From the NCBI GenBank assembly GCA_024281175.1, contig JAMJTW010000009.1:1-58939 (forward strand): a DNA stretch of 58,939 nucleotides, written 5' to 3'. The position numbers and the translations under genes are program-made. Positions 1 to 58,939 of this stretch are shown here, in pieces; position 1 is the first letter of the stretch; each line of letters begins with the position of its first letter. The DNA comes from Candidatus Thiovulum imperiosus. Lineage in GTDB: Bacteria; Campylobacterota; Campylobacteria; Campylobacterales; Thiovulaceae. Under the pieces are notes generated by a model that saw nothing but the letters and a program-made list of their open reading frames with translations, was not told where the DNA came from and ran no database searches.

Positions 1-8
1 TCTTCTTT

Positions 9-125
9 TGTTGGTGACAACAGAGGTGGGGATACACTCAGTTCCATTCCGAACCTGAAAGTTAAGCCCACCATCGCCGATAATACTGCCCACTACGTGG
101 GTGGGAATGTAGGTCGTCGCCAACT
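9..125 (+). rRNA. rrf: 5S ribosomal RNA
   Basis: The stretch carries the conserved 5S core words CCATTCCGAAC (46-54 region) and AAGTTAAGCCC, and its ends pair: GTTGGTGAC at 10-18 is complementary to GTCGCCAAC at 116-124 (with G-U pairs). A T-rich run follows directly and may end transcription. It is a component of the large ribosomal subunit and is presumably the last gene of an rrn operon whose 16S and 23S genes lie before the window. The end positions are good to a few bases. Confidence 0.95.
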
Positions 126-225
126 TTTTCTTAAAAAAATTACAAAGCTTGAGACTCGGAGAAGACATAGAGTAAATTTGAAAATTGTTACAATTTCACT
201 ATACTCTAGTCGAAGTGATAAGTTT

Positions 226-1923
226 TTAAGATATATATCTTTTTCTTTTGGTTTCTTTAATTTTATCTACATGAACTAAAATAAAGCCATCAATTGCGTC
301 ATTAAAATCTCTATCAATTCCGAAATCCAAAAACTGAATACCATCTTCTTCACAAAGTTCAGTATATTGTTTAAATAGAGTTGGAATAGTTGAATCCATC
401 TCTTTCAATTTTCTTTTCAATTCCCCAAGACTCTCTCGATACTCATTTTGAAAAAACTCATTTTCCTGAAGAATAAATCTATCATTTGCTTCAACAACCT
501 CATCAACACCGAAAAACTTTTGATAGAAACCGATAATAAGTTCTTGAGCGTAAAGAGGATATGAGTTGCTAAGCGTTACAGTTCCAAACATATATTTGAT
601 ATGAGGATACTCTCTAAGATAAGCTCCAATTCCGTACCATAAATTGTCTAAAGCCCTTGAACCCCAATATTTTGGTTGAACAAAACTTCTGCCAAGTTCG
701 ATAGAGTTTTGAAGATAGGGTTTAAAATTCTCTTTATAGTTGAAAAGAGTAGAAGTGTAAAGTCCTTTCTCTCCAAATTTAGCAATAATTTCTGAAACAT
801 CAGCAATTCTATAAGAACCAGCAATCTCTAAATCTTTTTCGTCCCATAAAATTATATGTTTATAGTAAAAATCGTAACTATCTTTATCTCGTTTCTTTCC
901 ACTTCCAGCTCCAGTTTTCCGAAATGTTATCTCTCTAAGTCGTCCAAGCTCTTTTAAAATTATGGTACTATCTTTATACTCATAAAGATATATCTCTTTA
1001 TTATCTTTATTATCTCTACTATTTCCAATAAGTTTACATTTCTCTTTTAGCTCTCTTCGAAGTTCTTGCCGATTTTCAGGGTGAGCTATTGCTTTCTGAG
1101 TCTGGAAAATTCCCTTTTTCCCTTTTGCAATTCTGATAAGGTGTTTTTGAAGAAGTTTCGTAATTGCTCTCTTTTCAACTCCCATCAAATTTAAATTCTC
1201 ATAAGGTATCATCTGTCCAATAGAGAAACTAAGGCTCTTATCTCTCTGTTTAAACATCTCATCTACTAAAAATATTGAAGAGGCTTTTCTGCTAATTGAA
1301 GAGAAAAAGTAGAATGGAATTGAGTTTCTAGCTTTTATAAAAATTGGAAGAATCGGAGATTTACTTTTTTGTGCAAAACTTAAAAATCCACTATGCCATT
1401 TTAAATCTTTAATTCCAGTTGTTTTTGCTCTTGAAACTTCTCCTGATGGAAATATGATGACTACCTCATCTCTATTTAAAGTATCATAAATTGCTCTAAT
1501 ACTACTTTTTGTATATTTCTGATTGATATTGTCAATTGGTAGAAGAAGTTCTCTTATTTGCTCTATGGAACTTAACATGTCATTCGCAACTATTTTGACA
1601 TCTTTTCTAACTTCACTCACTAGTTTTATTAAAGCAAGAGCATCTAATCCTCCTAATGGGTGATTTGCTACTATTAAAACTCTACCCTCTGTTGGAATGT
1701 TTTCAATATCTGAGCTAGAAACCATATATTGAAAATTGAAATAATCTATAACTGCTTCAATAAAATCAAAATTTTTTGTGTTTTGATTCTCTTCCAGAAA
1801 TTGATTGACTTCAGTTTCATGAAAAAGTTTCTTAAGAGAAAAGATAAAAGGTTTTGAAAATATTTTTGGATATTTAATTACAGATGGATATTTACCCACC
1901 ACAATTTTTTCGACATCTACCAT
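226..1923 (-). CDS. Bifunctional acyltransferase (PlsC-type plus OlsB-type GNAT), ornithine-lipid synthase OlsF-like
   Basis: A 565-residue two-domain protein. The N-terminal half (about 60-270) is a PlsC/LPLAT acyltransferase: NHPLGGLDA at about residue 87 is the HxxxxD catalytic box and FPSGEVSR matches the downstream EGxxS-type box. The C-terminal half (about 330-520) resembles the OlsB-type N-acyltransferase fold (GAGSGKKRDKD, YRIADVSEI, ELGRSFVQPKYWGSRALDNLW). Fusions of this order are known as OlsF, which makes ornithine or related aminolipids in the inner membrane. The ATG start follows a weak purine-rich stretch. It is convergent with the 5S gene. The exact amino-acid head group is inferred and not visible. 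Confidence 0.75.
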   Translation of the reverse strand: MVDVEKIVVGKYPSVIKYPKIFSKPFIFSLKKLFHETEVNQFLEENQNTKNFDFIEAVIDYFNFQYMVSSSDIENIPTEGRVLIVANHPLGGLDALALIKLVSEVRKDVKIVANDMLSSIEQIRELLLPIDNINQKYTKSSIRAIYDTLNRDEVVIIFPSGEVSRAKTTGIKDLKWHSGFLSFAQKSKSPILPIFIKARNSIPFYFFSSISRKASSIFLVDEMFKQRDKSLSFSIGQMIPYENLNLMGVEKRAITKLLQKHLIRIAKGKKGIFQTQKAIAHPENRQELRRELKEKCKLIGNSRDNKDNKEIYLYEYKDSTIILKELGRLREITFRKTGAGSGKKRDKDSYDFYYKHIILWDEKDLEIAGSYRIADVSEIIAKFGEKGLYTSTLFNYKENFKPYLQNSIELGRSFVQPKYWGSRALDNLWYGIGAYLREYPHIKYMFGTVTLSNSYPLYAQELIIGFYQKFFGVDEVVEANDRFILQENEFFQNEYRESLGELKRKLKEMDSTIPTLFKQYTELCEEDGIQFLDFGIDRDFNDAIDGFILVHVDKIKETKRKRYIS

Positions 1924-2022
1924 TTGAAAAAATCCTATTGAAAAATATATAGAATTTTTTCAAAGAAAAGAGACTCTTTAATTACATTTTTAAAAATTAA
2001 GTCCCTCTCTTCAATCCATAAA

Positions 2023-2051
2023 ATTTCAATCCATAAATGGAAAATGCTAAC
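2023..2051 (-). CRISPR. Solitary CRISPR-type repeat
   Basis: A 29-nt copy identical to repeats 1 and 3 of the mini array at 3703-3866. Read on the minus strand it begins GTTAGCATTTTCC and ends GGATTGAAAT, the ATTGAAA-type 3' end common in type I/III repeats. No spacer follows other than a 13-nt partial repeat, so this is a leader with one repeat left after the duplication. No cas gene is present in the window. Confidence 0.6.
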
Positions 2052-2216
2052 CCCGAAACTTTCGCTATTCTTGAGTTTTCTATTTTCTCAAAAACAAAGA
2101 TATTTTGGTATCGCTTAAAGATTTTGTCGTAACCTCATCGGCTTTTTCAAAATCTCTCTGAAAACATGGCGAGAGTATAGGAGAAATAGTCTTAGAAAGA
2201 GCTTAATTCATTTTTT

Positions 2217-2391
2217 GAGGGTGACCAAATAGGCTTTGCCTCTCTTGTCATTTCGAAATGAGCGAAGCGATTGAGAAATCTTGGAAACCTATCGTTTTAA
2301 TCGAAGTAATATAAAAGATTTCTCACCCGAAAGGGTTCGAAATGACATATGAGTTGTTAAAGCGTAAAAATACTCTATTTAGTCAGCCCTC
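2217..2391. mobile_element. MITE-like palindromic element, copy 1
   Basis: The element has imperfect terminal inverted repeats: GAGGGTGACCAAATAG at the left end and CTATTTAGTCAGCCCTC at the right end. Inside it a second pair of arms, TGTCATTTCGAA...GAGAAATCTT and AAGATTTCTC...TTCGAAATGACA, can fold into a long hairpin. Related copies lie at 4032-4206, 12978-13135 and 48416-48584. It encodes nothing. Non-autonomous spread by an unseen transposase is an inference. Confidence 0.7.
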
Positions 2392-2415
2392 TTTTTAACG
2401 CCCCTTAAAATTTTC

Positions 2416-3234
2416 TTAAAACAGCTCTTTTAAAACTTCTTCTTTCCAGCAAAGGTGATAAACTGTCTTTTCAGAACTTACAGATTTGTTTTGAACAAAA
2501 TCTGAAAAATCTTTCCCTTTTTCCGTAGCTTTCCAAACTTTTCCCTGTTTTTCTTGAAAACCATTCTCTTCTAAAAGCAAATTCATTTTTCGAGGATTTG
2601 GTTTGTCATTTTTTGTAGAAACCGATAGTTTCACTTCATCTGAAAACTCTCCAGCTCTTACAATTTCACAAAGATTTGTTACGGTTATAAAGTTTTCAGG
2701 AGTAGAAACACCTCTCTTTTCAGAAATTTCGAGGAAATCGACTCCAGTCTCTTTTTTTACTGCTCGATTTGTTGTGATTGCAAGTTCTTCAGCTCTTGTA
2801 ATTCCAAGTTCTCGAAATACTCTCTGAAAAATACCAAACTCCTTTTCAGAAATTTCTAAAAGCTCTGCTCTTTCTCTTAAGTTTGCTAAAGAGTTTTTAG
2901 AAATAGAGTAACTTCCTGTTTGTCTGATAGATGGTAGAACTTCTTCCATAATCCATTCTTCAATTTTTTGTGCTTCTGGAAGTCGAGATTTAATTATTAG
3001 TCGCCAAACATCACCCTCTGGAATAAGTTTTGTTTGTAGGTCAAGGGGTGGTAAAACACCACCCCTTATTAGATTACTGATTTTATCGGCTTTTTTACAA
3101 TGTTGTTTGATTGCATTGATAGTATCTTTGTAACCTAAAAGAGTTGCTATATCTTTAGCGACAAACCACTCTTTGTGATTAATAATAACTATTCTAATGT
3201 TTGAGTCGTTGAAATTTTTTGATAAAATGTACAT
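2416..3234 (-). CDS. BRO-N domain phage antirepressor-like protein
   Basis: Residues 1-100 form a BRO-N domain, the DNA-binding module of prophage antirepressors: IRIVIINHKEWFVAKDIATLLGY, then GDVWRLIIKSRLPEAQKIEEW and EEVLPSIRQTGSY. The C-terminal part (LRERAELLEIS onward) is shared with the protein at 4231-4911. An upstream start at 3303 would add 23 residues, but the ATG at 3234 gives the usual BRO-N start. It lies just downstream of the HTH gene at 3316-3555 on the same strand, probably co-transcribed. The DNA target is unknown. The DEV codons here use GAA, unlike the core genes of the window. Confidence 0.75.
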   Translation of the reverse strand: MYILSKNFNDSNIRIVIINHKEWFVAKDIATLLGYKDTINAIKQHCKKADKISNLIRGGVLPPLDLQTKLIPEGDVWRLIIKSRLPEAQKIEEWIMEEVLPSIRQTGSYSISKNSLANLRERAELLEISEKEFGIFQRVFRELGITRAEELAITTNRAVKKETGVDFLEISEKRGVSTPENFITVTNLCEIVRAGEFSDEVKLSVSTKNDKPNPRKMNLLLEENGFQEKQGKVWKATEKGKDFSDFVQNKSVSSEKTVYHLCWKEEVLKELF

Positions 3235-3315
3235 TGAAATTTCTTTAAATTTAGGAATTGATATTAAGAAGAGATGGGTTTGTAAGGTTCTTCTCTTCTT
3301 CATAAAAGAAGAATA

Positions 3316-3555
3316 CTAGATTTTAACTCTATTTGTCAAGTTGTTTGATGATATTAAATCTATAATTTTGTAATACTTACTTTGGTCTATCAGAGCTTCT
3401 AATAGAACTTTACTGTGTTTTTCAATTTTACCCGTATTCCATACTGATAAAGTTCTTGGATTTACTCCTATGTATTCTGCCAACTCTTTTTGTGTAATTC
3501 CCAATTCTCGGCAAGTCTTTTTTACTAAACTCTCTTCTTTTTCTACACTCTCCAC
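3316..3555 (-). CDS. Small helix-turn-helix (XRE-type) regulator
   Basis: A 79-residue protein with one HTH motif at about residues 17-40 (ELGITQKELAEYIGVNPRTLSVW), of the phage Cro/CI type. It lies just upstream of the BRO-N antirepressor gene, the usual repressor and antirepressor pairing of phage-derived modules. No toxin partner is visible. I infer that it is a DNA-binding repressor of this small accessory unit. Confidence 0.7.
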   Translation of the reverse strand: MESVEKEESLVKKTCRELGITQKELAEYIGVNPRTLSVWNTGKIEKHSKVLLEALIDQSKYYKIIDLISSNNLTNRVKI

Positions 3556-3702
3556 AAAAATCCTTTTTTGAAATTTTACAAAAGTTATCTTCTTGAAGAT
3601 TTCTCAATCGCTATGCTCATATCAAAAACAAAGTTTCACTAAATGACAAAAATGATTGTGGAAAATGCTTGGAAAAAAAGAATAGGAATAAGTTTGCTCG
3701 GT

Positions 3703-3866
3703 ATTTCAATCCATAAATGGAAAATGCTAACGGGAAAACCTCTAAAACTTCACGACCATCAATATAAATTTCAATCCATAAATGGAAAATGCTGACAAGT
3801 GGCGTAAAACTTCTTAGAGTTTTAGATGCTGAAACAAATTTCAATCCATAAATGGAAAATGCTAAC
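3703..3866 (-). CRISPR. Mini CRISPR array: three repeats, two spacers
   Basis: Three 29-nt repeats at 3703-3731, 3768-3796 (one mismatch, GCTGAC for GCTAAC) and 3838-3866 enclose spacers of 36 and 41 nt. On the minus strand each repeat ends in ATTGAAAT, as in type I/III repeats, so the leader should lie at higher coordinates, where an AT-rich stretch (3867-4030) follows. A shorter word TGGAAAATGCT at 3659-3669 may be a decayed further repeat. No cas genes are in the window. The uneven spacer lengths and low copy number leave some doubt. Confidence 0.68.
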
Positions 3867-4263
3867 CCCGAAACTTTCGCTATTCTTGAGTTTTCTATTT
3901 TCTCAAAAACCACGATATTTTGGTATCGCTTAAAGATTTTGTCGTAACCTCATCGGCTTTTTCAAAATCTCTCTGAAAACATGGCGAAAGTATAGGAGAA
4001 ATCGTCTTAGAAAGAGCTTAGTTCATTTTTTGAGGGTGACCAAATAGGCTTTGCCTCTCTTGTCATTTCGAAATGAGCGAAGCGATTGAGAAATCTTGGA
4101 AACCTATCGTTTTAATCGAAGTAATATAAAAGATTTCTCACCCGAAAGGGTTCGAAATGACATATGAGTTGTTAAAGCGTAAAAATACTCTATTTAGTCA
4201 GCCCTCTTTTTAACGCCCCTTAAAATTTTCTTAAAACAGCTCTTTTAAAACTTCTTCTTTCCA
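3838..4263. repeat. Direct repeat copy B
   Basis: This is the partner of 2023-2448. It starts with the third repeat of the mini CRISPR array, continues through the leader-like DNA and the palindromic element, and ends inside the 3' end of the regulator gene 4231-4911. Only scattered substitutions separate the copies, so the duplication is recent or maintained by gene conversion. It fills the gene-free stretch 3867-4230. Confidence 0.9.
4032..4206. mobile_element. MITE-like palindromic element, copy 2
   Basis: This 175-bp element has the same length and near-identical sequence as copy 1 at 2217-2391, because it lies within the larger duplicated segment. Its terminal inverted repeats are GAGGGTGACCAAATAG and the complement-type CTATTTAGTCAGCCCTC. 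It does not count as an independent transposition event. Confidence 0.7.
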
Positions 4264-4911
4264 ACAGAGATGATAGACCGTTTTTTCAGAACTTACAGAT
4301 TTATTTTGAACAAAATCTGAAAACTCTCCAGTTCTTACAGTTTCACAAAGTTCCGTAACAGTTATAAAGTTTTCAAGTGTGGAAACTCCTCTCTTTTCTG
4401 AAATCTCTAGGAAATCAACTTCAGTCTCTTTTTTCACTGCTCGATTACAAGTTATAGCTAACTCTTCAGGTCTTGTAATTCCAAGTCGAAAGAAAACATC
4501 TTCAAAAATTTTATACTCTTGTCTTGAAATTTCTAAAAGTTTGGCTCTCTCTTCCAACTTTTTAAGATTTGGAAAAGAACTATTTTGAAGCAAATTTCTC
4601 ATTTTGAAAAATTCTGTTACAAGGCGAACTTTAAACTTCTTGACAACTTCATTATTTCTGAGGAAAGTTAAAAGAAGAGTTGTTTGAGGCTCATTTAAGT
4701 AGTAAGTTTTCTCTTCATTAACCCGATTTTTCGCATTTTTTATAGCGACGATTTTAAATCGCACCATACCAAACTCTTCTAATTCAGCAAGATTTCTGGT
4801 GATTAAATCCAAAACAGATTTCTCTTTGTTGTTCGTTTGCTCTGCGATGACTCTATGGGAAACTAAAAGTTCTCCCTCTATGTTTTCAACTAAGTTTATA
4901 GCTTGTTTCAT
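4231..4911 (-). CDS. Rha-like phage regulatory protein with shared antirepressor C-terminus
   Basis: The N-terminal 110 residues resemble the Rha phage-regulator family (VSHRVIAEQTNNKEKSVLDL, then EFGMVRFKI, TYYLNEPQTTLLLTFLRN and FKVRLVTEFFKM). The C-terminal part is homologous to the BRO-N protein at 2416-3234, but lacks a 46-residue piece; an in-frame 138-bp deletion joins two copies of TCTGAAAA. The two proteins are therefore chimeras with different heads on one tail. The function of the common tail is unknown. Its promoter presumably lies between 4912 and 5000. Confidence 0.65.
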   Translation of the reverse strand: MKQAINLVENIEGELLVSHRVIAEQTNNKEKSVLDLITRNLAELEEFGMVRFKIVAIKNAKNRVNEEKTYYLNEPQTTLLLTFLRNNEVVKKFKVRLVTEFFKMRNLLQNSSFPNLKKLEERAKLLEISRQEYKIFEDVFFRLGITRPEELAITCNRAVKKETEVDFLEISEKRGVSTLENFITVTELCETVRTGEFSDFVQNKSVSSEKTVYHLCWKEEVLKELF

Positions 4912-4970
4912 TTAAATATGGTAAAAATAAATTTGGTGGAAATTCTCTTTTTAGAGAGCTGAAACAAAAG

Positions 4971-5070
4971 TTACCAAGTTTTATTCACAAGCTCTCCGAA
5001 TTCACCTTGATAAGACTTCCCGCAGGAAGCCTCTAGCTTGTGAAAAGGCACTTGGTAAAGCCTTATCAAG
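4971..5070. ncRNA. Compact structured element with interleaved inverted repeats (possible RNA pseudoknot)
   Basis: Four pairings fit in 100 bases: TTACCAAG 4971-4978 with CTTGGTAA 5051-5058; TTCACAAGCT 4984-4993 with AGCTTGTGAA 5035-5044; CTTCC 5016-5020 with GGAAG 5025-5029; and CTTGATAAG 5006-5014 with CTTATCAAG 5062-5070. The first three nest as a long hairpin, and the fourth crosses them, which would make a pseudoknot. All stems are perfect. It lies in the gene-free 4912-5242 stretch upstream of the Rha-like gene. Whether it is transcribed, and from which strand, cannot be told. Confidence 0.45.
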
Positions 5071-5125
5071 ACAAATTCAAAATAGAAACAAAATTTCCAA
5101 AAAGGATTTTATCACAAAAAATAGA

Positions 5126-5240
5126 CTTTTGCCCCTCTTGTCATTTAGTGAAACTTCGTTTTCGACATGAACGAAGTGATTGAGAAATCTTAGAAACTTG
5201 AAAAAGATTTCTCACCCTAAAGGGGTCGAAATGACATATT
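5126..5240. mobile_element. Degenerate MITE-like palindromic element
   Basis: It holds the inner arms of the palindromic family (CTTGTCATT..., GAACGAAGTGATTGAGAAATC, and AAGATTTCTCACCC...GTCGAAATGACA) and a right end ATTGGTCAC, but no clear left terminal repeat. It ends at the stop codon of mutS7, so it could act as the transcription terminator of that operon on the minus strand. Confidence 0.5.
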
Positions 5241-5242
5241 GG

Positions 5243-8194
5243 TCACTTGCTATTTTCGCTCTCTTCATAATGAAGTTCCAGACCTTTTGAAGTCATCATA
5301 AATCCTTGAATATCAATTTCCCCATCATGTATCTCTTTATGATGTTTTTTGCATAGTGGAAGCAGATTGTGGCGATGATTTTTTGAGAAGTGTCCAATAA
5401 ATCCAGCTTTTGCCTTTTTCTTCTCTGCAATGTGATGAACATCATCAACAGGCTCTCCACAAATGATACATTTTGTGAGATATAGACTTTTGTTGTATCG
5501 GCTCTTTTTCCTCTTAAAAAGCATCTCAACATCAGAATACTCTTCAGAAATTCGTTTCCGAATTCCATTTGCATTTTTTAGAAAAACTTCGTCCATATGT
5601 AGAGAACGGGCAAACTCAAGACCGTAAACGGAACTTCCGCTACCTGCTCCAAGTTTTCTATCAAAGACCAATTTATCTTCTTCTTCAACATACTTCACAG
5701 CAAGATGTAAATTTACAACTGTCGGTAACTCTTGAACCTCATCGACACTACCAAGTTGGTGTAAATGAGTTGCAAAGATAAAGAGAGACTCCTTTTCAAC
5801 TAACCTCAAAATTGCACTTGCAACTATGGATACTCCCGAAAGTGTTTCTGTTCCGTGAGAAATCTCATCTCCTAAAACTATGGAATTCTTTCCTGTTCTG
5901 TTGAAAATGTTCTTTAATTCCATCATCTCAACCGCAAAACTTGAAAGCCCTTTTGCTAAATTGTCCTTTGCAACTATTCGAGTAAAAAGGGAGTTAAAAA
6001 GAGAGAGTCGCATCTTTGTAGCGGGAACAAAAAAGCCAGATTGAGCTAGAACAATTGCAATTCCAACACTTTTCATAAGAGAGGATTTTCCAGAACTATT
6101 TATCCCATACAGAAGTATTCCATCTATTCTCTCTTCCTCTGTAACATCAACTACGGTAGAGTCGAAATTTTCCAAATCCAGTTTTCCCTTGTCTCCTAAG
6201 AAAACATCGTTTGGAACATAGATACCATTCTCTTCTCGAGCCTCAATTAGAGGGTGTCGAAGTTCATGAATTTGTAAAAAGCGTTCGCCGTCTAAAATTT
6301 CAGGTTTTGAAAATTTCAAATCTCTTGAGGATTTTCCAGTTGAAACGGCAACATCAATTCTCGCCAAGAATTCCGAAACCTTTTCCAAAGTGATAGAAAA
6401 CTTCTGTTCAAACTCTCCTAGCTCTTTCCGAAACTCCTCTTTGACAAGAGAGACCAGTTTCACTTTAGAACTTGAAATCTGTTCCGAAATCTTATCTATC
6501 ACTTCAGAAGTGATTTTCACAGAATTGGAGAGTTTCTTAACTTTGAAGTCTCGAAATGGATACTCTTCATTTCCAAAAACCATCTTCTCTTCTAAAAAGT
6601 CAGTTTCGATGAGGTTGTATCGGTTTCGAGTCAGAGTTATATAGTGTCCCTCTTTTTCAAGAAGTCCAAGGCTCACCATTTCACCATCACTCTTATTTGT
6701 CTTCTTTTTTAAAATCCCCGCAATTTTTTCAACTATCTTTCCTAAATTTCCGTGTAATTTCTCTATATCACTTTCAAGTCTATCAATTTCCCGACTTACA
6801 CCTTTTAGAAAGATATTCTCTTCGATTTGGTCAAAATTGTATTTTGAAGTGATTTCCAAATTGAAATAGTTCTCTATCCTATCTAGTATCTCCTGTATCT
6901 CACTCTCTCCAAAAGGAAAGTTGGCGATGAGGTTCTGTTTCACAATTTTTGAAATTCCAAGAGTTCCAATTAGGGAGGTGTATAAATAGTTCACTTCCAT
7001 TGGGTGGAGTTTCTGAAGTTTCACTCTTCTCGAAATCCGTTCTATATCATAAATTCGTTTTAGATGTGAGTCAATTTCTGAAAGAAAAGGGGAAACTCTC
7101 TCTACAAGACCATATCTCTCTTCTAAAGTCTCCTTTTCAAAAATTGGATTTAAGAGACGAGTTTTCAAAAGTCTTTTTCCCATTGAAGTTGAACTCTTGT
7201 CTATAAGTTGGAGAACTGTAAAATCTTCTTTTTCACTCCAAATTCCCAACTGCTCAATTGCGTTGTTTCCAAGATAGAGATAGTTTCGACTCTCTAATAG
7301 TTGTGGGCGACTTATCTTTTCAACTATTTTATAATCGTGTTGAAAAATGAATTCGATAAGAACAGCAAGAGACTCTGAAGCTAGTGGAGTTCTTTCCAAA
7401 TTCAGCTCTTCAATAGGCGAAAGAAAAGAGTTCGTAGAGAAGATACGACGAAATAGTTCATTTTGAAACTCCACTTTTACCCGTTTTGCATGAACCGAAA
7501 AGTGGTAGTTTTTCCGAATTTCCAAATACTCCAAAACCTTATTCTGATTTACAAATTTGCTTAAAAAGTTTAAAACTATCTCGGAAGTTTTGTAAGTGTG
7601 GAGTAAGTTGAAAACCTCATCAAGGGCATAGTTTGGGTCTTCAGCAGTTCCATAAATTTCGGAGATATAGGAGACTCCTGTCGAAACATCAATTGCCGAA
7701 TATCCAATAGAGTAGATATTTTTATGAACATCTACGGAGAGAGCAACAATATAGTTTTCTCCCTGTTCTGAAACATAATCAAAATTCGTCCCCGGAGAAA
7801 TTACTTGGTGTAAATATCTTGTAATATTTGGAGGTGTTCCCTTTTGCCGAATTAGAACAATAGTATATTTCTGCTCTTGAATAAGCCGATTTAAATGTCT
7901 CTCAAAAGCTACGGTTGGAACTCCAGCCATAAATGGATTTTTGAAAGAGTTTTCAGCAATAGATTTATTTTTCTTAGTAAGTTGGATATTGAGCATTTCA
8001 GCGACCTCTTTCGCTTTTCCCATCTGCATATGCTCATTATCAACTGCGTAAATCTCAAAGAAACTTCCAAGCTCTAAAAAGATGAGAACATTCTCACCAT
8101 ACTGTTTCTCAAAAGTCTCTTGTAACTCAAAATATATGTCTGTCAAAATCCGTCTTTTATCGGATAATTTCTTATTTATCTGCTCTGTTGTCAA
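5243..8194 (-). CDS. MutS7-type mismatch repair ATPase with C-terminal HNH nuclease
   Basis: A 983-residue MutS with mismatch-recognition domain I (LELGSFFEIYAVDNEHM, about 42; the FxE element reads FEIY), connector, lever and clamp, then an ATPase with Walker A GINSSGKSSLMK near residue 695 and the conserved GDEISHGTET and FATHLHQL. After about residue 900 comes an HNH nuclease: CIICGEP, DDVHHIAE, NLLPLCKKHH. This architecture is MutS7, known from Campylobacterota, octocoral mitochondria and some giant viruses, and thought to recognise and cut by itself. The start is TTG after GAGGAG. It is last in an operon with two DNA methyltransferases and a KAP NTPase. Confidence 0.93.
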   Translation of the reverse strand: MTTEQINKKLSDKRRILTDIYFELQETFEKQYGENVLIFLELGSFFEIYAVDNEHMQMGKAKEVAEMLNIQLTKKNKSIAENSFKNPFMAGVPTVAFERHLNRLIQEQKYTIVLIRQKGTPPNITRYLHQVISPGTNFDYVSEQGENYIVALSVDVHKNIYSIGYSAIDVSTGVSYISEIYGTAEDPNYALDEVFNLLHTYKTSEIVLNFLSKFVNQNKVLEYLEIRKNYHFSVHAKRVKVEFQNELFRRIFSTNSFLSPIEELNLERTPLASESLAVLIEFIFQHDYKIVEKISRPQLLESRNYLYLGNNAIEQLGIWSEKEDFTVLQLIDKSSTSMGKRLLKTRLLNPIFEKETLEERYGLVERVSPFLSEIDSHLKRIYDIERISRRVKLQKLHPMEVNYLYTSLIGTLGISKIVKQNLIANFPFGESEIQEILDRIENYFNLEITSKYNFDQIEENIFLKGVSREIDRLESDIEKLHGNLGKIVEKIAGILKKKTNKSDGEMVSLGLLEKEGHYITLTRNRYNLIETDFLEEKMVFGNEEYPFRDFKVKKLSNSVKITSEVIDKISEQISSSKVKLVSLVKEEFRKELGEFEQKFSITLEKVSEFLARIDVAVSTGKSSRDLKFSKPEILDGERFLQIHELRHPLIEAREENGIYVPNDVFLGDKGKLDLENFDSTVVDVTEEERIDGILLYGINSSGKSSLMKSVGIAIVLAQSGFFVPATKMRLSLFNSLFTRIVAKDNLAKGLSSFAVEMMELKNIFNRTGKNSIVLGDEISHGTETLSGVSIVASAILRLVEKESLFIFATHLHQLGSVDEVQELPTVVNLHLAVKYVEEEDKLVFDRKLGAGSGSSVYGLEFARSLHMDEVFLKNANGIRKRISEEYSDVEMLFKRKKSRYNKSLYLTKCIICGEPVDDVHHIAEKKKAKAGFIGHFSKNHRHNLLPLCKKHHKEIHDGEIDIQGFMMTSKGLELHYEESENSK

Positions 8195-8227
8195 ATGTTA
8201 TCAAGCTCCTCTTTTTCAAGATTTTAA

Positions 8228-9199
8228 CTAATAATTTTTGACTACTAAATGGGTAATTCTCTTCTCATTTCGATTTTTAAAAGAGACTTGATACTTTTTC
8301 TCAAAACTAGAAACTTTGAAATCTTTATAGAGGTTCGAAACAAAATCTGTGTTTCCAATTACCATAAGCCATTTTGCTGGTGTCTCTTTTAGAAAGTTTT
8401 GAAGTTCCAGATGCTTCTCTTTTCCAAAACTGTTTTGGGCGTAAGTTGAAAAGTCGGAGTCATATGGAGGGTCTAGGAATATGAAATCCTCTTTTTCAGG
8501 TTTCCACTTTTGAAAAAAGTCTAAGAAATCTAAATTCTCGATTTGAGTGGTCTCCAAGTGTTCCAGAAGTCTTGGAGTTCTGAAGTATTCCAACTTCTTT
8601 TCCAAATCTTTTCTGTTGTATCCAATTCCACCGTAGGGAACATTGAACTCTCCAGATTTGTTGTATCGAAACATTCCACTATAAGCATAATTTCTTATGA
8701 AGAAGAAGAGCGATGAGGTAGATTTTTCGTTGTATTTTTTCCGCAATTTTAAATAGAAATTCGCTTTTAACCCAGATTCAATATTGTCCAAAATATTGGA
8801 ATCTGGAAGTTTTCCTTTTTGAGATTCCAGTTTTCGAACTCTACCTATCTTTTCAGAAATTTCTGGAAAAGGGTCTCCACTTTTGTATCTTTGGAGAAAC
8901 TCTTCACTATTCTCTTGAACCTCATCGCCAATATTTTTCCACTCTGTCGCAAATTGTGAAACTTCAGAAAAGAAAACTCTATTTCCACTTTTTATATCTC
9001 GATACAAATCTATCAGCTCATGAGATTTATCATTTATATACTTCTCTCCATTTACAGAGAAGAAAACTGCTCCACCTCCAATAAAAGGTTCAAAATATCT
9101 TTTGAATTCTGGAATTTCTGGAAGAATATATTTTAGCTCTCTCTCTTTTCCTCCGGGCCATTTTAAGAGTGGAGAGAGTCGGGGGTTTAGAAGAGTCAT
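8228..9199 (-). CDS. Dam-family adenine-N6 DNA methyltransferase (D12 class)
   Basis: It transfers a methyl group from S-adenosylmethionine to adenine in DNA. N-terminal LKWPGGK and FEPFIGGGAVFF (motif I) and the catalytic DPPYDSDFSTY (motif IV) are arranged as in the Dam/DpnM alpha group. At 323 residues it is slightly longer than typical Dam. Its start overlaps the stop of the KAP NTPase gene as ATGA, implying translational coupling, and MutS7 follows 33 bases downstream. The target may be GATC, as in the family, but that is not shown. No restriction endonuclease gene is adjacent. Confidence 0.9.
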   Translation of the reverse strand: MTLLNPRLSPLLKWPGGKERELKYILPEIPEFKRYFEPFIGGGAVFFSVNGEKYINDKSHELIDLYRDIKSGNRVFFSEVSQFATEWKNIGDEVQENSEEFLQRYKSGDPFPEISEKIGRVRKLESQKGKLPDSNILDNIESGLKANFYLKLRKKYNEKSTSSLFFFIRNYAYSGMFRYNKSGEFNVPYGGIGYNRKDLEKKLEYFRTPRLLEHLETTQIENLDFLDFFQKWKPEKEDFIFLDPPYDSDFSTYAQNSFGKEKHLELQNFLKETPAKWLMVIGNTDFVSNLYKDFKVSSFEKKYQVSFKNRNEKRITHLVVKNY

Positions 9200-10995
9200 T
9201 TTTCTAACTTTTCGATGACTTTTTCTACTTGTTCTTTGAGAAGATTTAGATTGTATTTTTTGATATATTTTGAAGAGTCTAAGTTTTCCAACTCTGCTTC
9301 TAAAAGAGGGAGGAGATTTTGCCAGAAAGGGAGTTCTTCCGAAAAATCTTCGTAAAATCTTTTGTATCTATTTTTAATTATATGATAGAAAAGAAATAAG
9401 GTTTTATTGTTACTGCTTTTTATTTTTGAAAACAGAGTATTTGCATCTATTTCTAAGAAGAGTGGAATATGTTCATGCTCTTTAAATATTTTTTCAAAGT
9501 TATCCGAAGAGAAATTATTTACAAAATTCTCTTTTGTTTCCTGTTTTAACAAGTTATACAAAGTAGTTTCGTAGTCATCTACATATTCATAAATTTCTTG
9601 AAACTTTTCATTTTGGAATTTTCCTGAATATAAAGTGTGCTTATGTTCTTTTGATTTAAACTCTTCTTTATGGTCTTTAATTCCAATATCAGTAGATTTT
9701 ATTGCAATTTCAACTATCTCATCTTGGGATTTTTTTGAATAAATATTTGATTTAGAAAGTTCTAATAAAACATCAGACACAACTAAAATTGGCATATAAG
9801 TTGTATATTCAAAGTTTTCAAATTTTTCTGAAACCTCTTTTAGAACTTCGTTAAACTCTTCTTCTTCAAGAAATGGAAAAGAGTAACCCAGTTTTTCCCA
9901 ACTCTTCTGTTCTGAAAAATAGCGAGTGCCACTAATATAGTTAGAAGCTATCTCTTTTGTGAGTCCATTTAACAAGAAAGATTTGATGATTCCATAAAAT
10001 TCATTATTAAAAATGTGTCTTGCAAATTTTCGAAGCCTATCTTCTTGTTTTTGAAGTTTGGCAATTTGCTCTTTTTCAGATTCTGTAAGCTCTTTTTTTT
10101 CTGATTCTATTTCTTGAGATGTATTTTTTATGTTAAGTTGAATTAAATAACTATGCTGACCTATATCTTCTATCTTTAAATTTCCACTCTTAATTTCAAT
10201 AGAGTAAATAAAAAATTCAAAAATAATAATTTTTAAAAACTCTCTATTTTCCAAAAATCTATCTTCAATAAGTTCGTAAAACTCTTCAAAGTCCATAATA
10301 GCTTGTCGAACATGTCGAAGATTTTTGTAATCAGCTTTTTGAAAAACCTCTTGCATAGTCTCAAAATTATCTTTTAAAACTTCTTTTGATTTTGGAGCAA
10401 CTTCCAGAAAGTGTTCAAAAGCACTTTTCAAATCTTGTTCAATTTCAACAGTTTTTCCGATAACTTTCTCTTTAAATTTTAAATACTCCTCTTCCTCTTC
10501 TAATTTGCTCTCATCAGCAAGAATTACAACTTTAAATTTTGAGATTTCAACAAGAGAGTTTATATAACCTAGAACTTCAATAAGTTCTATTTTTGTTCTT
10601 TCAAGGTCATCGAAAATAAAAACTAAATTATCTTTCTCTTTGAAATTAAAGAACTTGGATTCATCTGAATTAAACGAAGCCTTAAAATCATCTGTTTTAA
10701 TACCAAACTTAGCAGAACTCTTTAAAATATTTGTTCCAAGTTTGACATATTTGTTTCCAAAAACTGGATAGAGATTGGTAAAAACCTCATCATCAATTTC
10801 TGAACTATTTTTCATTCCAAAAAGAGAAATTCTTATAAATTTCTTTTCTATATTTTTTTTATCTTCTAAAAACTTATCAATAAAATAAGTTTTTCCACTT
10901 CCCCATTTTCCAGTTAAAAGCACGGCATACTCTGGAGGTATCTCCAAATTCACATATCTATCTAAAACTTTTCTAACTTTCTGATTTTTTTCCAT
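9196..10995 (-). CDS. KAP-type P-loop NTPase
   Basis: A 599-residue protein with an N-terminal P-loop GKWGSGKT (29-36) and Walker B LVFIFDDLER (124-133), followed by FKVVILADESKLE, as in KAP/STAND-like NTPases. The C-terminal 350 residues are charged and helix-rich with no domain I recognise and no membrane segment. The gene overlaps the C5 methyltransferase by 23 bases and the Dam gene by 4, so the three are one translational unit. KAP NTPases often occur in phage-defence loci. Its role here, perhaps sensing DNA or acting as a switch, is inference. Confidence 0.8.
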   Translation of the reverse strand: MEKNQKVRKVLDRYVNLEIPPEYAVLLTGKWGSGKTYFIDKFLEDKKNIEKKFIRISLFGMKNSSEIDDEVFTNLYPVFGNKYVKLGTNILKSSAKFGIKTDDFKASFNSDESKFFNFKEKDNLVFIFDDLERTKIELIEVLGYINSLVEISKFKVVILADESKLEEEEEYLKFKEKVIGKTVEIEQDLKSAFEHFLEVAPKSKEVLKDNFETMQEVFQKADYKNLRHVRQAIMDFEEFYELIEDRFLENREFLKIIIFEFFIYSIEIKSGNLKIEDIGQHSYLIQLNIKNTSQEIESEKKELTESEKEQIAKLQKQEDRLRKFARHIFNNEFYGIIKSFLLNGLTKEIASNYISGTRYFSEQKSWEKLGYSFPFLEEEEFNEVLKEVSEKFENFEYTTYMPILVVSDVLLELSKSNIYSKKSQDEIVEIAIKSTDIGIKDHKEEFKSKEHKHTLYSGKFQNEKFQEIYEYVDDYETTLYNLLKQETKENFVNNFSSDNFEKIFKEHEHIPLFLEIDANTLFSKIKSSNNKTLFLFYHIIKNRYKRFYEDFSEELPFWQNLLPLLEAELENLDSSKYIKKYNLNLLKEQVEKVIEKLEK

Positions 10996-11920
10996 CTAAA
11001 ACCTCCATCATATTTTTTGCAATTTCTCGTACAACAGAAACAGGAACAGCATTTCCAAACTGTTTATAGAGTTGAACATCACTCAATCCATTTTCTCTTG
11101 CTTTTTCTACAAAATCTTTTGGAAAACCTTGAAGTTGTGATGCCTCGTAAGGAGTAAGTTTTCTTGGATTTTTTCCCTTTTGCTCTATCAAAATCTCAGA
11201 ACCATCTTTATAATATCTTGCTGAAATTGTGTTGGTGTAAGGTGAATTAGAGTTGAAAAGACCATATCCAAAACCATTCCCTTTTTTCTTATGTTCAGCT
11301 TTTCGTCTTTGATGTCCAGCCCAAAGTTTGTCTGAAATGGTATATTTCTCATCTGGACTCTCTTCTAAGATATTGCCCAATTTCGTCTCCTTTTGCTCCC
11401 CTACTGGAAATTGGAATTGGAAACTTTTCTCAAAATCTAAAAATCCAACAATAAAAATTCTCTCTCTGTTTTGCGGAAGTCCAAAGTCTCTAGCTTTCAG
11501 AACTTCACTTTTAAAGTGGTATCCAAGTTTTGAAAGATTTTCAGAGATTATTTTAAAAGTCCTTCCCTTATCATGACCTCTTAAACCTTTGACATTTTCT
11601 AAAAGAAAGGCTTTTGGTTTTTTCGCTTTTAAAATTGCTTCTATATTAAAAAATAGAGTTCCACGAGTATCAGCAAAACCCTCTTTTTTCCCAGCTTGCG
11701 AAAAGGGCTGACAGGGAAAACCTGCCAAAAGAATGTCATGGTCTGGAATATCTTCTGGATTTGCTTTTGTAATATCTCCAAAAGGAGTTTCTCCAAAATA
11801 GGAAAAGTAGGTTTTTTGAGCGAATTTATCAATCTCAGAAGAGAAAACAGCTTCTAAACCAAGTTCATCAAAAGCTATTCGTAATCCTCCAGCTCCTGCA
11901 AATAAATCTATAAATTTCAT
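10973..11920 (-). CDS. DNA (cytosine-5-)-methyltransferase
   Basis: All key motifs of a C5 methyltransferase are present in a 315-residue protein: motif I DLFAGAGGLRIAF, motif II SSEID, catalytic motif IV GFPCQPFSQAG, motif VI ENVKGL, motif VIII QNRERIFIVGF and motif X QFGNAVPVSVVREIA. It should therefore be active. The target-recognition region lies between motifs VIII and X (about 185-255), and its specificity is unknown. It is the first gene of the four-gene minus-strand operon, and its promoter is in the 72-bp divergent gap facing the dCMP deaminase gene. Confidence 0.93.
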   Translation of the reverse strand: MKFIDLFAGAGGLRIAFDELGLEAVFSSEIDKFAQKTYFSYFGETPFGDITKANPEDIPDHDILLAGFPCQPFSQAGKKEGFADTRGTLFFNIEAILKAKKPKAFLLENVKGLRGHDKGRTFKIISENLSKLGYHFKSEVLKARDFGLPQNRERIFIVGFLDFEKSFQFQFPVGEQKETKLGNILEESPDEKYTISDKLWAGHQRRKAEHKKKGNGFGYGLFNSNSPYTNTISARYYKDGSEILIEQKGKNPRKLTPYEASQLQGFPKDFVEKARENGLSDVQLYKQFGNAVPVSVVREIAKNMMEVLDGKKSES

Positions 11921-11992
11921 TTTTTAATTCTAGCTAATAAGTTTGTCTGGAAATTGAACTATATAATTTCCTCTTTAAGAGAAGGTATTGTT

Positions 11993-12499
11993 TTGATAAG
12001 TATAGAAGATAAAAAGAGAAGATACGACAATCTCTTTATGGAGTCAGCAGAACTTTCAGCAAAAATGAGTTTCTGTAAAAGATTACAAGTTGGTGCTGTT
12101 CTTGTGAAAGAGAATAGAATTCTTGCAAATGCGTGGAATGGGACAATTAGTGGTCTTGATAATAGCTGTGAAGAGATAAGTTGGAGATGTAAATTTTGTG
12201 GTTTTAGTAGTGCAGAGAAGTTTGAAAAGTGTCCAAATTGTTCTCTGGAATTTGTTGAGGAAGTTCAAAAAACATCTGAATTTGTTCTACATGCTGAACA
12301 GAATATCTTAACATTTTCCGCAAAAGTTGGCATTTCAACAGATGGTTGCACTCTTTATGTAACTCACTCTCCTTGTAAAATGTGTGCAAAAATGGTTGCT
12401 CAATCTGGAATTAGTAGGGTTGTATATAAAAAAGAGTATCGAGATTTAGATGGTATAGATTTTCTAAAAAGAGTTGGCGTAGAAGTGGAGAAGTTTTAG
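11993..12499 (+). CDS. dCMP deaminase family protein (ComEB-like)
   Basis: A zinc-dependent deaminase predicted to turn dCMP into dUMP for dTMP synthesis. The catalytic HAEQN and PCKMC motifs are present, and an extra zinc-ribbon-like insert CKFCGF...CPNC sits between strands, as in the ComEB type. I chose the TTG at 11993 because AGAAGG lies seven bases before it; a TTG at 11954 would add 13 residues without a ribosome binding site. It is divergent from the methyltransferase operon, so a link with DNA modification is possible, but housekeeping use is more likely. Confidence 0.85.
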   Translation: MISIEDKKRRYDNLFMESAELSAKMSFCKRLQVGAVLVKENRILANAWNGTISGLDNSCEEISWRCKFCGFSSAEKFEKCPNCSLEFVEEVQKTSEFVLHAEQNILTFSAKVGISTDGCTLYVTHSPCKMCAKMVAQSGISRVVYKKEYRDLDGIDFLKRVGVEVEKF

Positions 12500-12541
12500 G
12501 TTCTGATAGAGTTTTTAAAAAGAGTGAGTTACAAACTTTGT

Positions 12542-12571
12542 GAAGAACTCCGCCATAAAGAGCGGAGCTTC
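12542..12571. terminator. Hairpin between convergent genes
   Basis: GAAG..CTCCGC (12542-12553) pairs with GCGGAGCTTC (12562-12571) around an 8-base loop. It sits between the 3' ends of the dCMP deaminase gene and the full-length hicB reading frame, so it could stop transcripts from both. There is no long T-run on either side, so its efficiency as an intrinsic terminator is doubtful. Confidence 0.4.
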
Positions 12572-12937
12572 CTAAAATATTGAAATTGTTTTTTGTTGTA
12601 AAGAGTCTATTTTTTCCTCAATTGCTTCTATACAAAATTGATTTAAACTTTTCTTCAATACAGAGGCGTAATTCTAGGCCTTTTCATGAAGACCTCTTCC
12701 TAATCTTAATGCAAATTTTCCGCTAAAACTCTTTTGAGGTTCAACTCTAAGTTCTTTGCAATCCTCTAAATATTCATCAATTGCTTCTTTAAAGTTTATC
12801 TCTAAATCCTTGGCATTATCTACTTCAAAAGTTATCAATCCATCTATTCCCTCTACTTTTCCAAAGAAACATCTGTCTTCGTGGGAATAGTGCAAAGAGG
12901 CGATAAAGCCTTTATATTCAATAATATCGTTATTCAT
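12572..12937 (-). pseudogene. HicB-family antitoxin gene interrupted by an in-frame TAG
   Basis: The intact part (12674-12937) encodes 87 residues of a HicB fold (EYKGFIASLHYSHEDRCFFGKV, FKEAIDEYLEDCKE, SGKFALRLGRGLHEKA). The usual C-terminal DNA-binding helix is missing at that stop, but the same frame continues for 33 codons (NYASVLKKSLNQFCIEAIEE...) to a TAG at 12572. That tail is what HicB proteins carry after LHEKA. A single codon change therefore explains the break, unless the stop is read through. No hicA toxin gene is next to it, so it is a solitary antitoxin relic or a regulator. Confidence 0.75.
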
Positions 12938-12977
12938 TTAATACTTTTTCCTTTATCAGTATTATAATTGTAAAAAA

Positions 12978-13135
12978 GAGGGAGTGACCAAATAGCTGTT
13001 TTTGTAACCTCGACTGGAGCATAATGGAGGGGTCTCTTTTCCAAGATTTCTCGATAAACTTGAAATGACAATAGTTTTAAGTTCTTACCAGAATTGAGCT
13101 TCTGAGAGATGAAAATCTTCTATTTGGTTAGTTTC
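12978..13135. mobile_element. MITE-like palindromic element, divergent copy
   Basis: The left end GAGGGAGTGACCAAATAG and right end CTATTTGGTTAGTTTC match the terminal inverted repeats of the family, while the interior has largely lost the hairpin arms (only CCAAGATTTCTCGATAAACTTG and GAAATGACA remain). It fills the gap between hicB and the glycosyltransferase gene, so it probably carries or displaces their promoters. Confidence 0.55.
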
Positions 13136-13151
13136 TAAAAAAGAGATTTGT

Positions 13152-14030
13152 TTGAAAGTTAGTGGATTTACATTTATTAGAAATGGAGAGATTTTAGGTT
13201 ATCCATTTGTTGAGAGTATAAAATCAATTCTTCCAATTGTTGATGAGTTTGTTGTAAATGTTGGGCGTAGTGAAGATGATACTTTAAAGAGAATTCAAGA
13301 GATTGGAGACCCAAAAATACGAATTATTGAGTCTGAGTGGAATGAGAACATTAGAAATGATTACTCTATTGGAGGTTTTGTTTATGGTCAGCAGAAATCG
13401 ATAGCACTCTTTAATACAACAGGAGATTGGGCATTTTATCTCGAGGGTGATGAGATAATTCATGAAGATGATTTAGAAAAAATTCGAGAGACAATGGAGA
13501 AGTATAAAGATGATGATAGAGTTGAGGCACTCCATTTTGACTATATCCACTTCTACGGAAATAAGAGAACTTATTTAGAGTCTCCAGGGTGGTATCGAAC
13601 TGCACCAAGAATTATAAAAACCACAATTCCAGTTTGGGCTCCAAAAGGTCTCTATTTTGTTGTGATAGAGGACTATAAGGGAGGAAGATATCCAAAAGCT
13701 TTACCGAGTGGAGGACGGGTTTTTCACTATGGATATGTTCGAAACGAAGAGCAGATGCAACAGAAATTCGACAGAGTTGAGAAGTATTGGAGTAATAAAA
13801 AGAAAGAGTTCAATTATGGAGATATAGACCCTACTATACTTCGAGAGTTTAAGGGAACTCACCCAAAAGTGGTAGAAAACTATTTTCCAGAAGCAGATGA
13901 GGTTTTCAAATCAAATCCAGAATATGTTCCAACTAAAAAAGAGGTGAAAAGACGGTGGAAAGCGAAACTTGAGAAACTTTTTGGTGGAGTAGATTTGAGT
14001 CGAAAATTTTATACAAAGGCGGAAGTTTGA
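13152..14030 (+). CDS. Glycosyltransferase family 2-like protein
   Basis: The N-terminal 140 residues fit a GT-A fold: VSGFTFIRNGEILGYPF, VVNVGRSEDDTLKRIQEIGD and the metal-binding-type FYLEGDEIIHEDDL in place of DxD. The C-terminal part (PGWYRTAPRIIK, RVFHYGYVRNEEQM) is typical of a family of uncharacterised glycosyltransferases. No membrane segment is seen, so it should act in the cytosol on an activated sugar. The TTG start follows AAGAGA. The stop overlaps the ribA start by four bases. The substrate is unknown. Confidence 0.7.
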   Translation: MKVSGFTFIRNGEILGYPFVESIKSILPIVDEFVVNVGRSEDDTLKRIQEIGDPKIRIIESEWNENIRNDYSIGGFVYGQQKSIALFNTTGDWAFYLEGDEIIHEDDLEKIRETMEKYKDDDRVEALHFDYIHFYGNKRTYLESPGWYRTAPRIIKTTIPVWAPKGLYFVVIEDYKGGRYPKALPSGGRVFHYGYVRNEEQMQQKFDRVEKYWSNKKKEFNYGDIDPTILREFKGTHPKVVENYFPEADEVFKSNPEYVPTKKEVKRRWKAKLEKLFGGVDLSRKFYTKAEV

Positions 14031-14596
14031 AATTTTCAAAAATAGGAATTTCAGAAGAGGCAAAATTACCTTCTAAATTTGGAGATTTCAAAATTCGAGC
14101 TTTTAAAGAGGATTTCAAAGAGCATTTAGCAATATACACCTCATCACTACCTGAAGTTCCTCTTGTAAGAATTCATTCAGAGTGTTTAACTGGAGATGCT
14201 CTTGGAAGTCTAAAGTGTGATTGTGGCAACCAACTTGAGTATGCTCTAAATTCTATTTCCAAAGAGGGTGGTCTTGTGATATATCTTCGACAAGAGGGTA
14301 GAAATATTGGACTTTTAAATAAAGTAAACGCCTACTCTCTTCAAGATAGAGGCTTAAATACAATTGAAGCAAATCACCAACTCGGTTTTGAAGCTGATGA
14401 GCGAAGTTACGAAGTTGCTGACTATATCTTAAAATATTTTGAAATTTCTAAAATTAGACTCTTAACAAATAATCCTGAAAAGATGAAAAAAGTAGAAGTT
14501 GAAATTGTAGAGAGAGTACCAATTCTTATGGAAAGCAATGATTTTAATAGAGAGTATCTTCAAATTAAAAGAGATGAAATGGGGCATCTAATTTAA
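14027..14596 (+). CDS. ribA: GTP cyclohydrolase II
   Basis: It opens GTP to the first pyrimidine intermediate of riboflavin synthesis. The zinc site SECLTGDALGSLKCDCGNQ (three Cys), the catalytic YLRQEGRNIGLLNK and the GTP-binding LTNNPEK are present. At 189 residues it is the stand-alone form without a RibB domain. The TTG start overlaps the stop of the glycosyltransferase gene (TTGA), indicating coupling. Among the enzymes of riboflavin synthesis only this one lies in the window. Confidence 0.92.
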   Translation: MKFSKIGISEEAKLPSKFGDFKIRAFKEDFKEHLAIYTSSLPEVPLVRIHSECLTGDALGSLKCDCGNQLEYALNSISKEGGLVIYLRQEGRNIGLLNKVNAYSLQDRGLNTIEANHQLGFEADERSYEVADYILKYFEISKIRLLTNNPEKMKKVEVEIVERVPILMESNDFNREYLQIKRDEMGHLI

Positions 14597-14601
14597 ATTT
14601 T

Positions 14602-14619
14602 TCGGAACTGAAGTTCCGA
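14602..14619. terminator. Bidirectional hairpin between ribA and murI
   Basis: TCGGAACT (14602-14609) and AGTTCCGA (14612-14619) form an 8-bp stem. It lies in the 30-bp gap between the convergent ribA and murI stop codons and is preceded by ATTTTT, which reads as a U-rich tail on the minus strand for murI transcripts. Confidence 0.6.
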
Positions 14620-14626
14620 CTCCAAT

Positions 14627-15367
14627 TTATAAATCCAACCATCTTTTAGCTACATCTTTTAAAAAATCTGGATTTTCAGAAGCAAAAAATGATATTGCTG
14701 TTTCAACTTTTTTTGATAAAGAGAACTCTTTTTTCAAATATTCTAAAATAGCATCTCCAGAGTGGATTAGATTTGGTCTATTTGGAAAGAAATCAGATAT
14801 CTTTTCACCAATAAGAGGAAAATGGGTGCATCCTAAAACTATGTGATTTGGAATTTCTACTTTTTCAAGATAGTATCTTATAGCAATTTCAAGAAGTTCT
14901 CCATTAAATATTCCCTCTTCAACAATAGGAACAAATAGTCCTGTTGCAACTCCTGTAATATTTGAATATCCCATATTTAAAAGGGCATCTTGATACGCTT
15001 CACTTTTTATTGTCGCTCTAGTTCCAATTACAAGAATTGGCTCATTTTTATCTATATTCTGATTTTGAATTGCAAGAATTCCAGACTCTATGACGCCAAC
15101 AATTGGAAAATCTGCCTCTTCTCTCATCTTTTCAAGAGCATAAGCACTAACAGTATTACAAGCTACAACAAGTAAATCTATATTAAAATTTCTAAAAAAC
15201 TCAACAGCTTCAAGAGAGTAACGAATAATAGTATGTTTATCTCTGCTTCCATAAGGTACTCTTGCTGTATCTCCAAAATAGATAATCTCTCTAAAAAGAG
15301 AGCTTTTGAGCAGAGATTTTGTTACAGTTAATCCACCAATACCGCTATCAAAAACACCTATATTCAC
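14627..15367 (-). CDS. murI: Glutamate racemase
   Basis: It makes D-glutamate for peptidoglycan. Both catalytic cysteines are in their motifs, VVACNTVSAYALEKM and HIVLGCTHFPLIGEK, and the N-terminus GVFDSGIGGLTVTK is diagnostic. At 246 residues it is near the usual 250-265. The start overlaps the stop of the PAS-domain gene by four bases, so the two are co-transcribed. Confidence 0.95.
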   Translation of the reverse strand: MNIGVFDSGIGGLTVTKSLLKSSLFREIIYFGDTARVPYGSRDKHTIIRYSLEAVEFFRNFNIDLLVVACNTVSAYALEKMREEADFPIVGVIESGILAIQNQNIDKNEPILVIGTRATIKSEAYQDALLNMGYSNITGVATGLFVPIVEEGIFNGELLEIAIRYYLEKVEIPNHIVLGCTHFPLIGEKISDFFPNRPNLIHSGDAILEYLKKEFSLSKKVETAISFFASENPDFLKDVAKRWLDL

Positions 15368-15945
15368 AGAGTATTGTATTGAAGTCTAAAAATCAACTCT
15401 TCATAAGAGAGTTTAAACTGCTTTAAAGTATCGATAAGAACAGTACTACTTTCATGAATTCCTCCAAAACTCTCAGAAGATTTCATCTTCTTATAAAGAC
15501 CTTCTACAATATTAAGTGCATCTCTATTTGGAACTCTTCTTGTGGAGTGATATCCAATAATATTTTGCTGTCTATCAAATGATGGAGTTACATTTGCAAA
15601 TACCCAGTAATAAGTACCATCTTTTGATAGATTTTTAACATAAGCATTAACCTCTCTACCTGTTACAATTGTTTCCCAAAGAAGTTTAAAAACAGCTTTT
15701 GGCATATCAGGGTGTCTAACAATACTATGAGGCTGTCCTAAATACTCATCTTCAATATATCCAGCCATTTTTGTAAAAACTTCATTACCATAAGTTATAT
15801 TGCCTCTTGTATCTGTTTTTGATACAATCAGTTCACTAGTAGAAAAAAACTTCTCTACATTTATCGGCTTAGGTTTCCAAATCTTCTTCTTCCCTCTTTT
15901 TATAGAAAGCAAATCAACTGTTTTATTTTTCGAAACTTCAAACAT
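15364..15945 (-). CDS. PAS-domain redox sensor (CetB/Aer-like)
   Basis: Residues 25-145 form an Aer-type PAS domain: SKTDTRGNITYGNEVF, GYIEDEYLGQPHSIVRHPDMP, then KDGTYYWVFANVTPSFD, the FAD-binding type. A short helical C-terminus follows and there is no HAMP or methyl-accepting domain, as in the CetB half of the split Campylobacter energy-taxis receptor. It would pass a redox signal to a separate membrane partner, not seen nearby. It is coupled to murI by a four-base overlap. Confidence 0.78.
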   Translation of the reverse strand: MFEVSKNKTVDLLSIKRGKKKIWKPKPINVEKFFSTSELIVSKTDTRGNITYGNEVFTKMAGYIEDEYLGQPHSIVRHPDMPKAVFKLLWETIVTGREVNAYVKNLSKDGTYYWVFANVTPSFDRQQNIIGYHSTRRVPNRDALNIVEGLYKKMKSSESFGGIHESSTVLIDTLKQFKLSYEELIFRLQYNTL

Positions 15946-16029
15946 AAATTATCTCTTTTACAAAGTTAAATTTTTTAATATTAAAGAAAGAATGCTTAGA
16001 GACACTTAAAAACTGAAATTGAGAAATTT

Positions 16030-16069
16030 ATAAACTGGAAGTGATTGGGAAATAGGAATTTCTGGAAAG
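16030..16069 (+). repeat. Remnant 3' end of a further tandem KilA-N copy
   Basis: The words AAACTGGAAGTGATTGG and GGAATTTCTGGAAAG upstream of the first KilA-N gene match the 3' coding end (LEVIG) and downstream spacer of the three complete copies. The tandem array therefore once began at least one unit earlier, and the older copy was removed up to its last codons. Confidence 0.65.
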
Positions 16070-16112
16070 TGCCTTTTGGATATAATTTTTTTGAGAAAAA
16101 TAACAAAAGGCA
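16070..16112 (+). promoter_or_regulatory. Promoter with inverted-repeat operator, KilA-N copy 1
   Basis: TGCCTTTTG (16070-16078) and CAAAAGGCA (16104-16112) are perfect inverted repeats that bracket a TATAAT -10 box at 16081-16086. The layout suggests a dimeric repressor site covering the promoter, probably autoregulation. In RNA the arms could also form a hairpin only if transcription began upstream. Confidence 0.65.
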
Positions 16113-16126
16113 TTCGGAATTTTACC

Positions 16127-16897
16127 ATGAATACTGACCAAAAAATGACAATCAAAATTGGCAACTTTGGAACTCTCCAAATCGGACACCTTTCAAAAAT
16201 GGGAAAAGTCTCTCAAGTTGTTGAAATGGGAAATCAACATCGTGAAAGAAAAGAGTTAGCTTCTCTTTCACTTGATACTCTTTTGAAACGACAAGATTTT
16301 TGGGAATTTGTAGTTTCAAGAAATGCTCAAATTCTTTCAAAAATAAATTCCGCTGATTCAGCGGATTTAAAATCAGAACCAATTCAATCCGACTATTCCA
16401 TGATTTTAGACAACAAAGATTTAGCTGGTCAAATCAAATACAACGAACTCATGAAACAATTTCCAAACTTAATCAAATCTAAAAGAGGAAGAAATGGAGG
16501 AACTTGGGCAGAACTCTATATTTTGCTGAAAATTGCTTCAATGCTTGACAAAGATTTAGAAGTTAGAATTTACAAAGTTTTTATCGAAGATAAAATTTTG
16601 CTTTGGAGAGATTTGGGAGGAGATTTTTTCAAAGAGCTTAACAAACTGATTGACACTCTTTCTGATACAAAAGAAAAAAACAACACTGGTAATTATGTTT
16701 CGATGGCTACAAAAGTTCGTACAAAATTGAAAATTCTTGATACAAAAGGCTACAACCAAAAAGAGCATGATTCATTCGTTCAGGAAAATCGTGCGGAATG
16801 GTTAAAAACTTTGAGTTTTGCAATTTCTATTGGTTGGATAAAAACATTTGAAGAATTGACAAATTCTCTTGAAAAATTAGAAGTGATTGGAAAATAA
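16127..16897 (+). CDS. KilA-N-type DNA-binding protein, tandem copy 1
   Basis: A 256-residue protein with a KilA-N-like segment at about 105-165 (KYNELMKQFPNLIKSKRGRN, then GGTWAELYILLKIASMLDKD), the module of phage and accessory DNA-binding proteins. The N-terminal 40 residues and the C-terminal half are almost the same as in copies 2 and 3, but residues 40-100 differ strongly. The ATG at 16127 follows the conserved promoter and operator. It is the first of three genes leading into the helicase gene. The function is unknown; DNA binding is inferred from the domain. Confidence 0.7.
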   Translation: MNTDQKMTIKIGNFGTLQIGHLSKMGKVSQVVEMGNQHRERKELASLSLDTLLKRQDFWEFVVSRNAQILSKINSADSADLKSEPIQSDYSMILDNKDLAGQIKYNELMKQFPNLIKSKRGRNGGTWAELYILLKIASMLDKDLEVRIYKVFIEDKILLWRDLGGDFFKELNKLIDTLSDTKEKNNTGNYVSMATKVRTKLKILDTKGYNQKEHDSFVQENRAEWLKTLSFAISIGWIKTFEELTNSLEKLEVIGK

Positions 16898-16911
16898 GAA
16901 TTTCTGGAAAG

Positions 16912-16954
16912 TGCCTTTTGGATATAATTTTTTTGCATAAAAAATCAAAAGGCA
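16912..16954 (+). promoter_or_regulatory. Promoter with inverted-repeat operator, KilA-N copy 2
   Basis: The same arrangement as before copy 1: TGCCTTTTG at 16912-16920, TATAAT at 16923-16928, CAAAAGGCA at 16946-16954. The arms are perfectly kept while the loop sequence varies between copies, which points to selection on the arms. Confidence 0.65.
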
Positions 16955-16968
16955 TTCGGAATTTTACC

Positions 16969-17739
16969 ATGAATACTGACCAAAAAATGACAGTCAAAAT
17001 TGGAAACTTTGGAACTCTCCAAATCGGACACCTTTCAAAAATGGGAAAAGTTTCTCAAGTTGTTGAGATGGGAAATGATACTCGGAAAAAGAAGAATTTG
17101 AGTGAAATTCCTCAAGATGAAATCTTAAGAAAACAAGATTTGTGGGAGTTTATAATCTCCAGAAATACCCAAATAACGAGGAAAATAAAATACGGCGAAT
17201 CGCCGGAATTAAAAAAAGGTTCTATCTTTTCTGATTACTCATTGCTAAAAACCTTTAAAACACCAGAGGGAAAAATCAAATACAACGAACTCATGAAACA
17301 ATTTCCAAACTTAATAAAATCTAAAAGAGGAAGAAATGGAGGAACTTGGGCAGAACTCTATATTTTGCTGAAAATTGCTTCAATGCTTGACAAAGATTTA
17401 GAAGTTGAAATTTATCGAGTTTTTATCGAAGAGAAAATTTTGCTTTGGAGAGATTTGGGTGGAGACTTTTTCAAAGAACTTAACAAACTGATTGACACAC
17501 TTTCTGATACAAAAGAGAAAAACAACACTGGAAATTATGTTTCGATGGCTACAAAAGTTCGTACAAAATTGAAAATTCTTGATACGAAAGGCTACAACCA
17601 AAAAGAGCATGATTCATTCGTTCAGGAAAATCGTGCGGAATGGTTAAAAACTTTGAGTTTTGCAATTTCTATTGGTTGGATAAAAACATTTGAAGAGTTG
17701 ACAAATTCTCTTGAGAAACTGGAAGTGATTGGAAAATAA
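16969..17739 (+). CDS. KilA-N-type DNA-binding protein, tandem copy 2
   Basis: A 256-residue paralogue starting exactly 842 bases after copy 1. The KilA-N segment and C-terminus are almost unchanged, while residues 40-100 (RKKKNLSEIPQDEILRKQD..., ITRKIKYGESPELKKGS) share little with copy 1 yet are identical to copy 3. This is the only other intact member of the array. The variable part might decide DNA or partner specificity, which is an inference. Confidence 0.7.
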   Translation: MNTDQKMTVKIGNFGTLQIGHLSKMGKVSQVVEMGNDTRKKKNLSEIPQDEILRKQDLWEFIISRNTQITRKIKYGESPELKKGSIFSDYSLLKTFKTPEGKIKYNELMKQFPNLIKSKRGRNGGTWAELYILLKIASMLDKDLEVEIYRVFIEEKILLWRDLGGDFFKELNKLIDTLSDTKEKNNTGNYVSMATKVRTKLKILDTKGYNQKEHDSFVQENRAEWLKTLSFAISIGWIKTFEELTNSLEKLEVIGK

Positions 17740-17753
17740 GAATTTCTGAAAAG

Positions 17754-17798
17754 TGCCTTTTGGATATAATTTTTTTGCGAAAAATAAAACAAAAGGCA
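17754..17798 (+). promoter_or_regulatory. Promoter with inverted-repeat operator, KilA-N copy 3
   Basis: TGCCTTTTG at 17754-17762 and CAAAAGGCA at 17790-17798 flank a TATAAT at 17765-17770. With copies 1 and 2 this gives three identical arm pairs at intervals of about 842 bases. It is the promoter nearest to the helicase gene. Confidence 0.62.
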
Positions 17799-17812
17799 TT
17801 CGGAATTTTACC

Positions 17813-18589
17813 ATGAATACTGACCAAAAAATGACAATCAAAATTGGAAACTTTGGAACTCTCCAAATTGGACACCTTTCAAAAATGGGAAAAGTATCTC
17901 AAGTTGTTGAAATGGGAAATGATACTCGGAAAAAGAAGAATTTGAGTTAAATTCCTCAAGATGAAATCTTAAGAAAACAAGATTTGTGGGAGTTTATAAT
18001 CTCCAGAAATACCCAAATAACGAGGAAAATAAAATACGGCGAATCGCCGGAATTAAAAAAAGGTTCTATCTTTTCTGATTACTCATTGCTAAAAACCTTT
18101 AAAACACCAGAGGGAAAAATCAAATACAGCGAACTCATGAAACAGTTTCCAAACTTAATAAAATCTAAAAGAGGAAGAAATGGAGGAACTTGGGCAGAAC
18201 TCTATATTTTACTGAAAATTGCTTCAATGCTTGACAAAGATTTAGAAGTTGAAATTTATCGAGTTTTTATCGAAGAGAAAATTTTGCTTTGGAGAGATTT
18301 GGGAGGAGATTTTTTCAAAGAACTTAACAAACTGATTGACACACTTTCTGATACAAGAGAGAAAAACAACACTGGAAATTATGTTTCGATGGCTACAAAA
18401 GTTCGTACAAAATTGAAAATTCTTGATACGAAAGGCTATAACCAAAAAGAGCATAATTCATTCGTTCAAGAAAATCGTGCCGAATGGTTAAAAACTTTGA
18501 GTTTTGCAATTTCGATTGGTTGGATAAAATCTTTTGAGGAATTAACAAATTCTTTTGACAAGTTAGAAGTGATTGGAGGACAAGTTTGA
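17813..18589 (+). pseudogene. KilA-N-type tandem copy 3, broken by a nonsense codon
   Basis: It is nearly identical to copy 2, but the GAA codon after KKKNLS has become TAA (17948-17950). The rest of the frame stays open to 18589 and would give 258 residues ending LEVIGGQV. Re-initiation downstream could yield a C-terminal product of about 200 residues that keeps the KilA-N segment. The last codons overlap the helicase start (GTTTGA), so the intact version was translationally coupled to it. Confidence 0.8.
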
Positions 18590-21315
18590 AAATACTATAT
18601 TTTAATGAAATAGAAGTTGGTGGTTTAGAGAAACAGTATAAAAAAGTAATTAAGTTTCTTCAAAAAGAGGATTTTAAATCTGCGGAAGTTAAGAAAATTT
18701 CAAATACAGATATGTTTCGAGCAAAGTTGGATTATGAAAATAGACTCCTTTTCAAATTTATTTCATATAACTCAAAGAGATACATTGTAATACTGGAGCT
18801 TATTTTAAATCATGAATACGAGAAATCGAAATTTCTACGGAGAGTTACAGATTTTGATGAGACAGTTTTTCAAGATATTTTAGAAGCTGACTCTTTAGAA
18901 GAGAAAGAAATTACTCCAGTTCACTATCTAAATTTGGAAAAAGAGCATATTCATTTTCTCGATAAATTTATCTCTTTTGATAATATTCAGAATGAAATTC
19001 TATATCTTCCAACACCGCTAATTGTGATTGGTTCAGCAGGTAGTGGAAAAACTGCACTCTCTTTAGAGAAGTTGAAAACTCTTGATGGAAACATTTTATA
19101 CATATCTCTCTCTTCCTATCTTGTAGATAATGCTTCTGAAATCTATTATGGAAATGGATACTCAAAAGAGAACCAAGAGGTAGATTTTCTCTCATTTGTA
19201 GAATTTATAAACTCTTTTGAAATTCCAAAAACAGTAGAGATAGAGTATCGAGATTTTGAGACGTGGTATCTTCGACACAAGCAGACTATCTCTATAAAAA
19301 ATGGATATAAGATTTTTGAAGAGTTTAAAGGTGTAATAACTGGAGGAAATATTTCAAAAGAGTATCTTTCAGAAGAGGAGTATTTGGATTTGGGAATCAA
19401 GCAGTCGATTTTCACAAATTCAGAGAGAAAAGAGATTTATGAACTATTTGCAAAATATCTCAAATTTTTAGAAGAGAGCGGTTTCCACGATTCAAATATG
19501 CTCTCTTTCAGATATTTAGAGAAAGTTCAAAAGAGATACGATTTTATTTTTGTTGATGAGGTTCAAGATTTAACAAATATCCAGCTCTATTTGATTCTTT
19601 CAACTTTAAAAAAGAGACATAACTTTGTTTTAAGTGGAGATTCCAACCAGATAGTTCATCCAAATTTCTTCTCTTGGTCAAATCTAAAATCGATGCTTTT
19701 GACAAAAAGTAAGCAGAATATGAACATCATTAGAGTTCTTCAGAAAAATTATCGAAACTCTCCAGAGATAACAGATTTCTCAAATAAGTTACTGAAAATC
19801 AAAAATATCCGTTTCGGTTCTATCGATAAAGAGAGTACTTACCTCATCGACTCAATATCTAAAAAAGATGGAAAAGTTATCTTCTACAAAGATAGTGATA
19901 AGTTAAAAAGAGAACTTGATAAGAAGACAAAGAACTCTACAAAATTTGCAATTCTTGTTATGGATAACTCTCAAAAAAGTGAAGTTAGAAAATATTTCAA
20001 TACACCTCTTATCTTCTCAATTCATGAAGCAAAAGGGTTGGAGTATGAGAATATCATTCTTCTCAATTTCATCTCAACTAATTCAAAAGAGTTTAGAGAG
20101 ATAACAGCTGGTGTCTCCAAAGAGGATTTAGATGAAGACCTCAAATTCTCAAGACAGAAAGATAAAGGAAATAAAGAGTTAGAAGTTTATAAATTCTATA
20201 TCAACTCGCTTTATGTAGCATTCACCCGAGCAATCTCAAATCTCTACATAATTGAAGAGAGTAAAAAGCATGAAATCCTCCAACTCCTAAATCTTGTAAA
20301 GCAAGTTGAGAAAGTTGAAATCAAAGTTACAGACTCAACTACTGATGAGTGGCAAAAAGAGGCTACAAAACTTAAGAAGCAAGGAAAACTTGAGCAGTCT
20401 GAAAATATTGAGAAGCTCATTGCCTCTGAAACAAATAGAATTGTTCTAAGCAGAGAGGAGTTGGAAACTCTAAAACTTGAGGCTTTCGATAGTGAAAACT
20501 ACAATAAGAAAGCGAAAGATAGACTTTTTGAGTATGCAAAACAGGATATAGATAGAGAACTTCTTGAGAATTTGACTGAGTTCAAATATAGCAAAGCTAG
20601 AAAATTTCTTCGACAGCTAGATGTTGATTTCAACCACTTCTATCACGCTTGTAAAGAGGACAATTTGAAGAAAGTATCACTTTATACAAATAAGTATAAA
20701 AACCCTGCTTTTGCAAATATTAATGATATGAATGGTCTTATGGTTGGAGCTAGGTTCTCTTCAACTAAAGTTATAAATTTCTTCCTTGAAAATGGTGTTG
20801 ATAAAAATCTCCGAAATAGACAAGGTTTAGGTGCTTTAGACTTTGCACTTCTCGGTTTTGCCGATGTGTTTGAAAGATTACCTTTCTACAATTTACAAGA
20901 TGGAGAAGGAGAAAAGAGAGAAGGTGCAGATGTTCTAAAAAAAGATTTTGCAAGAGCTTATCAGAATTTCAAATATCCTTTTATCAAGTACAAGATTGGT
21001 GACAAAATTGTGAAAATAGCTCCAAACTCTATGGAGTACTTTTTAATTCTCTACTGGAATGCTCTTAATGAAAAGTTCTCAAATAGTGCTTTATATGCTC
21101 ATCACTTCTGGAAATGCTTCAATATGGATGACTTTATGTATTACATTGAACACATGCCTCTTTCTGTTCTTCCAGAGTATAGAAAACAGCGAACTTATGT
21201 AAATTCTGTACTATCTAAAAATGAGATAAATGGCAAAAGTCCTTACAATAAAAAACTTTTTGTACGAAAAAAGAGAGGCTGTTACATCTTAAATCCTGAA
21301 ATAGAGTTGCAGTAG
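18586..21315 (+). CDS. UvrD/Rep-like superfamily I helicase with unusual N-terminus and ankyrin-like C-terminus
   Basis: A 909-residue protein. Residues 1-100 resemble a RelE/ParE-type fold (FRAKLDYENRLLFKFI, VILELILNHEYEKSKFLR). The SF1 helicase core follows: P-loop GSAGSGKTAL near 149, FVDEVQDLTNIQ near 322, QKNYRNSPEI, EAKGLEYENIILLN near 480 and VAFTRAISNLY near 543. Beyond 600 lies a charged region and about two ankyrin-like repeats (FLENGVDKNLRNRQGLGALDFAL, near 730-755). The TTG start overlaps KilA-N copy 3. Helicase action on DNA is well supported; a defence or toxin-linked role is inference. Confidence 0.8.
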   Translation: MKILYFNEIEVGGLEKQYKKVIKFLQKEDFKSAEVKKISNTDMFRAKLDYENRLLFKFISYNSKRYIVILELILNHEYEKSKFLRRVTDFDETVFQDILEADSLEEKEITPVHYLNLEKEHIHFLDKFISFDNIQNEILYLPTPLIVIGSAGSGKTALSLEKLKTLDGNILYISLSSYLVDNASEIYYGNGYSKENQEVDFLSFVEFINSFEIPKTVEIEYRDFETWYLRHKQTISIKNGYKIFEEFKGVITGGNISKEYLSEEEYLDLGIKQSIFTNSERKEIYELFAKYLKFLEESGFHDSNMLSFRYLEKVQKRYDFIFVDEVQDLTNIQLYLILSTLKKRHNFVLSGDSNQIVHPNFFSWSNLKSMLLTKSKQNMNIIRVLQKNYRNSPEITDFSNKLLKIKNIRFGSIDKESTYLIDSISKKDGKVIFYKDSDKLKRELDKKTKNSTKFAILVMDNSQKSEVRKYFNTPLIFSIHEAKGLEYENIILLNFISTNSKEFREITAGVSKEDLDEDLKFSRQKDKGNKELEVYKFYINSLYVAFTRAISNLYIIEESKKHEILQLLNLVKQVEKVEIKVTDSTTDEWQKEATKLKKQGKLEQSENIEKLIASETNRIVLSREELETLKLEAFDSENYNKKAKDRLFEYAKQDIDRELLENLTEFKYSKARKFLRQLDVDFNHFYHACKEDNLKKVSLYTNKYKNPAFANINDMNGLMVGARFSSTKVINFFLENGVDKNLRNRQGLGALDFALLGFADVFERLPFYNLQDGEGEKREGADVLKKDFARAYQNFKYPFIKYKIGDKIVKIAPNSMEYFLILYWNALNEKFSNSALYAHHFWKCFNMDDFMYYIEHMPLSVLPEYRKQRTYVNSVLSKNEINGKSPYNKKLFVRKKRGCYILNPEIELQ

Positions 21316-21321
21316 CAATTC

Positions 21322-21346
21322 GAGAAATCTCTTTTTGAGATTTCTC
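21322..21346. terminator. Hairpin terminator between helicase gene and purQ
   Basis: GAGAAATCTC (21322-21331) and GAGATTTCTC (21337-21346) make a perfect 10-bp stem with a TTTTT loop, followed by CATTTTCC. It separates the convergent helicase and purQ genes and may serve both. Confidence 0.65.
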
Positions 21347-21353
21347 CATTTTC

Positions 21354-22031
21354 CTAGTTTAGAAAACCTTCCAACATTTTTACACCATCATCACTACCTA
21401 AAATCTCTTCCATAGCTCTTTCAGGATGTGGCATTAATCCAAAGATGTTTCTCTCTATATTGCAAATTCCAGCAATTGAGTCTACTGAACCGTTCGGATT
21501 TAACTCATTACCATTTTCATCACAATAGGTTAGTAAAATCTGCTTATTTTTTCGTAAATCCGAAGCTCCAACCTCATCAATATAGTAGTTTCCTTCAGCA
21601 TGAGCAATTGGAATTTTTACAATATCCCCTTTTTTCATATCTGAAAGAAAAGGATTATCACAGTTTTCAACTTTCAAATAGTGGTGTTTTGAGATAAAGT
21701 GTAAGTTGTCATTTCTTTTCATTGCACCTGGAAGAAAACCAGACTCTAAAAGAATTTGAAAACCATTACAAATTCCAAGAACTTTTCCACCATCTTTTGT
21801 AAACTCATCTATTTTTGAAAGAATTGGAGAAGAACTTGCGATAGCTCCACTTCTAAGATAGTCTCCATAACTGAAACCTCCAGGAAGAACTACCAAATCG
21901 ATATCTTTTGGTATTTCACTATCTTTATACCAAAGAAATTCTGTTTCACAACCTATTTGCTGAAAAGCACTCTCTGTATCATAGTCACAATTTGTCCCTG
22001 GAAATTGAACAATTCCAACTTTTTTACTCAT
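21354..22031 (-). CDS. purQ: Phosphoribosylformylglycinamidine synthase, glutaminase subunit
   Basis: It supplies ammonia from glutamine to PurL in purine synthesis. The class I amidotransferase nucleophile is in LGICNGFQILLESG, and the partner His/Glu lie in GLMPHPERAMEEILG. The N-terminus KVGIVQFPGTNCDYDTE is typical of PurQ. I start it at the ATG at 22031 (225 residues), which has AAGAGA upstream; the longer frame adds 28 unrelated residues. The purS and purL genes are not adjacent. Confidence 0.94.
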   Translation of the reverse strand: MSKKVGIVQFPGTNCDYDTESAFQQIGCETEFLWYKDSEIPKDIDLVVLPGGFSYGDYLRSGAIASSSPILSKIDEFTKDGGKVLGICNGFQILLESGFLPGAMKRNDNLHFISKHHYLKVENCDNPFLSDMKKGDIVKIPIAHAEGNYYIDEVGASDLRKNKQILLTYCDENGNELNPNGSVDSIAGICNIERNIFGLMPHPERAMEEILGSDDGVKMLEGFLN

Positions 22032-22192
22032 TAATTCTCTTTTTAGAAATTGTATCATGAAGCACCATTTAGAAAAGTTGTTGCAAATAGAGATAAAAGA
22101 TTGTAGAATTTTCAAATAGTTATGGATATTTTTCCACTAATGAACTTTTCATGAAACTTCCCTAAAAATCTATCAAAATTCAAAGGTAACAT

Positions 22193-23515
22193 ATGAAAGA
22201 AACAAATATTGATGAAAAACCTAAAAGAAAAAGTAGGACTCATATTCCCGCAACAGGTTACACAATAGAAGATTTACGAGAGCGTTCTATTACAGAACTT
22301 GTAAAAATAGCTCAAGATGCTGATGTTGAAAATCCAAACGATTTAAAGAGACAGGATATCATTTTTGAAATCTTAAAGACTCAAGTTAGAAAAGGTGGAT
22401 TTATACTTTTCACTGGAGTTTTAGAAATCATGCCTGATGGGTATGGATTTATCAGGTCTCTTGACAAAAACTTTTCAGATAGCATGAATGACGCTTATGT
22501 CTCGAATACTCAAATTAGAAAGTTTGCACTTCGAACAGGAGATATCGTAACAGGACAGGTTCGTTCTCCAAAAGAGCAAGAGCGGTATTACGCACTTCTT
22601 AAAATTGAGGCGATAAATTACCGTCCAATTGCTGAAAATAAGAAGAGACAACTTTTTGAAAACTTAACTCCAATTTTTCCAATTGAACAACTGAAACTTG
22701 AATATGATGGAATGAAACTTACAGGACGAATTTTAGACCTATTTTCACCAATTGGAAAAGGGCAGAGAGGTCTTATTGTTGCATCTCCAAAAAATGGAAA
22801 AACTGAACTTATGAAAGAGTTAGCAAATGGAGTTAAGAACAATCATCCAGAAGCGAAAATTATAGTTCTTCTAATTGATGAGAGACCTGAAGAGGTAACA
22901 GATATGGAAAGAAGTATTGTTGGTGAAGTGTATAGTTCAACTTTTGACCAACCAGCTAAAAACCATGTGAAAGTTGCTGAAATTGTAATCGAAATGGCAA
23001 AACGGAAAGTGGAGTTAGGTGAAGATGTTGTAATTCTATTGGACTCAATTACAAGATTAGCCAGAGCTTACAACACAATTACTCCAGCAAGTGGAAAAGT
23101 TCTTTCAGGTGGAGTTGATGCAAATGCATTACATAAACCGAAAAGATTTTTTGGAGCAGCTCGAAATATTGAGAATGGTGGGAGTCTTACAATCATTGCA
23201 ACAGCTCTTGTCGAAACTGGAAGCCGAATGGACGATGTGATTTTCGAAGAGTTTAAAGGAACTGGAAACTCTGAAATTGCACTATCTCGAGCAATTGCAG
23301 AGAGAAGAATTTTCCCTGCGGTAAATTTACTAAAGTCTGGAACTCGAAAAGAGGAGCTTATTTTAGATAAAGATACTCTTCAAAAAGTTTGGATACTTCG
23401 AAATGCTCTTACAGATTTAGACAATGAAGTTGAAGCTCTTAAATTCCTATATGGAAAGATGTTCCAAACAAAAAACAATGTTGAATTTATTCAGATGATG
23501 AGTTCAAATAGCTAG
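22193..23515 (+). CDS. rho: Transcription termination factor Rho
   Basis: A hexameric RNA-dependent helicase that ends transcription. The primary RNA-binding domain ([15 protein letters not shown], about 75-140) and the ATPase with Walker [29 protein letters not shown] and [14 protein letters not shown] are all intact. At 440 residues it is normal length with no insertion. The gene overlaps thiL by one base. Confidence 0.96.
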
Positions 23516-24333
23516 TGGATAGAGAGAACTTCTTTATATCTCAATTCAAATCAAAATATATCGGTGATGATGGTGCTGTAATAGGTGATGAGGTTCATTT
23601 AGCCGACGCTTTTTTTGAAGATATCCACTTTAAAAGAGAGTGGCTCTCTCTCTCTCAAATAGCATATAAATCTGTTGCTGTAAATGTTTCTGATGTCTAC
23701 TCTATGGGTGCAGTTCCAAAATATGCCTTACTTACAGTAGCAATTCCAAAAGAGTTTGGAAAAATGGAGCTACTAGAACTCTACTCAGGTTTCCAAAAGG
23801 CTTCAAAAGAGTTTGGTTTTGAGATAGTTGGTGGAGATACAATTTCCAATTCAAAATTGGATATCTCAATTTCAATGGTTGGAAAACTTCTCCGAAGACC
23901 TATTCTTCGAAGTGGTGCAAAACCTAAAGACCTCATCGCTCATACTGGAAAACTTGGAAAAACTAAAAGAGATTTAGAATCGCTTTTCAAAAATTTTGGA
24001 ATCCGAAAAGATTCTCCTTTTTTAAAACCGAAAATTCGAGGTGATTTTACTCTCAAAATTTCAAATTTAGTTTCAGCTGGACTCGATATTTCAGATGGTC
24101 TCTTTTCAGAATTGGAACACATTTCCAAAAGAAGTAGAAAAGGAGTTCGTATCTGGAAAAGATTTGGTATTGAGAAATGTTCTGGAGAAGAGTATCAATT
24201 TCTCTTCACTTTTCCCAAAAGAAATCGTAGAGAAATCTTAGCAATTGCAAAAAGTATGGGAATTGAAGTTTCAATTTTTGGAGAAATTAGAAAAGGAAAA
24301 AGATTTAGAAATTTTTGCAAAAGACACCACTAA
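23515..24333 (+). CDS. thiL: Thiamine-monophosphate kinase
   Basis: It phosphorylates thiamine monophosphate to the active cofactor. GDDGAVIGDEVHLADAFFEDIHF, SVAVNVSDVYSMGAVPKYALL and VGGDTISNSK match the PurM-like ThiL fold, and LDISDGLFSELEHIS the second domain. At 272 residues it is shorter than most ThiL (about 310-330), as is common in this group. The GTG start overlaps the rho stop by one base, so translation is coupled. Confidence 0.9.
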   Translation: MDRENFFISQFKSKYIGDDGAVIGDEVHLADAFFEDIHFKREWLSLSQIAYKSVAVNVSDVYSMGAVPKYALLTVAIPKEFGKMELLELYSGFQKASKEFGFEIVGGDTISNSKLDISISMVGKLLRRPILRSGAKPKDLIAHTGKLGKTKRDLESLFKNFGIRKDSPFLKPKIRGDFTLKISNLVSAGLDISDGLFSELEHISKRSRKGVRIWKRFGIEKCSGEEYQFLFTFPKRNRREILAIAKSMGIEVSIFGEIRKGKRFRNFCKRHH

Positions 24334-24349
24334 TTGATAAAATTCTTAA

Positions 24350-26050
24350 ATGATAAAAGTAATAAAATATTTTCTACCCTATTTAAAGCAGTATAAGAGG
24401 CAATATATTTTTGTTATCTTTGGAATTATTGCAACCACCGTAGCAACAGTTCTAACTGCTCATATAATTCAACCAATTCTCGACGATATTTTTATCGCAA
24501 AAGATGAAAATATGCTCTATATCATTCCACCGTTTCTAATTCTTATCTATCTTGTAAAAGGGGCTGGTCGCTATATTCAAGCCTATTTTACAGCTTATAT
24601 TGGAGACTCCATTGTAAGAAGATTAAGAAATAGAATGTTGGACAAGATACTTCATTTCGATTTGGAGTATATAAATTCAGTTCGAAATGGAGAGCTTCTT
24701 TCAAGAGTAAATGGAGATATAGTTCGAGTTCGATATATTGTTTCAGAGATGCTTCCAGAACTAACTAGGGAGATTTTTACAATAGTTGGACTTGTTGGAT
24801 ATGTTGTCTATCAAAATCCACTTTTAGCATTCTATACTCTCGTAATTCTTCCCGCAACTTTCTACCCACTCTCAATTCTTGCAAAAAAGATGAAAGCTAC
24901 TTCTCGAAAGGCTCAAGAGAAAACTGCTGACCTCTTTTCAAGATTAACAGAGATTTTGAATAATATAGAAGTGATAAAGGCAAACTCTACAGAAAAATTA
25001 GAAAGTGATAGATTTCGAGAAGAGAATTTTAAACTTTTTCAAATTGTGATGAGAACAACAAAGATTTACCAATTTGTTTCACCGATGATGGAGACTTACA
25101 GCTCTTTCTCTATTACAATGGTCATCATTTTTGGAGGTCAAGCAGTAATTTCTGGAGATATGAGTGTTGGTAGCTTTTTTGCATTTCTAACTGCAGTTGG
25201 TCTTCTCTTTGACCCGATAAAAAAGGTTTCAGCTCTTTTCAACAAGATGCAAGATGGTGTTTCTGCAACAGAAAGAATAATTGAACTTTTGGCTGTTGAA
25301 CAGAAAATTTTTGGAGGTGAAAAGAGAGAAATTGGAGAAATTAAGAGAGTTGAGTTTCAAGATGTCTCTTTCTCATTTGGAGAAAAAGAGGTTTTGAAAG
25401 GTATTTCTTTTGGTGTAAATTGTGGAGAGAAGTTGGCTCTAGTTGGAAATAGTGGGGGTGGAAAAAGTAGTGTTCTAAATCTACTTTTAAGATTTTATGA
25501 AAGAGATAGTGGAGATATTTTTATAAATGGGGAGAAGATAGAAAATCTCTCTTTCAATGCTCTTCGGAAAGAGATAGCTTTTGTCTCTCAAAGAGTCTAC
25601 ATCTTTAATGAAACAGTTCTCCAAAATATAGTTTATGGTAGCGATGAGGTAGATTTGGATAGAGTTGAAAAGGCTCTAAAACTCTCTGAGGCTTATGAGT
25701 TTGTTGAGAATATGAAAGATGGTATCTATACAGAACTTTCTGAATTTGGAAACAACCTTTCTGGTGGTCAGCGACAGAGAATAGCTTTAAGTAGAGCAAT
25801 TTACAAAAATGCTTCTCTACTCATCTTTGATGAAGCAACTTCTGCCCTTGACAATAGAGTCGAACGAAAAATTATGGAGAATTTAGAAGAGTATTTGAAA
25901 CATCGAATTGTAATTACTGTTGCTCACCGACTCTCTACTGTTGAAGACCATTACCTACTTCTTTTTGACTCTGGAAATATAGTAGCTAGAGGAAACCAAA
26001 AAGAACTTTTGGAAAATTCAAAAGAGTTTCAAAGACTTAAAGGAGAGTAG
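24350..26050 (+). CDS. MsbA-like lipid ABC exporter (fused membrane and ATPase domains)
   Basis: A 566-residue half transporter. About five to six membrane helices lie within residues 1-300, then the ATPase: Walker A GNSGGGKSS, Q-loop FVSQRVYIF, signature NLSGGQRQRIALSRA, Walker B LLIFDEATSAL and the H-loop AHRLSTVED. It is most like MsbA-type lipid A or lipid flippases of the inner membrane. It starts 16 bases after thiL and is probably in the same operon. The substrate is inferred. Confidence 0.85.
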   Translation: MIKVIKYFLPYLKQYKRQYIFVIFGIIATTVATVLTAHIIQPILDDIFIAKDENMLYIIPPFLILIYLVKGAGRYIQAYFTAYIGDSIVRRLRNRMLDKILHFDLEYINSVRNGELLSRVNGDIVRVRYIVSEMLPELTREIFTIVGLVGYVVYQNPLLAFYTLVILPATFYPLSILAKKMKATSRKAQEKTADLFSRLTEILNNIEVIKANSTEKLESDRFREENFKLFQIVMRTTKIYQFVSPMMETYSSFSITMVIIFGGQAVISGDMSVGSFFAFLTAVGLLFDPIKKVSALFNKMQDGVSATERIIELLAVEQKIFGGEKREIGEIKRVEFQDVSFSFGEKEVLKGISFGVNCGEKLALVGNSGGGKSSVLNLLLRFYERDSGDIFINGEKIENLSFNALRKEIAFVSQRVYIFNETVLQNIVYGSDEVDLDRVEKALKLSEAYEFVENMKDGIYTELSEFGNNLSGGQRQRIALSRAIYKNASLLIFDEATSALDNRVERKIMENLEEYLKHRIVITVAHRLSTVEDHYLLLFDSGNIVARGNQKELLENSKEFQRLKGE

Positions 26051-26331
26051 TTTAAGTTTAGAATCAGATATTTTAAATTTCAGTTTCCAATTTAAAATCG
26101 CTCTTTCCATTTTATATTTAAGTTTAGAATCATAGTTTTTAGATTTAAGATTCTAGTTTGAAATCAAAGATTCAAGACTTAAGTTTCTACTTTGTAGCTA
26201 GAATTTTACGATTTAGATTTCTAATCTTAAGCTAAATATCATCTTATATAAAATAGAATTTCGAATTAAATATAGCTAAGACCATAAAGTTAGTAGTTAT
26301 ATTTTATACTCTTATTTTTAAGGAGGAATTA
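26051..26331 (+). promoter_or_regulatory. AT-rich repeat-bearing control region upstream of ccoN
   Basis: No gene is seen in these 281 bases. TTTAAGTTTAGAATCA occurs exactly at 26051-26066 and 26117-26132, 66 bases apart, and several shorter variants (GATTTAAGATTCTAG, CTTAAGTTTCTA, AATCTTAAGC) follow in both orientations. A TATACT-type -10 lies near 26306, and AAGGAGG precedes the GTG of ccoN. The repeats could bind a regulator of the oxidase operon, or be simple decayed low-complexity DNA. Confidence 0.5.
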
Positions 26332-27810
26332 GTGGGAAATCAAAACCCATTAGCTTATGACTATACTGTCGCTAAGTGGTTCTTATGGGCAACAATTGCT
26401 TTCGGTATTATCGGAATGACAGTTGGTGTTTTCATCGCCTTTCAAATGGCTTTTCCTGAATTGAACTATCTTTTCGGAGAATATGGAACTTTTAGTAGAC
26501 TTCGACCGCTTCACACAAACGGTGTAGCATTTGGATTTACTATGAGTGGTATTTTTGCTACTTGGTACTATGTAGGACAGAGAGTTCTTAAAGTATCTAT
26601 GGCTGAGTCAAGTTTCTTGATGGCTGTTGGAAAACTTCACTTTATCGTTTATGTTTTAACTATCCTTTTAGCAGTTGTTACTCTTCTTTCTGGTATTACA
26701 ACTTCAAAAGAGTATGCTGAACTTGAGTGGCCATTAGACCTTATGGTTACACTGTTCTGGGTTCTTTGGGGTGTATCTATTTTCGGTCTTATCGGAATTA
26801 GACGAGAGAGAACTCTATATATCTCAATTTGGTATTACATCGCTGCTTTCTTAGCTGTTGCAATGCTTCATGTATTCAACAATATGGAAGTTCCAACTTA
26901 CTTTGTTGCAGGTGTTGGTGACTGGTATCACTCTGTTTCTCTATATGCGGGAACAAATGATGCTCTAGTTCAATGGTGGTATGGACACAATGCTGTTGCA
27001 TTTGTTTTCACAACTCCAATTGTTGCGATGATTTACTACTTTTTACCAAAAGAGTCTGGACAAGCTGTCTACTCATATAAACTTTCACTTCTCTCTTTCT
27101 GGGGATTGATGTTCGTTTATCTTTGGGCTGGTGGACACCACCTCATCTACTCTACTGTTCCAGACTGGATGCAGACAATGGGAAGTGTATTCTCAATTGT
27201 TCTAATTCTTCCATCTTGGGGTTCTGCTATCAATATGCTTTTAACTATGAAAGGTGAGTGGGAACAACTACAATCTAACCCTCTTATCAAATTTATGGTT
27301 TTAGGTTCAACATTCTATATGCTTTCAACTCTTGAAGGACCAATCCAAGCTATCAAATCTGTAAATGCTCTTGCTCACTTTACTGATTGGATACCTGGAC
27401 ATGTTCACGATGGAACTCTTGGTTGGGTTGGATTTATGATTATTGCAGCAATGTATCACATGACTCCAAGACTATTCAAAAAAGAGCTTTATAGTAAAAA
27501 ACTTATGGAGACTCAATTCTGGCTCCAAACAATGGGTATTGTTCTCTACTTCTCTAGTATGTGGATTGCAGGAATTACTCAAGGTATGATGTGGAGAGCG
27601 ACTGATGAGTTTGGAAACCTTTCTTACTCGTTCATCGATACTGTAACAGTTCTTCACCCTTACTACACAATCAGAGCTATTGGTGGTGCTTTATACCTCA
27701 TCGGTATTTTCATTTGGGCTTATAACATCTATAAAACGATGAAGTCTGGTAGAGAATTAGAAGATGCTGAAGTGAATGTAAACAAGTCGCCTATGGCTGA
27801 AAATCGATAA
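26332..27810 (+). CDS. ccoN: cbb3-type cytochrome c oxidase subunit I
   Basis: The catalytic haem-copper subunit that reduces oxygen at high affinity, in the inner membrane. About twelve hydrophobic helices are present in 492 residues, with the haem and copper ligands in RPLHTNGVAFGF, GHNAVAFVFT, GGHHLIYSTVPDWMQ and HFTDWIPGHVHDGTLGW. The GTG start follows a strong AAGGAGG. It heads a tightly spaced operon ccoN-O-Q-P with two further small genes. Confidence 0.97.
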   Translation: MGNQNPLAYDYTVAKWFLWATIAFGIIGMTVGVFIAFQMAFPELNYLFGEYGTFSRLRPLHTNGVAFGFTMSGIFATWYYVGQRVLKVSMAESSFLMAVGKLHFIVYVLTILLAVVTLLSGITTSKEYAELEWPLDLMVTLFWVLWGVSIFGLIGIRRERTLYISIWYYIAAFLAVAMLHVFNNMEVPTYFVAGVGDWYHSVSLYAGTNDALVQWWYGHNAVAFVFTTPIVAMIYYFLPKESGQAVYSYKLSLLSFWGLMFVYLWAGGHHLIYSTVPDWMQTMGSVFSIVLILPSWGSAINMLLTMKGEWEQLQSNPLIKFMVLGSTFYMLSTLEGPIQAIKSVNALAHFTDWIPGHVHDGTLGWVGFMIIAAMYHMTPRLFKKELYSKKLMETQFWLQTMGIVLYFSSMWIAGITQGMMWRATDEFGNLSYSFIDTVTVLHPYYTIRAIGGALYLIGIFIWAYNIYKTMKSGRELEDAEVNVNKSPMAENR

Positions 27811-27824
27811 GGAGGTGAATTAGA

Positions 27825-28517
27825 ATGTTTCATTGGTTAGAAGAGAGACCTTTCTTTTTCGCAGTCGGTGTTTTTTTAGTAGTCTCTTTTGCGGGACTTA
27901 TCGAGATACTTCCAAACTTTGCAGAAGCGTCTCGACCAACAGTTGGAACTAAACCATACTCTGGTCTCCAACTTGCTGGACGACATGTCTATATCGAAGA
28001 TAGTTGTAATGCTTGTCACTCACAACTAATTCGACCTTTCAAAAACGAAACAGACCGATACGGAATGTATTCACTATCTGGAGAGTATGCTTACGATAGA
28101 CCTTTCCTTTGGGGTTCAAAGAGAACTGGTCCAGACTTAATGAGAGTTGGAAACTATCGAACAACAGATTGGCATGAAAACCATATGTGGGACCCTCTTT
28201 CAGTTGTTCCAGGTTCAATTATGCCAGCTTATAAGCATCAGTTTACTCAAAATGCAGATTTAGAGACTGCGTATGCTGAAATGGTTACAGTTCAGAGTGT
28301 GTTTGGTGTTCCTTACAACAAACCTATCACAATGAAAGATGGTTCTTCTGAAACTGTAAAACTGGGTGCTTCTTTTGAAGAGGAGAAAGCAAACATGTTA
28401 GCTGAAGCAAAACTTATTGCTGCTGATATGAAAAATCAAGATGTAAAAGATGCTGTTGCAAATGGAGAAATTCCAAAAATAGTAGCACTTATTGCATATT
28501 TAAATAGTCTAAAGTAA
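27825..28517 (+). CDS. ccoO: cbb3-type cytochrome c oxidase subunit II
   Basis: A monohaem c-type cytochrome subunit with one N-terminal membrane anchor (PFFFAVGVFLVVSFAGLIEI) and the haem site CNACH in YIEDSCNACHSQLIRPFKNE. The axial methionine is probably in VPGSIMPAYKH. It passes electrons to CcoN in the periplasm. A GGAGG site precedes the ATG 14 bases after ccoN. Confidence 0.96.
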   Translation: MFHWLEERPFFFAVGVFLVVSFAGLIEILPNFAEASRPTVGTKPYSGLQLAGRHVYIEDSCNACHSQLIRPFKNETDRYGMYSLSGEYAYDRPFLWGSKRTGPDLMRVGNYRTTDWHENHMWDPLSVVPGSIMPAYKHQFTQNADLETAYAEMVTVQSVFGVPYNKPITMKDGSSETVKLGASFEEEKANMLAEAKLIAADMKNQDVKDAVANGEIPKIVALIAYLNSLK

Positions 28518-28521
28518 AAAG

Positions 28522-28743
28522 ATGGATTTGGGTGAGATTCAAGCCTACGCTTACTTCTTTTTCACTGCTTTCTTAGTAGCTGTTTTATACGGATATATTT
28601 TTCATCTTTATAGAAGTGAAAAAAAGGGAACTAGAGATTATGAGAAGTATGGTCAAATGGCTCTCGATGATGAGGTCTCCTCAAAACCCATTGAGAAAAA
28701 AGAGGAGTCAGTAGACTCCCAAAAACTAGCGAAAGGAGAGTAG
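28522..28743 (+). CDS. ccoQ: cbb3-type oxidase small subunit (CcoQ-like)
   Basis: A 73-residue protein with a single membrane helix (YAYFFFTAFLVAVLYGYIFHLY) and a charged cytoplasmic tail. Its place between ccoO and ccoP and its size are those of CcoQ, which stabilises the complex. It starts five bases after the ccoO stop. Confidence 0.88.
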   Translation: MDLGEIQAYAYFFFTAFLVAVLYGYIFHLYRSEKKGTRDYEKYGQMALDDEVSSKPIEKKEESVDSQKLAKGE

Positions 28744-28751
28744 AGGAGTAT

Positions 28752-29651
28752 ATGAAAAATATAATTATTGTTTCCGTAGTAGTATCACTAGTACTTATAG
28801 GAATTATCTATAGTTATGTTGGTAACATCATCGGCGATGACATGGTAAATATTCTCTCAATGCTTGCAGCAATTTTAATTCTAGGTATCACAGTTGGTGT
28901 TGGAGTTAAATATGTAAATCAGATGAAAAACGATACAGCATCTGGTGAACTTGCTGATGAGAATTGGGACGGTATTGGAGAGTACAAAAATGACCTTCCA
29001 ATTGGTTGGGCAGTTGTATTCCTTGGAACAATTGTTTGGGCAATTTGGTACTGGTTTGCTGGTTACCCACTTTGGGCATATTCTCAAATTGGAGAGTGGA
29101 ACGAAGAAGTTGCAACTCACCAAGAGAAATTTGAAGAGAAGTGGAGCAATATTTCTGAAGAAGATTTAAGCAGAATGGGTGAAGCATTCTTCTCTGTAAA
29201 TTGTGCTCCATGTCATGGTGTTCAAGGTGATGGAATGGACGGCAAAGCTGCTGACCTTACAAAAAGACTAGATGCTTCTGCTGTTGAATATGCAATCCGA
29301 AATGGTTCAGACAACCATCTTGTTAGCGAGTATATGAGCATGCCTGCTGGACTTCTTTGGAATGCTGTCGAAATCAAACAAGTTTCTAACTATGTTGCAA
29401 GTGGTTTCACAGGAATTGGAAAAGATGTTTATGAAGCAAACTGTGCATCTTGCCACGGAATGGACGGAATGGGAATTCCTGGAGTTGGTGCAAATATCAG
29501 AACATTTACTCCAGACCTAATTAAAGCTGTTCTTGACAATGGTAAAAAAGGTGCTATTGGTTCTATGCCATCTTTCAAAGGTAGATTTACAGATACTCAA
29601 GAGAAAGCTGTATCTCTATATATTGAGAAATTAAGAAAAGGAGAGCTGTAA
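28752..29651 (+). CDS. ccoP: cbb3-type cytochrome c oxidase dihaem subunit III
   Basis: A 299-residue dihaem cytochrome c: two haem sites, CAPCH (about 155) and CASCH (about 234), each followed by a methionine ligand region (YMSMPAGLLW, IGSMPSFKG). Two membrane segments lie in the first 110 residues, one more than the single helix of shorter CcoP. It receives electrons from soluble cytochromes. GAGGAG precedes the start, and the stop overlaps the next gene. Confidence 0.96.
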   Translation: MKNIIIVSVVVSLVLIGIIYSYVGNIIGDDMVNILSMLAAILILGITVGVGVKYVNQMKNDTASGELADENWDGIGEYKNDLPIGWAVVFLGTIVWAIWYWFAGYPLWAYSQIGEWNEEVATHQEKFEEKWSNISEEDLSRMGEAFFSVNCAPCHGVQGDGMDGKAADLTKRLDASAVEYAIRNGSDNHLVSEYMSMPAGLLWNAVEIKQVSNYVASGFTGIGKDVYEANCASCHGMDGMGIPGVGANIRTFTPDLIKAVLDNGKKGAIGSMPSFKGRFTDTQEKAVSLYIEKLRKGEL

Positions 29652-29872
29652 TGGCAAAAGAGATGAGAGAAAGTGAGCGAAGTGTTTTTGCACTTCATGG
29701 TGCTACTGGAATGTTAATTGCAACAGCTCTTCTTCTGACAATTTTAGCTATTCTTGCTACTAATGCTGTTTCTATTCAACATGAACAAGCTGAAAATGCT
29801 TACTCTATCGAAGCTGATAAGTTAAAGATGATAAGCAACGATAACTATCAGTATCATAATGAAAAGCAGTAA
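29651..29872 (+). CDS. DUF4006 family small membrane protein of the cco operon
   Basis: A 73-residue protein with one membrane helix (GMLIATALLLTILAILATNAV) after the conserved start RSVFALHGATG. DUF4006 genes stand directly after ccoP in Campylobacterota, so it is likely an assembly or accessory factor of the oxidase. Its start overlaps the ccoP stop (TAATGG). Its molecular role is not known. Confidence 0.85.
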   Translation: MAKEMRESERSVFALHGATGMLIATALLLTILAILATNAVSIQHEQAENAYSIEADKLKMISNDNYQYHNEKQ

Positions 29873-29884
29873 AAGGATTTAAGA

Positions 29885-29974
29885 ATGGATAAAATTATCG
29901 CTTGGGGACTTGTAATTAGTGCTGCTATTACTCTTTGGGCTGTTGTTACAGACCATCATCTATATGTAGGATAG
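29885..29974 (+). CDS. 29-residue single-helix membrane peptide at the end of the cco operon
   Basis: The frame runs from an ATG at 29885 to TAG at 29974 and encodes a peptide that is almost one membrane helix (IIAWGLVISAAITLWAVV) with a short tail ending TDHHLYVG. AAAGGA lies eight bases before the start, and the gene follows the DUF4006 gene by 12 bases. It resembles in kind the tiny subunits of other terminal oxidases, but no family was recognised. Two histidines in the tail could sit at the membrane surface. Confidence 0.6.
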   Translation: MDKIIAWGLVISAAITLWAVVTDHHLYVG

Positions 29975-29982
29975 AAATCCTA

Positions 29983-30000
29983 GGGAGAGGAGACTCTCCC
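29983..30000. terminator. Hairpin at the end of the cco operon
   Basis: GGGAGAG (29983-29989) and CTCTCCC (29994-30000) pair around GAGA. It lies between the convergent cco operon and modB. No T-run follows, so it may act with Rho or only protect the 3' ends. Confidence 0.5.
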
Positions 30001-30004
30001 CCCC

Positions 30005-30661
30005 TCATCTATTTCTAAACAGATATACAAAAAGCAAAACTACAAAACTTATAAAAACCATAATTAAACTGTAAATATGAGCTGATTTATAATCCATAAT
30101 TTCAACAAACTCATATATAGCAATACTTGCGACCTTGGTCTCTTCTGGAATACTTCCTCCAACCATTAAAACTACACCAAATTCTCCAACTGTATGAGCA
30201 AATGTAACAACTAAAGCTGTAAGTAGTGCTGGTTTTATATTTGGTAAAGCTACTTTAAAAAGAGTCTCAAATTTACCTTTTCCAGCAATATAACTAGCTT
30301 CAAGAATATTTCTATTTAGAGACTCAAAACCACTCTGGAGTGGTTGAACCATAAAAGGTAAACTGTAAAAGAGACTCGCAATTAAAACTCCAGTAAAGTT
30401 GAAAACTAACTCTACTCCAAAATTATCTTTAAAAAAAGCTCCAATTGGAGAATTTTGAGATAGAGCAATTAGTAAATAGAAACCCAATACTGATGGTGGT
30501 AGAACAATTGGTAATGCAAATAGTGCTTCAAGAAAAGGCTTAATTTTACTATCTGTTTGAGAAAGATACCAAGCGATAGGTAGAGTTAGAAAAAAGAGAA
30601 TTGTAGTTGTGAAAAATGCCAATTTGAAAGAGAGTAAAAAGGGAGCAAAATCTAAATTCAA
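30005..30661 (-). CDS. modB: Molybdate ABC transporter permease
   Basis: An inner-membrane permease with about five helices. [13 protein letters not shown], the coupling [20 protein letters not shown] and the diagnostic [20 protein letters not shown] mark it as ModB. I start it at TTG 30661, after AAAAGA (218 residues); the frame is open up to a GTG at 30727. The modA and modC genes are not adjacent, which is unusual. Molybdenum would serve the formate dehydrogenase encoded at 55918-57879. Tungstate transport is possible. Confidence 0.85.
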
Positions 30662-30747
30662 AAGATATCTTTTTGCCACAAATCGGTTTTCAAGCTGAAA
30701 AGTTACAATTCGGTAAAATTTCGACACTTCTTTTTAGGAATAGATAT

Positions 30748-33021
30748 ATGAAAAGTTATGTTCTTGGATTTCCTCGTATCGGGGAGCAGAGAGAATTAAA
30801 AAAAGCCCTTGAGTCATATTGGAAAGAGCAGATATCTTTACAACAACTTGAGGCGACAGCAAAAGAGCTACGAACACGACACTGGAATTATCAAAAAGAT
30901 GCTGGAATAGACTGTATTTCCATAAATGATTTCTCCTATTACGACATTATGCTTGACACAATGTTCCTTCTAGGTGCAGTTCCAAGTAGATTTAAAGATA
31001 TTGAAGACAAAACAGCAAGATACTTTGCAATGGCTAGAGGTGATAAAACTCATACAGCTATGGAGATGACAAAGTGGTTGAATAGTAACTACCACTATAT
31101 AGTTCCAGAACTTTCAGAAAGTGATGAATTAGGTTTAGATATTTCTAAAATTGTTAGTGAGTATGCTGAAGCAAAAGAGTTGGGTGTGCAACTAAAAATC
31201 AACCTCATCGGTATTATCTCTTTCTTAAAACTTGCAAAGAGAGTAGATGTTGAAAAAGATACTCTAAAACTTTTTGATAAATTTTTACCTCTCTATGTAG
31301 AACTTGTCTCAGAATTAGCAAAACTAGACTCTGAAAAAGTTGTTATCCAATTTGATGAACCATCTTTTGTAACTTCTATCGGTTCAGAAGAACTTTCACT
31401 TCTTAAAATAGCTTATGATAAGTTGGGAAGTGTAGCTGAAAATGTTAAAATAGTAGTTGCTACTTATTTCCAACACTCTGTTGAGGCAACAAAAGTTCTT
31501 GTAAATACTCCTATCTCTTCTTTAGCTCTTGACTTTGTTTATGGTGAAAAGAATATGGAGAGTTTAGAAGCGATTGCAAACTCTGATAAGAAACTTCTTG
31601 TTGGTATTGTTGATGGTAGAAATATCTGGATAAATGATATTTCAAAATCTCTGGAAACTTTAAAGAAAATTTCTGAAGTCGTTCCAAGAGAGAGAATGAG
31701 AATTGGGACTTCATCTTCACTACTTCATGTTCCTTACACTCTCAAGTATGAAGCGAAAATGGACTCTGAAATCAAATCTTGGTTATCTTATGCTGTTGAA
31801 AAGCTTGATGAGGTAAATATCATCAATAAACTATTTTTTGGACTGGAACTATCTCCACAAGAGACAGACAAACTTGCAGAAAATAAAAAAGCAAATCATA
31901 GTAGAAGAACTTCAACTAGAGTTCGAGATGAAGCAGTTCGAAATAGAGTTGCAAATTTCCAATTTGAACCTAGAAAATCTTTTGAAGATAGAATTGTTGA
32001 ACAGCATAAGAAATTTAACTATCCACCTCTTGCAACAACAACTATTGGTAGTTTCCCTCAAACTGCTGAAGTTCGAAAAGCAAGAAGAGATTTCAAAGCT
32101 GGAAACATCTCTGAAGAGAAATATATAGAATTCTTAAGAGAAGAGACAAAGCAAACTGTACAGTTCCAAGAGAAAATTGGTTTAGATGTTCTTGTTCATG
32201 GTGAATTTGAACGAAATGATATGGTTGAATATTTTGGAGAGCAACTCAATGGTTTTGCATTCTCTCAAAATGGTTGGGTTCAAAGTTATGGAAGTAGATG
32301 TGTAAAACCTCCACATATTTACGGTGATGTCTCTCGACCTGAACCAATGACTGTTGAGTGGATTAGATATGCTCAATCTCTTACAGAAAAACCTATGAAA
32401 GGTATGCTAACTGGTCCCGTTACAATTTTAGCTTGGTCTTTTGTCCGAGATGACCAACCTCGAAGTGAAACTTCTCGACAAATAGCTTTCGCAATCCGAG
32501 ATGAAATTTCTGATTTAGAGCAGAATGGAATTGAGATGATACAAGTTGATGAAGCAGCTTTCAAAGAGGGTTATCCACTTCGAGCAGAAGATATTCCAAC
32601 TTATGAAAATTGGGCAGTTCAAGACTTCCTTGTTACAACTTCAGGTGTTAAAGATACAACTCAAATTCATACTCATATGTGCTACTCTGAATTCAACGAC
32701 ATCATCAAAACTATTGAAGCAATGGATGCTGATGTTATCTCAATTGAAACTTCACGAAGTGGAAATGAACTTCTTAAAGTTTTTGAAACTGTTGGATACA
32801 AACAAGAAGTTGGACCTGGAGTTTATGATATTCACTCTCCAAGAGTTCCAAGTGTTGAAGAGATGGTTACACAAATTGAACTACTTCTTGAAGTTTTACC
32901 AGAGAGACAACTTTGGATTAACCCTGACTGTGGTCTAAAAACTAGAGGTTGGGCAGAGGTTGAACCATCACTAAAAAATATGGTTGAAGCTGTTAAGGTT
33001 GTTCGAGAGAAGAGAAAGTAA
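30748..33021 (+). CDS. metE: Cobalamin-independent methionine synthase
   Basis: It makes methionine from homocysteine and methyltetrahydropteroyl-glutamate in the cytosol. At 757 residues it has the usual two-barrel form. Zinc ligands lie in IHTHMCYSEFND and NPDCGLKTRGW, and YVLGFPRIGEQRELKKALE is the conserved N-terminus. I use the ATG at 30748, preceded by TTTTTAGGA. A decayed second copy lies at 37005-37770. Confidence 0.96.
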   Translation: MKSYVLGFPRIGEQRELKKALESYWKEQISLQQLEATAKELRTRHWNYQKDAGIDCISINDFSYYDIMLDTMFLLGAVPSRFKDIEDKTARYFAMARGDKTHTAMEMTKWLNSNYHYIVPELSESDELGLDISKIVSEYAEAKELGVQLKINLIGIISFLKLAKRVDVEKDTLKLFDKFLPLYVELVSELAKLDSEKVVIQFDEPSFVTSIGSEELSLLKIAYDKLGSVAENVKIVVATYFQHSVEATKVLVNTPISSLALDFVYGEKNMESLEAIANSDKKLLVGIVDGRNIWINDISKSLETLKKISEVVPRERMRIGTSSSLLHVPYTLKYEAKMDSEIKSWLSYAVEKLDEVNIINKLFFGLELSPQETDKLAENKKANHSRRTSTRVRDEAVRNRVANFQFEPRKSFEDRIVEQHKKFNYPPLATTTIGSFPQTAEVRKARRDFKAGNISEEKYIEFLREETKQTVQFQEKIGLDVLVHGEFERNDMVEYFGEQLNGFAFSQNGWVQSYGSRCVKPPHIYGDVSRPEPMTVEWIRYAQSLTEKPMKGMLTGPVTILAWSFVRDDQPRSETSRQIAFAIRDEISDLEQNGIEMIQVDEAAFKEGYPLRAEDIPTYENWAVQDFLVTTSGVKDTTQIHTHMCYSEFNDIIKTIEAMDADVISIETSRSGNELLKVFETVGYKQEVGPGVYDIHSPRVPSVEEMVTQIELLLEVLPERQLWINPDCGLKTRGWAEVEPSLKNMVEAVKVVREKRK

Positions 33022-33059
33022 GGTCTTATCGTCATTCTGAACTTGTTTCAGAATCTTTA

Positions 33060-33077
33060 CCCCGTAGAGATACGGGG
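33060..33077 (+). terminator. Hairpin terminator downstream of metE
   Basis: CCCCGTA (33060-33066) pairs with TACGGGG (33071-33077) around GAGA, followed by ATTTATCTATTT. A second hairpin, ATTCTGAA with TTCAGAAT, lies just before it at about 33034-33053. Together they end metE and face the convergent secreted-protein genes. Confidence 0.65.
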
Positions 33078-33083
33078 ATTTAT

Positions 33084-33533
33084 CTATTTACAAGATTTTG
33101 GATAAGTGTAGAACTTTCCTTCTTGTTTGATTAACTCTTGGTAGTGAAATAGAACCTCACCATAAGATTTTGGATCTATTTTCCAGCCGTTTAGCTCTCT
33201 ATTTGATAACCAAACTCCTAACTCATCAACAGCAATTACTTTTCCAGTCTCTCTGTTCTTAAAAAAGGTTATATTCATAAAAGTTGAGCTATTAAGTGAA
33301 TTTTCAGGAACTTCTAAGTCATTAGCTATACACCCGATAAAAGCCTCTTTTGACTCTTCAAAACAGAAAGAGTCTTTGTTGTAGTTATGAACTCCATCAA
33401 AACCTGTATCAAAGATTTTACACTCTTCTGGATAGGTTAAACACTCTCTTTCTGTAAGAGTTTGACAATCGACTAAGTTTTCAGCAAAAGATAGTGTTGA
33501 AAACAGTGCTGTTAAAACAAATAGTTTTTTCAT
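33084..33533 (-). CDS. Secreted Cys-rich protein A
   Basis: A 149-residue protein with a clear signal peptide (KKLFVLTALFSTLSFAEN, cleavage after FA) and seven cysteines in the mature part. It shares a pattern with the next gene: DCxxLxxxxCL...ECKIFDT...NKDSFCFE...FIGC...YPKSCK. It is last in a three-gene minus-strand group behind a secreted subtilase. A role as partner, propeptide-like inhibitor or substrate of that protease is inference; no family was recognised. Confidence 0.65.
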   Translation of the reverse strand: MKKLFVLTALFSTLSFAENLVDCQTLTERECLTYPEECKIFDTGFDGVHNYNKDSFCFEESKEAFIGCIANDLEVPENSLNSSTFMNITFFKNRETGKVIAVDELGVWLSNRELNGWKIDPKSYGEVLFHYQELIKQEGKFYTYPKSCK

Positions 33534-33550
33534 TTATTTTCCTTTAAAAA

Positions 33551-34090
33551 TTATTCACAATATTTTGGATATTGCATATTTCCTATTGGGTAATACTTAT
33601 CCTCTTCTGGAAGATTAACAAGATGTTGTAGTAGTTCATCTTTTGCCTCTTGGTCTATAACCCAAGTTGTCTGATTAGGATCTCCTATCCAACCTGTTTT
33701 ATTTATAGCGATATATTGAGCTGTATCTACATTTCTATAAATATCAAAATCATATAGATCTATTCCTGCATACTCATCAAATGAATCATTTTCCCTACCC
33801 GTTCTACAACCTATGAAAATTGAAGAACTATTCATATCCATACAGAAATTTTCTCTATTATAGATATAGTAACTACCTTGTGTTCCATAAATATGATACT
33901 GTGCATCTATATCTTCTGTTTCTGTCTCCCAAACTTTACACTCTACTGATAAAGAACACTGCTCCCTATTTAGAGAGTAGCAGTCAGATAGATCAATATT
34001 CTCAATTTGATCAGTTATATTTTGTTCCAAATCTACCCCTTGGCAATTTATAAAGAGAATAGAAATAAATAGCAAAAATGGAAGATACAC
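33551..34090 (-). CDS. Secreted Cys-rich protein B (possible lipoprotein)
   Basis: A paralogue of the 33084-33533 product, 179 residues. The N-terminus is hydrophobic and ends at a cysteine (LLFISILFINC), a weak lipobox. The shared frame is DCYSLNREQCSLSVECKVWET, NRENFCMDM, FIGCRT and QYPKYCE. It lies three bases after the subtilase gene, so the two are co-translated. The function is unknown. Confidence 0.62.
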   Translation of the reverse strand: MYLPFLLFISILFINCQGVDLEQNITDQIENIDLSDCYSLNREQCSLSVECKVWETETEDIDAQYHIYGTQGSYYIYNRENFCMDMNSSSIFIGCRTGRENDSFDEYAGIDLYDFDIYRNVDTAQYIAINKTGWIGDPNQTTWVIDQEAKDELLQHLVNLPEEDKYYPIGNMQYPKYCE

Positions 34091-34092
34091 TG

Positions 34093-35739
34093 TTACTTCT
34101 TAATTTCTGTAAAAGCTAAACCAAGATACAAACTCTTTTTAGCCTTACTATTTTTTGAGTCATAAAAAGCTCTTTTTATCTCAAAAGTGTAAGTTCCATT
34201 ACTTGTAGGAGTAAACTCTATAAGTTCAAAAGTATCTTTATCTCTTTCAGACTTTTTAACCTCTTTTCCATCTTTTTTAATATAGAGATCAAAATCTAAA
34301 TATGGTTTTTTATACTTTAAAGTATAGTCTCCGTGGACTAACCAAGAGATAGCTATTCGATAAGTTCTATCAGCTTTAAGATACCTACTTTTAGAGAGAG
34401 TACTTCCATTGCTTTTAAACCAACCCTCAACTGTTCCATTCCACCAACTTCTCATAAAATTAAATGTGTTCTCATAATCTGGAGTTCCTGCACCCTCTTT
34501 CTCATTGATTGGACTATCTCCACCAGTAATATTTTGACTAATAGTCATAAGAAAAGCTTTTAGTAGTTGGGGTTGATAACGAAAAATAGGATATTGTGAA
34601 ATAAGATTTGCACCAAAGCCTGATGCAACTAAAGGAGCAGCCAAGCTTGAACCTTGAGCCTCTCCTCCTAAGTCTGTTGGAAAATCCAAAAGTCCATTTG
34701 CTACTATTTCAGGCTTTTGAGCTTTTGTATCTTTAACTCCAGAAACAATAAAAGAGTCATCAATTGTTCCACTACTATCTTTTGTAAAATAGCTTACAGT
34801 AATTGTGTTGTATGCTTTTCCTGGAGAAGTGACATAACTTCTTCCATTACCACCACTTTTAAAAGAAGCAACCAGTTTATCAAAAATAAAATTATCAAGA
34901 TTTTTATCTCTATCTATATACGATGATTCACTTTTTCCAAATGATTGATTTAAGACATATATTTTTGGCTCTTTATCTTTTGGATTAACAGTATAATCTC
35001 TCTCGTTTTCACAATATATATAAGCATGTTCTGAGGCTTTTTGAAGAATATATGTAACCTTTGCAGCATGTTGATTTGAATCACTTTTATGACCCGAGTA
35101 ATTCTCAATTTTTTTAGAGTCAATACTTGTCAAAGAGGTATCTGGACAATCTCCACCTCCATCTTGCATCATAATTCCAACATCTATACCTGAACTATAA
35201 TCCCCACTGCTAATCCAGTAGCTTGGTTTTTCAATAAAACCTAATGGATCAATATTAACATCATTAAGAACATCTGGAAGTGTCATTGCAGTCTCTTCTT
35301 CAGTTTTCACATTCTCTTCAATTCCCTCAATAAAAAAGAAGTTTTGAGTCAGTTCAGCAATAAGTTCTGGAGATAGCTCTTTAACAACAAGTTTAGTGCC
35401 TAAGTTGTCATATTCTACTCCTTTGCTATCAAGAATTGAGCCAACAAAATTAGATATAACTTGCTGTTGCTTATTGATAAATATTGACTCTCTGCTAATT
35501 CTCTCGTGAATGGACTCAATTACAGACTCTAAAGTTGAAACATCAACCTCAACTCCATTAACCTTATATGATGTGGTGATCCCATTTTCACCCTCAGCTT
35601 CAGCCTCTATATGTTCCACTTCTGGTTCATAATCTACTGTGCTTAACAGTATCTCTGTTTGGACAATACTCTCTTCCCCAAATATATAGAATGGGTAAAT
35701 AAGTGTAAACAGTAGAGCAACTCTTACTCTAAAACTCAT
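34093..35739 (-). CDS. Secreted subtilisin-like serine protease (S8)
   Basis: A 548-residue protein with a signal peptide (residues 1-21), an N-terminal region of about 150 residues that may be a propeptide, and a subtilase core. The Asp is in GIDVGIMMQDGGG (about 193), the His in SDSNQHAAKVTYIL (224), the oxyanion Asn in YVLNQSFG (265) and the Ser in GSSLAAPLVASG (365). The Asp and His boxes are atypical, so I am less sure of activity. The C-terminal 120 residues resemble a pre-peptidase beta domain. AAGGAGAG precedes the ATG. It heads the group with two Cys-rich secreted proteins. Confidence 0.8.
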   Translation of the reverse strand: MSFRVRVALLFTLIYPFYIFGEESIVQTEILLSTVDYEPEVEHIEAEAEGENGITTSYKVNGVEVDVSTLESVIESIHERISRESIFINKQQQVISNFVGSILDSKGVEYDNLGTKLVVKELSPELIAELTQNFFFIEGIEENVKTEEETAMTLPDVLNDVNIDPLGFIEKPSYWISSGDYSSGIDVGIMMQDGGGDCPDTSLTSIDSKKIENYSGHKSDSNQHAAKVTYILQKASEHAYIYCENERDYTVNPKDKEPKIYVLNQSFGKSESSYIDRDKNLDNFIFDKLVASFKSGGNGRSYVTSPGKAYNTITVSYFTKDSSGTIDDSFIVSGVKDTKAQKPEIVANGLLDFPTDLGGEAQGSSLAAPLVASGFGANLISQYPIFRYQPQLLKAFLMTISQNITGGDSPINEKEGAGTPDYENTFNFMRSWWNGTVEGWFKSNGSTLSKSRYLKADRTYRIAISWLVHGDYTLKYKKPYLDFDLYIKKDGKEVKKSERDKDTFELIEFTPTSNGTYTFEIKRAFYDSKNSKAKKSLYLGLAFTEIKK

Positions 35740-36090
35740 ATATCTCTCCTTAGAATTAAATAAAATAAAATGAAATGTTATGACAATTGTAATTAAACTT
35801 GGCTTAACTTATTTAAGGTGAAAAATACCAATAAAACACAAATAGTTAGATTGTATTACTTAATGATTATTAAGATTATTTATAATTTATAAAATGTAGG
35901 TATGGTTTAGAAGAGTATAAAGCTATTTATATATAAAATCATTAGATGGAAAGTTAAATAAATATAAGTTTACTAAGACAATAGCATTAAGAGAGGTATC
36001 TAACTAACTTTTTAGAAGAACCTCTATTAGGTATAATTATTTTTCCGAAAATTAACTAAATAGAGGTTTTGAAACTTAATAGATAACGTT
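35740..36090. other. AT-rich intergenic stretch
   Basis: No gene is seen in about 350 bases. The protease promoter must lie at the left end. At the right, AACCTCTATT (36019-36028) and AATAGAGGTT (36059-36068) form a 10-bp inverted repeat just after the KilA-N stop codon, likely the terminator of that gene on the minus strand. The middle is featureless AT-rich DNA. Confidence 0.6.
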
Positions 36091-36924
36091 CTAATCTTCA
36101 GGAATTAATGACTTTTTTAGATCAGCATAATTTAAAATTTTTGCATATTTAATTAGCCCCCAAATATCCTGTTCAGCGGTCTCAATTTTTGCAAGTTCAT
36201 CTTTTGACATATAATCACGAATTGAAATATTATTGTCCTCTTTGATCTGCTCATCTGTAATTTTATTAGCCTCTTTATACTGTTTTGAAGTTATTCCTAA
36301 AGCTTTTAAATTTGCTAAATCAAGTAACATACTGTAAGCCCACTTTTTACTATTTTCAGACTCTTGGGCAGGAATCCAAACATCTTTTATAATATCCGTT
36401 AAAGGGTGAAAAAGAAATTTTGTATTTTCCCTTGAGATTTTCATAAGATGAATTTCACTAATTAATTTTTGCATAATATCATAAATTTCTATCTCCATTT
36501 CAACATCAAAAGAGGTTAGAAACCTTAGAAATATCTCATAATGTAACCAAGTTCCACCATATTTTCCTTTTCGAGAAATTATTAAAGGTGTTGGAGTTTC
36601 TAACCAATCTTTATCAAACCAAAGAGATTTTTTATATATTTTCTCTATATTTTCTAAATACCCCAGATCTGGGTTATTTAGAAATCTTCTATTTTTACCC
36701 TGAATATATCGCTGTATTTCAGCATTTCTATACCATTTTTCAAAGCTATCAAACCTACAATATGTTGATTTAAAGAAAGGAGTTATATTTACATAAGCAT
36801 CTTTACTGTCAGCTTTTTCCTTGAATAAAACTGTTAAATCAATTTTTATATTTATATCATCTAATTTAAATTCAAAGAATTTATCTGATAGTTTTAACGG
36901 ATTATTTGTTGCTATATTTATCAT
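36091..36924 (-). CDS. KilA-N domain protein, solitary
   Basis: A 277-residue protein whose first 170 residues follow the KilA-N plan: CRFDSFEKWYRNAEIQRYIQ, TPTPLIISRKGKYGGTWLHY, FLRFLTSFDVEMEIEIYD. The GGTW box is the same as in the tandem set at 16127-18589, but overall similarity is low and the genes are not recent copies. A 13-bp inverted repeat overlaps its promoter (36949-37003). It sits next to metE and IS remnants. DNA binding is inferred; its role is unknown. Confidence 0.72.
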   Translation of the reverse strand: MINIATNNPLKLSDKFFEFKLDDINIKIDLTVLFKEKADSKDAYVNITPFFKSTYCRFDSFEKWYRNAEIQRYIQGKNRRFLNNPDLGYLENIEKIYKKSLWFDKDWLETPTPLIISRKGKYGGTWLHYEIFLRFLTSFDVEMEIEIYDIMQKLISEIHLMKISRENTKFLFHPLTDIIKDVWIPAQESENSKKWAYSMLLDLANLKALGITSKQYKEANKITDEQIKEDNNISIRDYMSKDELAKIETAEQDIWGLIKYAKILNYADLKKSLIPED

Positions 36925-36948
36925 CTTTAGCCTTTTATATATTTCATT

Positions 36949-37003
36949 AATTATATTGATTACAAACTTATACAGGCTTTAAATACCTTAAATCAATATA
37001 ATT
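36949..37003 (-). promoter_or_regulatory. Promoter with 13-bp inverted repeat upstream of the solitary KilA-N gene
   Basis: AATTATATTGATT (36949-36961) and AATCAATATAATT (36991-37003) are perfect arms. On the minus strand the proximal arm contains TATAAT, a good -10 box. The design of inverted repeat over a promoter is the same as for the tandem KilA-N genes, but the sequence differs. Confidence 0.55.
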
Positions 37004-37004
37004 A

Positions 37005-37244
37005 GAATTAGAAGCAACAGCGAAAGAGTTAAGAGTTCGACATTGGAACTATCAAAAAGATGCAGGAATAGATTGTATTTCAACAAATGATTTCTCTTAT
37101 TACGACATTATGCTTGACACGATGTTTCTTCTTGGTGTAATTCCAAGTAGATTTAGAGATATTAAAAATAGAACAGATAGATATTTTGCAATGGCAAGAG
37201 GAGATAAGACTCATACTGCAATGGAAATGACAAAGTGGTTAAAT
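37005..37244 (+). pseudogene. metE pseudogene, N-terminal fragment
   Basis: The stretch matches bases 30853-31085 of the intact metE with scattered changes; the frame is still visible (ELEATAKELRVRHWNYQKDA, YYDIMLDTMFLLG). It covers about residues 35-110 and starts right at the KilA-N operator. It lacks the start and most of the protein. Confidence 0.85.
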
Positions 37245-37290
37245 ATACATATCGGAAAATAAATTTCTCAAATGAACGATATTATTATTA

Positions 37291-37430
37291 ATGGGTAATT
37301 TAAATTTATCAAATTCAGAAAGACAACAAGTAAAACAAATATATAAACATACTTACAACAATAGTATGAAAGAAAATCGTATCAGAGTAGTTTTGTCTTA
37401 TGACTAAGAAAAAAGCTATAAAGAGATGAA
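37291..37430 (+). mobile_element. IS630-type transposase remnant
   Basis: From an ATG at 37291 the frame reads NLNLSNSERQQVKQIYK, then MKENRIRVVLSYD, a stop, and EKSYKEM in the same frame. This matches the N-terminal HTH region of IS630/Tc1-mariner transposases (LxxxERxxLxxIYK...RIRVVLLSDEGKSYKEI). Only about 45 codons are left, and it abuts the second metE fragment. The call rests on motif memory, so it is moderately sure. Confidence 0.5.
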
Positions 37431-37770
37431 GTTGAGTGGATTAGATATGCTCAATCTCTAACAGAAAAACCTATGAAAGGTATGCCAACTGGTCCCGTTA
37501 CAATTTTAGCTTGGTCTTTTGTCCGAGATAACCAACCTCGAAGTGAAACTTCTCGACAAATAGCTTTCGCAATCCGAGATGAAATTTCTGATTTAGAGCA
37601 GAATGGAATTGAGATGGTACAAGTTGATGAAGTAACTTTCAAAGAGGGTTCTCCACTTCGAGCAGAAGATATTCCAACTTATGAAAATTGGGCAGTTCAA
37701 GACTTCCTTGTTACAACTTGTGGAAATGAACTTCTTAAAGTTTTTGAAACAGTAGGGTATAAACAAGGAG
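37431..37770 (+). pseudogene. metE pseudogene, C-terminal fragment
   Basis: It matches the intact metE from about 32354 to 32810, beginning at [17 protein letters not shown]. An internal deletion joins VTT to GNELLKVFE and removes the zinc-ligand stretch THMCYSEF, so no active enzyme could result. The fragment ends at GYKQGE and a stop. An open frame at 37473-37775 exists only as part of this relic. Confidence 0.88.
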
Positions 37771-37775
37771 AGTGA

Positions 37776-37974
37776 TGAAATAGCTTTTTCAGGGTAGAAC
37801 ACTCTGAGGAAGGGTAGCGACCGAAGAGTCTGTAATTTGAGATAGACTCTTCGCGTTCGCTCAGAGAGGAAATCATACTCTAGTCAATCCCGTTTATAGT
37901 AAAACTCTCTGCGACTTCGCTCAGAGAGAGGAAGTAAAACCTTATATTCCCCCAGAAATAGGGGAAAAGGAAAC
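37776..37974. repeat. Palindromic repeats between metE relic and dnaK
   Basis: No gene is seen. Two related units, AGACTCTTCGCGTTCGCTCAGAGAGG (near 37842) and CTCTCTGCGACTTCGCTCAGAGAG (near 37906), each form a hairpin; CTCTCTG pairs with CAGAGAG. A third small hairpin, CCCCAG...AGGGG, lies near 37950. The last two are well placed to end dnaK transcripts on the minus strand. Confidence 0.55.
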
Positions 37975-39864
37975 TTACTTAGTTTCCTCTACATCGATAA
38001 CATCATCGTCATCTTTTTTCTTCTGCTCTGCTCCAGCTTCAGGATTTGCACCAGCTTGTTGTTGAGCCATCATAGCTTCATTTAATTTCTGACTTGCAGT
38101 TCCAACTTCAGCAATTTTTGCATCAATTTGCTCTTTTGTAGCATTCTCATCTTTGACTAGAGCTTCAAGTTCTCCAAGAACTTTCTCAATTTTCTCTTTT
38201 TCACCAGCATCTAATTTATCACCCAGTTCGTCCATAGACTTTCGAGTTTGATGAACAAGAGCATCTGCTTGATTTTTAGACTCAATCACCTCTTTTCGTT
38301 TTGCATCAGCCTCTTTATTTGCTTCTGCTTCTTGAACCATCTTTTCAATTTCCTCTTCAGAAAGACCAGAACTACCAGAAATTGTAATGGATTGCTCTTT
38401 TCCAGAAGTTTTATCTTTAGCAGAAACATTTAAAATACCGTTTGCATCGATATCAAATGTAACTTCAATTTGAGGAACACCTCTTGGAGCTGGTGGAATT
38501 CCATTAAGTTCAAAATTCCCTAAAGATTTGTTATCTCTTGCGAATTCTCTCTCTCCCTGAACAACTTGAATTGTTACAGCAGGTTGATTGTCATCAGCAG
38601 TCGAGAATACTTGAGATTTCTTTACAGGAATTGTAGTTCCCTTTTCGATGATTTTTGTGGCTACTCCTCCAAGAGTTTCAATACCTAAAGATAGAGGTGT
38701 TACATCTAAAAGAAGAACATCTTTAACATCACCTTTAAGAACTCCTGCTTGAATTGCCGCACCCGCTGCAACTACCTCATCAGGATTTACAGATTTGTTT
38801 AAATCTTTTCCACCAAACATCTCTGAAACCATGCTTTGAGCTTTTGGAACTCTTGTTGAACCACCAACCATAATTACTTCTTGAATTTCATTAGCATCAA
38901 GTCCAGCTTCATCTAAAGCCACTTTAATATGGTCTTTAGTCTCAACTAAAAGTTCATCTACCATAGACTCAAATTTTGCTCTTGTAATCTTTTGAACAAG
39001 GTGTTTTGGTCCAGTAGCATCTGCTGTAATAAATGGTAAATTTACTTCTGTTTCAGAACTTGAAGATAACTCTTTTTTAGCAGTTTCGGCAGAGTCCTTA
39101 AGTCTCTGAAGTGCCATTTTGTCAGCTTTTAAATCTATACCATTAGAAGCCTTAAATTCACTTGCAAGGTAATCTACAATTTTATTATCAAAATCATCTC
39201 CACCTAAAAAAGCATTTCCATCAGTAGAAAGAACTTCAAATGTTCCATCACCAATTTCAAGAACCGTAACATCAAAAGTTCCACCACCTAGGTCATATAC
39301 TAGAACTTTCTCATCACTCTTCTTATCAAGACCGTAAGCAAGTGCAGAAGCTGTTGGTTCATTGATAATTCTTAAAACATTTAGACCAGCAATTTGTCCT
39401 GCTTCTTTTGTCGCTTTTCTTTGAGCATCGTTGAAATATGCAGGAACTGTAATTACAGCGTCCGTTACAGAACTTCCAAGATAAGCCTCTGCGTCCTCTT
39501 TCAATTTAGAAAGAATTTTTGCTGAAATCTCTTGAGGAGTATAAACTTTATCAGCAACTTTTACTGCAGCAGCTCCACTTTTCTCAACGATATCGTAAGT
39601 AACTTTATCGTGAGCCTCTTTTGCTTTCTCCTCATTCATCATAAGACCCATAATTCTTTTGATTGAGTAGATAGTTTTTTCAGGGTTTGTTACCGCTTGT
39701 CTCTTTGCTGGGTCTCCAACAATGATTTCACCCTTGTCTGTAAAAGCTACGATAGATGGAGTTGTGTTTCTTCCCTCTTTGTTAGGAATGATTTTCGCAT
39801 CTCCTGCCTCATAAACTGCCATACAACTATTTGTTGTTCCTAAATCTATACCGATTGTTGCCAT
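37975..39864 (-). CDS. dnaK: Chaperone protein DnaK (Hsp70)
   Basis: An ATP-driven chaperone that binds unfolded proteins with GrpE and Dna[36 protein letters not shown] and [11 protein letters not shown] are Hsp70 signatures, and the C-terminus [15 protein letters not shown] is typical. At 629 residues it is full length. It is downstream of grpE on the same strand, but four small genes lie between them. Confidence 0.98.
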
Positions 39865-39883
39865 TTAATTCCTTTAAATTTAT

Positions 39884-40054
39884 TTATTTTTCGATTTTTA
39901 TTAGAGCTTCTGGTGGGAAATTGCTTATTCTAATTTCACAAGAACAAAACCAAGTGCAAGTCATAGAGTTTTCATTTTGATTGTAAAATCCACTTATTGT
40001 CATATTTGGACCACCACTTTTTAGTTGAACTACATCACCAACTTTAAATTCCAT
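39884..40054 (-). CDS. YodC/DUF2158-like small protein 1
   Basis: A 56-residue protein with the DUF2158 pattern: FKVGDVVQLKSGGPNMTISG, CTWFCSCE, FPPEALIK. Such proteins are small beta-folds found across proteobacteria with no proven function. The ATG has GGAGTGG just before it, the same leader (GGAGTGGAAATG) as the antitoxin gene at 40347-40544. A second paralogue lies at 40599-40778. Confidence 0.72.
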   Translation of the reverse strand: MEFKVGDVVQLKSGGPNMTISGFYNQNENSMTCTWFCSCEIRISNFPPEALIKIEK

Positions 40055-40062
40055 TTCCACTC

Positions 40063-40350
40063 CTATTTATAAATATCACCGCGAAAATCTATATTTTCCA
40101 CAATAGCCTCAATAACTATTTCGTTATTTTCTCCAATAGAAAACAAAATCCTTACTTTACCTTTTCTTATTCGATAGCTTCCAGAAAAATCACCTTTCAT
40201 AGGAATTGAGTCTATTGAGATATTTTCTCCAAAAATATGTTTTTTGATAGAAAGAACTATAAGTTCCTCTATCTCTTCAGTTGAAAACTGATGATTTTTT
40301 TGGACAAACTTTAAAGCTCTTTTCTTCCAGATAATATCTATCTTTTTCAA
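40063..40350 (-). CDS. RelE/ParE-family toxin
   Basis: A 95-residue RelE-fold protein: IDIIWKKRALKFVQKN, MKGDFSGSYRIRKGKVRILFSI and IVENIDFRGDIYK show the beta-sheet with the basic YRIR patch used by mRNA-interferase toxins. It overlaps the upstream gene by four bases, as in a type II toxin-antitoxin operon. It is inserted between grpE and dnaK. Confidence 0.8.
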   Translation of the reverse strand: MKKIDIIWKKRALKFVQKNHQFSTEEIEELIVLSIKKHIFGENISIDSIPMKGDFSGSYRIRKGKVRILFSIGENNEIVIEAIVENIDFRGDIYK

Positions 40351-40544
40351 ATATAGTAACTCTTCCTAGAACTTTCAACTATCTCATTATCTTTTGGGTC
40401 TTTTAAAATTTCTTCAAGCTCTTTCTGCTCTTCATCTGAAATTTCAGAATCAAATTGAGAAATCTTAATTTTTTCTCCAAAACCTTTAAGATAATTTAAA
40501 AGTTCATTAGCAATTGAGTTTTCTGCTTCAATTGTAAGTGTCAT
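40347..40544 (-). CDS. Antitoxin partner of the RelE-type toxin
   Basis: A 65-residue acidic protein (MTLTIEAENSIANELLNYLK, FDSEISDEEQKELEEIL) of the kind paired with RelE toxins. The start at ATG 40544 has GGAG upstream; a GTG/ATG twelve bases earlier is also open. Its stop overlaps the toxin start. No classical ribbon-helix-helix is obvious, so the antitoxin call rests largely on position. Confidence 0.68.
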   Translation of the reverse strand: MTLTIEAENSIANELLNYLKGFGEKIKISQFDSEISDEEQKELEEILKDPKDNEIVESSRKSYYI

Positions 40545-40598
40545 TTCCACTCCCATTTATAAAAGTATCCATTGCTTGAAAAACAAAAAATAGAACAC

Positions 40599-40778
40599 CT
40601 ATTCCTCAACTTTTTTCAAAGCCTTTTCAGGAAAAGGAGTCCATTCAACTCTGTTTACATAGCCAGTTGAGTGGTAAATAAAGTAGTTACAAACAACCAT
40701 ATTATCTTCAAATTTTACAACTGTCATCTTTTCACCACCACTATTGAGTTGAACTATATCACCAACTTCAAAACTCAA
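40599..40778 (-). CDS. YodC/DUF2158-like small protein 2
   Basis: A 59-residue paralogue of the 39884-40054 product: FEVGDIVQLNSGGEKMTVVKF, VEWTPFPEKALKKVEE. The TTG start overlaps the grpE stop (TTGA), so it is translated with grpE. The two paralogues flank the toxin-antitoxin pair, which suggests that the block moved or duplicated as a unit. Confidence 0.7.
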   Translation of the reverse strand: MSFEVGDIVQLNSGGEKMTVVKFEDNMVVCNYFIYHSTGYVNRVEWTPFPEKALKKVEE

Positions 40779-41293
40779 TTAGCTACGCTCACCATTGTTG
40801 CTCGAATAACTCTATCTTTGAGTTTGTAGCCATCTTGAAGGACTTGAACAATTTCGCCACTCTCGACCTCATCGCTATCAACTTTCATAACAGCTTCGTG
40901 AAGATGTGGGTCATACTCTTCAACTTCTATCTTTTCAACTCCATTCTTTTGAAGCGTTGAAAGGAAGTTTTTCAAAGTAAGTTCTACACCCTCTTGAAGT
41001 TTGTCCACATCATGGTTCTCTTCAGCAGACTTAATTGCCATTTGAAGATTATCAAGAATTGGAAGCAAATCTGTTGCAAACCTTTCAGAAGCGTAAGCTA
41101 TGGCTTGAGACTTCTCTTTTTCAAGTCGTTTTTTGTAGTTGTCAAATTCGCTAAAAACTCTTACATACTTATCTTCCGCTTGTGAGAGTTTCTCTTCTAA
41201 CTCTTCAATTTTTATATCTTTTTCATCTCTACTCTCTTCAACTGGAATTTCTTCCACTTCAGGAGAAGTAGTCTCTTTTTTCTCTTCTTCCAA
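40775..41293 (-). CDS. grpE: Nucleotide exchange factor GrpE
   Basis: It releases ADP from DnaK. A long N-terminal coiled coil (KDIKIEELEEKLSQAEDKYV) precedes FSEFDNYKKRLEKEK and LLPILDNLQMAI, and the beta domain has GVEKIEVEEYDPHLHEAV. It has 172 residues, normal length. No hrcA precedes it. It is coupled to a YodC-like gene at its 3' end. Confidence 0.95.
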   Translation of the reverse strand: MEEEKKETTSPEVEEIPVEESRDEKDIKIEELEEKLSQAEDKYVRVFSEFDNYKKRLEKEKSQAIAYASERFATDLLPILDNLQMAIKSAEENHDVDKLQEGVELTLKNFLSTLQKNGVEKIEVEEYDPHLHEAVMKVDSDEVESGEIVQVLQDGYKLKDRVIRATMVSVAN

Positions 41294-41356
41294 TAGACTA
41301 CCTTTCTTGTAACTATTTCGGCGAAATTATATAAAGTTTAGTCTATCTATGTCAAG

Positions 41357-41896
41357 TTATATGTTTGCCTTTAACTCAAAGTAAGACAAATTATTGTCTA
41401 TTTCTGATATTTTATATTCAAGATTACCAGTTGTTTTTCTTTTAATTTCAATTAGACCCAATCCTGCTCCTTTTGTGTGAGCATCTTTACCACTTTTTCT
41501 AGCTTCTTTAAAATATTCTCGTAACTCATTTTTGTTTAATGAGTTTAATTTATCTATTTTCTCTTTTATTGCTTCTTCATTTTCTTTCAAAATGAAGTTT
41601 CCAGAAGAGACACTATATTGTTGATTAAATATATCATATTTAATCACACAAATTCCTTTTCCAATAGATTTTTCATTGATAGAAATCCTATCAACAGAGT
41701 AGTTCATAATGTTTTGAAGAATTTCTACAAATACAGTGTAGATATTAAATAACTCTTTAGAGTCCTCTTTCAAATTTAAGAAATCTTCTCTAATTGCAGA
41801 ACTTATTCTTGTTAGCAAATTGTAGGAGATAGCACCACTATAACTAAATATGATACCTTCCCTATCAAACTGGTTTTGCAAATTTAATAAGTTCAA
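41357..41896 (-). CDS. siaB: SiaB-type serine/threonine kinase (HATPase fold)
   Basis: A 179-residue protein resembling SiaB of Pseudomonas: FSYSGAISYNLLTRISSAI, FVEILQNIMNYSVDR (N-box) and HTKGAGLGLIEIKRKT (G-box) define the GHKL ATPase fold without a histidine phospho-acceptor domain. In Pseudomonas SiaB phosphorylates SiaC, opposing SiaA. Its start overlaps the stop of the siaA-like gene (ATGA), the last coupling in a six-gene minus-strand operon. Confidence 0.82.
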   Translation of the reverse strand: MNLLNLQNQFDREGIIFSYSGAISYNLLTRISSAIREDFLNLKEDSKELFNIYTVFVEILQNIMNYSVDRISINEKSIGKGICVIKYDIFNQQYSVSSGNFILKENEEAIKEKIDKLNSLNKNELREYFKEARKSGKDAHTKGAGLGLIEIKRKTTGNLEYKISEIDNNLSYFELKANI

Positions 41897-43413
41897 AACT
41901 CTAAACCTAAAACAGTAATATCATCAATCTGATAATACTCTTCCTTATATTTTGCTAAACGATTTTCTAAAATCTCTTTTTGCTCTTTCATATTCACTCC
42001 TCCACTATTTAAAATAGTCTCCTTAAATCTCTTTTTTCCGAAACCAAAGCCTTTGCTTCCACCTTTTTGGTCAAAAAGACCATCTGTTGAAATATAGAGT
42101 CTCATTCCTTTTGCAATAGAAACTTCAAGCTCTTTAAATTGGAAATCTTCTCTACTCTTTTTATATCCAATTGAGTATCTGTCTGTTTTGAACATCTCTA
42201 ATTTATTTTCATAAAGAAGAAAAACTGGTGTAGAAGCTCCTGCAAATCTAATTTTATTTCTATTTATATATAAAACAACTCCTTCAAAACCGACATTTGA
42301 AATATTATTTGTCGATTCTCCCTGTTTTAAAATTCTTTTTATTTCTGAATTGAAATAGTTCAAAATTTTAGAGGGACTCACAGTTTCTGAACTTTTCACA
42401 ATATCAGAAATAACCTGTTTCTGGATAGCTTTCACAAGCATAGTTACAAAAGCACCAGGAACTCCATGTCCTGTACAGTCAATAACAAATAGTAGAGACT
42501 CATTTTCTCCAATTTCCTCAAAAAAGTAGATATCTCCACCAACTATATCTTTAGGTTTCCAGATAACAAAATATGAAGGGAAGCTCTTTGCAATTTCAGA
42601 AGTATCAGGAACTATGGAGTGTTGAATATATGAAGCATATTCAATACTAGACTCTGTTCTTTTATGTAGAGCCTCTATCTCTTTTTTTGCCTCTTGCAAC
42701 TCTTCAGTCTTATTTCTAATCTGCTCTAACATATTGTTAAAACCGTTATAGAGAAGTCTGATTTCATCATTATCTTTATGATAAACTCTAAGAGAATAGT
42801 TATCTTGAAGAGAGACCATCTCCATCATATCTCGAAGTTTTAAGATAGGTTCAGAAACTCTTTTTTGAAGTTTAAAAGAGAGGAGAATAACAATTATAAA
42901 AATTACAATTGAGACAAGAAACTGAACAAGAAACTGTTCTACAATTGTAGAGAAGAGCTTTTTCGTATTTCCAATAATAATTAGATATCCAAGAGTTTCA
43001 TTTTCTAAAGATATCGGTTTTACAATTCTAATGTAGTTGAAATTTATATGGTGATGTTCATAAGGTTCTAGTTCAAAAAGAACCATCTCTTGGAGCAGTT
43101 CTCTCTTCTCTGTAAATCTGATATAAGATGAAAATATATTTCCAGAGATAGTTACAAAAGCTCCCTCTATTGAGTCATACATCTCAAAAGTTTTCAGAAC
43201 CTCATCAGCACTCTCATTATCTTCAAATTCAACTGAGGCGATGAGGTTTACAGAGGCGATATCTGAAAGTTGGGAAATTCGCTCTATTCCATCATTAGTT
43301 TTCATATATACTGTATGAGAAAATATTGCAACAGAAGAGAGGAAAATTGAAAGAAATGCTACTAATCCTAAAATATATATTAGCTTCTTCTGAACTGAAT
43401 GAAACTTTTTCAT
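41893..43413 (-). CDS. siaA: SiaA-type membrane PP2C (SpoIIE) phosphatase with HAMP domain
   Basis: A 506-residue inner-membrane sensor. It has a helix at about 10-35, a periplasmic domain, a second helix at about 160-180, HAMP (about 182-235), a short coiled coil and then the phosphatase: ASYIQHSIVPD, KPKDIVGGDIYFFEE (metal Asp), VIDCTGHGVPGAFVTMLV. It would dephosphorylate the SiaC-like protein upon an external signal. It overlaps the TonB receptor gene by four bases, so the receptor and sensor are made together. Confidence 0.85.
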   Translation of the reverse strand: MKKFHSVQKKLIYILGLVAFLSIFLSSVAIFSHTVYMKTNDGIERISQLSDIASVNLIASVEFEDNESADEVLKTFEMYDSIEGAFVTISGNIFSSYIRFTEKRELLQEMVLFELEPYEHHHINFNYIRIVKPISLENETLGYLIIIGNTKKLFSTIVEQFLVQFLVSIVIFIIVILLSFKLQKRVSEPILKLRDMMEMVSLQDNYSLRVYHKDNDEIRLLYNGFNNMLEQIRNKTEELQEAKKEIEALHKRTESSIEYASYIQHSIVPDTSEIAKSFPSYFVIWKPKDIVGGDIYFFEEIGENESLLFVIDCTGHGVPGAFVTMLVKAIQKQVISDIVKSSETVSPSKILNYFNSEIKRILKQGESTNNISNVGFEGVVLYINRNKIRFAGASTPVFLLYENKLEMFKTDRYSIGYKKSREDFQFKELEVSIAKGMRLYISTDGLFDQKGGSKGFGFGKKRFKETILNSGGVNMKEQKEILENRLAKYKEEYYQIDDITVLGLEF

Positions 43414-45683
43414 AATCTCATTTCAGCTTTTATGTAGTAAAAAGCTCCGCTATATCCGTAAGGAGAAAATCGTGAATATGGCTTTACTCCATCAAATCCA
43501 TAAAAATTTCCTGAAAGTCCATCCCACTTATTTGGGTGATTGTCAAAAACATTTATACCTCCAAAAGAGAAAGAGAAATCTTCTGTAAATTTATATCTAT
43601 AATTTGTATCAAGAGTCCAGTCAGCTTCAAATTTGTAAGAGTTTTCGCCAATCATCTGGTAATAAGAGCCATATCGAGAGAGATTTAAAGTTATATCACT
43701 ATCTCCAGTTTCAAAATTTCCTAAAAGTCTTAAAGAGTGTTTTGGCTGACCTCTCTCAATTCTATCTTTCTGCTCTTCTGTTCCAGAGTAGTGATTTGAA
43801 AGGAGGTTTGTTTTAGCGTAGCTGTACCATGTTCGAAAATCTATTCTACTTCCGCTTTCAAACTCATGTTTAAAATCAGCTTTAAAATCTATTCCATGAG
43901 TTTCTGTATTTCCAGAATTTGTAAAAATACGAATATATGAAAGAGTATTCTCTTCAAAAACCTTTTTTTGTGCTTCTGTTTTAGGTAGTAAATCTCCTGA
44001 AAGCAGAATTCTATCTCTAACTTTTGTATAGAAAAAATCCAAATTGAAATTTAGATTTTGAGTTGGAGAGAAAAGAATTCCAGTTGTAATATGTTCTGAC
44101 TTTTCAGAATCCAAATCTTTTTCTCTAAATATTTTTGCAACAGGACTATCTGATTTTGCTGTACCTTTTACAACAAGATTTCCAGTTTCAGTATCTGAGA
44201 AAGTTGAGATGTGAGAGTAGTTCTTTTGAGCTAAAGATGGAGCTTTAAACCCAGTTGATACTGAAGTTCTAAAAAGTAGAGAATCTGAAAGTTTATTTCC
44301 AAAAGCTAATTTGAAATTTTCCGTAGAACCGAAATCTGCATACTCTTCAAATCTTCCAGCTCCCTCCAGAGTTGTATCTTCTGAAAGTTTGAAAGTGGAG
44401 TTCAAATATATAGCGTAACTATTTCGATGGTCCTCTCTACCATTTCTCTCTTTAAAACCTCGAAATCCCTCTGAACCTGTTCCAGTTGATGATTCTATAT
44501 CTCCAGCTTCTATTTTGTAATTTTCATGGCGAAATTCTAAACCTCCAGCAAGAGATAGAGAATCTAGCTGTTTTTGTAAATCAAAATTTGTACTGTTTTG
44601 AAAAAAAGTGAAATTTCCAACATTAAATTTTATTGGAGATTCCTCACCAAGAGAGAAATTTATCGTGTTTTCAATATCAAAGAGAAAAGAGCTATATCCA
44701 GAAGTGTTACTCAAATCCCATTTCAAATTATTTCTACTCTCTTTAATTCCAAAAGTAAAGTGGTGATTCTCAATTTCAGCTTTAGTAATTGGAAGAAAGC
44801 CATTTGGAAAAAGAGTTCTAGTTGAATCTGGAAGACGAAAAAATACATTTGCTTCACTATTTCGGTAGCTAGATATAAAGTTTGTGTAGTATGTGAAATC
44901 TCTATTCACTTCTATATTTCCAGAAAAAGTGTAGTTTTCTGTTTGTGGCAGACCAACTTGTGTAGTTTTTTGAGGAATTTCCAATCTTTTATCAAATCCA
45001 CTTCTATCTGTTCTTTCACTATTTCTTGCTGAAAAAGATAAGTTTGCAAAACCGTCATAAGAGAGTGGTATAGCTATAAATCCTCCACCATATTTTACTT
45101 CACCATCACCCACTATTCTCTTTCCATAAGAAGTAGTTACAAAACTAGTTTGGTAAGCACCTTTAAGTTTTATATTTATAGCTCCAGAAATGGCGTCAGA
45201 ACCGTATTGAGCTGCTGAACCATCTCGAAGAATTTCTATACGAGAAATAGCTTCCAGAGGTATCATCTCTAAATCTACATTAGAATTTCCCTTGCCGATT
45301 GTACCGTTCATATGAAGTAGTGATGAGGTGTGAACTCTTTTTCCATTTACTAAAATCAATATCTGATTTGGAGACATTCCCCGTAGAGTAAATGCTCTTA
45401 CATGGTCAGTACCATCAGCAATATGAGTTTCTGGAGAGTTGAAACTAGGAATAAAATAGCGAAGAATATCAGGTAGAGTAGAGAGACCAGTTCTGGAAAT
45501 CTCTTCTGCTGTAATAACATCTACTGGAAAAAGAGAGTCTGAAATCTCCTTTGCACCATCTCTTGAGCCAATATCAACTTTCAATTCACTCTCTATTTCA
45601 AGAAGTTCTTCCAGAGACTCATCTAAAAGAGAAGAAGAGTCTAATCCAAATAGAAGAGCTGGTAGTAAAACTATAAATCTCAA
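43410..45683 (-). CDS. TonB-dependent outer-membrane receptor
   Basis: A 757-residue receptor with a signal peptide, a plug (about 50-175: FPVDVITAEEISRTGLSTLPD, TLRGMSPNQILILVNGKRV, IEILRDGSAAQYGSDAISGA) and a 22-strand barrel with a C-terminal aromatic/hydrophobic end (AFYYIKAEMRL). The ligand is unknown. The TTG start has AAAGG upstream. It lies between a YfiR-like gene and siaA, so ligand uptake and signalling are probably connected. No TonB/ExbBD genes are in the window. Confidence 0.9.
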   Translation of the reverse strand: MRFIVLLPALLFGLDSSSLLDESLEELLEIESELKVDIGSRDGAKEISDSLFPVDVITAEEISRTGLSTLPDILRYFIPSFNSPETHIADGTDHVRAFTLRGMSPNQILILVNGKRVHTSSLLHMNGTIGKGNSNVDLEMIPLEAISRIEILRDGSAAQYGSDAISGAINIKLKGAYQTSFVTTSYGKRIVGDGEVKYGGGFIAIPLSYDGFANLSFSARNSERTDRSGFDKRLEIPQKTTQVGLPQTENYTFSGNIEVNRDFTYYTNFISSYRNSEANVFFRLPDSTRTLFPNGFLPITKAEIENHHFTFGIKESRNNLKWDLSNTSGYSSFLFDIENTINFSLGEESPIKFNVGNFTFFQNSTNFDLQKQLDSLSLAGGLEFRHENYKIEAGDIESSTGTGSEGFRGFKERNGREDHRNSYAIYLNSTFKLSEDTTLEGAGRFEEYADFGSTENFKLAFGNKLSDSLLFRTSVSTGFKAPSLAQKNYSHISTFSDTETGNLVVKGTAKSDSPVAKIFREKDLDSEKSEHITTGILFSPTQNLNFNLDFFYTKVRDRILLSGDLLPKTEAQKKVFEENTLSYIRIFTNSGNTETHGIDFKADFKHEFESGSRIDFRTWYSYAKTNLLSNHYSGTEEQKDRIERGQPKHSLRLLGNFETGDSDITLNLSRYGSYYQMIGENSYKFEADWTLDTNYRYKFTEDFSFSFGGINVFDNHPNKWDGLSGNFYGFDGVKPYSRFSPYGYSGAFYYIKAEMRL

Positions 45684-45687
45684 AATT

Positions 45688-46188
45688 TCAACCTTTTATA
45701 ACTTTTGATATTCTCAATAGAGTTGAGCTGATTTTTACTCTCTGCTCTTTTGAGGTTTCATAGTTTATTTTAAATTTTATTTTTCGAGATGCAAAATAGA
45801 GTTGAATAACTCCACCTCTTTCAGCAAAACCTTTTGAGTCTCCAACTGTTAGAATATTTTTTGAAGCTGTACTTCTGAGAACCTCATCAACTTCCCTATT
45901 TCCTATATTTGGGATATATAAAATGTGACTTTTTCCAATCTCATCTACTGTTTGAGCTAACTTAATTTGAACTCTTCTATCTTGTATTTTTCTATTCTTA
46001 TACACTTTTTCAAAAAACATCTTACTTCTTCTACTTTTATAAATAGTAATGATAAAATCATTACCATCATCATTTTCCCACTTTATAAATTTAGCTATTT
46101 TCCCAACAATTACACTTTTAAGCATATCTTCAGTTGTATAAGAGTAGATTGTCGATGTCAATATAAAAAGTAGAGATAGTTTTAGCAA
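45688..46188 (-). CDS. YfiR-family periplasmic protein (DUF4154)
   Basis: A 166-residue protein with a signal peptide (LKLSLLFILTSTIYSY) and the DUF4154 pattern: VGKIAKFIKWEN, FIITIYK, ILYIPNIGNREVDEVLR, ILTVGDSKGFAERGGVIQLY. In other bacteria YfiR represses a membrane diguanylate cyclase from the periplasm. DUF4154 genes also often sit beside TonB receptors. Here it could act on the SiaA sensor domain, which is inference. The start is TTG after AGAGGA. Confidence 0.8.
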   Translation of the reverse strand: MLKLSLLFILTSTIYSYTTEDMLKSVIVGKIAKFIKWENDDGNDFIITIYKSRRSKMFFEKVYKNRKIQDRRVQIKLAQTVDEIGKSHILYIPNIGNREVDEVLRSTASKNILTVGDSKGFAERGGVIQLYFASRKIKFKINYETSKEQRVKISSTLLRISKVIKG

Positions 46189-46203
46189 TAGAGTTCCTCT
46201 TTT

Positions 46204-46965
46204 TTAATCCTTAAAATTATCTCTTATTTTTAAGAATTCTCCAATGTTTTTGAAAAAAATGTCTATTAGTTTTGGTTCAAACTGTTTTCCTCTCTCACTT
46301 TGTAGAAAATCAAAAATTCTTCCATCTTCCCAAGCTGATTTATAAACTCTGTTACTCCCAAGAGCATCAAAAACATCTGCCACAGCCGTAATTCTTCCAA
46401 AAATATGTATATCTGAACCTTTAACTCCTCTAGGATACCCATCTCCGTCCCATCTCTCATGATGTTCATACGCAACAACTGCTGCCATTTTTAGAAACTT
46501 TCTCTTTGAAACATTGAGCATATCAAATCCAATTTTTGCATGAGTCTTCATAATTTCAAACTCTTCAGGAGTAAATTTTGCAGGTTTATTTAAAATTGCA
46601 TCTGGAATTGCAACTTTTCCAATATCATGCATTGGAGAAACCTCTTTTAATATCTCACTATCCTCTTCAGAAAGACCATATTTTAGAGCTAAAAGTTTGG
46701 AGTATTCTGCAACTCTTCGAACATGATTTCCAGTTTCTCGACTTCTTGTCTCTCCAATAGAACCCATTGTAAAAACAACCTCTTTTTGAGTATCCTCTAT
46801 CTCCTTTTTTAACTTCATCAGCTCATCAAACTCTTTTCGCTGTCTCTTGTCAGTTCTCTCAAGTATCTTATTCTGTCTCTTTAAATCTCTTATAAGTCTG
46901 TTTGTAGCTTCTTGGAAATCTCTCTGAACTTTTTCAAAGTTACCTAATAAATCATCATCAAGCAT
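46204..46965 (-). CDS. HD-GYP c-di-GMP phosphodiesterase with N-terminal coiled coil
   Basis: A 253-residue cytosolic protein. Residues 1-70 are a charged coiled coil with no REC or sensor domain. The HD-GYP core has HDIGKVAIPDAIL (113-125), HAKIG, HHERWDGDGYPRG (GYP 176-178) and RITAVADVFDALGS, so the metal ligands and GYP are intact and it should degrade c-di-GMP. It begins directly after the siaC stop. In Pseudomonas the equivalent place belongs to the cyclase SiaD, whose stalk binds SiaC; here the coiled coil could do the same. Confidence 0.88.
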   Translation of the reverse strand: MLDDDLLGNFEKVQRDFQEATNRLIRDLKRQNKILERTDKRQRKEFDELMKLKKEIEDTQKEVVFTMGSIGETRSRETGNHVRRVAEYSKLLALKYGLSEEDSEILKEVSPMHDIGKVAIPDAILNKPAKFTPEEFEIMKTHAKIGFDMLNVSKRKFLKMAAVVAYEHHERWDGDGYPRGVKGSDIHIFGRITAVADVFDALGSNRVYKSAWEDGRIFDFLQSERGKQFEPKLIDIFFKNIGEFLKIRDNFKD

Positions 46966-47343
46966 CTATTTTGTCACCAAGTTGAAGTTTAGTTCTTCAA
47001 AATCTTCTCTAAACTCCTCTCCAGCCTCTTCCATATTTTCATTCTCAATATCGTATATCCAATTTATCTCAACTTCTGTAAATGAACTTGCATGTTCAAA
47101 AATATCAAATAGGTCAAAAAAGAGTTTTGATGTACTGGAGTTGAAATAAGTTACTTCTACATTTAAAACTGTTCGCTCTTTATGATTTCCCTCAAAATAC
47201 CAATTCAATTTATCTATTAGAGGTTTATAAAATTCAAAAGTATTTTCAGGTAAAGAGTCTCCTCTTATCTCAACTAGCCCTGCTTTTACATCAAACAGAA
47301 GACTTGGAGTGTATTTTGTTTTTGCTATATCTATATTATTCAT
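46966..47343 (-). CDS. siaC: SiaC-family regulatory phosphoprotein (DUF1987)
   Basis: A 125-residue protein of the SiaC family: TKYTPSLLFDVKAGLVEIRGDSLPE, FYKPLIDKLNWYF, VTYFNSSTSKLFFDLFDIFE and IDWIYD-like INWIYDIENENMEEAGEEF. The phosphorylation site in this family lies in the YFNSS segment (Ser here where Thr occurs in Pseudomonas, from memory). It would be phosphorylated by SiaB, dephosphorylated by SiaA, and in its free form bind an effector, here most likely the HD-GYP encoded immediately downstream. It is first in the operon. Confidence 0.85.
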   Translation of the reverse strand: MNNIDIAKTKYTPSLLFDVKAGLVEIRGDSLPENTFEFYKPLIDKLNWYFEGNHKERTVLNVEVTYFNSSTSKLFFDLFDIFEHASSFTEVEINWIYDIENENMEEAGEEFREDFEELNFNLVTK

Positions 47344-47426
47344 CTGTTTTCCTCTGTTTATTTACAATATTATATGAAAAAAGAGCCTATTTTAAGAAAT
47401 AAAGCTCTTTACTAAAGTGGCAATTT

Positions 47427-48290
47427 TTAGTTTACAGTAATAGTAAAAGATAGCTCTTCTTCGCTATTTTCAATTTTCAGGGTAACTTTATCTGCACCAG
47501 TAGATACAGCTGTAAGAGTTGTTAAACAGTTTCCATTTTCATCACATGTTGGTTCAGATGGAATTGCAATTCCAGTTGATGAGGTTTGCCAATTTACATT
47601 TTCACTCCAGTTCTGAATTGAAAAGGATATCTCTTTTATCTCTCCAACACTCATTGTAAGTGAGCTACTTCCTGTGTAAGAGATAGTTGGTAAAAGCACT
47701 CTCTCTGCTATATTCCAGCTCTGTATAAAATAGGAGTCTTTCCGAGTCTCAGAGTGAGTAAAAACACCATAAATCATACTTATATCTTTTGCCAAATACT
47801 CTTTCGAAGAGCTTTGAAACTCACTACCACTATATTGCCAAGAACAGTCTATCTCCAATATATCTGTAAAGTTGTTATCACCTATTGGCATAGTTGGATA
47901 CTCATTTAAAACTTTACAATTTCTATCTATTTTTAAGAAATCTACATTACCATTTACATATCTTGGAGAAGAGAGATTTCTATCTAAGTCCCAAATAAAG
48001 CACTCATCTATATAGTAATTTACTCCATCTTTTGAGATACTCTTTCCTGAATATGTGTAGGTTTGACTCTCTGTTTTAATAGCATTATCTATATCTTGAA
48101 CAGTATAATTTAAAGTTCCATCTCCCTCTGGAAATAGATATAGAGCTAAGTCATATCCAACTGCACACCCTACATCTGTTTTAGAAATATTTACATCAAC
48201 TCCAACGGCATCTGTTCCACTACTCACATTACAACCAGAGAGTAGTAGAGTTGAAGCCACCGCTGTTGCTCCTATTGAGAACTTTATCAC
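47427..48290 (-). CDS. Lipoprotein with C-terminal Ig-like domain
   Basis: The N-terminus IKFSIGATAVASTLLLSGC is a clear lipoprotein signal with lipobox LSGC. The middle has no family I recognise (three further cysteines), and the last 80 residues (SLTMSVGEIKEISFSIQNW ... VTLKIENSEEELSFTITVN) look like a bacterial Ig-like beta domain. I start it at GTG 48290, with GGAGG eight bases upstream. It lies 83 bases upstream of siaC on the same strand and may be surface-exposed. The function is unknown. Confidence 0.65.
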   Translation of the reverse strand: MIKFSIGATAVASTLLLSGCNVSSGTDAVGVDVNISKTDVGCAVGYDLALYLFPEGDGTLNYTVQDIDNAIKTESQTYTYSGKSISKDGVNYYIDECFIWDLDRNLSSPRYVNGNVDFLKIDRNCKVLNEYPTMPIGDNNFTDILEIDCSWQYSGSEFQSSSKEYLAKDISMIYGVFTHSETRKDSYFIQSWNIAERVLLPTISYTGSSSLTMSVGEIKEISFSIQNWSENVNWQTSSTGIAIPSEPTCDENGNCLTTLTAVSTGADKVTLKIENSEEELSFTITVN

Positions 48291-48415
48291 TAAAGAAACC
48301 TCCAAAATAACTCTGATTTTATCACATTTCCAAAACTCTACCTTTAGATATTTAACTCACAAAAATTAAATAAAAATATAGTTCTTATTTTATTCTATAA
48401 TATATTCTAAAATTA

Positions 48416-48584
48416 GGGGACTGACCAAATAGGCTTGTGCCTCTCTTGTCATTTCGATATGAGCGAAGTGATTGAGAAATCTTGGGAACTTTAATTGAAG
48501 TAAAATAAAAGATTTCTCACCGTAAAGGGTTCGAAATGACATACAGGTTGTTAAAGCGTAAAAATACTCTATTTGGTCACTCCC
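48416..48584. mobile_element. MITE-like palindromic element, copy 3
   Basis: A 169-bp copy with terminal inverted repeats GGGGACTGACCAAATAG and CTATTTGGTCACTCCC and the same inner hairpin arms as copies 1 and 2, but 15-20 per cent different by eye. It lies in the divergent gap between the lipoprotein gene and the hypothetical gene at 48602. This is an independent insertion. Confidence 0.7.
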
Positions 48585-48601
48585 AAAACTAGGAGTCTAA
48601 A

Positions 48602-48880
48602 ATGATGGATATATTTAATGATGAAGATGATTTTCTACACAGCAATCCAAAAGATAAGTTTTTTGAAATTGCAGATAATGCAAATAGCGATGTAGTTAGA
48701 TATGAATTAGAGCAGATTTTTGACCAATTTATAGCAATGGAAAACATTCTTGAGGAGAAGTTTGGAGAAGAGTTTTTAAGAGAAATTCACAACTTCATAT
48801 ATGGTAGAGCTGATATGGAGACACTACGAACAGGTTTCTACATGGACAAAATGTCAATCATACTATCTAAAAGTGAGTAG
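48602..48880 (+). CDS. Hypothetical acidic protein
   Basis: A 92-residue protein with no recognised family, rich in Asp and Glu (DIFNDEDDFLHSN, YELEQIFDQFIAMENIL, FGEEFLREIHNFIYG) and predicted to be helical. AGGAG lies six bases before the ATG. The next gene starts within its last codons (GTGAGTAG), so they are coupled. Cytosolic by the absence of a signal peptide. Confidence 0.6.
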   Translation: MMDIFNDEDDFLHSNPKDKFFEIADNANSDVVRYELEQIFDQFIAMENILEEKFGEEFLREIHNFIYGRADMETLRTGFYMDKMSIILSKSE

Positions 48881-49259
48881 ATTTCTCTTTTTACTCCTCC
48901 TTCTAGGAGGAACTCTCTTTGGAAGATATTGGGATTATGAGTATGAGATAACTCTTGAGAAAGATGAGGTTGCTGAGTATCTAATTACAGATAGAGTTCG
49001 TGAAAAAACATTCACATTTCGCTGGACACTATATATAAATAATGGTCTCATTCTTGTTGTAAATCTCGATGGTTACCCGTATCAGAAAATTCTATACAAA
49101 GACTATAATCGAAACTCTTTTCAGATGAAATTGCACGGAAAAAGGGCTTTGCTCATGGTTGAGTTTTCGGAATTTGATGTTGAAAATAAAAAAGCCTCTT
49201 TTCTTGTTTTAGTTAAGAATAGTAGCGTTGAACCTGTTCTGGAGAACGAGCTTCTTTAG
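48873..49259 (+). CDS. Hypothetical secreted protein
   Basis: Starting at GTG 48873, within the end of the previous gene, the frame gives 128 residues with a strong signal peptide (SRFLFLLLLLGGTLFG) followed by a beta-rich domain (YEITLEKDEVAEYLI, FTFRWTLYINNGLILVVNL). No family was recognised. A longer frame from 48801 is only the overlap with the upstream gene. It is likely periplasmic. Confidence 0.6.
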   Translation: MSRFLFLLLLLGGTLFGRYWDYEYEITLEKDEVAEYLITDRVREKTFTFRWTLYINNGLILVVNLDGYPYQKILYKDYNRNSFQMKLHGKRALLMVEFSEFDVENKKASFLVLVKNSSVEPVLENELL

Positions 49260-49264
49260 TAATT

Positions 49265-49286
49265 GAGAAATCTTGAAAGATTTCTC
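49265..49286. terminator. Bidirectional hairpin terminator
   Basis: GAGAAATCT (49265-49273) and AGATTTCTC (49278-49286) form a perfect stem with a TGAA loop, between the convergent secreted-protein gene and the permease gene. The word is also the inner arm of the MITE-like family, so the terminator may derive from such an element. Confidence 0.6.
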
Positions 49287-49307
49287 ACTTTAAAGGGTTT
49301 CTAATTT

Positions 49308-50348
49308 TTACCTCTTTTCAAAATCTATTCTTGGGTCAATAGCTCTATAAGTCAAATCTGTAACAACATTTAAAATTAGAGTTACAAGTGTAAAGATATA
49401 TAGAGTTCCAAAGATAACAGGATAATCTCGATTTAGAATAGCTTCAAAACCCAAGAGTCCCAAACCATCAAGTGAGAAAATTATCTCTATAAGAATTGAG
49501 CCTGTAAATAGAATTCCTATAATTGCTGATGGAATTCCTGAAATTATAATAAGCATTCCATTTCTAAAAACATGGTTTCTTAAAATATCTCTCTCTTTCA
49601 AACCTTTTGAACGAGCTGTAATAACATAAGGTTTATGGATTTCATCAAGAAAAGAGTTTTTTGTAAGAAGAGTCATTGTTGCAAAAGAGCCGATAACAAG
49701 TGATAGTACTGGTAGAGTTAGATGCCACAACCAATCAACTATCTTCTCTCCAAAACTCATAGTTTCAAAATCTTCAGAAAAGAGTCCTCGAATTGGAAAC
49801 CACTCAAAAAAAGTTCCTGATGCAAAAAATATGATAAGAACAATTGCAAATAGAAAAGTTGGAATTGCATTTCCAACAGCAAGAAGAGTTGTTGTGAAAG
49901 CGTCAAATTTAGAGCCGTGTTTGATGGCTTTCAAAATTCCAAGCGGAATAGATATTAGGTAGATAAGAAAAGTTGATAGTAGACCTAAAGATATTGAAAC
50001 TGGTAACTTTTCCAACATCAAATCCAAAACAGATTTGTCATGAATAAAGCTCTCTCCTAAATCAAAAAAAAGATAGTTTCCCAACATATCAAGATATCTT
50101 TCTAAAGGAGGTTTATCAAAACCTAAAGCTTCTCTGATTTCAGCTTCCATTTCAGCATCTATTGAAACCTCATCACCTTTACTTATCTCTATATCTCTTT
50201 GAAGAATTGAACCTTCACTTCCTATACTCTCTAACCACTTTTGAACAGGACCACCTGGAGTCATCTGAACTATTAAAAAGTTTAAAGTGATAATTCCCCA
50301 TAAAGTTGGAATTATCAGCAGTAGTCTCTTTAAAATATACTTTGTCAT
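49308..50348 (-). CDS. Peptide-type ABC transporter permease (YejB-like)
   Basis: A 346-residue inner-membrane permease with about six helices. RLLLIIPTLWGIITLNFLIVQMTPGGP at the N-terminus, an extended periplasmic loop (about 45-100) and the coupling EIHKPYVITARSKGLKERDIL are as in YejB of the oligopeptide and microcin C importer. GDEVSIDAEMEAEIREALG is in the loop. The partner permease, ATPases and binding protein are not adjacent, so it is a lone subunit here. Confidence 0.82.
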   Translation of the reverse strand: MTKYILKRLLLIIPTLWGIITLNFLIVQMTPGGPVQKWLESIGSEGSILQRDIEISKGDEVSIDAEMEAEIREALGFDKPPLERYLDMLGNYLFFDLGESFIHDKSVLDLMLEKLPVSISLGLLSTFLIYLISIPLGILKAIKHGSKFDAFTTTLLAVGNAIPTFLFAIVLIIFFASGTFFEWFPIRGLFSEDFETMSFGEKIVDWLWHLTLPVLSLVIGSFATMTLLTKNSFLDEIHKPYVITARSKGLKERDILRNHVFRNGMLIIISGIPSAIIGILFTGSILIEIIFSLDGLGLLGFEAILNRDYPVIFGTLYIFTLVTLILNVVTDLTYRAIDPRIDFEKR

Positions 50349-50451
50349 ATCAATTTATCTTTTCTTAAAATTGTATCTTAAGAACCAATCTTTGCAAAAA
50401 TTATGATGACTTTTCTGATAAACTTCTTAAAAAATTTAGGAAATTATTACA

Positions 50452-52452
50452 TTGTTAAAAAAGATATTTTTAGGTGTTGGATTACTAATTTTAGGTGGTC
50501 TCTCTATCATCTCTTATGACTTTTACACTACGGTTTCTACAAGAATAGATGAACTCTTGGAACATGATATGGATATTAGTAGTGAGATTTTTGATAGAAA
50601 CGGAAATAAGATAGCAAATATTGTTAGCGATGAGTATAGATTGTATGTGAAATATAACGATATACCATCAAGAATAATTGAAGCACTTCTTGCAATTGAG
50701 GACACTTCATTTTTTGAACATGATGGAATAAATATAGAGGCTATTTTTAGAGCTGCAATTAAAGATGTTATTGCAATGGAGATGGTGGAGGGTGCTTCTA
50801 CAATTACTCAACAGTTTGTTAGAAATGCAATTCTTACAAGAGATAAAACTATTTTGAGAAAGTTGAAAGAGGTTGTTTTGGCTTATGAAGTTGAAAAGCA
50901 TATGTCAAAAGAGATGATACTTGAACAGTATTTAAATAAGATATATTTTGGTAGAGGTTATCACGGTATCAGAACTGCTTCCAAAGGATATTTCCACAAA
51001 GAGTTAAATGCTTTAACTTTAAAAGAGATGGCTATCTTGATAGGTCTAATTAAAGCTCCCTCTTTTTACGACCCAACAAAAAATTTAGAACAGTCTGTTG
51101 GTAGAGCAAATCGTGTTTTAGACAGAATGTACAGTGGTCTTGGCTGGATTACTAAAAGCGAATATGAAGAAGCTATTAAAGAGGAGATAAAACCTTTTAG
51201 AACTACTAAAACTCAAAATGTTGCACCCTATATTGTTGATGAGGTCTTAAGAAGAGTCTCTTCAACTGTTACAAAAGATGAGTTGAAAAAAGGTGGTTAT
51301 AAAATAGATACAACCATAGATTTACAACTTCATGAAATTATGACAACAGCATTACGAAATGGTCATAAAAATATCATAGAGAAGTTAGATAAAAGAGGTG
51401 TTTCTGAAAGTGAAAAGAAGAAATTGAATGGTGCAGCAATTGTCTTAAATCCTCACTCTGGAGAAATTTTATCAATGGTTGGAGGTGTCTCTTATAAAGA
51501 GAGTGTTTTCAATAGAGTTACTCAAGGAGAACGACAGATAGGAAGTAGCATAAAACCATTCATTTACCAAACAGCTATAAACTATGGTTTCTCTGGTGCT
51601 TCAATTCTATATGATGTTCAAAAAACTTATGAATATATTGATGGCGAAGGGAATGAGCAGAAATGGAGACCTCAAAACTACTCTAAGAAAGTTAAAGGAA
51701 CTGTATCTCTTAGAGATGCACTTGTTTTTTCAAAAAATCTCGCAACAATCAGTTTGGTAGAGAGTGTTGGTGCTGGAAATATCTACAATGCTCTTGTGAA
51801 TTACGGTTTTAAAACAATTTCAAGAAATTTATCAACTTCTCTTGGTAGCTACTCAACTTCTATGTTAAATTTAGCACATCTCTACACAACAATTGCAAAT
51901 GGTGGAACTAGAGTGAAACCTATTTTAGTAAGTAGTGTAAAAAGCAAAAGTGGTGATGAGGTTTATAAAGATGATAGAGAAGAAGTTACAATAGATTCCC
52001 CTCAACAGAACTATCTTATGGTTGATATTATGAAAGATGTTGTTCACAGAACATGGGGTAGTGGAAGAAGAGCTAGAACAAAAGGGTTAGATATAGCTGG
52101 AAAAACTGGAACAACAAATTATGGAAAAGATGTCTGGTTTAACTCTTTTTCACCAACTCATCAAGTTCATGTCTGGTTTGGAAAAGATGACAACACACCT
52201 ATTGTTGAAAAAAAGGCAGGTGAAAAGAAAATAGGTATAGCAGTAGCTGGTGGAGTTATGTCAGCACCTGTTGCTGGAGAGTTTTTTCAAGAACTACTAA
52301 AGTTAGAACCTTATGTTGAAAGAGAGTTTAAAATGCCAATTGGAATCAACAGATTTAAATTTAATGGAAAATTTGAAAACTTTACAGACATTTCAAAACC
52401 GCCACTAATTCGAAACGAGATAGTTGAAGAGAGTGAAAGTCTAATTTTCTAG
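50452..52452 (+). CDS. Penicillin-binding protein 1A-type bifunctional enzyme
   Basis: It polymerises and crosslinks peptidoglycan at the outer face of the inner membrane. After one anchor helix comes the glycosyltransferase (LAIEDTSFFEHDGINIEAIFRA, GASTITQQFVRN, KIYFGRGYHGI) and then the transpeptidase with SxxK in GSSIKPFIYQ, SKN in FSKNLATIS and KTG in GKTGTTNYGKDVW. It has 666 residues. The TTG start has a poor ribosome binding site. It is followed by a SPOR-domain gene, which supports a cell-wall operon. Confidence 0.93.
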   Translation: MLKKIFLGVGLLILGGLSIISYDFYTTVSTRIDELLEHDMDISSEIFDRNGNKIANIVSDEYRLYVKYNDIPSRIIEALLAIEDTSFFEHDGINIEAIFRAAIKDVIAMEMVEGASTITQQFVRNAILTRDKTILRKLKEVVLAYEVEKHMSKEMILEQYLNKIYFGRGYHGIRTASKGYFHKELNALTLKEMAILIGLIKAPSFYDPTKNLEQSVGRANRVLDRMYSGLGWITKSEYEEAIKEEIKPFRTTKTQNVAPYIVDEVLRRVSSTVTKDELKKGGYKIDTTIDLQLHEIMTTALRNGHKNIIEKLDKRGVSESEKKKLNGAAIVLNPHSGEILSMVGGVSYKESVFNRVTQGERQIGSSIKPFIYQTAINYGFSGASILYDVQKTYEYIDGEGNEQKWRPQNYSKKVKGTVSLRDALVFSKNLATISLVESVGAGNIYNALVNYGFKTISRNLSTSLGSYSTSMLNLAHLYTTIANGGTRVKPILVSSVKSKSGDEVYKDDREEVTIDSPQQNYLMVDIMKDVVHRTWGSGRRARTKGLDIAGKTGTTNYGKDVWFNSFSPTHQVHVWFGKDDNTPIVEKKAGEKKIGIAVAGGVMSAPVAGEFFQELLKLEPYVEREFKMPIGINRFKFNGKFENFTDISKPPLIRNEIVEESESLIF

Positions 52453-52461
52453 GAGAGAAAG

Positions 52462-53076
52462 ATGAAAACAACTTTGCTTATGATACTTTTTTCAGGAATT
52501 CTAATGTCTGAATACTCTATTCAAGTTGGTACTTTTAGTAAATTTGAAGAAGCAGAGAAGTATCTGTCAAAATTTAACAAAGACTTTTTTGTGTATCAAA
52601 CAGATAGTGGATATTGGACAGTTCGTTTTGGAATTGAAACCAGTAGAGCTATTTTAGAGCAGATGAGAAAAAAAGCTATATTTAAAGAGGTCCAAAATGG
52701 AGTTATTGTTCCAACAGATGTTTCTAAAGTAAATTTTAGAAACTCTTTAACAAACTCTATCTTTTCAAGAATAGAGAGAACCTATAATCAGATTGACACA
52801 ATCACATTCCATATAAAAATAGAAGATAAAATCTATAAAATTCAGATAACAGAGTACCCATACTCTGAAATGGCAAATTTGATATTTGATGAGAAGATCA
52901 AAATATCAGATTTAAACTCTATTATTATTTCAAATAATATCATTCATTTATACATCTCTTACAAAGAGTTGGATATATCTCAAAATCAGATCAAAAAATA
53001 TCTTTCAGAAATCATGGAATTAAGCAAGAAAAATAGGGAAATTAGAACTAAAATATATCAACTTAATAAATTGTGA
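52462..53076 (+). CDS. SPOR-domain-like envelope protein
   Basis: A 204-residue protein with a signal peptide (TTLLMILFSGILMS) followed at once by a SPOR-type repeat: YSIQVGTFSKFEEAEKYLSK ... WTVRFGIETSRAILEQM. SPOR domains bind glycan strands stripped of stem peptides. The C-terminal 110 residues show no recognised family. It begins nine bases after the PBP1A gene. It is likely periplasmic and division-linked. Confidence 0.72.
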   Translation: MKTTLLMILFSGILMSEYSIQVGTFSKFEEAEKYLSKFNKDFFVYQTDSGYWTVRFGIETSRAILEQMRKKAIFKEVQNGVIVPTDVSKVNFRNSLTNSIFSRIERTYNQIDTITFHIKIEDKIYKIQITEYPYSEMANLIFDEKIKISDLNSIIISNNIIHLYISYKELDISQNQIKKYLSEIMELSKKNREIRTKIYQLNKL

Positions 53077-53107
53077 TATTATCACGGAAATTTTATCTTA
53101 AAGGTAT

Positions 53108-53347
53108 ATGTTGAAAAATTTATTGCTATTAGCTTTTATTCTTAGTTCAGTTTTCTTTAATGGGTGTAGTTTTATGGAAGCAACTCCTGAAGAGAAAGCA
53201 ACAGTTGAGGAAGAAATCGTAGAAGAAGATGCTGAAGAGTATGAAGAATACGAGGAAGAAGATGCTGAAGAGTATGAAGAATACGAGGAAGAAGAGAGTG
53301 AAGAGTATGAAGAATACGAGGAAGAAGAGAGTGAAGAACTTCTCTAA
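53108..53347 (+). CDS. Small lipoprotein with acidic tandem repeats
   Basis: A 79-residue protein with a lipoprotein signal (LLLLAFILSSVFFNGC, lipobox FNGC) and a mature part made almost only of Glu, Tyr and Asp: units EEYEEYEEEDA / EEYEEYEEEES of 11 residues, 33 bases each. The acidic, Tyr-rich tail could bind metal or basic envelope components. Repeat slippage probably changes its length between strains. No family was recognised. Confidence 0.6.
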   Translation: MLKNLLLLAFILSSVFFNGCSFMEATPEEKATVEEEIVEEDAEEYEEYEEEDAEEYEEYEEEESEEYEEYEEEESEELL

Positions 53348-53357
53348 AAGTTAAAAG

Positions 53358-54215
53358 TTGAAAATAGCACTTATTCAAACACATTTTTCTAAAGATGTGA
53401 GTTTGAGAATGAGGGACCTCATTAAAGAGGCCTCTCAAAAAGCGGAGCTGATAGTTCTTCAAGAACTTCATCAATCTCCATACTTTCCAATTACAGAAAA
53501 TCCAAACAATTTTGATTATGCTGAAAATTTTGAAGATGATTTGAAATTTTGGAGTGAAGTTGCAAAAGAGAGTAGAGTGGTTTTAGTAACTTCACTTTTT
53601 GAGAAGAGAGCAGAAGGACTTTATCACAATACAGCTTTTGTTTTTGAGAAAGATGGAACTATTGCTGGAAAATATCGAAAAATGCACATTCCAGATGACC
53701 CAGCATTTTACGAAAAATTCTATTTTACAGAGGGTGATTTAGGGTTTAAGCCAATTGAAACTTCTGTTGGTAAATTGGGAGTTCTTATCTGTTGGGACCA
53801 GTGGTTTCCAGAACCTGCTAGACTTATGGCAATGGCTGGAGCTGAAATTCTTATCTATCCAACAGCAATAGGCTGGTTAGATGAAGAACCAGTTGTAGAG
53901 CAGAAATCTCAAAAGAGAAGATGGAAAACTGTTCAAGAGGCTCATGCAATTACAAATGGAATTCCAGTAGCTACTGTAAACAGAGTCGGTTTTGAAAAAG
54001 ACCCATCTCAAAACTTCAAGGGGATTACTTTTTGGGGAGGAACTTTTCTTCTAAATGCAAAAGGAGAAACTCTTATTGAAGGTGGAGAGAGTGAAGAGAT
54101 ACTCTATGGAGAGATTTCTAAAAAAGAGAGTGATGAGGTTCGAAGAATGTGGCCTTTCTTTCGAGATAGAAGAATTACAGAGTATGCAAACTTGTCTAAA
54201 AGATGGTTAGATTAG
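53358..54215 (+). CDS. aguB: N-carbamoylputrescine amidase
   Basis: A nitrilase-superfamily enzyme that converts N-carbamoylputrescine to putrescine. The catalytic triad lies in LQELHQSPYF (Glu), GKYRKMHIPDDPAFYEKFYF (Lys) and GVLICWDQWFPEPAR (Cys near 145). EARLMAMAGAEILIYPTAIGW-type context and 285 residues are typical of AguB. The TTG start lies 10 bases after the lipoprotein gene. The partner agmatine deiminase gene is not in the window. Confidence 0.92.
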   Translation: MKIALIQTHFSKDVSLRMRDLIKEASQKAELIVLQELHQSPYFPITENPNNFDYAENFEDDLKFWSEVAKESRVVLVTSLFEKRAEGLYHNTAFVFEKDGTIAGKYRKMHIPDDPAFYEKFYFTEGDLGFKPIETSVGKLGVLICWDQWFPEPARLMAMAGAEILIYPTAIGWLDEEPVVEQKSQKRRWKTVQEAHAITNGIPVATVNRVGFEKDPSQNFKGITFWGGTFLLNAKGETLIEGGESEEILYGEISKKESDEVRRMWPFFRDRRITEYANLSKRWLD

Positions 54216-54235
54216 AGAGTCTAAAAAGACTCTCT
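54214..54235. terminator. Bidirectional hairpin terminator
   Basis: AGAGAGTCT (54214-54222) and AGACTCTCT (54227-54235) pair around AAAA, in the 25-bp gap between the convergent aguB and DUF945 genes. ATTATTTAAAA follows on the plus strand. Confidence 0.75.
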
Positions 54236-54240
54236 ATTAT

Positions 54241-55488
54241 TTAAAATAGTGGTAGAGGAAAACCATTTATAAGAAACTCTGGTTTGGCACCATTTATCTC
54301 TATTTCAAAAATGAGTTCATCACCAACCTCTTTTGCAAGAGCTGCTAATTGTGGTTGTAGAGTAAAGAGAACTAGACCATCTTCTTTTGCAATTTTAAGA
54401 GTGGTACTATTCTTGAAATATTGAATAAACTCTTCAGGTTGAGAGCCAACATTTTTTTCTATTTCAGATTTAGAAACGATTTCACCACCACTTAGAGGAA
54501 CAAGAGGAGAACTAATGTCTGCAATTGAAATATTAATATCTAAAAGAAAACCGTTGTTGATGAGGTTCAGATAGAGTTTTTCTAGTTCTGCTTCAGAAAG
54601 AGAGTTTATATCTTCTAACTTTTTAATACTTTCGGGGTGAAGACCAGAAATTAGTAAGTTTGACTCCAATTTTGAAACTTTGATGTTTTGGGCTGTTTCC
54701 ACATTTTCAAGAAGAAAGTAAGTGCTGGTAGTATCTTTAAAAATTTCACCTTCTAAAACAGCATTTCCAATAGCTATACCATCATAGTCACTTTTTATTT
54801 CAAAGTTTTTTAAAGATATCTTTCCATAAGTTAAACCATTGTAGCTGTAATTTACATCTTCAATTGAAACGAACTCCTCAAAAGTAACTCCTAATCTAGC
54901 CTTTTTCAAAAAGATATCTACGCCATCTCTTTTTAATAGAGAGAGTCCTAAAACTTGAAGATTTCCACCAGTTAATTTTTCATCAAAATCTTCCATTTTT
55001 AAAGATTTAAACTCTCCAAAAGAATCAAAAAGAACAAAAAACGCTATTTTGTTTTTATCTAAAATAGCTCTTATCTCTTTTTCTGTTTCAGAGTTTTGAG
55101 AATAGCTTTCAGTTGCTAAATATGAGAACTCTTTTAGAAATAGGTCTAACTCTATATCTGTTGGTAGTGTATTTGAATTCTTTAAAACTCCAAAAAACTC
55201 CATACCTTCCAATAGTTGAGCTACATTGTTTAAATCTTCTCCAGATGGATTTCCAATATTACTAAAAAGATATTTTGCAAACTCTCTACCATCTGTAATT
55301 GTGATATTTAAATCTCTTTCACTATTAAGATAGCCTTTCTCTTCTAAAACTTCAATTTTTACACCGTTCTGATGAAAGTTTTCGCGATGAACTTCTAACT
55401 CTTCTGAAAATTTATGTTTTACAAAAATTGGAAAATAAAATGTTCCAACTATTAAAAGAACTAGAAGTATATATTTTAATTTAGACAT
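54241..55488 (-). CDS. DUF945 (YdgA-like) envelope protein
   Basis: A 415-residue protein with an N-terminal anchor (LKYILLVLLIVGTFYFPIFV) and a long beta-rich periplasmic region. The pattern KHKFSEELEVHRENF near the start, LSLLKRDGVDIFLKKARLGV in the middle and FEIEINGAKPEFLINGFPLPL at the end agree with DUF945. Proteins of this family have no proven biochemical function. Transcription starts just after the RNase P RNA gene on the same strand. Confidence 0.7.
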   Translation of the reverse strand: MSKLKYILLVLLIVGTFYFPIFVKHKFSEELEVHRENFHQNGVKIEVLEEKGYLNSERDLNITITDGREFAKYLFSNIGNPSGEDLNNVAQLLEGMEFFGVLKNSNTLPTDIELDLFLKEFSYLATESYSQNSETEKEIRAILDKNKIAFFVLFDSFGEFKSLKMEDFDEKLTGGNLQVLGLSLLKRDGVDIFLKKARLGVTFEEFVSIEDVNYSYNGLTYGKISLKNFEIKSDYDGIAIGNAVLEGEIFKDTTSTYFLLENVETAQNIKVSKLESNLLISGLHPESIKKLEDINSLSEAELEKLYLNLINNGFLLDINISIADISSPLVPLSGGEIVSKSEIEKNVGSQPEEFIQYFKNSTTLKIAKEDGLVLFTLQPQLAALAKEVGDELIFEIEINGAKPEFLINGFPLPLF

Positions 55489-55509
55489 ATCTGTCTCCTA
55501 GAAAAGTTT

Positions 55510-55826
55510 GTAGAATGGAGTAAGCTGGGTTCTGTGTTAAGCAACAATTTATCTATACTCTATTTCACAATAGAGTTAAAGCGAGAGAGCTTTAATTGTG
55601 AGACTTATACCAACTCTCTCTTGCTATAGGTTGGGTTTATACAGCTTTTAAGATTACTCAAAAAACTGGTAGGCTCTTACCCTACCGTTTCACCCTTACC
55701 AAATTTGGCGGTCTGCTTTCTGTTACACTATCCCTCATCTTGCGATGGCTATCCGTTAGATAGAACCCTGTCTCACCATAGCCCAGACTTTCCTCTACTC
55801 TATCAAGCTGTTGCATTCCATTCTAC
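55510..55826 (-). ncRNA. rnpB: RNase P RNA, bacterial class A
   Basis: On the minus strand the RNA carries GAGGAAAGTCTGGGCTAT (P4 5' strand and J3/4), ACAGAAAGCAGACCGCC, GGTAAGGGTGAAACGGTAG and the 3' CACAGAACCCAGCTTACTCC that closes P4. Its ends pair, GTAGAATGGA with TCCATTCTAC, giving about 317 nt. It is the catalytic RNA that trims tRNA 5' ends. The ends are good to a few bases. It explains the gap 55489-55917. Confidence 0.96.
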
Positions 55827-55917
55827 ATTTTCGTATCTTACCAGAAAATCTGAAAGTCCTGAATTTTAAAAACTAAAACTCAAGGAACTTTCCAGTTGAA
55901 GTTACAAGAAGTCCATT

Positions 55918-57879
55918 TTAACTGTTATTTATTGTTACTTTTATCGATTTGAATTGTGAAGTTTTTATAAGTTCATCTCCCTCATCACCAAAGAGGAAAT
56001 TTATTCTACTTTTTGGGTGGTGGAAAGTTGTAAAGAGAGTTCCCTTTTTGAGTTTTTTTGTAAATTTTACTTTGAGTTCAGCACTCTCTCCATACTCTGT
56101 TTTAAGTTTCACTACCTCACCAACTCTTCTCTTGTCTTCAACACTTGCAAAAAGAGTATCTTCAGAATGGAGTTTTTGCAATCTCTCTGTTCCTCGAGTT
56201 TGGGAGGCGTTGTTGTAGTGAATGATACTTCTTCCAGTTGAGAGATAAAAGCTATTTTGCTCTCCAGAAAGCAACTCTTCTATCTGCCCTCGTAACTTAT
56301 ATTGGTGATACTTAAATCTTCCAAGACCATCTTTAGTTCTAAAGTTTTCTAAGTGTAAAATTGGAGTTTCACTTTCTCCTACGGGCCACTGAAGTCCAGA
56401 AATTCTATTCTCTTCAAGTCTCTCATAAGAAGCACCCTTATATCTCGAAATCTCTTCCCTAGCTTCATTCCAAATCTCTACTGATGAGGTGTAATTCCAC
56501 TCTCCAGAAATTCTCTTTTCAACTTCTGCTATTACTTCCCAGTCATCAGGCATATCACTTTCTACGAGGGGTTGGGAAAGGTGAAGCCGTCTTTCAGCAT
56601 TTACATAAACACCTGTTTTCTCATATCCGCTTTTGACTCCAAAAACAACATCAGCAAATTTTGTAACTTCAGAAAACATCACCTCATTTACAACTAAGAA
56701 GTCCAACTTTTGTAGGGCTTTTTGAACTTTATTCTGATTTGCGTGAATGTGAGCTAAATCTTCACCCATATTCCATATAGCTTTAATTTCCCCTTTGAGA
56801 ACCTCATCGATAATATCTGGAGTCATAAGTCCAACTTCTTTTGGAGTTTGGTAGTCTGGTGCGTAATATGGAAGCATTCCAACATCACAAGCACCCTGAA
56901 CATTATTTTGTCCTCGAAGTGGCATAAGTCCAGCTCCAGACTTTCCAACATTTCCCGTAAGTAGAGCAAGGTGAGTAATTGCCATTACTGCATAACTTCC
57001 ATCAAAATTTTCAGTAATTCCAAGTCCCCATAAAATCATACTTTTCTTTGAGGCATACTCTCGAGCAATTTTTGGAAGTAGTTCAGCCAAATACTCATAT
57101 CCTGCAACTCTTCTGAAGAACATTGGGTCAGCAAAAGGGTCGTTTAAAATCTGTTCTCTATACTCTTCAAAATACTTTGTTCGAGTTTCTACAAATCTCT
57201 TATCATAAAGCTCTTCTTCTAAAATAGTTCTTGCCAACATATTTAGAACTAAAAGATTTGCTTCATACGGTATGGTAACACCATATTTAGCTTTCTTATA
57301 CATCTGTATCTCTCGAATATCGAAAGATGCAAAAGGTATTTTTGCTCTTAAAATTTTGTTTGCAACTATTGGGTGGGCTTCAGTTGTATTTGAACCGAAA
57401 ACCAATAGAAATTCAGAATTTTCAATATCTCGAAATGGATTTGTAGATGCACCCTCTCCAATTGTCTCTCTCATTCCTCTTAGGCTTGGAGAGTGACAAA
57501 CTCTAGCACAGTTATCAACATGGGGAGAATTTAGAGTCTCTCTTGAGAATTTCTGAAAAGTGTATCCACTTTCACAACTTGTTCTTGCTCCACCAATTGA
57601 AGCAGTCTTTGGTGCAAACTCTTTTAGCTTTTCTGCCACCAAATCATAAGCCTTTTCATAGGAAGTCTCTACAAGTTTTCCGTTTTCTCTAACCCAAGCT
57701 CCACGAACTCTATTCTCTGAACTTAGAAAACCGTGTCCTTCTTTTCCTTTTAAACAGAGTTCTCCTCTACTAACTTCCATCTCTGGAGTGGCAAAGACTT
57801 TTTCTATGCCACTATCTCCAATTTCCGCAGAGATTTCACAACCAACACCACAGTAGGTGCAAACAGAATTCTTAATCAA
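55918..57879 (-). CDS. Molybdopterin oxidoreductase, formate dehydrogenase alpha-type
   Basis: A 653-residue enzyme with an N-terminal [4Fe-4S] site (Cys7, Cys10, Cys14, Cys42), the molybdenum ligand Cys128 in NCARVCHSPSLRGM (Cys in place of selenocysteine, HSPS for the common HGPS), and LTGNVGKSGAGLMPLRGQNNVQGACDVG, as in FdhF-type formate dehydrogenases. No beta or gamma subunit lies nearby, and no Tat signal is seen, so it may be a cytosolic enzyme. A related assimilatory nitrate reductase is less likely. Confidence 0.82.
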   Translation of the reverse strand: MIKNSVCTYCGVGCEISAEIGDSGIEKVFATPEMEVSRGELCLKGKEGHGFLSSENRVRGAWVRENGKLVETSYEKAYDLVAEKLKEFAPKTASIGGARTSCESGYTFQKFSRETLNSPHVDNCARVCHSPSLRGMRETIGEGASTNPFRDIENSEFLLVFGSNTTEAHPIVANKILRAKIPFASFDIREIQMYKKAKYGVTIPYEANLLVLNMLARTILEEELYDKRFVETRTKYFEEYREQILNDPFADPMFFRRVAGYEYLAELLPKIAREYASKKSMILWGLGITENFDGSYAVMAITHLALLTGNVGKSGAGLMPLRGQNNVQGACDVGMLPYYAPDYQTPKEVGLMTPDIIDEVLKGEIKAIWNMGEDLAHIHANQNKVQKALQKLDFLVVNEVMFSEVTKFADVVFGVKSGYEKTGVYVNAERRLHLSQPLVESDMPDDWEVIAEVEKRISGEWNYTSSVEIWNEAREEISRYKGASYERLEENRISGLQWPVGESETPILHLENFRTKDGLGRFKYHQYKLRGQIEELLSGEQNSFYLSTGRSIIHYNNASQTRGTERLQKLHSEDTLFASVEDKRRVGEVVKLKTEYGESAELKVKFTKKLKKGTLFTTFHHPKSRINFLFGDEGDELIKTSQFKSIKVTINNS

Positions 57880-58385
57880 ATTTCAGGCAGTTGTGGAGTA
57901 TCCACATCTATATTTAAATCAGGTAACATTGGTGGCAAAAGTTCTGCTGGTAGAGGTGCTTTTTTAATTACTTTTTTGGCAACAAGTTTAGGTTTTGGTT
58001 TTTCTATTGGTTTAGAACTCTGTATCTGAACAATTCTTGCATGTTCATCAATATAACTCTTTTTTGACAAAAAGAAAATTGGTTCTAAATATATGTAAAG
58101 AGTATTTCTATGGTCAAAACTCTCATTTTTTGAGTAGATAAAATATTTTGCCAATTTTTCAAGTCTTGTAAGATTTTGCTCTTTAAAAACTACTGCACTA
58201 TCAGGAGTTAACTTATCATCTTCATAAGAAACACCTCCAACTTGTAATCCCTTTAAAAAGCCCTTATAATCTTTCTCAACTATCTCTTTCGATAACTCAA
58301 GCTCTTTATATATATTAAAAATAGCACTATTCTCTTCACAACCGTAAAAGAGAAGTAAAACTAATGGAAACAACACCTTTTTCAT
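57876..58385 (-). CDS. Lipoprotein with Pro-rich tail
   Basis: A 169-residue protein with a lipoprotein signal (KKVLFPLVLLLFYGC, lipobox FYGC), a middle domain (VVFKEQNLTRLEKLAKYFIY) and a Lys/Pro-rich tail (PKPKLVAKKVIKKAPLP). It overlaps the oxidoreductase start by four bases, so they are translated together. No family was recognised. The Pro-rich tail might span the periplasm. Confidence 0.6.
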   Translation of the reverse strand: MKKVLFPLVLLLFYGCEENSAIFNIYKELELSKEIVEKDYKGFLKGLQVGGVSYEDDKLTPDSAVVFKEQNLTRLEKLAKYFIYSKNESFDHRNTLYIYLEPIFFLSKKSYIDEHARIVQIQSSKPIEKPKPKLVAKKVIKKAPLPAELLPPMLPDLNIDVDTPQLPEI

Positions 58386-58470
58386 AGACTCCCCCTATGA
58401 TTAAATATAGAAAAATTCTACCATAAATAGAGAATTCTGTTAAAATAAAAAAAATTTAAAAGGACATGTA

Positions 58471-58939
58471 GTGGACCCTATTATTTTACTCTCTATTGCA
58501 CTTGTTTTTGCAATAGGTTTAACTCTATTTCTTTCTGCTCAAATTAAAGGTTTAGCAAAACAACTAGCTTCAAATCAAGAAAATCTTGAAAATCTGAAAA
58601 GTGAATTGAAGTCAAAAGTTTCTGCTATCTCTATTCCAGATAACTCTACTGAAATTACTAAACTTAGTGATATGCTTGTTCTAATTGCTGAGAAAGTAAG
58701 TGAAAATACAAGTAGTATCTCTAAAGTTGGTGATGAGGTTTCTAAAATAGAAGTTCCTACATTTCCAGAAATTCCAAACTATTCTGGAGAAATTGCAGAA
58801 CTAAAAGCGAAAGTAGAAGCGATACAAATTCCAGAAGTTCCTACATTCCCTGAAATTCCAAACTATTCTGGAGAAATTGCAGAACTAAAAGCGAAAGTAG
58901 AAGCGATACAAATTCCAGAAGTTCCTGCATTCCCTGAAA
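58471..58939 (+). CDS. Membrane-anchored coiled-coil protein with 28-residue repeats (partial)
   Basis: The GTG start has AGGA eight bases upstream; the frame stays open to the window end. One membrane helix (IILLSIALVFAIGLTLFLSA) is followed by a coiled coil (LAKQLASNQENLENLKSELK) and then a 28-residue repeat EVPTFPEIPNYSGEIAEL... seen twice in full and starting a third time. The Pro-rich and coiled parts alternate. It is divergent from the lipoprotein gene. The function is unknown, perhaps a spacer or scaffold in the envelope. Confidence 0.62.
   Translation, partial: MDPIILLSIALVFAIGLTLFLSAQIKGLAKQLASNQENLENLKSELKSKVSAISIPDNSTEITKLSDMLVLIAEKVSENTSSISKVGDEVSKIEVPTFPEIPNYSGEIAELKAKVEAIQIPEVPTFPEIPNYSGEIAELKAKVEAIQIPEVPAFPE
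58750..58939 (+). repeat. 84-bp tandem repeat within a coding region
   Basis: Unit starts lie at 58750, 58834 and 58918, each 84 bases (28 codons). Units 1 and 2 differ by only a few bases, and unit 3 runs off the window, so more units are likely beyond. The period keeps the frame. Confidence 0.85.

Follow-up and report, generated by a model that had tools for sequence, protein, structure and literature searches.

The window, by which we mean the whole 58,939-nucleotide stretch of Candidatus Thiovulum imperiosus DNA analysed here, carries on its minus strand an open reading frame of 226 amino acids (4231–4911) for a Rha-domain phage regulator of the antirepressor type (Pfam PF09669, E 7.9e-14). 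The adjoining stretch, 4912–5242, contains no plausible genes, as an earlier note on this DNA had observed, and within it lies the element considered here (4971–5070). Folded as the plus strand, the element forms nested stems of 9 bp (4971–4979 with 5050–5058), 10 bp (4984–4993 with 5035–5044) and 5 bp (5016–5020 with 5025–5029), together with a crossing stem of 9 bp (5006–5014 with 5062–5070); all four pairings described in the note are present, the outer stem being of 9 bp and not, as it had counted, 8. The nested fold is more stable than that of dinucleotide shuffles on both strands (z -3.2 for plus and z -4.1 for minus).

The surroundings are rich in repeats. A 31-nt repeat (ATTTCAATCCATAAATGGAAAATGCTAAC) occurs four times (2021–2051, 3701–3731, 3766–3796 and 3836–3866), three of these being spaced 65–70 nt apart like a short CRISPR array, and four more copies stand near the ends of contigs C8 and C24. 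A dispersed palindromic repeat of ~100 bp (TTTCGAAATGAGCGAAGCGATTGAGAAATCTT ... AAGATTTCTCACCCGAAAGGG) is found three times (2251–2350, 4066–4165 and 5160–5239), one of them directly beyond the promoter side of the element. There is also a 300-bp duplication of 98% identity (2021–2320 and 3836–4135), the two copies of which stand downstream of a Bro-N open reading frame (2416–3303) and of the Rha open reading frame; since these two reading frames also have related 3' ends, the sequences suggest domain shuffling between antirepressor genes.

As judged from the sequences, the functional strand of the element is the window's minus strand, because its wobbles are G-U pairs there, the hairpin loop of most copies in the genome reads UUCG, and the intact copies described below all read towards an antirepressor ATG. 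In this gene-sense reading, G-U pairs outnumber A-C mismatches by 17 to 2, and therefore we regard the element as an RNA and not as single-stranded DNA. Read in the minus direction, stem P1 joins a 5' arm (TTACCAAGT, 5050–5058), invariant in 13 copies apart from a compensated 1-bp indel, to a 3' arm (ACTTGGTAA, 4971–4979); stem P2 joins a 5' arm that is hypervariable between copies (5035–5044) to a covarying 3' arm (4984–4993); and the 5-bp hairpin P3 (5016–5029) has the loop UGCG in the window copy and UUCG in most copies of the genome. A promoter-like extended -10 box, TGTGATAAAAT (5106–5116, minus strand), would start a transcript near 5099, and by inspection the intact copies, whichever of their three genomes they belong to, are directly preceded on the 5' side by a TGNTAAAAT-like box. 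The element would then be the structured part of a ~190-nt 5' leader on the minus strand before a phage-type antirepressor gene, here the Rha gene that it presumably regulates. None of the 13 leaders has a Shine–Dalgarno-like site, which is weak evidence since the same crude test finds one in just 11 of 30 long open reading frames of the window, and no icd-like open reading frame was seen in this main set of leaders.

The note had proposed looking for second copies, and a search of the genome with 181 bases from the window finds seven further places; in all, there are eight copies in the window genome (Thiovulaceae, Campylobacterota), of which seven are intact and one is decayed. With the seven intact ones as its basis, a covariance model matches these eight places and three places in each of two other Thiovulaceae genomes, Candidatus Thiovulum karukerense and Ca. 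Thiovulum stygium, which were named by a DNA pattern scan of named genomes; model searches across 399 genomes of the order gave matches in these three genomes and no other. The 13 intact copies (seven, three and three) are each followed, ~50–60 nt downstream on the same strand, by the start of an open reading frame, which encodes an AntA antirepressor or, in the window, Rha. In the window genome, the element precedes every AntA gene whose domain match is complete (five in all). It also precedes the Rha gene and an N-terminal AntA reading frame of contig C10; a sixth AntA match is a fragment. One AntA gene of Ca. T. stygium (L058) stands without the element, and a fourth AntA gene of Ca. T. karukerense (L059) lies at a contig edge with target block b, defined below, still visible. 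The decayed copy, directly upstream of rpsL (L022 1501–1614; G000:C10:49342–49455), retains the crossing helix and the J segment and has lost the target and the P1/P2 pairing. In the two neighbourhoods read in detail, the genes around the copies are chromosomal. Viral contigs scanned for the DNA pattern gave no match, and the matches of a GTDB pattern scan outside Thiovulum (Pseudoalteromonas, Prevotella and others) were set aside as chance, the best having E 0.13 with model R2. Near antirepressor loci we also observe small related HTH proteins of the XRE type (LVKKTCRELGITQKELAE...; window 3316–3555, L009 15662–15934 and L028 177–458), which recur in the window genome and in Ca. T. stygium and could be the repressors on which the antirepressors act.

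The core of the crossing helix (5062–5070 with 5006–5014) is paired in all 13 copies (117 of 117 cells) and has compensatory changes at three of its nine pairs, whereas control alignments slid by 1–3 columns are just 33–60% paired. On the minus strand of the window copy, the helix continues through G-U pairs to 21 contiguous pairs (5062–5082 with 4994–5014), and the same outward extension gives 14–21 contiguous pairs across copies. The 3' strand of the core (CTTATCAAG, 5006–5014) covaries, and the outer part of the 5' strand (GAATTTGTC, within 5062–5082) resembles target block b. The linker between the 5' strand and P1 is 2 nt; rough distances permit the crossing helix to coexist with P1 and P2, and with steric clash considered, the structures may either coexist or alternate. 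In P2, 93% of the cells are paired, 56 cells have changes on both sides, and none of 1000 shuffles does as well in pairing or in covariation. In other words, the compensatory changes that the note had proposed to seek are present in both the crossing stem and P2. The P2 arms have a mean likeness of 62% between copies of the window genome, as against 87–95% for other parts of the leader, and the same trend is seen in Ca. T. karukerense and Ca. T. stygium. Our guess is that this hypervariability reflects avoidance of cross-pairing, or of recombination, between copies.

Between the 3' strand of the crossing helix and the 3' arm of P2 lies the 18-nt segment J (GGTGAATTCGGAGAGCTT, 4989–5006, minus strand), which consists of b' followed by a', overlaps the P2 arm by 5 nt and is antisense to the leader beyond P1. 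There it pairs in two blocks, a (AGCTCTCT, 4953–4960) and b (GAATTTCCACC, 4935–4945), with 7–9 unpaired target bases between them, and it does so in 13 of 13 copies. By column, 189 of 189 J–target cells are paired, and five columns have compensatory change between lineages, which amounts to few independent events because copies within one genome are closely related. In every one of the 13 leaders, the J–target energy is no higher than the 4% tail of the shuffles. J and target are common to the copies of one genome. In the window genome and in Ca. T. karukerense, J finds its best partner in the target of its own genome, and the J of Ca. T. stygium pairs about equally well with its own target and with that of Ca. 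T. karukerense. Block b ends ~23 nt before an ATG that has no Shine–Dalgarno-like site. Since the crossing helix extends to 14–21 pairs, b' has two possible partners, the upstream strand and the downstream target, and can take just one of them at a time. Of the roles that the note had entertained, that of a small or antisense RNA, pseudoknotted, is the one that covariation and the conserved complementarity to the downstream leader support.

The closest parallel is found in phages P1 and P7, whose C4 antisense RNA and its a1/b1 targets are the Rfam families RF01695 and RF03163. In phage P1, the order is a1/b1, c4 (77 nt), a2, b2, icd and ant1, and the Rfam fold of C4 comprises a two-part stem, a UUCG hairpin, a second hairpin and an unpaired a'. 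Both C4 and our element lie in an antirepressor leader in the same sense orientation; both have a long two-part stem (here P1 and P2) around a UUCG-type hairpin (here P3), an unpaired antisense segment (a' in C4, J here) immediately before the 3' arm of that stem, and two-block complementarity to the stretch of the same leader that directly follows (a2 and b2 in C4). Upstream, where C4 has a1/b1, a b1-like site makes up the outer portion of our crossing helix; no a1-like site was seen, and RF03163 has no match in the window. The second hairpin of C4, with b' in its loop, is replaced here by the 3' strand of the crossing helix, and b' and a' are contiguous in one segment; there is no icd open reading frame, and block b ends ~23 nt before the ATG, whereas b2 of phage P1 is near the ribosome-binding site; and the gene that follows is AntA or Rha, while Ant1 of phage P1 matches KilAC.

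The C4 model, which scores c4 of phage P1 at 68.8 bits as a positive control, has no match in the window, none on the element even at E<=10, and nothing above the cut-off in five Thiovulaceae genomes. At gathering score, Rfam finds just 5S rRNA and RNase P RNA in the window and no family on the element; the matches listed for the element at E<=10 are at chance level (e.g. EGFOA, 17.5 bits against a cut-off of 37.7). Going by these sequence comparisons, we would not place the element in the C4 family, because of the model score, the second hairpin and the arrangement of icd and the ribosome-binding site; the working resemblance to C4 stands. Among other small RNAs, sar of phage P22 is a separate transcript between ant and arc and a simple hairpin, as opposed to the pseudoknotted leader here. 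It likewise is a small RNA against an antirepressor mRNA, as the J of our element is complementary to an antirepressor leader; sar pairs with the ant mRNA and hinders translation initiation (PMC12197685). C4 RNA has been reported from Proteobacteria and their phages (PMC2864571), and the C4-derived Group 1 sRNA family of Acinetobacter baumannii has many C4-like copies in one bacterial chromosome (PMC5320573). That family is multicopy, as the element is here, but it matches the C4 model and varies in a', whereas here J is conserved within a genome and P2 varies.

An independent case comes from a congeneric genome (G001), in which the model gives a marginal match of 26 bits at a sequence unrelated to the main set. 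In this copy we recognise P1, GCC, P2, a crossing helix of 21 bp and a J complementary to the leader downstream of it, although the model that found it contained neither the crossing helix nor the J–target pairing. Its J–target duplex reaches -22.5 kcal/mol, the null lying at -6.7 (sd 2.2), its descriptor score is 46 where the best of 20 shuffled loci reaches 25, and an AntA gene lies ~240 nt further on. Read by eye, the target (L060, gene-sense ~1160–1240) overlaps an ATG that opens a reading frame of 15 codons, which might play the part that icd plays in phage P1. Weak R2 matches in G001 and in a further genome, G004 (L082–L084), have descriptor scores of 24–29 and are unconvincing. At 21 AntA genes from other genera of the order, a scan of the upstream DNA for the architecture gave no result that clearly exceeded shuffles, and Rfam recognised no C4 there. 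In viral contigs, the genes of AntA-related proteins lack a leader of this kind, and at one viral-contig locus a classic C4 follows the AntA gene.

What, then, does the element do? One could imagine a purely cis-acting leader switch, in which the upstream strand and the target of a single mRNA compete for J, no RNA acts in trans, and the outcome is perhaps set by a protein, ribosomes or a ligand. Each copy does lie within the leader of the gene that it presumably controls, the two pairings of J are mutually exclusive, and the window genome has no orphan target sites elsewhere with up to 3 mismatches; however, the bipartite antisense layout is that of c4 of phage P1, which acts in trans, the sharing of J and target among copies of one genome makes trans action available, and no conserved core resembling a ligand pocket was recognised. 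We regard such a switch as possible and rather unlikely.

The other suggestions of the earlier note fare less well. That the element is the folded end of a mobile element, a single-stranded-DNA structure or repeat end for a transposase or similar, would suit its multicopy, dispersed occurrence and the dispersed palindromic repeats nearby, but the copies keep one orientation and a near-constant distance to antirepressor ATGs, and they have a G-U bias and UUCG loops; no transposase open reading frame was recognised beside the copies inspected, and the J–target complementarity would be left unexplained, so that we hold this origin to be very improbable. An RNA antitoxin paired with a downstream toxin is an idea to which we give hardly any credence: a repeated small structured RNA does lie directly upstream of a short open reading frame, but these reading frames encode the phage antirepressors Rha or AntA, and Pfam assigns them to no toxin family.

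We favour the interpretation, which we consider probable, that the element represents a new C4-like lineage of antisense RNAs that control chromosomal antirepressors through leader pairing of the kind known from C4 of phages P1 and P7. P1 and P2 would surround P3 together with one of the two strands of the crossing helix and present J (b'–a'). J would then pair, at blocks a and b, with the part of the leader shortly before the antirepressor start codon; the most likely outcome is that less antirepressor is translated. In C4, the b' loop partly covers the ribosome-binding site and specificity comes from a' (PMC5320573); RNase P processes C4 at the foot (5' end) of its stem (PMC5320573), and an RNA of our lineage freed in a comparable way of its 5' strand would expose J and could act in trans. 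Because copies of one genome have J and target in common, they could silence each other or an incoming relative. A more specific version, in which the pseudoknot gates J, the 5' strand holding it until removed, and several chromosomal antirepressors with diversified P2 stems and a common J and target form a cross-silencing network, is speculative and, in our estimation, doubtful.

If such a cross-silencing network did exist, it would quiet resident antirepressors, and antirepressors brought in by invading relatives could be silenced as well. The specific features are the competition of the pseudoknot for J and the always-paired, hypervariable stem. The logic of C4 appears here with another fold in a family of Campylobacterota, the Thiovulaceae, in which the Rfam models do not find it. 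This suggests that antisense control of antirepressors either has more than one origin or diverged beyond recognition, and such RNAs are therefore probably under-counted.
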